Assembly (NCBI GenBank): GCA_023268965.1
Contig: JALRJE010000034.1
Location: 1-34,661 of the forward strand
DNA length: 34,661 nt
Direction of reading: 5' to 3'
Source: Crocinitomicaceae bacterium
GTDB lineage: Bacteria; Bacteroidota; Bacteroidia; Flavobacteriales_D; Crocinitomicaceae
Numbering within the stretch: position 1 is the stretch's first letter; the number at the start of each line of letters is the position of its first letter. Shown piece by piece: positions 1 through 34,661 of the stretch. A program made the translations under genes and the position numbers. The notes beneath the pieces are model-generated. The model searched no databases. It was not told where the DNA came from and worked only from the letters and a program-made list of their open reading frames with translations.

Positions 1-110
1 CTCTATCTTTAACCGTTACTGTTCAAGGGAAGCTTACCCGTTGTCTTGCTCAGTCCAATGGTTCATGATCTTTATGTAGTTAATTATTTCATTTTTGATG
101 GAACGGAAGC
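1..110. other. left edge, no secure gene
   Basis: The plus strand has a short open frame from base 3 to a TGA at 66-68 (21 codons, running off the left edge) that could be the C-terminal end of a gene. It is too short to recognise. The minus strand has no start codon giving more than about ten codons, and I see no hairpin that would end the L,D-transpeptidase transcript. Confidence 0.25.
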
Positions 111-749
111 TCAGTAACTTCTTCCATAGACGTAAACGCCGACACCTGCCGACATGAGTTCAATCATGTCATCTGTAATGGCCTCTGGTATGGCAAGGCA
201 ACCAAGGCTTCGGCCCAGTTTACCGTGTTGTCTGAGATAAGACTCATTGGCATAGGTAGCTCTATGAATGACGATATCTCGCATACGGACGTTCGAGTTT
301 TTTCTTGGATCTAAACCGTCAAGTCTAACGGAAAGATCGTGATCGCCGCAGTAAGTTTCGGAGGTATGATACAAGCCTAAACTCGACTGAAAACTTCCTT
401 CGATATTTGAAAATTTTCTCGGATAAACATCCCCGGAATTTAAGCCATGAGCGACAAACGTTTTTAATAGGAGTCGTTTTTGTGTTAAATCAAAAAAGTA
501 AAAACGTCTTTTTGTGGATGCCTGGCTGTAGTCTACGATAATCAGTTTGTCTTTGCATACGGTGCTGTCTTGCGCAAGGAGCTGTTGCACACCTAGCTTA
601 AATATGGTATAGCTCAGGCTTCGGTCTCGCTTCATGCTTTGCAAGTAGATTTCTTTAATTGCTTGCTCAGTCAACGATGTTTTTTGTGCAATAAGTTGGT
701 TGTAACAAAGACTAATAAAAAACGAAAAGTAAATAAGCTTAGCGCGCAT
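111..749 (-). CDS. L,D-transpeptidase catalytic domain family protein (exported)
   Basis: This 212-residue protein has a hydrophobic N-terminus (residues 1-21, ending LIAQ) that looks like a signal peptide. The body matches the murein L,D-transpeptidase-like family of Bacteroidetes and proteobacteria: HGLNSG at 101-106, the run FSNIEGSFQSSLGLYHTSET starting near 113, IVIHRATY at 159-166 with His162, and GRSLGCLAIP at 179-188 with the expected nucleophile Cys184. By family, such proteins act on or bind peptidoglycan stem peptides in the periplasm; the substrate here is inferred. The usual HGA before the catalytic loop reads HRA here. The gene is separated from the upstream peroxiredoxin by a terminator and probably has its own promoter, with a near-consensus TACCTTTA box on the minus strand at 772-779. 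Family assignment is firm, enzymatic activity less so. Confidence 0.82.
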   Translation of the reverse strand: MRAKLIYFSFFISLCYNQLIAQKTSLTEQAIKEIYLQSMKRDRSLSYTIFKLGVQQLLAQDSTVCKDKLIIVDYSQASTKRRFYFFDLTQKRLLLKTFVAHGLNSGDVYPRKFSNIEGSFQSSLGLYHTSETYCGDHDLSVRLDGLDPRKNSNVRMRDIVIHRATYANESYLRQHGKLGRSLGCLAIPEAITDDMIELMSAGVGVYVYGRSY

Positions 750-781
750 TTGTTAAGAGGAGATGGTTGGTTAAAGGTACT

Positions 782-812
782 AAAAAACAAAAAGGCGCCC
801 AAAAGACGCCTT
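782..812 (-). terminator. intrinsic terminator after the peroxiredoxin gene
   Basis: AAGGCG (792-797) pairs with CGCCTT (807-812) around a 9-base loop. Read on the minus strand, the hairpin is followed by a T-rich run (complement of 782-791). It lies 22 bases past the peroxiredoxin stop, so it should end that transcript before the L,D-transpeptidase gene. Confidence 0.7.
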
Positions 813-833
813 CAACAGTATAAGTAGCTAAGA

Positions 834-1481
834 TCAAAGTGTTTTGGTAGCTAAGTAAAAATCGATACGATCAATGGTTTGATCAGCCATTCGCTGGTTC
901 ATTTCATCGAGTGTTTTCGGCGGCGGAACGATTACTTTGTCCCCTTTTCTCCAGTTGAGCGGCATGGCTACCTTGTATTCATCTGAGACTTGAAGTGCTT
1001 CGAGCACTCTGATTATCTCGTCCATATTGCGCCCAACGTTCAATGGATAGTACATGATGAGACGCACTTTTTTACTTGGATCAATGAAGAATACTGCGCG
1101 AACAGCTGCAGTTTCACTTTCGTTAGGCTGCAGCATACCGTACAATTTACTGACCTTCATGTCGATATCAGCAATAATCGGAAAGTCAAAATAAACATTG
1201 GTTTTTTCTCTGACATTATTGACCCAAGCTAAGTGAGAGTGAATACTGTCGATACTTAAACCAAGTAATTCGGTGTTCAGGGCATCAAAAGTATCTTTGT
1301 TCAGGGCAAAACCAGTCATTTCAGTGGTACAAACGGGTGTAAAGTCTGCTGGGTGAGAGAACAAGACCGTCCATTTTCCTGGAGCAAAATCAGAAAATTT
1401 GATTTTACCTTTTGTAGTGACTGCTTCAAAGTCAGGAGCGATATCGCCAATACGAAGCATTTGGGCTGTTTGTGTTTCCAT
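834..1481 (-). CDS. 1-Cys peroxiredoxin (Prx6 type)
   Basis: This 215-residue thiol peroxidase reduces hydrogen peroxide and organic hydroperoxides in the cytosol. The active-site motif HPADFTPVCTTE holds Pro44, Thr48 and the peroxidatic Cys51, with Arg128 downstream as the usual fourth residue. Cys51 is the only cysteine in the protein, so it has no resolving cysteine and must use an external thiol, as in the Prx6 group. The long C-terminal part (residues 160-215, with PLNWRKGD and VPPP) is also Prx6-like. It reads away from dxr. The shared gap has a palindrome at 1538-1553 that may control it. The start gives the normal family N-terminus (LRIGDIAPDFEA). Confidence 0.93.
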   Translation of the reverse strand: METQTAQMLRIGDIAPDFEAVTTKGKIKFSDFAPGKWTVLFSHPADFTPVCTTEMTGFALNKDTFDALNTELLGLSIDSIHSHLAWVNNVREKTNVYFDFPIIADIDMKVSKLYGMLQPNESETAAVRAVFFIDPSKKVRLIMYYPLNVGRNMDEIIRVLEALQVSDEYKVAMPLNWRKGDKVIVPPPKTLDEMNQRMADQTIDRIDFYLATKTL

Positions 1482-1537
1482 TGATATAGATTTAAATTAT
1501 TAATACCGCTAAGTAATAGACAAAATCTATATTTTAT

Positions 1538-1553
1538 TGTAACACATGTTACA
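1538..1553. promoter_or_regulatory. palindrome TGTAACA-CA-TGTTACA, possible Crp/Fnr-type operator
   Basis: A perfect inverted repeat with 7-base arms and a 2-base centre lies between the divergent peroxiredoxin and dxr genes. Its size and TGT...ACA ends resemble sites of Crp/Fnr-family regulators. It is centred about 54 bases before the predicted dxr transcription start and about 64 bases before the peroxiredoxin start codon. Regulator identity is inference. Confidence 0.45.
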
Positions 1554-1587
1554 GACTCAATTTTCAACCATTTATCACCTCATTTGT

Positions 1588-1595
1588 TACCTTTG
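1588..1595 (+). promoter_or_regulatory. -7 promoter element TACCTTTG for dxr
   Basis: This is an exact match to the Bacteroidetes TAnnTTTG element. It ends 3 bases before the dxr ATG at 1599, so the expected transcription start falls on or next to the start codon. No clear -33 TTG is seen. Confidence 0.6.
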
Positions 1596-1598
1596 TCT

Positions 1599-2759
1599 AT
1601 GCAAGAAAAAAGAGGCATTGCCATTTTAGGATCCACGGGGTCAATAGGTACGCAAGCATTAGAAGTGTTGGCGGCATACCCTGACTATTTTGATTTACAG
1701 GTGCTGACCGCAGGTAAAAATGCCGAATTACTTATCGAGCAAGCGTTAAAATTCCAACCGAATTCGGTTGTCATTACGGACGAAAGTCAATATCAAAAAG
1801 TAAAAGACGCGCTTTGGTCTGCTGACATTCATGTATATGCCGGACAAGAAGCACTTTGCCAAGTGGTAGAATCAACGGAAGTAGATACCGTACTTACCGC
1901 ACTAGTGGGTTATGCGGGCCTCAAACCAACAATTCACGCCATAGAAGCAGGGAAAACAATTGCTTTGGCAAACAAAGAAACGCTTGTTGTTGCGGGTGAA
2001 TTAATCACCAAATTGGCCAAAGAAAAAGGCGTTAACATTTATCCTGTAGACTCAGAGCACTCTGCTATTTTTCAGTGTTTGGTCGGAGAATTTCAAAATC
2101 CGATTGAAAAAATTTACCTCACCGCTTCTGGCGGGCCATTCAGGGGGTTTACCCACGAGCAACTTCAAACGGTCACGCTTGAGCAGGCACTCAAACATCC
2201 AAACTGGAGTATGGGTGCTAAAATCACTATAGACTCCGCAAGCCTCATGAACAAAGGTTTGGAAGTCATTGAAGCCAAATGGTTGTTTGGTTTGAAGCCC
2301 GAACAAATTGATGTCATTGTACACCCGCAGTCTATTGTACATAGCTTGGTGCAGTTCGAAGACGGGAGCATGAAGGCACAAATGGGCTTGCCAGATATGA
2401 AATTACCCATACAATTTGCCTTGACGTATCCGGCGCGATTCAAAACAGATTATCCGCGCTTTAATTTCATGGATTATCCGCAGCTTACATTTGAGCAACC
2501 AGACCGAAAAGTATTTAAAAACTTAGATTTAGCCTACCGCGCAATGGCTGCCCAGGGAACAGCAGCATGCGCCCTCAATGCAGCCAATGAAGAGGCAGTA
2601 GCGGCATTTCTTGACAGAAAAATATCATTTTTAGAAATTGGGCAACTCAATGAGTTTTGTATGCAAAATGTTGCCAATATCTTGAATCCGCAGTACGAGG
2701 ACTTCGTGGCCACTGACGCAAAAGCTCGTGCCTTTGTTCAGGAACAGTTGGGCAAATAA
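1599..2759 (+). CDS. dxr: 1-deoxy-D-xylulose 5-phosphate reductoisomerase
   Basis: This is the second enzyme of the MEP (non-mevalonate) isoprenoid pathway. It converts 1-deoxy-D-xylulose 5-phosphate to 2-C-methyl-D-erythritol 4-phosphate with NADPH and a divalent metal. Residues 11-18 (GSTGSIGT) are the NADPH-binding loop. VDSEHSAIFQCL, TASGGPF and the HPNWSMGAKITIDSASLMNK stretch are the conserved metal- and substrate-binding segments. At 386 residues it is of normal size. I chose the ATG at 1599 rather than the in-frame TTG at 1584, because the family N-terminus begins just before the Gly-rich loop and the promoter box overlaps the upstream codons. The gene converges on the large outer-membrane protein with only 7 bases between stop codons and no hairpin. 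The RIP-family protease gene often found after dxr is absent here. Confidence 0.97.
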   Translation: MQEKRGIAILGSTGSIGTQALEVLAAYPDYFDLQVLTAGKNAELLIEQALKFQPNSVVITDESQYQKVKDALWSADIHVYAGQEALCQVVESTEVDTVLTALVGYAGLKPTIHAIEAGKTIALANKETLVVAGELITKLAKEKGVNIYPVDSEHSAIFQCLVGEFQNPIEKIYLTASGGPFRGFTHEQLQTVTLEQALKHPNWSMGAKITIDSASLMNKGLEVIEAKWLFGLKPEQIDVIVHPQSIVHSLVQFEDGSMKAQMGLPDMKLPIQFALTYPARFKTDYPRFNFMDYPQLTFEQPDRKVFKNLDLAYRAMAAQGTAACALNAANEEAVAAFLDRKISFLEIGQLNEFCMQNVANILNPQYEDFVATDAKARAFVQEQLGK

Positions 2760-2766
2760 CAAGTAT

Positions 2767-5700
2767 TTAAAAATTGGCGCGCAATTCCATGCCGCCCGTA
2801 TGCACAACCGGAAGCCCTTCCATGAGCCGCCCGCCATAATTGAGACTTAACAGAAGGTTTTTACCGACAATTTTTTGAAAACTCAAGCTCCAAGTCCAAT
2901 TGGCACCGGGTCTTAAGCCTTCTAGCATCTCGTACCCAACAGCAGAAAGCGCCGCTCCCGAAAAATCGAAAAAGACATATTTGAAAGATCCATTGAGGCT
3001 TCCATTTTGGCTGCGGTTGATTTTCCAAGTAGTTTCCAAAGATTTAGATAAGGCTTCTTGTCCGCCAAAAGGCAGTGCGTTTGTTTTTTGCCCGATACTT
3101 CCTATCATGGTTAGTCTTACAGCAGAACCTTCTTGATAAATAAGTTGAGGCTTCAGTTCCCTAAACTGAATCATAAAGTTTCGTCCGCTCGTATAGTCTG
3201 CTAGTGAGCTTGACTCGCCACTGATCAGTGTGGTTTCAAAGGCAAGGCGAGGGGAAATATTTGCGCGGAGGTTGAGTTGATTTTTATGCAGACTGCGGGC
3301 GTCATAACCGCTGGCCAGTAGCATTTTAGTTTCTTGCTGCAACCAATTGTATTCGGCGCTAAAAACTTTGGCATTGCGGTTAAAAAACAAGGAATTTGAA
3401 AACTGCGCATTGGCAGATTGTAGTGCAAGTTCTGAAATATCTGCTGCCAACGGATTGACCCACTGCCAGGTATTGGCATCTTGTAATTTGCGTTGAATAC
3501 GGATTCTAGTTTGATTAGAAAACTTCGACAAGATCCCCAAAACTCCTTGCCGCTGCCGCCAAAGTAATTCAGGCCGCCAAAGAACGCTTTGGTTCCACTC
3601 GTTGGCAAATACAGGCGCGTAGCTGGCGCTGGGCACAAAAACACGAATGTAATCGGCTTGGTCGGCATATATAGCTTGTTCAAATTCATTGAGGTCTTTG
3701 ATGCCATCAGCGTTGTAGTCTATCCATGTATAGATTCCTTGGCCGTCATTGACCCGAATGTATTGAAAGCGCCGTTTTTGTTCGAGTCCTGAACCTAATT
3801 CGTAAAATGTATTGAAGGTGAGCGCATTTTTAAAATAGCGCGCATTGTAATCAAAACGCGCTACCAAACTTTTTTCTGCTGTCTGATTGATCAAAGCAGA
3901 ATCTAGGATTGCTAGTTGCCTTGCACCCAGCAGAACTTGCAGGTTTTGTTTGCTATTTGGTTCCCACTTGAGTTCTAAACCAGTGGTTTTGGCCTTGGCG
4001 GCAAGTTGCAGTAAACTGTCAGGCCGCCAGTCATAGCGCTCTCGGTAAAATACTTTTAAATGCAGCTTACTTGAGGTTTGAAGCGCAATAAACGTCTGGG
4101 CATCATAAAATTGATATGAATTGCCTTGACTTGCCCCTGAAAACTGGTTCCATTCGTGGTCGTCTATCCACCCAATTTTGAACATACCAAGTTGTTTGCT
4201 GAGTTGCAAGCGGTGTCGAATGAAATAATTTTGCTTGTCTTGCACTTGTGAACGCAGCGCAGATGCATCCCATTTTGCATCCCAGTTATTTTGTTTCCAA
4301 TTACCGTCTGTAAATAATCTATACCCTTGAAAAAGGGTATCAATCGCCAAGAATTGTCCTACTAAATTGAATTGTCCTCGTGAACTATGGGTTAAATTTT
4401 GCTTGAAGTCTATTTGCCTCTGTGACCCTATATAGTTTTGATTTCGGATATTCCAGTCGCGGTCAAATTCTACAGCCCGAAACTGCTCAATAGGTTCAAA
4501 TTGGGGATTCAAATATAAGTACTCCAAAGTTGTTTCAAGGCTGCGTTTATTACTGTCGATTAGCGTTGTTTGCTCAAAGCGCAAGCCACCTTTCGAGGCT
4601 ATACCAAAATTATTTGCGTCGTCTAAAGATGAAAACAAATTGAGGTCAGACTCGCTGAGTGCGTTTTCTGTGTACAGCGTCAAGTTCGGATGCAATTGAT
4701 AAGTTAAACCGGCACTTGCCATTTGTTTTCTTTTGGGCGTTTGAACCCGCCTAATTGGTGCAAAATTTCCTTGTGATACGCCATTGACAGGCGCTATCCA
4801 TTTATAATAATTTCCTGCGGAGCTCACGCCGCTCAGTATGTAGTCTCCTTGGTTTGGCCCTACTTCAGTAAACGTGCTGCGGTATAAGGCTTGCTCAGGG
4901 TCTACACTGAAGACCAGAATATTTTGGTAGCCCAAGGTGTCGATGCGCCTATACATATTTGCATTTTCGAGGTAACCTGACGAGTCATAACCTATGACAA
5001 ATGCTTGGTTGAGTTCATCGCCAATGAGACTCAGTTGCAAAAGTTGCTCGGTGGAGAGCAGCTGTTGTAAGGGTTGATTTTTTAGATCTTGTTCTTGATA
5101 AAGTGCTACCCATGTTTTGAGTTTTGTGCTTTCGTAGCGAGTGGTGTGTTGAAGTAAACTGCGTGCATAATTTTGGTCAGCGTACTGGAATTCGGCTACA
5201 ATTCGGCTGTCTTTTGTTATGAGATGTCTGGAGGTAAATGTGAGTTCGGCGCTGGCATAATCAATGATATAATCAAACTCTTGACCGCGTTGCATGAGTC
5301 GACCATCAATATAAATTCTTTCTGTACCTGCTAGAATTAAAATAAAGGGCTCGTTGGTTGCACCGGTAAGTCTATAAGGCCCCTGTACTGCTTCTAAACC
5401 TTGAATAATTTGCCTTTGAAACTTCCCTTTCGATAGACCCACGCTGCTTTGTGTATAGAGCTTGGCCCCTTTGTCTGTTTGCCAATTATACTGTCCTGTA
5501 ATACCTTGTCCGCGTTTGCGATAACGCATGAGTTGCCCATCTTGCTTTTCTATCCAGAAGTCGCCAGCTGTAATTTTGAGCTGTTCATTGTGTATTTGAA
5601 TAAAGACTTGGTCGAATTCTCGGAGCTGGTTGGTAGTGCCTGAGGCTTGAAAGGGAATATTGGCATCGGACAGCGCTGCGGTCAGCATCAGGTTGGAGGC

Positions 5701-6222
5701 AATTTGGCCGTTGAGTTGAAGGTTGAGCGCTGAATTAAGGCCAAGGCTTTGGTTGTTTCCAAAACCAATACCACGCGCCAAGCTTCCGCTTTTGTGCAGT
5801 GCGCTACCTCCGAATAAATCAGTTGTGGAGTTTGTTTCAATCTGAAACTTTTCTCGTTCTTTTTCTAGGTTTATACCAGCTGTATTGGTCCTAAGCGTAT
5901 AGCGTTGATAACTTTGCTTAAGTGCAAAGGGAAAAACTTGAAACCGCAAGTATATCGTATCCGTTGGTGTGGTAATCCATTGAAATATATTTGTTGTACT
6001 ATCTAAGCTATAGTCTTCTTTGCGAAACCGAATGGTATCTGTAAAATATGGAGAACTTGAAAATTGCAGCGATGGCGTATAGATGCTATTGCTGTCTAAA
6101 AAAACGGCTTGCTGCGTTGGTGCCAGACAAATGACTTTTTTATGCCCTTGACTATAGGCTGTAAGCGCAAAGAATAGGCAAGAGAATAAGAAAAGTAAAC
6201 AAAACTTCAAGAAACGTTTCAT
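2767..6222 (-). CDS. large predicted outer-membrane protein of unknown function
   Basis: This 1151-residue protein starts with a clear signal peptide (residues 1-25, ending TAYSQ) and ends in Phe (ELRANF), as many outer-membrane beta-barrels do. Residues about 145-225 carry a conserved-looking core (GSLARGIGFGNNQSLGLNS, then SDANIPFQASGTTNQLREFD). Residues about 281-355 carry GPYRLTGATNEPFILILAGT and RIYIDGRLMQRGQEFDYIID. Residues from about 400 onward are alternating polar/hydrophobic strands with many aromatic residues. Near residue 834 lies DYNADGIKDLNEFE, which looks like a single calcium-binding EF-hand/dockerin-type loop. I recognise the style of a family kept as hypothetical in Bacteroidetes genomes but cannot name a function. 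It follows serS by 44 bases with no TAnnTTTG box in between, so co-transcription is likely. Confidence 0.75.
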   Translation of the reverse strand: MKRFLKFCLLFLFSCLFFALTAYSQGHKKVICLAPTQQAVFLDSNSIYTPSLQFSSSPYFTDTIRFRKEDYSLDSTTNIFQWITTPTDTIYLRFQVFPFALKQSYQRYTLRTNTAGINLEKEREKFQIETNSTTDLFGGSALHKSGSLARGIGFGNNQSLGLNSALNLQLNGQIASNLMLTAALSDANIPFQASGTTNQLREFDQVFIQIHNEQLKITAGDFWIEKQDGQLMRYRKRGQGITGQYNWQTDKGAKLYTQSSVGLSKGKFQRQIIQGLEAVQGPYRLTGATNEPFILILAGTERIYIDGRLMQRGQEFDYIIDYASAELTFTSRHLITKDSRIVAEFQYADQNYARSLLQHTTRYESTKLKTWVALYQEQDLKNQPLQQLLSTEQLLQLSLIGDELNQAFVIGYDSSGYLENANMYRRIDTLGYQNILVFSVDPEQALYRSTFTEVGPNQGDYILSGVSSAGNYYKWIAPVNGVSQGNFAPIRRVQTPKRKQMASAGLTYQLHPNLTLYTENALSESDLNLFSSLDDANNFGIASKGGLRFEQTTLIDSNKRSLETTLEYLYLNPQFEPIEQFRAVEFDRDWNIRNQNYIGSQRQIDFKQNLTHSSRGQFNLVGQFLAIDTLFQGYRLFTDGNWKQNNWDAKWDASALRSQVQDKQNYFIRHRLQLSKQLGMFKIGWIDDHEWNQFSGASQGNSYQFYDAQTFIALQTSSKLHLKVFYRERYDWRPDSLLQLAAKAKTTGLELKWEPNSKQNLQVLLGARQLAILDSALINQTAEKSLVARFDYNARYFKNALTFNTFYELGSGLEQKRRFQYIRVNDGQGIYTWIDYNADGIKDLNEFEQAIYADQADYIRVFVPSASYAPVFANEWNQSVLWRPELLWRQRQGVLGILSKFSNQTRIRIQRKLQDANTWQWVNPLAADISELALQSANAQFSNSLFFNRNAKVFSAEYNWLQQETKMLLASGYDARSLHKNQLNLRANISPRLAFETTLISGESSSLADYTSGRNFMIQFRELKPQLIYQEGSAVRLTMIGSIGQKTNALPFGGQEALSKSLETTWKINRSQNGSLNGSFKYVFFDFSGAALSAVGYEMLEGLRPGANWTWSLSFQKIVGKNLLLSLNYGGRLMEGLPVVHTGGMELRANF

Positions 6223-6266
6223 GGGCTAGGACCTCTTATTAACGTCGATTTTGCCCAGACATTGCG

Positions 6267-7535
6267 TTAGTCGATAACTGAAAAACCAGTGTAAGCTTGG
6301 AGAGCCTTAGGGATTTGAATACCGTTTGCTGTTTGATGGTTTTCGAGTAGTGAAGCCAAGATGCGCGGGAGTGCCAATGCGGAGCCATTGAGCGTATGGC
6401 AAAGGGTTGTCTTTTTATCGTCTTTGAAGCGCAATTTTAAGCGGTTGGTCTGAAAGGTATCGAATCTGGATACAGAACTTACCTCGAGCCATTTTTCTTG
6501 TGCTGCGGAGTATACCTCGAAGTCGTAGGTGAGCGCAGAGGCAAAGCCCATATCACCACCACACAAACGTAGAATGCGGTAAGGCAGCTCGAGTTTGTCG
6601 AGTAAGTTTTTGACGTGTTCTAGCATTTCGTCGAGTGCTTTGGCCGTGTTGTCGGGGTGTTCGACTCGTACAATTTCTACTTTATCGAATTGGTGCAAGC
6701 GGTTGAGGCCACGTACGTCTTTGCCATAAGAACCGGCCTCTCTTCTAAAACATGGGGTATAACCACACATTTTGATTGAAAAATTACTGTCGGGCAAAAT
6801 GACATCTCTGTAAATATTGGTGAGCGGAACTTCTGCTGTTGGAATGAGGTAAAAGTCGTCTTCTTTTACGTAGTACATCTGACCTTCTTTGTCGGGAAGT
6901 TGGCCTGTTCCGTAACCACTTGCTTCGTTGACCATATGTGGAGAAATGAACTCCTCATAACCGGCAGCAATGGCCTCGTCTAGGAAAAATTGAATAAGGG
7001 CGCGCTGAAGCCTTGCCCCTTTACCGCGGTAAAATGGAAATCCAGCACCCGTTACCTTGACACCTAATTCAAAATCGATGAGTTTGAATTTTTTGGCTAG
7101 GTCCCAGTGTGGTTGAGCTTCAAATCCGAATTGAGGTATGGCACCGGCTTCGAATATGTTTTGATTGTCTTCGGCATCTTTACCCTGAACTACGTCTTGA
7201 TGCGGCACATTGGGAAGGGTATAAAGTAGCGTTTGAAGACGATTTTCCAAGGCATGAACTTGTTCTTTGAGTTCTGCTTCATGAGTTTTTAATGCACTTG
7301 TTTTTTCCTTAAGCGCTGTTGCTTCGGCTTGTTTTCCACTTTTGAAGAGTTCGCCAATAGAACGAGCGAGTTGGTTCATTTCGGCAGCCACTTGATCGAG
7401 TTGGGTTTTGGCCGCACGCCAGATTTGGTCGGTTTCTAGGATGTCGGTAATGGTTTGACTTGCATCGATATTTCTCTTGGCCAAACCTGCAAGAATGGCT
7501 TCTTTTTCTTGACGTATCCGTTGAATTTCTAGCAT
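6267..7535 (-). CDS. serS: seryl-tRNA synthetase
   Basis: This class II aminoacyl-tRNA synthetase charges tRNA-Ser. The start was taken at 7535 (MLEIQRIRQEKEAIL), the usual SerRS N-terminus. An upstream in-frame ATG at 7721 would add 62 residues without family resemblance and would run through the promoter region and into dut. With this start it is 422 residues, the normal length. Residues 1-105 form the tRNA-binding coiled-coil arm. TAEVPLTN at 233-240 is the serine-binding TxE loop. Motif 2 is FRREAGSYGKDVRG at 263-276, and motif 3 is TLNGSALALPRIL at 381-393. The gene is divergent from dut. Confidence 0.97.
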   Translation of the reverse strand: MLEIQRIRQEKEAILAGLAKRNIDASQTITDILETDQIWRAAKTQLDQVAAEMNQLARSIGELFKSGKQAEATALKEKTSALKTHEAELKEQVHALENRLQTLLYTLPNVPHQDVVQGKDAEDNQNIFEAGAIPQFGFEAQPHWDLAKKFKLIDFELGVKVTGAGFPFYRGKGARLQRALIQFFLDEAIAAGYEEFISPHMVNEASGYGTGQLPDKEGQMYYVKEDDFYLIPTAEVPLTNIYRDVILPDSNFSIKMCGYTPCFRREAGSYGKDVRGLNRLHQFDKVEIVRVEHPDNTAKALDEMLEHVKNLLDKLELPYRILRLCGGDMGFASALTYDFEVYSAAQEKWLEVSSVSRFDTFQTNRLKLRFKDDKKTTLCHTLNGSALALPRILASLLENHQTANGIQIPKALQAYTGFSVID

Positions 7536-7553
7536 ATATACTCGATTGTACGA

Positions 7554-7561
7554 CAAAAGTA
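7554..7561 (-). promoter_or_regulatory. -7 promoter element TACTTTTG for serS
   Basis: The forward sequence CAAAAGTA reads TACTTTTG on the minus strand, an exact TAnnTTTG match. It predicts a transcription start near 7550 and a leader of about 15 bases before the serS ATG. No clear -33 element is visible. Confidence 0.5.
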
Positions 7562-7629
7562 AGCAAATACCCTCAAAATGACGGATGTTGTCCATACTAA
7601 GCTGTTGATTATTCCTTGAAAAGCTGCGC

Positions 7630-7657
7630 TTGTAAGTGTAGAATTGCGCTAATTTTG
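7630..7657 (+). promoter_or_regulatory. promoter TTG-N17-TAATTTTG for the dut operon
   Basis: TTG at 7630-7632 and TAATTTTG at 7650-7657 are spaced by 17 bases, fitting the Bacteroidetes consensus. The -7 box ends 4 bases before the dut ATG at 7662, so the transcript should begin at the start codon and be leaderless. Confidence 0.65.
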
Positions 7658-7661
7658 GAAG

Positions 7662-8105
7662 ATGAGTTCGCACGATGTAAAAATTGTAAATAAGAGTAGG
7701 CATCAAATGCCTGCTTATCAAACGCCAGGCGCCTCCGGTATGGATGTCTGCGCACTTTTAGATACACCACTTACCCTTGCGCCAATGCAGCGCGCATTGG
7801 TTCCGACAGGTATTTATTTGGAAATGGACCAAAGTTTAGAATGCCAAGTAAGGCCACGTAGTGGTTTGGCCTTGAAAAAAGGGCTTACCGTTTTAAATAC
7901 CCCCGGTACCATTGATGCAGATTACCGTGGCGAAGTTGGCATCATTCTTGTCAATTTGTCTGCGCAAGACGTCACCATCACCGACGGCGAGCGCATTGCA
8001 CAACTCGTATTTTGTAAAGTAGAAAAAGCAAACCTGATCCAAGTCCAAGATCTAGACGCTTCGGAGCGCGGTCAGGGAGGTTTTGGTAGCACAGGTTTGA
8101 AATAA
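7662..8105 (+). CDS. dut: deoxyuridine 5'-triphosphate nucleotidohydrolase
   Basis: This trimeric dUTPase hydrolyses dUTP to dUMP and pyrophosphate, keeping uracil out of DNA and supplying dUMP for thymidylate synthesis. All five family motifs are present in the 147 residues: GASGMDVCA (23-31), PRSGLA (65-70), GTIDADYRGE (82-91, with the catalytic Asp region), GERIAQLV (109-116) and the C-terminal GQGGFGSTG (137-145) that closes over the active site. It is the first gene of the five-gene plus-strand cluster and is followed 7 bases later by a nucleotidyltransferase gene. Confidence 0.97.
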   Translation: MSSHDVKIVNKSRHQMPAYQTPGASGMDVCALLDTPLTLAPMQRALVPTGIYLEMDQSLECQVRPRSGLALKKGLTVLNTPGTIDADYRGEVGIILVNLSAQDVTITDGERIAQLVFCKVEKANLIQVQDLDASERGQGGFGSTGLK

Positions 8106-8112
8106 AGATATC

Positions 8113-9120
8113 ATGAAAGTAATAGTCCCTATGGCGGGTCGTGGAAGCCGACTCAGACCCCACACACTCACGATTCCTAAACCACTTGTTCCGGTTGGTG
8201 GCAAGCCAATTGTACACCGTTTAGTGGCAGATATTGCACGCGTGTGCGCTGAGCCCATTGAAGAAATCGCTTTTGTGGTAGGTGAATTTGGAGAGGCGGT
8301 AGAAAAGGAACTTTTGGCTGTTGCTGCAAGTCTTGGAGCCAAAGGAAGCATTCATTACCAGCTTCAAGCCCTTGGTACTGCCCATGCTGTTTTGTGCGCA
8401 GCCGAGGCCTTGGATGGCCCACTGGTGGTGGCTTTTGCCGACACACTTTTTAAAGCAGATTTTAAAATTTCTAAAGAAGACGAAGGTATTTTATGGGTCA
8501 AGCAAATAGAAGACCCTAGTGCATTTGGTGTGGTTAAGCTCAATTCGAAGGGTGAAATCATCGACTTTGTAGAGAAACCGCAAACTTTTGTTTCGGATTT
8601 AGCCATGATCGGCATTTACTATTTCAAAGATGGCGCGCGTCTCAAGCAAGAACTGCAATACCTCATTGATCATGCAGTCATTAAAAGTGGCGAGTACCAG
8701 CTTCCCGATGCACTGCGCAGGCTAACCGAAGCAGGTGTGGCTTTCAAGCCAGGCACCGTTGAGGAATGGCTAGATTGCGGCAATAAAGAGGTGACGGTTC
8801 AAACCAACCAGCGCGTACTTGAACACGACCTCGAAGCAGGCCGCTTGCAAAATTTATCTACACATTTATCGGACAGCGTCATTATTCAGCCTTGCTATAT
8901 TGGGCCTAATGTGCATATTGAAAGATCTATAGTTGGCCCTCATGTTTCTTTGGGAGAAGGAACAGTGCTTAAAGACGTCAATATTAAAAATTGCATAGTG
9001 GGTGCTCAGACCAAACTGTTTGACGTCAATTTAGCAGGCGCAATGATTGGTTCAAATGCGCAATATACGGGCCGCTCTAAAGACCTCAGTCTTGGAGATT
9101 TTAGCAGTGTTCATGAATAA
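8113..9120 (+). CDS. sugar-1-phosphate nucleotidyltransferase (NDP-sugar pyrophosphorylase-like)
   Basis: This 335-residue protein has an N-terminal nucleotidyltransferase domain: GRGSRLRPHT at 9-18 and PKPL at 22-25 form the nucleotide/pyrophosphate loop, QALGTAHAV is at 85-93, the metal Asp of FAD/T is at 110, EKP is at 154-156, and EEWLDCGN is at 217-224. A C-terminal part (about 255-330) has hexapeptide-like turns (IGPNVHI, VGPHVSLGEG) of a left-handed beta-helix. Such enzymes make NDP-activated sugars for cell-surface glycans. The particular sugar and nucleotide cannot be read from the sequence (glucose-1-phosphate thymidylyl/uridylyl or mannose-1-phosphate guanylyl are possible). The next gene starts inside its last codons. 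Confidence 0.88.
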   Translation: MKVIVPMAGRGSRLRPHTLTIPKPLVPVGGKPIVHRLVADIARVCAEPIEEIAFVVGEFGEAVEKELLAVAASLGAKGSIHYQLQALGTAHAVLCAAEALDGPLVVAFADTLFKADFKISKEDEGILWVKQIEDPSAFGVVKLNSKGEIIDFVEKPQTFVSDLAMIGIYYFKDGARLKQELQYLIDHAVIKSGEYQLPDALRRLTEAGVAFKPGTVEEWLDCGNKEVTVQTNQRVLEHDLEAGRLQNLSTHLSDSVIIQPCYIGPNVHIERSIVGPHVSLGEGTVLKDVNIKNCIVGAQTKLFDVNLAGAMIGSNAQYTGRSKDLSLGDFSSVHE

Positions 9121-10810
9121 GTTGTTATTTGCCCTCGCTGTCTTTGCATTGGCTTCGTGTAAAATGCACGAACCCGCTGCACTTACCCAGGACCCCGCAT
9201 ACATTCGGCAGTTTCATAGTGGTGTGCGCAACATGCTCAATGAACAGCACGAGGCAGCAATATTAGATTTTAAAGTGTGTTTACAAAAACAGCCAAAAGA
9301 TGCGGCTGTTCATTACGCTCTTTTTCAGACCTATCTCAAGCAAGAACAATATGAAGCAGCGGCCTATCACACTCAACAGGCCGCCGCACTAGACCCCAAA
9401 AATCTGCATTATAAACGCGAGTTGGCTTTTATGCTCCAACAATTAGGTAAAGCGCAAGAAGCGGCTACAGTTTTTGAAGAACTCCTCAAAGTTGAGCCCA
9501 AAAATATCGACTATTACAGTGGTGCCCTAAGGTGCTACGACCAACTACAGAAACCTTCGAAGTCCTTTGGTATCATACAAATAATGGAGCAACAACTCGG
9601 CGAGAACCCAAATACTGTTCTTGAAAAGTTTCGGTTGTTGCAGCAAATGGGCAAAACTAAAGATGCAGTTGCTGTGCTCCAAGCGGCGCGTATAAAGTTT
9701 CCGTCCGAACCAAGTATTCTCGCCAATTTAGTTGATCACTATTTTAAAATGCAGGATTATTCGACAGGTTTTGGCATACTCAAAGACCTTGTTGAAGCGG
9801 ATCCAAATAATGGAGTTGCCTTGCTCATGTATGGTGAAATGCTCTACCGTTCAGGTAATGTCGAAGAAGGCAAAGAGTATTTGTATTCAGGTATTTTAGC
9901 CGATGGAGCGAGTTTAGATCAAAAGATGAATATTTTGATCATGTTGGTCAATGAAAACAAACAGACAACAGCTGACCCAAAATTAGAACCTCTCGTTTTG
10001 CACATGACTCAAACCTACCCCAATGAAGCCAAAGCACACTCCATTGCTGGCGATTATTTTTATGTGGTTGGCCAACCACTAGCGGCCATAGAGAGCTACC
10101 GACAAACACTGCGCTGCGATCCAAATTTGTATCCTGTTTGGAATCAGGTCCTCATTTTAGAATTTGAGCAAGGCCGTTGGTCTGCGCTCCAAAAAGATGC
10201 AACGGCTTGCGCAGAACTATTCCCAACCCAAGCCCTCCCTTTTTTCTTTAAAGGTCTTGCGCTCAATCGGGTAGGTTCTTATACAGCGGCACTTGAAAAT
10301 CTAGAGGCAGCACAAGCCGTTTTGATTGGAGATAAGGCCCTACTGGCAGAGGTTCTGGCTCAAATTGGTGTGGCATATTTTGGTCAGAACAACCATCAGA
10401 AAGCGCTCGCCCAATTTAAAGAAGCCATGCAGTTGAGTCAGGGCAGCCCTTTAATTGAACTCATTTATCTTCATGAACTGGCTAAATATCAAATTGAAGC
10501 CAATAAAACAAATGAAAGATTAGCAGAATTGGTACAGCAGTTTCCTACTAATCCTCGTTGTCATTATGAATTTGCCTATTCGTTTTTCCAGTTAGATAAC
10601 TTTACTAGCGCCCTGGCATCATTGCTCAAAATTCAAGATCAAAAATTTATTAATAGCGCGGTTTATCAAGAATTCCTTGGCGACGTATATTTTAAATTGG
10701 GTCGAGAACAAGAGGGTATTGCATGCTGGCAAAAAGCGCTCAACTATGGAGAAGGAAGTGCCTTACTAAGCGAGAAATTTACTAAAAAAAGTTATGTACA
10801 GATTCCTTAA
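9113..10810 (+). CDS. TPR-repeat lipoprotein
   Basis: Start taken at 9113, where MNKLLFALAVFALASC gives a lipoprotein signal peptide with lipobox LASC and acylated Cys16. The longer upstream start (9047) would bury this signal. The 565-residue protein is almost all helical tetratricopeptide repeats, for example residues about 35-150 (AAVHYALFQTYLKQEQYEAA, AAALDPKNLHYKRELA, then KAQEAATVFEELLKVEPKN) and again from about 310 to the C-terminus. It probably acts as a periplasm-facing scaffold on a membrane. It overlaps the nucleotidyltransferase gene by 8 bases and the next gene by 17 bases, which points to translational coupling. The conserved company of DUF4292 and EnvC-like genes suggests a cell-envelope role, which is inference. 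Confidence 0.88.
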   Translation: MNKLLFALAVFALASCKMHEPAALTQDPAYIRQFHSGVRNMLNEQHEAAILDFKVCLQKQPKDAAVHYALFQTYLKQEQYEAAAYHTQQAAALDPKNLHYKRELAFMLQQLGKAQEAATVFEELLKVEPKNIDYYSGALRCYDQLQKPSKSFGIIQIMEQQLGENPNTVLEKFRLLQQMGKTKDAVAVLQAARIKFPSEPSILANLVDHYFKMQDYSTGFGILKDLVEADPNNGVALLMYGEMLYRSGNVEEGKEYLYSGILADGASLDQKMNILIMLVNENKQTTADPKLEPLVLHMTQTYPNEAKAHSIAGDYFYVVGQPLAAIESYRQTLRCDPNLYPVWNQVLILEFEQGRWSALQKDATACAELFPTQALPFFFKGLALNRVGSYTAALENLEAAQAVLIGDKALLAEVLAQIGVAYFGQNNHQKALAQFKEAMQLSQGSPLIELIYLHELAKYQIEANKTNERLAELVQQFPTNPRCHYEFAYSFFQLDNFTSALASLLKIQDQKFINSAVYQEFLGDVYFKLGREQEGIACWQKALNYGEGSALLSEKFTKKSYVQIP

Positions 10811-11627
10811 TTTATTCTTTATCGTTTGCTTTTTCTTCGGGTTGTTGGCATGTAAGGCTCCAGCTTTAGTAGAAGAGGAGCGAGAGTTCGAAAAATTGCC
10901 CAAAATAAAAGACAAGGAGCTGTTAGAACGCATCGATAGCTTATCAAACAAAGAACCTCAAACTTTTTATTGTAAACTACATGTAAACTATAAAGATTTT
11001 AGCAAACCTGATAACCAAAGCGAAATCTCCTTGAAAACCTCTATCAAAATTATCAGCGATAGTGCAGTATCAACGATTATTACTTATGCTAAGATTCCAG
11101 TTGTAACCGCTCTTGTAACACAAGACACTTTTTGCGTTGTCAATAAGCGCGACCGCTGCTACACTGTTGCTTCATTGGCATATTTGAAAGACTTATTTGG
11201 TGTCGATTTTTCTTATGAAAATATCGAAGAGATCTTATATGGCAAACCATTAGATTATCAAATGTCACAAAAATATTTTGTAGATAACGACCCCTTTCAT
11301 TACAGCGTCTCGACTCACAAAAAACGCGATCGAAAAAAACCGGATCGCAAACAAAAAGATGATCTCATGATTCAGTATCAACTTACCAATGACGCCAAAG
11401 CACTCAAACAAACACGCATTTGGAGCCTAGAAGATGCAACTGAAGTAAGTGTAATTTATTTAGAAAGGCAGCAACTCAATGGCTTTGATTTGCCTGTAAA
11501 AGTTCAAATCCATATCAAAACGCCAAATAAAGCATTGACACTCACCTTGACCTATGACCGTGTCGAGGTAAATGAACCCCAAGAATTGATCATCGTCATA
11601 CCAGATAGCTATGAAAAATGTGATTAA
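10794..11627 (+). CDS. DUF4292-type lipoprotein (LolA/LolB-like fold suspected)
   Basis: This 277-residue protein has a lipoprotein signal peptide: hydrophobic residues 4-18, then LLAC with Cys20 as the modified residue. After a charged linker (24-50), beta-rich segments such as ISLKTSIKIISDSAVSTII and TLTLTYDRVEVNEPQELIIV are typical of the Bacteroidetes DUF4292 family, which sits next to EnvC-like genes and has been compared with the LolA/LolB lipoprotein carriers. A Lys/Arg/Asp-rich insert (KKRDRKKPDRKQKDD, near 176-190) interrupts the domain. The gene overlaps both neighbours by 17 bases, so it is almost certainly co-translated with them. Membrane location is supported; function is inferred from family only. 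Confidence 0.8.
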   Translation: MYRFLNLFFIVCFFFGLLACKAPALVEEEREFEKLPKIKDKELLERIDSLSNKEPQTFYCKLHVNYKDFSKPDNQSEISLKTSIKIISDSAVSTIITYAKIPVVTALVTQDTFCVVNKRDRCYTVASLAYLKDLFGVDFSYENIEEILYGKPLDYQMSQKYFVDNDPFHYSVSTHKKRDRKKPDRKQKDDLMIQYQLTNDAKALKQTRIWSLEDATEVSVIYLERQQLNGFDLPVKVQIHIKTPNKALTLTLTYDRVEVNEPQELIIVIPDSYEKCD

Positions 11628-12906
11628 CCTACTGTTATTTTTGAGTCTTAATTGGCTTTCTTTTGCCCAACAAGACCAAAAACAACTCAAGCGAGAACAA
11701 CAAAAATTGGAAAAACGCATTTCCAACACGAAAAAATTATTAGGCAAGGTTAAGAACAACAGCCAAGCATCTCTAAACGAAATACGACTCATCGAGAATC
11801 AAATCAAGAGCCGTGAGGCATTGGTAAATCTTTTCGACAACCAAGTGCGTATTGCTGAAATGAAAATCGTTCAGAAAAAAATAGAAATCAAGCGCTTGCG
11901 TACCAAGCTTAGTACCTTAAAGCAGCAATATCGGAAAATGTTTTTGTATGCCTATAAGCACCGCGGAAACTATAATAAGGTGATGTATTTATTGGCTTCT
12001 TCTGATTATAATGAAGCTTTGCGCCGCAATCGTTACCTAAAGAAAGTAGCAAAAGTTCAGCGTAAACAAGCAGCGCTTATCAAACAGCATCAACAACTTA
12101 TTTATAAAGAAATCAACCAGATCGACAAAGAAAAGCAAATCAAGCAGCAGGCCTTATTTGAAAAGCAAAATGAAAGGCAGCTTATTGAAAAAGACAAAGT
12201 AAAGAAAGAGAAGTCTTATCAAAAATTTAAAAAAGAGGAGCAAGCCTTGGTAAGTCAACTCAAACAAGACGAGCGTAAAAAAATTCAACTCAAAAAGCAA
12301 ATAGATGCTGCCATTCGGGCAGATATCGCCAAAGAACAAGCGCGCGAAGCAGCCAGGAAAGCTGAACAGGCCAAAAAACAAGAGAAGACCCCAAATGCAA
12401 CCGATCCTACGAGTAGCTCTACTACTGCGGCTAAGCCTGCTCCAAAAAGAGTGGCTACGCCTGTATCTATAGAAGGTGCCGCAATTGGCAAGAGTTTTGA
12501 AACCAATCGGGGCCGATTACCATGGCCAGTAGACAACGGCAGTGTCACAGAAAAATTCGGAAGAAATTACCACCCTACATTGAGTGGTATTGAATGGAAT
12601 AATAATGGCATCGATATCACTTGCAACAAAGGTTCCAGGGTTAGGGCGGTATTTGAAGGAGAGGTAACCACTGTATTTTCAGTGCCGGGGGCTGGAAAGG
12701 TAGTTATTGTGAAGCACGGCGCGTATCGGACGGTCTATGGCAATTTAGCTGAAACTTTTGTTGGAGTGGGTAGTAAAGTATCTACCAAGCAAGCCATTGG
12801 CACTTTACTTAACGACAATGGTGTTTCAGTTTGCCATTTTGAAGTGCACCAGGTAGTAGGTGTTAACCCAGTTACGCTCAACCCATCTCTTTGGATTGGG
12901 CGCTAG
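11611..12906 (+). CDS. EnvC-like murein hydrolase activator (degenerate M23 peptidase)
   Basis: This 431-residue protein has a signal peptide (1-19, ending SFA), a long coiled coil (about 22-265, very rich in Lys/Gln/Glu/Arg), a flexible Ala/Pro/Ser/Thr linker (265-290) and a C-terminal LytM/M23 domain (about 301-431). Zinc ligands of active M23 enzymes are missing. The HxxxD motif reads NNGID, with Asn331 in place of His and Asp335 kept. The HxH motif reads VCH (407-409), and the YxHL motif reads YGNL. This is the state seen in E. coli EnvC, which does not cut peptidoglycan but activates amidases at division. The same activator role is inferred here. It is the last gene of the dut cluster, and its 3' end overlaps the convergent ligase gene by 29 bases. 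Confidence 0.88.
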   Translation: MKNVINLLLFLSLNWLSFAQQDQKQLKREQQKLEKRISNTKKLLGKVKNNSQASLNEIRLIENQIKSREALVNLFDNQVRIAEMKIVQKKIEIKRLRTKLSTLKQQYRKMFLYAYKHRGNYNKVMYLLASSDYNEALRRNRYLKKVAKVQRKQAALIKQHQQLIYKEINQIDKEKQIKQQALFEKQNERQLIEKDKVKKEKSYQKFKKEEQALVSQLKQDERKKIQLKKQIDAAIRADIAKEQAREAARKAEQAKKQEKTPNATDPTSSSTTAAKPAPKRVATPVSIEGAAIGKSFETNRGRLPWPVDNGSVTEKFGRNYHPTLSGIEWNNNGIDITCNKGSRVRAVFEGEVTTVFSVPGAGKVVIVKHGAYRTVYGNLAETFVGVGSKVSTKQAIGTLLNDNGVSVCHFEVHQVVGVNPVTLNPSLWIGR

Positions 12907-14248
12907 TTTTTAGTTGGTTTTCATAGACCAACCACATGGCGCAAATGCCCCAAATGGGGACTGCCGCTTTATCGGTATCCAAATAATTATTAAGAAAGGC
13001 ATGGATAAAATAAGTGCTGAGCGCCATTATTGTACTTAATACAATAATTCTGTCTTCTTTATTTTCCTTTGGCAAGCGGTGATACAATGTAATTCCTGTA
13101 TAAAAAATAGCTGCTACTACTGCAATTAAACTGAGCATACCAATGAGCCCAGTCTCCGCTAAGGCGCCTAAATACTCGCTATGCGCATTGCCCATATCGC
13201 CAAAGTTCGTAGAAATAATGGTGAGGTTTTCTGGCCTCTGAAAGGGTGCGTATTCAAAGGCATAGGTGCCTGGTCCATAACCCATAATTGGCCGCTCTTT
13301 GAACATGGCAATAGCGCAACTCCAGCGGTTGATGCGTTCAAGGTTGGAGGCATCGGTTGATATATTTGCTGCACTTTGAATGCGTTCGTCGAAGGCTTCA
13401 GTCGTGTGTTCATATTTATTGCGCTCTAATTCCATCTGGATTTGATCCCAACGGATAACAACAATTAGCAATCCGACCGCAGTCAAAACAGCAATCGGTT
13501 TCCAAGAAATTTTATAGTATAATATAAACGCTATGGCCATACTGCCCAGTACACTTAGCCATGCTGCACGTGTATAAGACAACACCAACCCAATGATGAT
13601 GATGACAATCAGACTCAGGAGCGTTAATTGCACAAGTGGTTTGTGTTTTTTATGGAGATAAAGACCTGCGGCAAGCGGTAGCACCAGCGCAACGATAGCC
13701 CCATAGATGGTATGGTCCTTAAAGAAAGGCGACATAACCCAATGTCCTTCTTTTTCTCCAAATCCATAAAAGGAGTGATGAATAAGCGTGTAAATGATGA
13801 CCACAACGGTGGCTACTATAAAGAGCCAAAGAAAGGCAATCCGGTTACTGCGTTTTTGAAAAAAGTAGGTCCCAAAAAATAAGATGGGAATAATAAACCA
13901 AAGTCTGGCGAGTATAAACTTAATAGACACTACAGGATGGCTACTCGTTATGGCTGAAAGTACCATCCAAAGAAGGTACACTAAGACCGTCCAAATAAGT
14001 GGGCTCCGCCAAATTTGTACTGGCAGAAAAGCTTTTTTAATTTGAAGTGCGCTCAAAAAGAGCATGAGCCCGAATAACAAGGGCTCTGTAGGCAGAAACA
14101 AACCAAAGCTGCTGGTATACTCTTCGATGTTGATAGACAACGGCGTAAGAAATGCCAGGCTTACGAAGAGCTTTTCTGTCTCAAATATGGCAAAATAGAT
14201 GGCTAATAGGCCAACCGGAATAAGCGAATAAATATTCGGGTCATTCAT
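12878..14248 (-). CDS. O-antigen ligase / polymerase family membrane protein
   Basis: This 456-residue protein with about eleven to twelve hydrophobic segments belongs to the Wzy/WaaL (PF04932-like) superfamily, which joins or polymerises lipid-linked glycans on the periplasmic face of the inner membrane. The core motif SYTRAAW (224-230, Arg227) and a large periplasmic loop (about 266-365) with ERINRWSCAIAMFKERPIMG and GNAHSEYLGALAETGLIG (His356) match the catalytic Arg and His regions of WaaL-type ligases. Sequence alone does not separate ligase from polymerase. It follows the Wzz-like gene by 7 bases. Its last 29 bases overlap the EnvC-like gene on the other strand. Confidence 0.85.
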   Translation of the reverse strand: MNDPNIYSLIPVGLLAIYFAIFETEKLFVSLAFLTPLSINIEEYTSSFGLFLPTEPLLFGLMLFLSALQIKKAFLPVQIWRSPLIWTVLVYLLWMVLSAITSSHPVVSIKFILARLWFIIPILFFGTYFFQKRSNRIAFLWLFIVATVVVIIYTLIHHSFYGFGEKEGHWVMSPFFKDHTIYGAIVALVLPLAAGLYLHKKHKPLVQLTLLSLIVIIIIGLVLSYTRAAWLSVLGSMAIAFILYYKISWKPIAVLTAVGLLIVVIRWDQIQMELERNKYEHTTEAFDERIQSAANISTDASNLERINRWSCAIAMFKERPIMGYGPGTYAFEYAPFQRPENLTIISTNFGDMGNAHSEYLGALAETGLIGMLSLIAVVAAIFYTGITLYHRLPKENKEDRIIVLSTIMALSTYFIHAFLNNYLDTDKAAVPIWGICAMWLVYENQLKTSAQSKEMG

Positions 14249-14255
14249 CTGAACT

Positions 14256-15248
14256 TTATGCGACGTTCTGCTGTAGTTCTCTGATGCGCTGACGGATCAA
14301 TAAGAAAAATAAGCCAAAAAGAAATCCGCCAATGGTGGCCACCAGCACAATGATCATGCGCTTTGGCTTTTCTTTGCGGTCTGCGACAACTGCTTTTTCT
14401 ACTACAAATTTATGATTGAAGTTGGCAGTTGCATCGGACTCAGCCTGCTCGTAGGAAACTTTAAAATCTTCTATTTTGACAATTTTTTCGTTGCGTTGGT
14501 ATTCCAAACCATCGTAAATAGATCCATATTTGCTATTGGCTTCAATTTTTTTGCGTAGCTCTTCTTTTTCTTGTGGATTTTTGGCATCAACCAAGGCTTG
14601 GTAAAGCGTTGCTCTTGTGTCATTGGGTAAAACGCCAAGTTCAGCGAGGTCTTCTAGACGCTTGAGGATGGAATCGCGCTCTTTCTCCATTTGTTGCTTT
14701 TTACGCAAATTGATTTGAAAAGCAGGGATGGTACGCTCTCGGATCATTTCATTTTTGATGGTATCGATGAGGTCTACGATATCATTTGCCATTTCAGCGG
14801 CTTGTTTGGGGTCTTCGTCGAGGACGTCTATCTGTATAGAACCATAACGGGTGCGCCCAAAAGAAAAGTGTTCGTTGTAGGCTTTATTGAGCTTATAGTA
14901 TTTGTTGGGGTCAGTTTTGGATATATCGTAATCTTTCAAGAGGTCATATTTTTGAACAATACGGTCTCTAATTCTAGAAGAAGATAATATTTGTACGAGT
15001 TGCTCTGCTTGTTCTTCTTCTCCGAAGTCCATGGCAGCGGCCTTTACATTGCGTTGCTCTGAAAAGGATACGTTACTCGACGCAGCCGGGAAAACAATAG
15101 CAGTAGATAAGTATAAAGGCGTAATTAAAAAAGCAATGATGATCGAAATGATTGCTGCGGCACTGGTAAATACAGCCAATGATTTCCGGTGATTCCAAAG
15201 AAAAATTAAAAGGGCATTGCGCTGGGCTGAAAGGTTGTTGTTTTCCAT
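14256..15248 (-). CDS. Wzz-like polysaccharide chain-length determinant
   Basis: This 330-residue inner-membrane protein has the two-transmembrane layout of polysaccharide co-polymerases: one helix near residues 24-46 and one at about 298-318, with a long helical periplasmic domain between. The segment STAIVFPAASS after the first helix and EKPKRMI before the second fit the Wzz family, and no C-terminal kinase domain is present. The family sets glycan chain length together with a Wzy polymerase. The gene lies between the flippase and the ligase/polymerase-like gene and has its own candidate promoter, so it may be expressed with the ligase separately from the flippase. Confidence 0.85.
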   Translation of the reverse strand: MENNNLSAQRNALLIFLWNHRKSLAVFTSAAAIISIIIAFLITPLYLSTAIVFPAASSNVSFSEQRNVKAAAMDFGEEEQAEQLVQILSSSRIRDRIVQKYDLLKDYDISKTDPNKYYKLNKAYNEHFSFGRTRYGSIQIDVLDEDPKQAAEMANDIVDLIDTIKNEMIRERTIPAFQINLRKKQQMEKERDSILKRLEDLAELGVLPNDTRATLYQALVDAKNPQEKEELRKKIEANSKYGSIYDGLEYQRNEKIVKIEDFKVSYEQAESDATANFNHKFVVEKAVVADRKEKPKRMIIVLVATIGGFLFGLFFLLIRQRIRELQQNVA

Positions 15249-15277
15249 GTGAAAGACTTCGTGTCGCTAAATTTTTT

Positions 15278-15285
15278 CAAAGCTA
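15278..15285 (-). promoter_or_regulatory. -7 promoter element TAGCTTTG for the wzz-like gene
   Basis: CAAAGCTA on the forward strand reads TAGCTTTG on the minus strand. It predicts a start near 15274 and a 26-base leader. The -33 region is poor. Confidence 0.45.
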
Positions 15286-15310
15286 TGACAATAACTCCAA
15301 AAATCCATAT

Positions 15311-16780
15311 TTATTGCGTTTTACTGCGTTTTTGAACAAGTGAAATCAGCTCCTTTATATCTATGAATTTAAAAGCAAAAAGCAAGAATATAGTTGCCAA
15401 AATATCGATGAATAAGATCCAGCTACCATCAACATTCCCAACCGGAGACCAAGAAATAACACCATACCAAAGCAATAGCACTAAAATGAACATCGGATAT
15501 CTAAAAAATTGGCGCTCAACAAGGGGTAAATCAAATATGCGTTTACAATAAATGGCCTGAGTGAGCGCAACAAGAAGTTGTGTAAGCGCAGCAACACCTG
15601 CGGCCATGACCGCCCCTCCATCCAGGGTTTTAGGAATCAAAATGATATTCAAACTCAAATTGACACCAAAACCAATCAGGGAAATCATATTCAAAACTTT
15701 CAAAGATCCATTTGCTGTGAGTAGCGAACCATATATTAGATTTGAGGCCATCCCAAAAAAAGCAATACACAATAAAAACAATATACGGCCACTATCCATA
15801 GAAGTATTGCTATAGATTTGATCGATTAAGGCGCCTCCATGAAAGAAACTAAATACGGTAATGGCAATACTTGACCCAAGTAAAAGCTTACTTGCTTGTG
15901 CTACTAACGGACCTATTGCTTTAGGTTGGTCTTTGATCATTTTTGAGAACATCGGAAAGAGCAACCCTGCAAAAACCATTGCAAACATATAAAGGGCATC
16001 GATCAGGCGATAGGCCTGAGCATAATAGCTAGCTTCTTCTATACCCGCAATATATTTCAGTATAATCGCATCGCATCTGGTATAAAGCGTCATGAGCACA
16101 ATCAGTAGTGCATAGGGAACGGCCTGCTGAACAAGCGTTTTGACCAATGCAATTTTTGGCTTATTTAAAGGCGGTTTTATTTTTAGATAAAGGGTAATTC
16201 CCGCTATTAAAAAAGTAACGGCATAACCACCAAACTGCAGCAAGGCATAGGATTCAATACTAACCCATTTAAGCCCATCTGAATAGAGATAAAGTACAGT
16301 GCCCATAGAAAGAATGAGCAGGATACGGTCGAGCACACTAAAAAATGCATCTAAGCGAAACCAATGTAATCCGGCAAAAAAACTCCGGAAATAAGCAATA
16401 TTAGCTATCAAAAATTGATTCAAACCCAAGACTAAAATCAACAAGTATTCAACAGTATTTAATTTGACAAAAAGGTGGATCATTGTAAGGCCAAGGATAT
16501 AAAATAACATCAGGGCTATTCTAAAAATCAGGATACTACTGAATTGCAGCTTTGCTTCGTTTATATCTTGGGCAGCAAGTTTAACGCTAAGGTTATTCAC
16601 GCCAAAATCGAATAAAATGGAAAGGATGAGGCTCAGATTAAAAACAGCAAAGTAAATACCGTATTCTTGACCAACGATATTTTGAATCTTGGCATCAATG
16701 AGAAAGATGGCGGCTGGCTTTACGAGAAGGTTGAGCCCAAGCGAGAAAAAAAGATTGGAATAAAAACTGCGTTCCTTCAT
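15311..16780 (-). CDS. polysaccharide flippase (Wzx/MATE-like)
   Basis: This 489-residue, strongly hydrophobic protein with about 12-14 membrane segments has the look of the polysaccharide biosynthesis/MOP export family that flips lipid-linked oligosaccharides across the inner membrane. Supporting features are the N-terminal block NLFFSLGLNLLVKPAAIFLI, GVNNLSVKLAAQD near residue 60 and the paired-helix pattern. The substrate is unknown. It is first in the minus-strand set flippase / Wzz-like / ligase-like, with 62 bases to the next gene. A promoter box sits 20 bases before its ATG. Confidence 0.88.
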   Translation of the reverse strand: MKERSFYSNLFFSLGLNLLVKPAAIFLIDAKIQNIVGQEYGIYFAVFNLSLILSILFDFGVNNLSVKLAAQDINEAKLQFSSILIFRIALMLFYILGLTMIHLFVKLNTVEYLLILVLGLNQFLIANIAYFRSFFAGLHWFRLDAFFSVLDRILLILSMGTVLYLYSDGLKWVSIESYALLQFGGYAVTFLIAGITLYLKIKPPLNKPKIALVKTLVQQAVPYALLIVLMTLYTRCDAIILKYIAGIEEASYYAQAYRLIDALYMFAMVFAGLLFPMFSKMIKDQPKAIGPLVAQASKLLLGSSIAITVFSFFHGGALIDQIYSNTSMDSGRILFLLCIAFFGMASNLIYGSLLTANGSLKVLNMISLIGFGVNLSLNIILIPKTLDGGAVMAAGVAALTQLLVALTQAIYCKRIFDLPLVERQFFRYPMFILVLLLWYGVISWSPVGNVDGSWILFIDILATIFLLFAFKFIDIKELISLVQKRSKTQ

Positions 16781-16800
16781 GTGCCTAGTGAGGTCAGGCT

Positions 16801-16808
16801 CAAAGATA
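16801..16808 (-). promoter_or_regulatory. -7 promoter element TATCTTTG for the flippase gene
   Basis: CAAAGATA on the forward strand reads TATCTTTG on the minus strand. A TTTG lies 23 bases further upstream, inside the last codons of the preceding T9SS gene. The predicted leader is about 17 bases. Confidence 0.5.
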
Positions 16809-16822
16809 GGACTTTCTTAAAA

Positions 16823-19519
16823 CTAGCGCAGCAAATTGACATGCCCTGTTAGCACCTTGCGCTCATCAAGGTCGGGGTTTTTGTACAAAATGCGATAAGT
16901 GTAAATGCCAGTAGGTGCTTGTAGGGCATCCGGACCATAAGTGCCGTCCCAACCAACAAGGGCATTGCGGCTTTCAAAAATGATTTCTCCCCAACGGTTA
17001 TAGATGGTAAATTCATAGTTTTGAGGGTCGTAGCCCGCATAGAACACTGGGCAAAATACTTGGTTATTTTGGTCGCCATCAGGGGTAAAGCTATTGGGAA
17101 TATAAATCAACTCATTGTATTGATATCCGATACTCACTGACGTAGCATCTGCACATTGTAAATCAGTGAGTGCAGTGAGTGTAATGGTATAACCACTCAT
17201 GGTGTTTTGGAATATATGGGAGGGTTCAAAGTCAAAGGCAGATTGGCCATCTCCGAAATCCCAAACATAGTTGGTTGCACCAGTTGATAAGTTATTAAAC
17301 ATGACGTATTGCGCTTCTTGTGTAAAGACGCTTATTGGCGACTCAAAATTAGCTATAGGTAAGTTTTCTACATAGATATAAGCCGATTCGGTATGGGTGT
17401 CATAACAACCAAAAGAGGTGGTGGCCGCAAGGCTGACATCAAAAGTTCCACCATTGGAGAATACGATGGTGGGTGCACTACCTGATGCAGATAAAGCATT
17501 GCTCGTGGACCAACTATAGGTAGAATTGCTGGCATCATCTGCAGTAAATGTAACGCTCAGCGGTGCACAGCCTTCAAGCGGATTCGCACTAAAGGTTACT
17601 ACTGGAAGCGGATGAACCGTAACGCTACCTGTTGCAGGCAAGCTAGGACAATTGTTGAGCGTGTAAACTACAGATAGGGTGGTATCTTGTAGAGGAATAA
17701 AAGTTTGACTTGCGCCCCCTGCTATATTATTAGCCCCCCATGTATAATTACCGCCCGGTAAATCTGGTGTTGCAGTAAGCGTGACAGGATCAGTTTGGCA
17801 AATGGTAGCGCTGCTGAGCACAACTACAGGAATCGGATTCACGGTAACTTGAGCCGTAGCAGCAGGACTCGTACAATTGTTCAAGGTATAAGTTACCGAA
17901 TAGCTGCTTGTGCTTGCCGGGTTAATCGTGATGGTGTCGTTGACTTCTGTGGTGGACCACAAATATGTTCCCCCAGTCAAATTTGCTGTGGCAATGAGGT
18001 TGATGGTATCACCGTAACAAATGACAGCATTAGCTGTGGTTACCACAGGTATAGGATGCACTAACACGGTCATTTGTGCGGTATCTTGGCAATTTAGAAG
18101 GTCATAAATGACCGCATAGGTTGTCGTTGCTGTGGGGCTCACAGTAATACTAGAACTGTTTGCTGCAATCGGAGACCATGAATAAGTACCACCAGGAAGA
18201 TCTACAATTGTGTTGAGCGTTGTAGAACTTCCAACACAAATGGTATCGTTTGCACCGCTAATAATAGGGTAAGGCTTCAAGATAATTGACCCAGTAACAC
18301 TTGGACTAACACAACCGTTTGAGCTGGTATAAACTACACTGTAATTGGTATTAACACTTGGATTATCGTTGAGTGTAGCAGCAGTTGAGCCATTACTCCA
18401 GAGATAGGTACCGCCTGTGCCAACATTATTGACATATAAAGTGCCACTCGTTCCGATACATATGGAATCGTTTGTAACCGTTGGCTGAGGTGTGGGTTCG
18501 ACTGTTACTGTCACGGTAGATGTTCCGGTGCAACCTGCTGCGCTATACTCTACTGTATATGTGGTTGTGGTGCTCGGCGCTACTGTAAGCGACGGGCCAG
18601 TTCCAACAGGCGCTCCATTAAGGAACCAACTAAAAACACCACCGGCTGTTGGAGAGCTTGCAGTTAGTGTGCCCGTGGCACCTTCACAAATGGTAATAGG
18701 GTTTACGGTTATGGACGGTCCTGGGTTAACAGTCACGGTAGTTGTTGCATTCACAGTTCCACAATTGGGAACGGTTAATGTGACGGTATAAGTACCTGCA
18801 GCAAGGAGTGTGGGACTCGGAATTGAAGGGTTTTGTTGCGTAGAGCTAAAGTTGTTAGGCCCAGCCCAAGACCAACTATAGTTTGTTCCGGTTGGGTTTG
18901 GGACTGCTCCAAAGTTCAGGGCTTGCCCACTGCAAATAGGGCTGGTATTCGATGCTGTTAAGGTAGGCGTTGCACAACAGTTAATATACATGGAAATACG
19001 CCCAATGTTGTAATTGACTTCTGACCAAATGTTAGCCATTGCCGCACCCGTTCCAGCCGGACAAGATTGCATACCGCTTCTTTGAAGCGTGGTATTGAAT
19101 CCGTTGATGCTCGTTACAAAGTTTGCGGGGCCATAGCTGTTTACACAATTGGGCCCTCGGGCACCATAAACACCGATTATTTCTCCGGCGGCAACAGGGA
19201 TATTACATGCAATTACTTGTGTTGCGGGGGCATTAGAAATCGCAAATAATTGAATAAAATTGTTAGTGGTAGCGGCAAATGCAGGTGGCGGGCCAGCAGT
19301 AAATCGAACTACACGAATCGTTTGCGTACCTGTGGCACTGGCATCGGGCGGAATGTAAAGGCCACAAATGGTAAAACTTGTCGGGGCAGTGAAATGGTAC
19401 CCTCGAATCATGCTGGTAAATGTATTTGTCTGTGTACCAACACTTATGGGTGTACCTTGACCATAAGAAACACCAAAAAAAGCAAGGCAAATGCTAAGTA
19501 CAAGTATGAGTCTATTCAT
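16823..19519 (-). CDS. T9SS type B cargo protein with Ig-like/PKD repeats (898 aa)
   Basis: This is a secreted, probably surface-attached protein. The signal peptide spans 1-20. Residues 21-184 form a distinct N-terminal beta-rich module I do not recognise. 185-265 is an Ig/PKD-like domain. Five Ig-like repeats of about 74 residues follow (266-342, 343-416, 417-488, 489-562, 563-636), most with an ICxG near the start and an NC or NGC near the end, suggesting a disulfide per domain. Two PKD domains follow (637-718, 719-800, the second with YVWDFGDG). The C-terminal 803-898 is a gliding-motility-associated/CHU_C sorting domain (YIPNSFTPDGDQNN, FTIYNRWGEIIFES, GHVNLLR). Its start codon directly follows the stop of the upstream paralog. 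Adhesion is a reasonable guess. Confidence 0.9.
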   Translation of the reverse strand: MNRLILVLSICLAFFGVSYGQGTPISVGTQTNTFTSMIRGYHFTAPTSFTICGLYIPPDASATGTQTIRVVRFTAGPPPAFAATTNNFIQLFAISNAPATQVIACNIPVAAGEIIGVYGARGPNCVNSYGPANFVTSINGFNTTLQRSGMQSCPAGTGAAMANIWSEVNYNIGRISMYINCCATPTLTASNTSPICSGQALNFGAVPNPTGTNYSWSWAGPNNFSSTQQNPSIPSPTLLAAGTYTVTLTVPNCGTVNATTTVTVNPGPSITVNPITICEGATGTLTASSPTAGGVFSWFLNGAPVGTGPSLTVAPSTTTTYTVEYSAAGCTGTSTVTVTVEPTPQPTVTNDSICIGTSGTLYVNNVGTGGTYLWSNGSTAATLNDNPSVNTNYSVVYTSSNGCVSPSVTGSIILKPYPIISGANDTICVGSSTTLNTIVDLPGGTYSWSPIAANSSSITVSPTATTTYAVIYDLLNCQDTAQMTVLVHPIPVVTTANAVICYGDTINLIATANLTGGTYLWSTTEVNDTITINPASTSSYSVTYTLNNCTSPAATAQVTVNPIPVVVLSSATICQTDPVTLTATPDLPGGNYTWGANNIAGGASQTFIPLQDTTLSVVYTLNNCPSLPATGSVTVHPLPVVTFSANPLEGCAPLSVTFTADDASNSTYSWSTSNALSASGSAPTIVFSNGGTFDVSLAATTSFGCYDTHTESAYIYVENLPIANFESPISVFTQEAQYVMFNNLSTGATNYVWDFGDGQSAFDFEPSHIFQNTMSGYTITLTALTDLQCADATSVSIGYQYNELIYIPNSFTPDGDQNNQVFCPVFYAGYDPQNYEFTIYNRWGEIIFESRNALVGWDGTYGPDALQAPTGIYTYRILYKNPDLDERKVLTGHVNLLR
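17612..18724 (-). repeat. five tandem Ig-like repeats of about 74 residues
   Basis: The protein-level repeat units (residues 266-636 of the 898-residue T9SS protein) share a V-x-P-x-P linker, an ICxG motif, a GGTYxWS strand and TTTYxVxY. They are diverged at the DNA level. Confidence 0.75.
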
Positions 19520-22500
19520 TTATCGAATCAAATTAATATGGCCCGTAATGGTTTGGCGTTTATCCACTGAAGGTGTTTTTATAGTAATTACATAGGTATA
19601 CGTTCCAGACGGACAAGCGTTGCCTTTTGGTCCATAGGATGCGTCCCAACCAATATTTGGATTGAGTGATTCAAAAATGATTTCTCCCCAGCGGTTGTAG
19701 ATGAGCATTTGGTAGTTAAATGGATCAACACCTGTTGTAAATATAGGAAGAAATGTTTGATTGAATTGATCTCCATCTGGCGTGAAGGTATTTGGAATAT
19801 AATAGACTAACCCTGGGTCAAAACCAATGAAAAAGGATGCGGAATCAGCACAGCCTAAATCAGAGTAAGCGAAGAGTACAACATCGACACCTTGATTTTC
19901 TACTTGAAAAACATGTGTGGGTCCTTCTTCATTTGAAGTTGCACCGTCGCCAAAGTTCCACACATAGCTCGTTGCACCAATAGAACTATTCCAAAAAGAC
20001 AGTGCTTGATTAGGTTCTGTAAATACTTCTGAAGATGGCTCAAAAGACGCTATAGGATAATTATCTACTGCGATCATATTTGGTATTGTGGTGGTGCTAC
20101 TACAACCGTTTAATGTGGTCGTCAAAGAAATGGAGAAAGTACCATTGGTGTTAAAAGTCAGGTTGGTAAGTTCTCCGCTGGCACTGAGTTGATTACTCGT
20201 TTCCCAGGTGTAGGAGGAATAGTTACCGATATCTGCACTGAGGCTGACGCTAAGAGGAACACAACCTTGCAGCACATCAGCAGTAAAGCTACTGATGGGT
20301 TGGGGCAGAACGGTTACCGTTGCTTGAATCGTATCTGACGAACAACCGTTGAGCACATTGAATACTTGAATAGTGGTGTCTTGTTGTGGTGTGAAGGTAT
20401 TTGTAGAACTACCTTGCGTATGATTTGGCCCCCAAAAGAATGTCCCAGAAGGGTTGGCGTTGGCAACAAGGGTAACAGCATTTCCTGCACAAATAGTTTG
20501 GTTACTTATGGTGATATTCGGAACCGGAAAAACCGTGACTGTGGCCGTTGCCGGTGCAGAACTACAGCCATTGACCGTGTAGACCAGAATATAGTTTGTA
20601 GTTACAGTTGGGTTCAAGGTTTGAAAACTAGTAGAACTACCATTAGACCAACTATAGGTTCCGTTTGGTAAATCAACGAAAGCGCCGATGGTAGCAATGT
20701 CTCCGCTGCAAATGGTGTCATTTTGAGTAAGAACCTGAGGAACAGGCTTCACTACAATACTTGCAGTAGCGGTATCTGCACAACCCGCTACACTATAAAT
20801 TACTTGATACGAATTAGTTAGACCCACTACCAAACTAAGGTTGGCTTGATTGCTTGCCGATGGTGACCAAATATACGTGCCTCCTGGGATAGAGACTTGT
20901 GTAGTAATGGTACCGACGCTACCAGCACATGTGGTGTCATTTTGCGCACTGATGGTAGGGTAAGGATTAACTATGACAGTGAGTGTAACAGGATTGGCAC
21001 ACAAACCAACTGTTGGTGTAAAGGTGTAGGTTGTGGTGGCATTGAAGTTGGGCGCCGGATTCCATGAACCAGTTACAGCGTTGGTCGATGTTGTTGGCAG
21101 AACAAATGAAGAACCAATACAAATAGGTGCTATCGCATTAAAAATGGGTGTGGTGTTTGCTTGCTGATTAATTGTAATCGTTGCTGTATCAATACAACCA
21201 TTTGTTCCTGTTGTCGTCACGGTATAGGTGCCTGCTGCTGTGACGGTTAAATTACTTGTGCTTGTGAGTACGGTTGTTCCATTAGACCAACTGTAACTGA
21301 CACCACCACTCGCGTTCAGTTCAATGGAGGTGGTGTTGCAATTGAGATTGTTTGTTCCGGTGATATTCTGAATAAGCGCAACTGGAGGTGTTATATTTTG
21401 TGAAATGACCAGCACTTCGGTATCAATGCACCCGTTAAGCCCTGTTGCTGCTAGCGTGTAAGTACCCGGTGTTGTAATGATTGCGCTACTCGTTGTGGAA
21501 ATAGTTGTCGAACCATTAGACCATGAATAAGTATTGCCTCCAGTACCATTGAGTGTAATAGCTGGCGTACTACAAGTCAAGACCTGGGTATTTGGGGTGG
21601 TGGTAATTGCTGCTACAGGCACTGAAATATCTTGTGTAATAGTAATGCTTGTAGTAGAAGCACAGCCATTTTGGTCTAGAATACCAAGCGTGTAAGTTCC
21701 GGGTGTTGTAACGGAGATCGTTGGACCTGTTGAAATAGGAATAACGCCATTGGCCCAAGCAAAAGACCCGCTTCCAACGGCACTAAGACTTATCGTTGTT
21801 TGAGAGCAGTTTAAAACGGTCGTGTTTGGGGTATTGGCAATACTAAGAGACGGCAATGGATTCACTACAACTGAAATAGTTGCCGGCAGCGCACAAAGAC
21901 CTGCGGTTGGTGTAAACGTATAAGTTGTCGTTTGTAAGTTATTTGGAGCTGGTGACCAAGTACCAGTGATACCACTTGTTGAAGTGGCTGGCAATGCCGG
22001 AAAAGCACCTCCAGAACAAATCGCTGCAATTGGTGCAAAACTTGGCGTAATGTTCGGATTGACAACAATGACGCCATTCAAATTAGACGTTCCATTCCAG
22101 AAACCTCCGCCTGTTGTATTGTATCCACCATAAACTGTGCAGCCGTTGTAGGTGTAGCTAAATGCATAGTAGTAAGTTCCGGGAGCAAGGTTACTCAGGG
22201 TTCCTTGATATTCGTCGTTGTTTGGATTCACTAATGAAGCCGGATTGTACGTTGCGCTGGACCATGCACTAAGCGGCCATGTTGCTGGGTCAGTATCAGT
22301 GGTACTTATGCCATACTGAACGGTAATGCCCGCACCTTGACCAACTGCTTCTGTAAGCCCAGCTTCAAACACTTGACCGTAGATGGTTATACTTTGCCCT
22401 TCACAAATGGAGCTATTTCCGGGCGCTTGAATATTTGCAAAATCAAGCCCATTGATTTGAGTGGCAGTAATGGAACTATTTGCACTACAACCACCAATTG

Positions 22501-23344
22501 TATACTGGACATTATAGGACGTGGTGGCATTAGGGCTGACCGTTATCGAATTGGTTGTTTGCCCACCAGGTGTCCAAAGAAAAGCACCTCCTGTTGGAGT
22601 GCCATTGGCACTTAGCGTTACAGAAGTACCCTGACAAAATGTTTGCGCTGTACCAGAAACTGTTGGTGTTGGGTTAACCGTTACAACGACCTGATCTTGG
22701 CTTGTACAGGTACCTTGGGTAGCTGTTAGGGTGTAAGTGGAGGTGCTGGTTGGTGTAGCTATTGGGTTGAGAATATTTGTGGCGCTCAGACCCGCTGCGG
22801 GGCTCCATAAAATAGTGAGTGGCGCTGTACTCCCTGAACCGCTTCCAATAGATGCAACGCCAGCCAATTGAACAGAGCCCCCAGCACAGAGTGTAAGGTC
22901 ATTGCCTGCATTTACAATTGGGTTGGTGCAACTTGTAGTTGGACAACTCGTAAAGTACGAAACAGAAGCAGCACCAAAAAGTGGTTGGCAAAGAAACTGA
23001 GAAAGTTGTATGCTGTATGCACCACTGGTTGGACAAAGCCAAACAGCATTGCTTTGTAAAAAACCACATTGGTCGTCCCAACCTTGCACAAACATACCCG
23101 CTGCATTATAAATTCGTAAATAGGTATCTACATTACTCAAACCACATGTTGCAAATGTGTAAGTGCAGCCAGCGGTAGCAGAAAAAGTAAAAACTGGAGC
23201 AGTTCCAGCTGGAAAAGTTGCCGTAAATTGAGTTGTAGTGGTTGGTGTAATCGCCGTAGTACTCGTCGGGGGGGTGCAATATTGCGCGTGCAGCCGAACA
23301 TAGAACAACGAAAAAATCAAAAACAAGAAAAGCCAAAAACGCAT
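19520..23344 (-). CDS. T9SS type B cargo protein with SprB-like, Ig-like and PKD repeats (1274 aa)
   Basis: Signal peptide 1-20 is followed by an N-terminal beta-sandwich-like module with several cysteines (21-134), two Ig-like domains (139-225, 226-297) and an unnamed module (298-430). A 65-residue unit (433-497, TPSFAPIAAICSGG...) and a similar one (732-794, TPIFNAIAPICIGS...) flank three further repeats (498-572, 573-652, 653-728). Three Ig-like domains (795-867, 868-939, 940-1012), two PKD domains (1013-1092, 1093-1173 with YVWNFGDG) and a CHU_C sorting domain (1178-1274: YIPNTFTPDGDQFNQ, NRWGEIIFES, GHINLIR) complete it. The flanking units resemble repeats of SprB-type gliding adhesins. 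It is secreted through the type IX system and retained at the surface by family analogy. The stop codon abuts the next gene's ATG. Confidence 0.9.
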   Translation of the reverse strand: MRFWLFLFLIFSLFYVRLHAQYCTPPTSTTAITPTTTTQFTATFPAGTAPVFTFSATAGCTYTFATCGLSNVDTYLRIYNAAGMFVQGWDDQCGFLQSNAVWLCPTSGAYSIQLSQFLCQPLFGAASVSYFTSCPTTSCTNPIVNAGNDLTLCAGGSVQLAGVASIGSGSGSTAPLTILWSPAAGLSATNILNPIATPTSTSTYTLTATQGTCTSQDQVVVTVNPTPTVSGTAQTFCQGTSVTLSANGTPTGGAFLWTPGGQTTNSITVSPNATTSYNVQYTIGGCSANSSITATQINGLDFANIQAPGNSSICEGQSITIYGQVFEAGLTEAVGQGAGITVQYGISTTDTDPATWPLSAWSSATYNPASLVNPNNDEYQGTLSNLAPGTYYYAFSYTYNGCTVYGGYNTTGGGFWNGTSNLNGVIVVNPNITPSFAPIAAICSGGAFPALPATSTSGITGTWSPAPNNLQTTTYTFTPTAGLCALPATISVVVNPLPSLSIANTPNTTVLNCSQTTISLSAVGSGSFAWANGVIPISTGPTISVTTPGTYTLGILDQNGCASTTSITITQDISVPVAAITTTPNTQVLTCSTPAITLNGTGGNTYSWSNGSTTISTTSSAIITTPGTYTLAATGLNGCIDTEVLVISQNITPPVALIQNITGTNNLNCNTTSIELNASGGVSYSWSNGTTVLTSTSNLTVTAAGTYTVTTTGTNGCIDTATITINQQANTTPIFNAIAPICIGSSFVLPTTSTNAVTGSWNPAPNFNATTTYTFTPTVGLCANPVTLTVIVNPYPTISAQNDTTCAGSVGTITTQVSIPGGTYIWSPSASNQANLSLVVGLTNSYQVIYSVAGCADTATASIVVKPVPQVLTQNDTICSGDIATIGAFVDLPNGTYSWSNGSSTSFQTLNPTVTTNYILVYTVNGCSSAPATATVTVFPVPNITISNQTICAGNAVTLVANANPSGTFFWGPNHTQGSSTNTFTPQQDTTIQVFNVLNGCSSDTIQATVTVLPQPISSFTADVLQGCVPLSVSLSADIGNYSSYTWETSNQLSASGELTNLTFNTNGTFSISLTTTLNGCSSTTTIPNMIAVDNYPIASFEPSSEVFTEPNQALSFWNSSIGATSYVWNFGDGATSNEEGPTHVFQVENQGVDVVLFAYSDLGCADSASFFIGFDPGLVYYIPNTFTPDGDQFNQTFLPIFTTGVDPFNYQMLIYNRWGEIIFESLNPNIGWDASYGPKGNACPSGTYTYVITIKTPSVDKRQTITGHINLIR
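21161..21853 (-). repeat. three tandem repeats of 75-80 residues in the 1274-aa protein
   Basis: Residues 498-728 hold three copies with NTxVLxC or NNLNC, SYSWSNG, GTYTL/GTYTV and NGCIDT signatures. They are bounded on both sides by a different pair of mutually similar units. Confidence 0.75.
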
Positions 23345-23427
23345 GGAAGGTAGTAGTTCAGGTTTAGCGGGTTAAATTTAACAAAACCCAAACGATTCAA
23401 TGACACAAACGTTGCCTTTAGTTTGAC

Positions 23428-23457
23428 AAAAAAGGCTTCCGAAGAAGCCTTTTTTTT
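23428..23457 (-). terminator. intrinsic terminator after accC with UUCG loop
   Basis: AAGGCTTC (23432-23439) pairs with GAAGCCTT (23444-23451). On the minus strand the loop reads TTCG closed by C-G, an extra-stable cUUCGg tetraloop, followed by six T. The accC stop codon (23456-23458) abuts the hairpin's A/T flank. The flanking A and T tracts on both sides mean it could also act on plus-strand transcripts, though no plus-strand gene reaches it. Confidence 0.88.
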
Positions 23458-24790
23458 AAAATTCAAAGGTGTCCATGAACTTAGTGGTGAAGTTCCCGGA
23501 GTTGAAGTCGGAATTCTCCATGAGTTTTTGGTGAAAAGGAATGGTTGTTTTAACACCACCTATCACGTATTCACTGAGTGCTCTTTTCATTTTTAGAATG
23601 GCTTCCTCTCTGGTTTGAGCTACAACAATGAGTTTAGAAATCATGGAGTCGTAATGAGGAGGAATAGAATACCCTGCATAGACATGTGCATCAATTCTTA
23701 CGCCGTGCCCTCCTGGGCAATGGTAATCGGTTATTTTCCCTGGACTCGGACGAAAATCAGCGTAAGGATCTTCGGCATTAATGCGACACTGAATAGCGTG
23801 CATGGTTGGGTAGTAATTTTTACCTGAAATTTTTTCTCCGGCTGCAATTTTGATTTGCTCCTTGATGAGGTCAAAATTGATGACTTCTTCGGTTATCGTG
23901 TGCTCCACTTGAATACGTGTATTCATTTCCATGAAGTAGAAGTCACGGTTTTTGTCCACTAAAAACTCAACGGTACCAACGCCTTCATATTTGACGGCTT
24001 TAGCTGCTTTGATGGCCGCTTGGCCCATACGCTCGCGCAGTTCGTCTGTCATGAATGGCGAAGGTGTTTCTTCAACTAATTTTTGATGACGGCGCTGAAT
24101 AGAGCAATCGCGCTCCGAGAGGTGACAAGCATTACCGTATTGGTCTCCGGCAATCTGAATTTCAATATGGCGTGGTTCTTCGATGAACTTTTCCATGTAA
24201 ATACCGTCGTTTCCAAATGCTGCTCCAGCTTCTTGACGTGCGGAGTCCCAGGCGACTTCCATTTGGTCTTTTTTCCAGACGATGCGCATGCCTTTACCAC
24301 CACCACCAGCAGTTGCTTTTAGTATGACAGGGTATTTCACGGCTTCTGCCGTAACAAAGGCATCGTCAAGATCTTTTAATAAGCCTGTAGAACCTGGTAT
24401 ACATGGAACGCCAGCAGCTATCATGGTTGCTTTTGCTGTGGATTTGTCTCCCATGCCAGCAATTTGTTCGGGCAAAGCACCAATGAATTTGATGCCATGT
24501 TCCTGACAAACTTTGGAAAACTTCTCGTTTTCGGAAAGAAATCCATAGCCTGGGTGAATAGCATCAGCATTGGTAATTTCTGCCGCTGCAATGATATTTG
24601 GGATACTTAAATAAGATAAGGCACTGGTTGGAGGGCCAATACACACTGCTTCGTCGGCAAAACGTACGGGCAAGCTGTCTTTGTCTGCGGTAGAGTAAAC
24701 TGCTACCGTTTTGATGCCCATTTCTTTGCAAGTACGAATAACGCGCAACGCAATTTCACCGCGATTGGCGATCAAAATTTTCTTAAACAT
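23456..24790 (-). CDS. accC: acetyl-CoA carboxylase, biotin carboxylase subunit
   Basis: This ATP-grasp enzyme carboxylates biotin on AccB with bicarbonate and ATP, the first half-reaction of malonyl-CoA synthesis. Start taken at 24790 ([20 protein letters not shown]), the invariant AccC N-terminus. A longer in-frame start at 24814 would overlap accB. The 444 residues include the Gly-rich ATP loop AGGGGKGMR (161-169), [12 protein letters not shown] (226-238, with Cys230, His236 and Lys238) and [10 protein letters not shown] (288-297, with Glu288, Arg292 and Glu296), the same numbering as the E. coli enzyme. It lies 10 bases after accB and is followed at once by a strong terminator, marking the end of the operon. 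Confidence 0.97.
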
Positions 24791-24800
24791 AATGCTATTT

Positions 24801-25271
24801 TTAAGCTGGGTCAACCAAGAACAATGGCTGATCGTAGTCCACAGGGCTCGCGTTGTCTACGAGAACCTTTATAATTTTTCCTGAAATTTCTGCTTCAATT
24901 TCATTGAAGGTCTTCATGGCTTCAATAATACATACTTTATCTCCTTTTTGAATGGTGTCGCCAACATTTACAAAGGCGTCTTTGTCCGGCCCTGGTGTGC
25001 GATAAAAAGTACCTATCATTGGAGATTTTACCGTAATGTATTTGCTGTTTTCGTTGCTGTTTTCCTTGTTTTCAGTGGTTGTGGGAGCAACATTGGTTAC
25101 AACAGGGGCTGCAGCAATAGGAGCTGTTGCAACAGGAGCGGCCTGATACATGATTGGTTCGGTTTGACTTCCTTTGATTGAAATGCGAAAACCCTCTCTT
25201 TCGATTTCAACTTTGCCGAGTCCTGATTTGGATACCAATTTGATGAGGTCTTTGATTTCTTCTAAATTCAT
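24801..25271 (-). CDS. accB: acetyl-CoA carboxylase biotin carboxyl carrier protein
   Basis: This 156-residue carrier has a short N-terminal helical region (1-40), an Ala/Pro/Thr-rich linker (about 42-68) and a C-terminal biotinyl domain (about 78-156). The biotin site is [12 protein letters not shown] with Lys120. The residue after the lysine is Thr where most AccB proteins have a hydrophobic one (MKM, MKL), a small oddity that should not abolish biotinylation. [12 protein letters not shown] (83-95 region) is the AccB-type thumb sequence. It lies between fabH and accC and has its own candidate promoter in the 28-base gap after fabH. Confidence 0.96.
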
Positions 25272-25285
25272 GGTTTAATTTTTTT

Positions 25286-25293
25286 CAAAGTTA
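25286..25293 (-). promoter_or_regulatory. internal -7 promoter element TAACTTTG before accB
   Basis: CAAAGTTA on the forward strand reads TAACTTTG on the minus strand. It lies in the short fabH-accB gap and predicts a leader of about 11 bases, allowing accBC to be made apart from the rest of the operon. The -33 region is weak. Confidence 0.45.
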
Positions 25294-25299
25294 ATTTAA

Positions 25300-26289
25300 T
25301 TATGAATTGTAGGCCCATTTGAGGTAAATTGCTCCCCAAGTGAAGCCGCCGCCAAATGCGGAAAGAATAAGTACATCGCCTTTCTTTAATTGACTTTCGT
25401 AGTCCCAAAGACAGAGTGGCAAAGTGCCGGCGGTAGTATTGCCGTAACGTTCAATATTGATCATGACCTTTTCTTTCGTAAGGCCCATTCGATTTGCCGT
25501 GGCATCTATGATTCTAAGATTTGCTTGATGTGGAACCAACCAACTGACGTCTTCGCTGGTTAGGTGATTGCGCTCCATAATTTCAGCTGAGACATCTGCC
25601 ATGTTGGTCACTGCAAATTTAAAAACAGCCTGACCTTCTTGCTTTACATAGTGCTGGCGGTTTTCAACCGTTTCAATTGAGGCGGGCATGTAGGATCCGC
25701 CGGCAGGTTGTTGGAGGAATTGACGACCTGATCCATCGCTTTTTAAAATGAAGTCCAATACTCCGTTTCCTTCATCGTTTGGCTCGAGTAATACTGCACC
25801 AGCACCATCTCCGAAAATAACACAAGTAGTCCGGTCTTGATAATCGATGATAGAGGTCATTTTATCAACGCCAATGACCACTACTTTTTTATGTTTACCT
25901 GATTCAATAAATTGAGCTCCGGTGGATAGCGCATAGAGAAAACCTGAACAAGCTGCATTTAGATCATAGCTCCAGGCATTTTTCATGCCAACTTTGTCAC
26001 ACACGATATTGGCGGTACTTGGAAAGGGGTGGTCAGGGGTTACTGTTCCGACAATAACGAGTTCGATATCTAGCGGATCAATGCCTTTTTTTTCAAGAAG
26101 TGCTTTGACTGCTGCGGCTGCCATGTCAGAACTTGCGCCATCTTTCATGATGCGGCGCTCTTTGATACCTGTACGGCTTGTGATCCATTCGTCAGAAGTA
26201 TCAACCAACTTGGCTAAATCTTCGTTTGATAAAATATGTTCAGGCACATAGCCCTGAACTGCAGTTATGGCAGCGGTGATTTTACCCAT
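25300..26289 (-). CDS. fabH: beta-ketoacyl-ACP synthase III
   Basis: This enzyme starts fatty-acid synthesis by condensing an acyl-CoA primer with malonyl-ACP. The catalytic triad is visible in the 329 residues: Cys114 in [11 protein letters not shown], His254 in VPHQANLRI and Asn284 in RYGNTTAGT. The C-terminal [15 protein letters not shown] is the family signature. In Bacteroidetes such enzymes often use branched primers, but that preference cannot be read from the sequence here. It starts 2 bases after plsX ends, within the lipid operon. Confidence 0.97.
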
Positions 26290-26291
26290 GA

Positions 26292-27230
26292 TTAGTTAAA
26301 AGCTTCGTTAATTTTTTGAGTTAAATTGGAACTCACGACGTTGTGCGCGTGAAGTATCATGTTCTTGACGGCAATATCATTCGAGATACCGTGGCCTATT
26401 ATTGCGTTTCCTTTGACGCCTAATATCGGGGTGCCGCCGTAATTTTCATAATTAAAGCGGTCAAAATAGGCGTCTTGAATTCCGCGTTTTTTCATGAGGG
26501 TATAAATTCCTTCAGCTTCTTTAAGGACGATATTACCGGTAAATCCGTCGCACACAATGACGTCGGCTACTCCAGTAAATAAATCGCGACCTTCAATGTT
26601 TCCGATAAAATTAAGCTCGTCGGATTCAACTAATAATTTGTATGTTGCAATAGAGATTAAATTACCTTTAGAGTCTTCCTCGCCAATATTGAGCAAAGCC
26701 ACTTTTGGTTTCTCAATTCCTAGAACGTTGTTTGCATAAACAGAACCAAGAACTGCAAATTGATAAAGCACATCAGACTTGCAGTCGGCATTGGAACCGA
26801 CGTCTAACAATACAGTCTGACCACCGTTAACGGCAGGCAGGGTAGAGGTAATACAGGGACGAATAACTCCTGGAATGGTGTTGAGTTTGTACATAGAACC
26901 CACGAGCATTGCGCCTGTGTTGCCATTGCTTGCAAAAACATCGATGAGACCCTTGGCAAGTAATTCAAAACCAACAGCAATTGAACTGTTCGGTTTTTTT
27001 GGCAAGGCTCTGGTTGGATGGTCGTGATAAGTAATCACTTCTGGGGCATGCACGATTTCGAAAAGCTCGGCGCTCTGTGAACGACTCGCTAATTCTTTTT
27101 GAATAATGAGTTCGTCGCCAAGCAAAACAATAGTTGCATCACTATCCAAAACTTGTTTGGCTAATAATGCACCGTCTATTGTCGCTTTAGGAGCGAAATC
27201 GCCGCCAGAGACATCAAGCCCAATCTTCAT
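26292..27230 (-). CDS. plsX: phosphate acyltransferase PlsX
   Basis: This enzyme makes acyl-phosphate from acyl-ACP for phosphatidic acid synthesis (the PlsX/PlsY route) and is a peripheral membrane protein. The 312 residues begin with [20 protein letters not shown], the expected N-terminal signature (GxDxxGGDxAP), and contain [13 protein letters not shown] near 75-87, [12 protein letters not shown] near 109-120, [12 protein letters not shown] and the [15 protein letters not shown] block near 219-233. The gene order rpmF-plsX-fabH is the widespread bacterial arrangement linking ribosome and lipid synthesis. Confidence 0.96.
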
Positions 27231-27246
27231 GGGAGAAAATTAGAAC

Positions 27247-27453
27247 TTACTGAACCTCCTCTACCGAGTCAGTTGTTTGCTCGGCTACAATTTTACCCTT
27301 GTAGTATAGTTTGCCCTCATGCCAATGCGCATGATGAAACAAATGTGGCTGCCCGGTTGTAGGACAAGTTGCAACATTGCTTGCAGTCGCTTTTTTGTGC
27401 GTTCTACGTTTGTCACGACGTGTGGTCGATATTCTTCGTTTAGGATGCGCCAT
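27247..27453 (-). CDS. rpmF: 50S ribosomal protein bL32
   Basis: This 68-residue basic protein starts with [20 protein letters not shown], the L32 N-terminal signature, followed by the short [17 protein letters not shown] region. Only one of the cysteines of the zinc-ribbon form is present (Cys30), so it is a zinc-independent or degenerate ribbon variant. It sits between the DUF177 gene (20 bases) and plsX (16 bases), the classic context. Confidence 0.97.
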
Positions 27454-27473
27454 TTTGTATTAATTTATATCTG

Positions 27474-27986
27474 TTAATTTAAATTCTTAAGTGCAGACCA
27501 CCTAGGGTCTATTTCGTCGTCATCGGTTTTTGAATCAGAGGACGGCTGTTGGTATTTATTTATTAATTCAACCATTTCTTCATTGCACTCCCCTTCTTCG
27601 TGAACCATTTTGGCAGGCAAAGAGAGGCTAATCAACTCATACAAAGGTTGTGTGAGGTCGATTTGATAACTTTCCGGAGCAAGGACAAGAAGGTTTTCAT
27701 CTTCGGATTCTTCTTCTCCAAAGGTGTAATAGAGGGTCATATCTCCTTCTATTTCTTGTGTTAGAGGTTCTGTACAGCGATCGCAATCAGTAAAGATGAA
27801 ACCAACTACATCGAGCTGAGCGATGAGCATGGTTTCTTTCTTTTCTAACTCTAAGTAGGCACTGAGCCGACCATTTTCGATGAGCGAGTAAGGCAATGAT
27901 TCAAAGAACGATTTGTCAATGTCAAATTCAAATTCATGAATCCCTTGCTTTAATCCTACAAAGGGTATGGCGAACGGACTTTTCAT
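27474..27986 (-). CDS. DUF177/YceD family protein
   Basis: This 170-residue acidic protein has the DUF177 core: a CDRC pair (Cys68, Cys71) in FIFTDCDRCTEPL, a following EIEGDMTLYYTFGEEE strand and helix, and the terminal DPRWSALKNL signature. The family (E. coli YceD) is almost always next to rpmF and has been linked to 23S rRNA accumulation in plants and bacteria. The biochemical role is not settled. It is the first gene of the lipid operon, and a TAnnTTTG box lies 31 bases before its start. Confidence 0.9.
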   Translation of the reverse strand: MKSPFAIPFVGLKQGIHEFEFDIDKSFFESLPYSLIENGRLSAYLELEKKETMLIAQLDVVGFIFTDCDRCTEPLTQEIEGDMTLYYTFGEEESEDENLLVLAPESYQIDLTQPLYELISLSLPAKMVHEEGECNEEMVELINKYQQPSSDSKTDDDEIDPRWSALKNLN

Positions 27987-28017
27987 AATGAATGTTTCAC
28001 TGACGAAAACGAAAGGG

Positions 28018-28025
28018 CAAAATTA
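28018..28025 (-). promoter_or_regulatory. -7 promoter element TAATTTTG for the DUF177-rpmF-plsX-fabH-acc operon
   Basis: CAAAATTA on the forward strand reads TAATTTTG on the minus strand. It lies in the 78-base gap downstream of pdxA and predicts a 27-base leader. A T-rich stretch about 20 bases upstream is a loose -33 candidate. Confidence 0.55.
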
Positions 28026-28064
28026 GGGATTTATTTTGGATTTTTAAAATGGATTGACACGATC

Positions 28065-29171
28065 TTATTCCTTCTTTCCTTTTTCATCTTTGGATATGGC
28101 CAAAGGATTGGCATGTATTTCTTTAAATACTTTCCGTTTCCGATAAATATCGACAGCTAAAAATATGGCGCTGCGCAGGCTTTGTTCGTCGGCTTGCATT
28201 TTGCCAGCGATATCAAAGGCGGTGCCGTGATCAGGGCTCGTACGAACAATGGGAAGACCAGCTGTATAGTTCACGCCGTCGTCGAAGCAGAGCGCTTTAA
28301 ATGCAGTTAGGCCTTGATCGTGATACATGGCTAATACGCCGTCAAATTGTTGCCTGAGGGGCGAACCAAAAAAGCCATCTGCAGGATACGGACCAAAAGC
28401 AAGAATTCCGTTATTTTTTGCGGTCTGAATAGCAGGGATAATAATTTGCTGTTCTTCTTCGCCAATTTTGCCATTTTCACCCGCATGTGGGTTGAGCCCA
28501 AAAACGGCAATTCTTGGTTTAATGAGCCCAAAATCTTTTTTAAGACTTTGTTCAAACACTTCAATTTTAGCAACAATCAACTCTTTTTTGAGTTGGTTTG
28601 AAATCTCTTTAATTGGAATATGTGTGGTTACTAAGGCAACTCTTAGGTTACCTGAAACAAGTATCATTAGTGCTTCTTTGGCGCCAGACATTTCAGCGAG
28701 ATATTCTGTGTGTCCGGGAAAGTTAAAGCCAGCTTTGGCTACGTTCTCTTTAGAAAATGGAGCAGTGACAAGCACATCAATTTTACCATCGGCGAGATCG
28801 CGGGTGGCAGCTTCTAAGGATAGCAAGGCATATTTGCCCCCATCGGCGTTGGAGACACCCGGCTCGATCTGAACATCTTCTTGCCAGACATTTATAACGT
28901 TCACTTTCTTTGAATTGATTTCTGCTGCGCTTTTACAAGACAAATAATTGAAATCTTGTAGGTTCAGTTGTTTTTTGTAATGTGAAATCACTTTATTTGA
29001 ACCATAGACGACAGGAATAATATCAGTTAGTATACGGTTGTCTTGAAGAGCTTTAACGATAATTTCGGGGCCTATACCGTTGAGGTCACCGATAGTGATG
29101 CCAACTCGAATCAAGTTTTTATTGATGAGTTCTTTGTCTTTGACCTCTTTTTCTTTGTTTTCTTTCTCCAT
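28065..29171 (-). CDS. pdxA: 4-hydroxythreonine-4-phosphate dehydrogenase
   Basis: PdxA oxidises 4-phosphohydroxy-L-threonine in the DXP-dependent pyridoxal phosphate pathway, using NAD and a divalent metal held by three histidines. Start taken at 29171, where the ATG overlaps the previous gene's stop (TAATG). An upstream in-frame ATG at 29264 would run back into the aminopeptidase gene. The 368 residues contain VGITIGDLNGIGPEI, FPGHTEYLAE (first metal His), GLNPHAGENGKIGEEE (second) and MYHDQGLTAFKAL (third). The first about 20 residues are an unusually charged Lys/Glu-rich extension ahead of the conserved domain. Confidence 0.95.
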   Translation of the reverse strand: MEKENKEKEVKDKELINKNLIRVGITIGDLNGIGPEIIVKALQDNRILTDIIPVVYGSNKVISHYKKQLNLQDFNYLSCKSAAEINSKKVNVINVWQEDVQIEPGVSNADGGKYALLSLEAATRDLADGKIDVLVTAPFSKENVAKAGFNFPGHTEYLAEMSGAKEALMILVSGNLRVALVTTHIPIKEISNQLKKELIVAKIEVFEQSLKKDFGLIKPRIAVFGLNPHAGENGKIGEEEQQIIIPAIQTAKNNGILAFGPYPADGFFGSPLRQQFDGVLAMYHDQGLTAFKALCFDDGVNYTAGLPIVRTSPDHGTAFDIAGKMQADEQSLRSAIFLAVDIYRKRKVFKEIHANPLAISKDEKGKKE

Positions 29172-30508
29172 TAAATATTGTTGGTTTTTAGAAAATGGTA
29201 AAGCATGCGCACACCTGCACCTGTTCCGCCATCTCCTTTGTAATTTTCTGGGGCATCTAGCCAAGCAGGCCCCGCGATATCCATATGGACGTATGGGGCA
29301 CTTACAAAGTGCTCGAGGAATTTGCCGGCTGAGATCATTCCTGCATTTGGCCCACCAATGTTTTTGAGGTCGGCAATTTTTGACTTCATGTGTTTTTTGT
29401 AGTCGTCCCAGAATGGAAAGCGCACAACGCGCTCGTGTACAGCCTGACCACTTCGTTGGATCGCATCGAAAATATGATCATCTGCATTGCCCATGATGAT
29501 ACTTGCTTCTGTTCCGATTGCACGCAATGCTGCCCCAGTTAGCGTGGCAGCGTCGATAACAAGACTCGGATTATACTTTTTAGAATAGGCCAAAGCATCG
29601 GCTAAAATCATGCGGCCTTCGGCATCTGTATTGAGTACTTCAACGGTTGTGCCGTCGAACATTGTAATGACGTCTCCGGGTGCATAGGCATTGCCTCCAG
29701 GCCGGTTGTCTGTGGCTGGTAATAGCGCTACTATGTGTACTGGTAATTTTTGAAGGGCAGCAAGATAAATAACTGCTGCCATTGTAGCGGCACCGGCCAT
29801 ATCGCCTTTCATGGTATCCATGCTACCTGCAGTTGGCTTTAAACTCAAGCCTCCTGTATCGTAGACGACACCTTTTCCGACCAAAACAATGGGTTGTTTG
29901 TTTTTGGCGTTTTTTGGTTTGTACTCGGCAATTGTAAAAGTAGGTTGATCAATAGACCCTTTATTGACAGCCAATAAGCCGCCCATTTTGAGAGTCTCAA
30001 TTTGCGTTTCTTCTAGAACTTTAACGTCAAAATGAGCTTCTTTGCCCATTTCTACAACGGCATGAGCGAGTTGTTCTGCATTGAGATGAGACACTGGTGT
30101 ATTGACCAAATCACGTGTTTTAAAAACAGCTTTGGCGATATTTTCAAGTTCGGTAATTTGCGCTTGTGTGACAGCAGCTTTTACCACTACTTCATTGAAC
30201 TTTGCAGTTTCTGGCTTGCTGAAGTGTTGCGTAAATCGATAACTTGATAACAAAAGTCCTTCGAGCAGCGCGTAGGCTTCTTCTGTATTTCCGTTTTCCA
30301 ATAAAAGTGAGGTTTGCACATCGTGTAAATGTTTTTCAATACTGTGTGCATGAATGCGTATTTGCTCGAGCGTTTGCCCCTCTTGAATTTCAAATTCAAA
30401 ACCTTCTTTGGATTTGTAGTATTCAAAATCTTTGCCATTTTCGGATTTTGCAATAAAGCGTACTACCGATTTGGGTGAATTTTTGGATTTTTTAGTCAGG
30501 ACTAACAT
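29171..30508 (-). CDS. M17 leucyl aminopeptidase family protein
   Basis: This two-metal aminopeptidase removes N-terminal residues from peptides in the cytosol. The metal and catalytic blocks of family M17 are all present in the 445 residues: VGKGVVYDTGG (210-220, Lys212, Asp217), DTMKGDMAGAA (231-241) and NTDAEGR (293-299, with Asp295, Glu297 and Arg299). It is shorter than E. coli PepA (about 500) because the N-terminal domain is reduced. A promoter box precedes it, and its stop overlaps the pdxA start by one base (TAATG), so the two genes are translationally coupled. Confidence 0.94.
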   Translation of the reverse strand: MLVLTKKSKNSPKSVVRFIAKSENGKDFEYYKSKEGFEFEIQEGQTLEQIRIHAHSIEKHLHDVQTSLLLENGNTEEAYALLEGLLLSSYRFTQHFSKPETAKFNEVVVKAAVTQAQITELENIAKAVFKTRDLVNTPVSHLNAEQLAHAVVEMGKEAHFDVKVLEETQIETLKMGGLLAVNKGSIDQPTFTIAEYKPKNAKNKQPIVLVGKGVVYDTGGLSLKPTAGSMDTMKGDMAGAATMAAVIYLAALQKLPVHIVALLPATDNRPGGNAYAPGDVITMFDGTTVEVLNTDAEGRMILADALAYSKKYNPSLVIDAATLTGAALRAIGTEASIIMGNADDHIFDAIQRSGQAVHERVVRFPFWDDYKKHMKSKIADLKNIGGPNAGMISAGKFLEHFVSAPYVHMDIAGPAWLDAPENYKGDGGTGAGVRMLYHFLKTNNI

Positions 30509-30523
30509 GTTGTAAAATTTCTA

Positions 30524-30531
30524 CAAAGTTA
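30524..30531 (-). promoter_or_regulatory. -7 promoter element TAACTTTG for the aminopeptidase-pdxA pair
   Basis: CAAAGTTA on the forward strand reads TAACTTTG on the minus strand in the 39-base gap after mutY. The predicted leader is about 12 bases. Confidence 0.5.
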
Positions 30532-30547
30532 AAAAGAATGAGGCTGT

Positions 30548-31573
30548 CTACTCTGAAAATAATTCATGGCTATGTGCAATTAAAAATTTATCGATCAAAC
30601 GCGGAATAGGGTGACCTTCTAAGCTAGCTAGATCAAGAAAAATACAAGAAGAAGTCAACTGACTTTGCGCCGAAGAAAATATGAAGTAGGCCTCAATACG
30701 CTGATGTGTGAGCAGGTGTTCAAAGCGACCGCCTATTATTTTTTGACCGCTCAGATAAAGCTGCATTTGGCTTTCATCAGTAAATTCTTTCAGAGGAAAT
30801 TCATATAACCCTTCCCAAATATCTTTGGCCCCTCTTCTTTGATAAGCAAGTTGTTGTTGTGCATTTGGTATCAGGTGGTATACAAAATATCTTTTTTTAA
30901 CCTTTACTTTTTTGAGCTTAATAGGAAGACTGGCAACTTGATTTTCGCGATACGCATGGCAAGTGGTCAGAACTGGGCACGCGCTACAATTTGGTGAAAC
31001 CGGTTTGCATTGCAAGGCCCCAAACTCCATAATCGCCTGGTTGTGTTGTGCAGGGTTTTTAGTATCGAGCAATTCTTGTGCGAGCGCTTCAAAAATAGGT
31101 TTGCCAACGGCAGAATTGATGGGTTCTTCTACTCCAAAATACCGGCTCAAAACCCTAAATACATTGCCATCCAGAACAGCATGCGGTTGGTTGTAAGCAA
31201 AAGAAGCAATAGCTGCAGCGGTATAGGGCCCAACTCCTTTGAGTTGCAGTAATCCCTGATAAGTATTTGGAAAAATACTGCCAAAATCAGAGGTAATTTG
31301 CTGCGCAGTAGCATGTAAGTTGCGCCCCCGACTGTAATAACCGAGCCCTTGCCATAAATTGAGCACTTCTTGTTGAGAAGCCATGGCAAGCTGCTGCACC
31401 TGAGGATAATTGTGGATGAATTTGAGGTAGTATGGAAGCCCTTGTTCTACTCTAGTTTGTTGTAAAATAATTTCACTTAACCAAATAGCATAAGGGTCTT
31501 TGGTATGTCTCCAAGGTAAGTCCCGGTGGTGACTTTGATACCAAATTTGAATAGCTTCGCGAAGCGCTTGCAT
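30548..31573 (-). CDS. mutY: A/G-specific adenine DNA glycosylase
   Basis: This enzyme removes adenine mispaired with 8-oxoguanine. The 341 residues show catalytic Glu34 (WLSEIILQQTRV), the helix-hairpin-helix LKGVGPYTAAAIASF (111-125), catalytic Asp135 (AVLDGNVFR), and an iron-sulfur cluster with exact spacing Cys189-X6-Cys196-X2-Cys199-X5-Cys205. The C-terminal about 120 residues form a NUDIX-like recognition domain for 8-oxoguanine (GAKDIWEGLYEFPL). It is divergent from the HU gene and precedes the aminopeptidase gene. No good TAnnTTTG box is visible before it; TAATTTTC at 31597-31604 on the minus strand is the nearest. Confidence 0.97.
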   Translation of the reverse strand: MQALREAIQIWYQSHHRDLPWRHTKDPYAIWLSEIILQQTRVEQGLPYYLKFIHNYPQVQQLAMASQQEVLNLWQGLGYYSRGRNLHATAQQITSDFGSIFPNTYQGLLQLKGVGPYTAAAIASFAYNQPHAVLDGNVFRVLSRYFGVEEPINSAVGKPIFEALAQELLDTKNPAQHNQAIMEFGALQCKPVSPNCSACPVLTTCHAYRENQVASLPIKLKKVKVKKRYFVYHLIPNAQQQLAYQRRGAKDIWEGLYEFPLKEFTDESQMQLYLSGQKIIGGRFEHLLTHQRIEAYFIFSSAQSQLTSSCIFLDLASLEGHPIPRLIDKFLIAHSHELFSE

Positions 31574-31626
31574 AATTTATTTTAGAAAATTTGTCTGAAA
31601 ATTACGCATATATACTTTCTGTGGAG

Positions 31627-31634
31627 TATTTTTG
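31627..31634 (+). promoter_or_regulatory. -7 promoter element TATTTTTG for the HU gene
   Basis: This exact TAnnTTTG match lies 38 bases before the HU ATG, predicting a leader of about 35 bases. No convincing -33 element is present. Confidence 0.55.
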
Positions 31635-31672
31635 CCCCCGCAATTAATTACCTAATCAATTAACCCAGAGAT

Positions 31673-31963
31673 ATGACAAAAGCGGATATCGTTGCAAATA
31701 TTGCAGAAGAAACCGGATTGGAAAGAGCAGAAGCACTTCGTGCAGTAGAAGCATTTATGACTAACATCAAAGCTTCTATGGCTGACGGAAAAAATGTTTA
31801 CCTACGTGGCTTCGGAAGTTTTGTGGTGAAGGAGCGCGCGCAGAAGACAGGCCGCAACATCTCTAAGAATACCACGATTATCATTCCTGCACACAACATC
31901 CCGTCTTTCAAGCCTTCAAAAACGTTTGTAGATGAGGTAAAGAACAACGTTAAAGTGAAATAA
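31673..31963 (+). CDS. HU/IHF family DNA-binding protein
   Basis: This 96-residue nucleoid protein bends DNA as a dimer. It has the helical N-terminal dimerisation part (MTKADIVANIAEETGL), the GFGSFVVKERAQKTGRN beta-arm entry (near 46-62), an IIIPAHNIPSFKPSK stretch with the intercalating Pro region, and a Lys-rich C-terminus. HU and IHF-beta-like forms in this phylum cannot be told apart by eye. A terminator follows 33 bases after the stop. Confidence 0.96.
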   Translation: MTKADIVANIAEETGLERAEALRAVEAFMTNIKASMADGKNVYLRGFGSFVVKERAQKTGRNISKNTTIIIPAHNIPSFKPSKTFVDEVKNNVKVK

Positions 31964-31989
31964 GTTTTCGTTTTTTCTGAAATTTGTAT

Positions 31990-31997
31990 TACCTTTG
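31990..31997 (+). promoter_or_regulatory. -7 promoter element TACCTTTG overlapping a terminator
   Basis: This exact TAnnTTTG match directly overlaps the first two bases of the terminator hairpin. The predicted start near 32001 lies inside the 5' arm. It should drive the small basic protein gene and perhaps RNase E/G. The T-rich run at 31965-31977 is a loose -33 region. Confidence 0.55.
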
Positions 31998-32026
31998 CAC
32001 TCCCTTATCGGGGGTGCATTTTTTTT
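31996..32026 (+). terminator. intrinsic terminator after the HU gene
   Basis: TGCACTCCC (31996-32004) pairs with GGGGGTGCA (32010-32018), nine pairs with one G-U, around a 5-base loop, followed by eight T (32019-32026). Confidence 0.82.
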
Positions 32027-32061
32027 GTAACAAAGTACTAAACATATAACACCTTCTCATT

Positions 32062-32154
32062 ATGCCAAGCGGTAAAAAAAGAAAAAGACATAAGATGGCG
32101 ACGCACAAGCGCAAAAAAAGACTTAGAAAAAATCGCCACAAGAAGAAGAAATAA
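32062..32154 (+). CDS. 30-residue mS38/AURKAIP1-like small ribosomal protein
   Basis: ATG at 32062 opens a 30-residue frame ending TAA at 32152-32154. It starts MPSGKKRKRHKMATHKRKK and is almost entirely Lys, Arg and His. This matches the very short proteins annotated in Bacteroidetes as AURKAIP1/COX24 domain-containing, relatives of mitochondrial ribosomal protein mS38 and of the mycobacterial small-subunit protein bS22. It probably binds 16S rRNA in the small subunit. It lies between HU and RNase E/G, directly downstream of a promoter/terminator overlap. Its size makes it easy to miss. Confidence 0.8.
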   Translation: MPSGKKRKRHKMATHKRKKRLRKNRHKKKK

Positions 32155-32182
32155 TTCTTTATTCTATCATGTAAACGCATAG

Positions 32183-32210
32183 AGAGCTCATTGATTTTTC
32201 TTTGAGCTTT
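32183..32210 (+). other. possible RNA hairpin in the RNase E/G leader
   Basis: AGAGCTCA (32183-32190) can pair with TGAGCTTT (32203-32210), eight pairs including one G-U, with a 12-base T-rich loop. No T-tract follows, so it does not look like a terminator. It lies about 28 bases before the RNase start codon. Confidence 0.35.
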
Positions 32211-32238
32211 CATTGTTTCATCCTATAAATAATTTCAA

Positions 32239-33786
32239 GTGAATTTAGAACTCGTTGTAGACGCCCGTTCAAACGGCGTCTGGATAGCACTGCTGCGCGA
32301 CGGGAAGTTAATTGAGTTGCACGAAGATCGTGGCAATACAGACTTCTCCGTAGGCGACATCTATCTCGGACGGGTACGTCGTGTTGCCAATGGCCTGAAC
32401 GCGGCTTTCGTTGATGTCGGATATGAGAAAGATGCATTTTTGCACTATCACGACCTCGGCCCTCAATACGTATCTTTTTCAAAGTACGTTAAGGAGAGCA
32501 TCAACGGGAAGCAAAATGTTGCAGACCTTCAATACTTTAAACTAGAAAAAGAAATTTCCAAGGAAGGAAAGGTTTCCAATACCTTATCTTCTTCTCAAGC
32601 CATACTTGTTCAAGTAGCGAAAGAACCAATTTCTCAAAAAGGTCCACGCCTGAGCTCCGAAGTAACGCTCGCTGGACGCTATCTAGTTCTCGTACCATTC
32701 TCCGAGAAAATTTCTGTGAGTCAAAAAATCAAGGATAGCGCCGAAAAAGAGCGTTTGAAAGAACTCATGGACCGCATTAAACCCAAGAATTTTGGTGTCA
32801 TTATTCGTACCGTAGCCGAAAACAAATCGACTGCAGATCTCGAAGCAGATCTTACTAACTTGCTCGAAAAATGGCGCACCCTCCATGCCAACCTCAAAGG
32901 TGCTCAACCGCCTAAGCGCGTTCTTGGAGAGCTCAACACAACCAATTCCATTTTGCGAGACCTCCTCAATGGAAACTTTACCAATATACACGTCAACGAC
33001 GAAACCATGGCCCTTCAAATGAAGGACTACATTTCTGAAATTGCACCAGGCCGTGAAAAAATTGTGCGTCATTACGACAACCGCATTGGTATTTTTGAGC
33101 GTTTTGGGATCAATAAGCAAATCAAAACCCTATTTGGTAAAAAAGTGCCTTTGGCAAGTGGGGGTTACCTCATTATTGAGCACACTGAAGCCATGCACGT
33201 CATTGACGTCAACAGTGGCAACCGCAAAGGTGCCGATGGCCAAGAATCTAATGCACTCGCCACCAACATCGAAGCGGCAGAAGAAGTAGCTCGTGTGCTA
33301 CAATTGCGCGATATGGGCGGTATCATCTGTGTTGACTTCATCGACATGCATGAGCGTGAAAACAATAAGATTCTCTTCGATAAAATGAAGGAATTCATGA
33401 AATCAGACCGTGCAAAACACAACATGATTCCTCCTTCGAAGTTCGGAATTATTGAAATTACACGCCAACGTGTTCGTCCAGAGACCGACATTGCAACGCA
33501 TGAAAAATGTCCAACTTGTAACGGAAGTGGAGAAGTCCAGGCAAGTATTTTATTTGCCGAAGAAATCGAAAATAATTTGGCCTACCTCATCAACGATAAA
33601 GGGATGCGCGGGGTTACCTTATTAGTGCATCCTTATTTAGAGGCATTTTTTAAAATTGGTATCTGGAGCCGTCAGTTGAAATGGTTCCTTAAATACAAAA
33701 AATGGATTCCGGTGCGCGGGGTAACTGCTAATCACCTATTGCAGTATACCTTCGTCGACAAAGAGAACAACGAAATACCACTTTAA
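32239..33786 (+). CDS. rng: ribonuclease E/G
   Basis: This endoribonuclease is involved in rRNA maturation and mRNA decay. Translation starts at GTG (32239), giving the family N-terminus MNLELVVDARSNGVWIALL. Residues 36-150 are an S1 RNA-binding domain (GDIYLGRVRRVANGLNAAFV) with an insert rich in Lys/Glu/Ser. The catalytic DNase I-like domain has Asp323 (VIDVNSG) and Asp366 (ICVDFIDM), separated by 43 residues as in E. coli RNase E (303 and 346). CPTCNGSG (424-431) is the zinc-link. At 515 residues without a long C-terminal tail it is RNase G-like and has no visible degradosome scaffold. The stop overlaps the recX start (TAATG). Confidence 0.95.
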   Translation: MNLELVVDARSNGVWIALLRDGKLIELHEDRGNTDFSVGDIYLGRVRRVANGLNAAFVDVGYEKDAFLHYHDLGPQYVSFSKYVKESINGKQNVADLQYFKLEKEISKEGKVSNTLSSSQAILVQVAKEPISQKGPRLSSEVTLAGRYLVLVPFSEKISVSQKIKDSAEKERLKELMDRIKPKNFGVIIRTVAENKSTADLEADLTNLLEKWRTLHANLKGAQPPKRVLGELNTTNSILRDLLNGNFTNIHVNDETMALQMKDYISEIAPGREKIVRHYDNRIGIFERFGINKQIKTLFGKKVPLASGGYLIIEHTEAMHVIDVNSGNRKGADGQESNALATNIEAAEEVARVLQLRDMGGIICVDFIDMHERENNKILFDKMKEFMKSDRAKHNMIPPSKFGIIEITRQRVRPETDIATHEKCPTCNGSGEVQASILFAEEIENNLAYLINDKGMRGVTLLVHPYLEAFFKIGIWSRQLKWFLKYKKWIPVRGVTANHLLQYTFVDKENNEIPL

Positions 33787-34256
33787 TGTCGGCCCCACGT
33801 GCCTATGACCTTACACAAATGCTTCAGAAATCTGAGGCATTTTGTGCTTATCAGGAGCGCAGTAGCCATGAAGTTTTAGAAAAACTCAAGCGCTTAGGAG
33901 CACATGAGGGTGAAATCATTCAGATCATCAATTCACTTATTGAAAACAAGTTTTTAGATGACGAACGTTTCGCTAGAGCTTATGCTGTAGGAAAGCTACG
34001 CATCAAGCACTGGGGAGTAAATAAAATCAAGCAAGGCCTGCAATTAAAGCGTATTGACAGCGAAGTCATTAACAATGCCATACAAAACATGTATCATGAG
34101 GAAAACTATACTGGAATTCTTCAGGACGTTGCAAATAGAAAATGGCAAGAACTCATTAAAGAAAAAGACCCCTGGATACGCAAACAAAAGCTTTTTCGCT
34201 TTTTGGCATCCAGGGGTTTTAATTACGACGAATTTTCAGAATTGAAATTCGATTAA
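33786..34256 (+). CDS. recX: RecX family regulatory protein
   Basis: This 156-residue, all-helical RecX protein modulates RecA filaments. Three-helix repeats are visible: EVLEKLKRLGAHEGEIIQII, IENKFLDDERFARAYAVGK (the FLDDxRFA signature at about 55-63) and KIKQGLQLKRIDSEVINNAI. The C-terminus KLFRFLASRGFNYDEF is the last RecX helix set. It overlaps the RNase stop by one base. recA is not in the window. A 10-base inverted repeat lies inside the last 90 bases of the gene. Confidence 0.93.
   Translation: MSAPRAYDLTQMLQKSEAFCAYQERSSHEVLEKLKRLGAHEGEIIQIINSLIENKFLDDERFARAYAVGKLRIKHWGVNKIKQGLQLKRIDSEVINNAIQNMYHEENYTGILQDVANRKWQELIKEKDPWIRKQKLFRFLASRGFNYDEFSELKFD
34168..34217 (+). repeat. 10-bp perfect inverted repeat inside recX
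   Basis: ACCCCTGGAT (34168-34177) and ATCCAGGGGT (34208-34217) are perfect complements around a 30-base loop that itself contains the palindrome AAAAGCTTTT (34186-34195). The second arm runs into a short TTTT. It lies within codons of recX. Confidence 0.7.
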
Positions 34257-34265
34257 AGGCGCTGA

Positions 34266-34652
34266 TTAATTAGACTTGATAAGCTCACCTTGTTCAATCT
34301 GACGCTGAACAGGGTTGTTCATCATGATAGCTGTGCCTTGGGCTTCCTGTACGCCTGACACAGAGGTTGTAGCCTGTGTTGCTGCAGCTACCTGTGCAGC
34401 AGGAGATACCTGTCCCTGTACAGCCTGTACGCCCGCTAGCGTGGCAGCTACCTGAGGCTGGACTGTAGCAGGCTGTACCTGTGCAGCAGGAGCCATAGGT
34501 GCAGGCATAGCAATAGCAGCACCAAAAGGAGACTGTGCAGGCGTAGCTACAGGTGCAGCACCCGTTACCTGACCTGCAGTAGGCGCTACAATCTGACTTG
34601 CGTCTTCTTGAACGGTAGCTACAGTAGGCGTTGTAGGTGTCATCGTCTGCAT
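34266..34652 (-). CDS. Ala/Pro/Gln/Val/Thr-rich protein, unrecognised, possibly 5'-incomplete
   Basis: The frame runs from an ATG at 34652 to a stop at 34266 (128 residues) but stays open through the last three codons to the window edge, so the true start may lie outside. Composition is strongly biased: the middle is almost only Ala, Pro, Gln, Val, Thr, Gly and Met (for example QVTGAAPVATPAQSPFG and QVQPATVQPQVAATLAG). There is no hydrophobic signal peptide in the visible part. The C-terminal 15 residues (VQRQIEQGELIKSN region) are ordinary and hydrophilic. The DNA is visibly more GC-rich than the neighbours and holds in-frame repeats. I do not recognise a family. It could be a disordered linker-like region of a larger protein. 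It converges on recX with 9 bases between stops. Confidence 0.5.
   Translation of the reverse strand: MQTMTPTTPTVATVQEDASQIVAPTAGQVTGAAPVATPAQSPFGAAIAMPAPMAPAAQVQPATVQPQVAATLAGVQAVQGQVSPAAQVAAATQATTSVSGVQEAQGTAIMMNNPVQRQIEQGELIKSN
34390..34492. repeat. in-frame direct repeats in the low-complexity gene
   Basis: A 16-base unit ACCTGTGCAGCAGGAG occurs at 34390-34405 and 34477-34492, exactly 87 bases (29 codons) apart. GCAGCTACCTG occurs at 34384-34394 and 34444-34454, 60 bases apart. Both spacings preserve the reading frame. Confidence 0.8.
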
Positions 34653-34661
34653 GACGATCTT

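Follow-up and report, generated by a model that had tools for sequence, protein, structure and literature searches.

The HU-bS22 junction

The window, by which the whole 34,661-nucleotide stretch of DNA under analysis is meant, contains a gene for an HU-type DNA-binding protein that is followed on the same strand by a gene for the small ribosomal protein bS22, by a gene for a ribonuclease of the RNase E/G family (rng) and, after the latter, by recX (Table 1). The bS22 open reading frame (ORF) matches chain 5 of 7jil, deposited as both 30S ribosomal protein S22 and 50S ribosomal protein L38 (E 3.8e-10), and chain 10 of 9i5v (E 1.2e-10), while the nearest named relatives of the ribonuclease are Crocinitomicaceae metagenome-assembled genomes, from 97% identity downwards.

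The gap between the HU and bS22 genes holds the hairpin TGCACTCCC-TTATC-GGGGGTGCA (31996-32018), which comprises nine base pairs, six of them G-C, around a loop of five nucleotides, with eight T residues directly after it. Folding of positions 31980-32030 gives -16 kcal/mol (z -4.49), a value equalled by 0 of 200 shuffles. This GC-rich stem with a short loop and an immediately following U-tract, shortly behind a stop codon, resembles an intrinsic (Rho-independent) terminator, and differs from one in that its 5' arm also holds the edge of the -7 box and the predicted start of the downstream gene. A search of Rfam with positions 31400-32400 returned no matches up to E 1.

The primary-sigma promoter consensus of Bacteroidota consists of TTTG at -33 and TAnnTTTG at -7 (available text of PMC7366714 and PMC9723704). 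The latter occurs without mismatch in the window, as TACCTTTG, whereas the -33 element is poor: the candidate TTCG, placed by eye, stands 19 nt from the -7 box. Two bases of the box are also the first two of the terminator stem, confirming the overlap that an earlier note on this DNA had described, and the predicted start falls inside the same arm, so that the transcript would begin within the terminator of a different gene. Elsewhere in the window, an ORF on the minus strand at 34266-34652 encodes low-complexity repeats rich in Ala, Pro, Thr, Val, and Gln.

Table 1. Genes and signals around the HU-bS22 junction, in window positions.
Feature	Position	Strand	Basis
HU-type DNA-binding protein, upstream gene	31673-31963	+	PF00216, E 4.2e-29
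Possible -33 element TTCG, weak (consensus TTTG)	31967-31970	+	by eye
-7 box TACCTTTG (TAnnTTTG, exact)	31990-31997	+	sequence
Terminator stem, 5' arm TGCACTCCC	31996-32004	+	hairpin scan, folding, covariation
Predicted transcription start (+1 = box G + 5)	32002	+	inferred from published box position and A enrichment
Terminator stem, 3' arm GGGGGTGCA	32010-32018	+	hairpin scan, folding, covariation
T8 tract TTTTTTTT, predicted release site of HU transcripts	32019-32026	+	hairpin scan
bS22 (also deposited as L38), 30-aa ribosomal protein, first gene of the downstream unit	32062-32154	+	chain match
RNase E/G family ribonuclease (rng)	32239-33786	+	PF10150, E 3.8e-96; TIGR00757 above cut-off

Predicted Start Site and the Truncated Transcript

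In Flavobacterium psychrophilum the TAnnTTTG box occupies positions -12 to -5 (available text of PMC9723704), and in 800 kb from six related genomes an A stands five bases after the final G of the box (G+5) in 0.52 of 104 promoter-like boxes, compared with 0.31 of 580 boxes within ORFs. The predicted start is therefore placed at G+5. A TTG with a spacer of 19 nt is the commonest spacing among the same promoter-like boxes (0.106, against 0.024 for ORF boxes). The base at G+5 in the window is a C, which counts against certainty about the exact start, given that starts in Bacteroides thetaiotaomicron favour purines (45% A and 41% G; available text of PMC7366714).

The stem thus begins six bases upstream of the predicted +1. 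The earlier note had set the start near 32001, within the 5' arm, and had left the promoter-initiated RNA short of five of the nine stem pairs; the start is likewise predicted inside the arm here, but the box position in F. psychrophilum moves it by one base, so that six pairs rather than five lose their 5' partner. An RNA beginning at 32002 is predicted by folding to keep a 4-bp inner hairpin of -4.5 kcal/mol that is detached from the U-tract, and in one beginning at A31999 six pairs (-8.3 kcal/mol) would survive, the stem again standing off the T-tract.

Conservation of the Overlap in the Family

Conservation was followed in 135 loci of the family, hand-picked from the listed places so as to touch all 24 genera among the matches listed, of which 133 have a readable bS22 gene and upstream ORF, the other two (L008 and L188) ending at contig ends. 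The -7 box is present in 131 of the 133 (placed by hand in L142 and L145), exactly in 120 and with one mismatch in 11; in the two loci without it (L197 and L198) a different gene lies 2 nt upstream. The 131 gaps comprise 125 distinct sequences. Outside the family, within the same order, 31 of 32 loci have a gap of at most 74 nt before bS22, mostly promoter-free, and a box was seen by eye in the 114-nt gap of L233; L070 likewise has a box, in a gap of 62 nt.

An overlapping terminator was scored where a T-tract follows a stem that starts anywhere from G-1 to G+6 and has 6 or more base pairs, three or more of them G-C. Such a hairpin occurs in 90 of the 131 loci, in 16 of the 24 genera among the matches listed, starting at G-1 (29 loci), at G (47) or at G+2 (14), so that the overlap is conserved in the gaps of relatives, where the earlier note had proposed to look for it. 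A scan of the gaps that left the start position unrestricted agrees, save for a few odd loci and one clade whose hairpin lies 26-30 nt after G. On average, the full hairpins of the 90 loci fold at -16.0 kcal/mol, compared with -5.8 kcal/mol for RNAs cut at the predicted +1, and 9 of the 90 truncated RNAs fold at -8 kcal/mol or better. The base of the remaining stem stands 2 nt from the T-tract in 12 loci, 3 nt in 5, 4 nt in 34, 5 nt in 30, and 6 nt in 9.

Compensatory change was assessed in an alignment (A1) of 46 of 47 representatives, from which L185 was excluded for its long loop. In it, 87.8% of cells are paired, a share that falls to 36-69% when the register is slid, and 34 cells are doubly changed (reached by 0 of 500 shuffles), in five pairs (reached by 6 of 500). 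The stem at HU-bS22 is thus kept by compensatory change, as expected of an intrinsic terminator. Loop lengths vary among the representatives, and T stands opposite G in 12 of the 46 at columns 12/38, as does G opposite T in 33 of the 46 at columns 8/42. Of the 34 doubly changed cells, just two (column 10) precede +1, because the CACT found there is nearly invariant.

A Second Locus Before tRNA-Thr

When a covariance model of the HU element was searched against 199 genomes of the order, 80 of them gave matches at E<=0.01, 53 from the family of the window, 26 from a second family (f9), and one from a third; among 395 genomes of the class, 20 gave a match at E<=0.001. Ten f9 loci were found directly before tRNA-Thr and three elsewhere. 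ARAGORN reads the series in these leaders as Thr, Tyr, Gly, Thr (in four of the loci the tRNAs were recognized by eye), and the tRNA operon is followed, where the stretch reaches that far, by what we take to be an EF-Tu-like (tuf) ORF. The gene preceding the f9 tRNA-Thr leader is hpf-like, by PF02482 in L309 and by sequence in the others. The element also precedes tRNA-Thr in seven Crocinitomix-like genomes from the window's own family, where the gene before it is a different one. Single, hybrid-like elements (L313, L319, L320, L322, L325, L326, and L328) stand before genes that we take to be map, rpsA, typA, grpE, rimP (two places in one genome), and HU, and further single contexts are presumably those before rplM, a membrane pyrophosphatase gene, and tRNA-Leu.

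In a protein-anchored survey, 119 genomes were searched with hpf and 113 matched; among the best 30 of these matches, which were fetched, tRNA-Thr lies within the stretch in 18 and no tRNA is found there in 12. All 18 tRNA-Thr leaders have the box and 9 have the overlapping terminator. Of the remaining leaders, L390, L400, and L401 (by script) and L389 (by eye) have a separate terminator ahead of the promoter. Both -33 and -7 elements are often visible in tRNA-Thr leaders by eye, and CC...GG after +1 recurs. A promoter set in a terminator in this way, behind hpf and ahead of tRNA-Thr/Tyr/Gly/Thr, was noted among L296, L303, L309, L310, L321, L323, L324, L327, L329, L371, and L386-L415, and several of the leaders show, by eye, a boxA-like (T)GYTCTTTGA shortly 3' of the U-tract.

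The 9 terminator-type sequences of this survey were aligned with 10 found by the model, the latter selected by their resemblance to the HU element (A3, 19 sequences; L311, L312, and L314-L318 were left out for a 3' arm shifted in the alignment). Paired cells make up 97.9%, and there are 29 doubly changed cells in six pairs, each measure being reached by 0 of 500 shuffles. Of these 29 cells, 15 lie at columns 10-12 (G+2 to G+4), upstream of the predicted +1, including nine exchanges of C-G for G-C at column 11. Since RNA initiated at the promoter should not contain these bases, their covariation points to selection on RNA arriving from upstream, and it is best explained as such; of all the evidence, this speaks most strongly for the terminator half.

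A Proposed Terminator Read According to the Start of the RNA

The element is interpreted as a combined terminator and promoter in which the position where transcription starts decides how the same DNA is read, to which we assign a probability of roughly 0.8. Transcription coming through from HU would yield RNA with both arms, in which the 9-bp hairpin abuts the U-tract, and would stop at about 32019-32026. Polymerase recruited by the overlapping TAnnTTTG promoter would start near 32002, within the 5' arm, and the outer, U-tract-proximal part of the stem could not form in that RNA, because 31996-32001 are absent from it. Only the weak inner hairpin would remain, off the U-tract and at the extreme 5' end, at a point where the RNA is still short and largely within the polymerase, which would then continue into bS22-rng. 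The position kept throughout the family, the covariation of the stem and the reappearance of the arrangement at a second locus, where compensatory changes precede +1, support the earlier proposal that HU transcripts terminate and transcripts from the embedded start pass through, both as predicted events. Promoter-initiated RNA would not be entirely free of a hairpin, as the inner one is predicted to stay.

On balance, it also seems probable that a terminator gated in this way by the start site recurs in Bacteroidota, acting in full on RNA from upstream and persisting otherwise as a harmless, perhaps protective, 5' stem-loop. The discriminator (CACT, CAGT, CACC, or CCCT) would double as the outer 5' arm, with a covarying partner, and the device would insulate operons of the translation machinery (HU from bS22-RNase E/G, and hpf from tRNA-Thr/Tyr/Gly/Thr-tuf), having arisen more than once.

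Loci Without the Overlapping Terminator and Alternative Explanations

The overlapping terminator is absent from 41 of the 131 family loci. Ten of these (L196, L199, and L201-L208, in the six genera g28, g32, g35, g44, g46, and g47) form a Crocinitomix-like clade with a conserved, strong hairpin, aaaCTTCCTG..CAGGAAGttt plus T-tract, that starts 25-29 nt after the box G. It looks like an attenuator lying wholly downstream of +1, before bS22-rng. In the other 31 loci, the best helix starts at G+4 to G+7 in 16, compared with 6 of 104 promoter-like boxes and 16 of 200 ORF boxes, and a helix at +1 to +3 reaches p<0.05 in 15, compared with 4 of 104 and 12 of 200. Fisher tests of the 31 against the 104 give 4.5e-8 and 2.2e-8, which are upper limits on significance and overstate the evidence because the 31 loci are interrelated. 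A significant helix at +1 to +3 is also found in 57 of 84 distinct terminator-type gaps. The start hairpin often persists where the U-tract terminator is missing, so that at HU-bS22 it seems to be retained for something beyond termination, which is perhaps not its sole role. A +1 hairpin was also considered as a trait of strong promoters generally, an idea that arose from 20 other sites of TANNTTTGCANNCC in the same genome, and was rejected: among the 19 testable sites the best helix lies in that range in 3 and the +1 to +3 helix is significant in 1, to be set beside the 4 of 104 promoter-like boxes.

These counts lend weight to an alternative that we place only a little short of even odds, in which what has been conserved is a stem-loop at the very 5' end (+1) of the bS22-rng mRNA, serving for example in protection from 5'-end-dependent decay or possibly in feedback by the RNase E/G encoded downstream, and termination of HU transcripts is a use added in many species. 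The hairpin that many relatives carry at +1 or beside it recalls the ompA-type 5'-terminal stem-loop, but differs in terminator-type loci, where it forms the inner portion of a longer stem completed only in read-through RNA. This alternative leaves the U-tract and the pairing of bases upstream of +1 unexplained. The residual hairpin of the window is weak, generic CANNCC-type promoters of the same genome mostly do without a +1 hairpin, and at tRNA-Thr the +1 helix is individually significant (p<0.05) in 0 of 9 loci without the U-tract and 1 of 9 with it. That the hairpin and U-tract might also act on promoter-initiated RNA, as an attenuator tuning bS22-rng, has a model in the Crocinitomix-like loci and is improbable for the window, whose stem, like those of the other 89 loci with the overlap, has its base upstream of the predicted start. 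A general antiterminator formed by pairing of the orphan 3' arm and U-tract with downstream sequence in the +1 RNA, which had seemed striking by eye in some genera, was rejected (mean z -0.49, with 8 of 90 loci at p<0.05 against shuffles). By genus, g30 (mean z -1.59, n=5) and g36 and g45 (n=1 each) are still candidates for it. In L151, L171, L192, L200, and L241-L244, the orphan 3' arm and U-tract could pair with a downstream A-rich ...CAC.

An inverted repeat that covers the predicted +1 could also work at the DNA level, as an operator at the start site, and not as an RNA hairpin; this is very unlikely, given the T-G appositions in the stem, the varying loops and the T-tract placed directly after the 3' arm, and no regulator was identified. 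Scarcely credible is a plain HU terminator that the box overlaps by chance, with HU, bS22, and rng relying on read-through. The short, mostly promoter-free gaps of other families do make read-through from the preceding gene plausible there, but in the window's family the box is present almost throughout, even where the terminator is missing, the arrangement recurs before tRNA genes, and promoters and terminators in general overlap only at chance level.

Relation to Known Systems and Significance

In the frd-ampC region of E. coli, the terminator of the upstream operon overlaps the expression signals of the next gene, with a hairpin that follows the start of ampC and attenuates this gene as well. 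In the window, by contrast, the predicted start falls within the 5' arm and no complete hairpin follows it, whereas the ten loci of the Crocinitomix-like clade have a complete hairpin after the start and so resemble ampC more closely. A full-text search, covering titles and the openings of abstracts and few subscription journals, returned no printed description of a promoter placed in a terminator in this manner.

If the combined reading is correct, adjacent co-oriented genes would be insulated compactly, in fewer than 40 letters and without intervening DNA, and the start point of the RNA, rather than a ligand or protein, would decide whether the hairpin terminates. It would also offer an evolutionary test, as pairing is kept at bases that the downstream transcript lacks and that would be selectable only through read-through RNA. 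Annotation usually takes a predicted terminator and a predicted promoter to rule each other out; in Bacteroidota, the two should be permitted to overlap. That the inner hairpin persists where the U-tract is missing also prompts a testable question on how the RNase E/G operon is controlled from its 5' end.

Frequency and Possible Origin of the Element

Overlap of promoters and terminators as a genome-wide habit was considered and set aside, being at chance level in 800 kb from six other genomes. A looser finder, run without the window, placed 4 of 38 pairs of box and terminator no more than 60 nt apart at -2 to +7 (control, 2 of 34), and a second setting placed 4 of 37 there (control, 3 of 28). 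A strict finder reported 77 terminators in 834,661 bases, window included, and of its four same-strand box pairs within 60 nt, three fall at -3 to +6, the window among them. In the organism's own genome, the covariance model finds one strong place (E 2.9e-5), the next best having E 1.23.

The sequence TTTGCACTCC occurs at 7 places in this genome, compared with 1 for a reversed control, and three of the six other places are promoter-like by eye, standing before a tRNA-Ser-like gene, a ribosomal-protein-like gene and another tRNA-like gene. The 5' arm therefore looks like an ordinary strong start region of the organism, and the terminator looks as if it had been made by adding the complement and a T-tract to such a region. 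Similarly, TANNTTTGCANNCC occurs at 21 places, compared with 6 for the reversed control, an enrichment that suggests a class of strong promoters with a CC start. Several of the TANNTTTGCANNCC places precede tRNA or ribosomal-protein-like genes.
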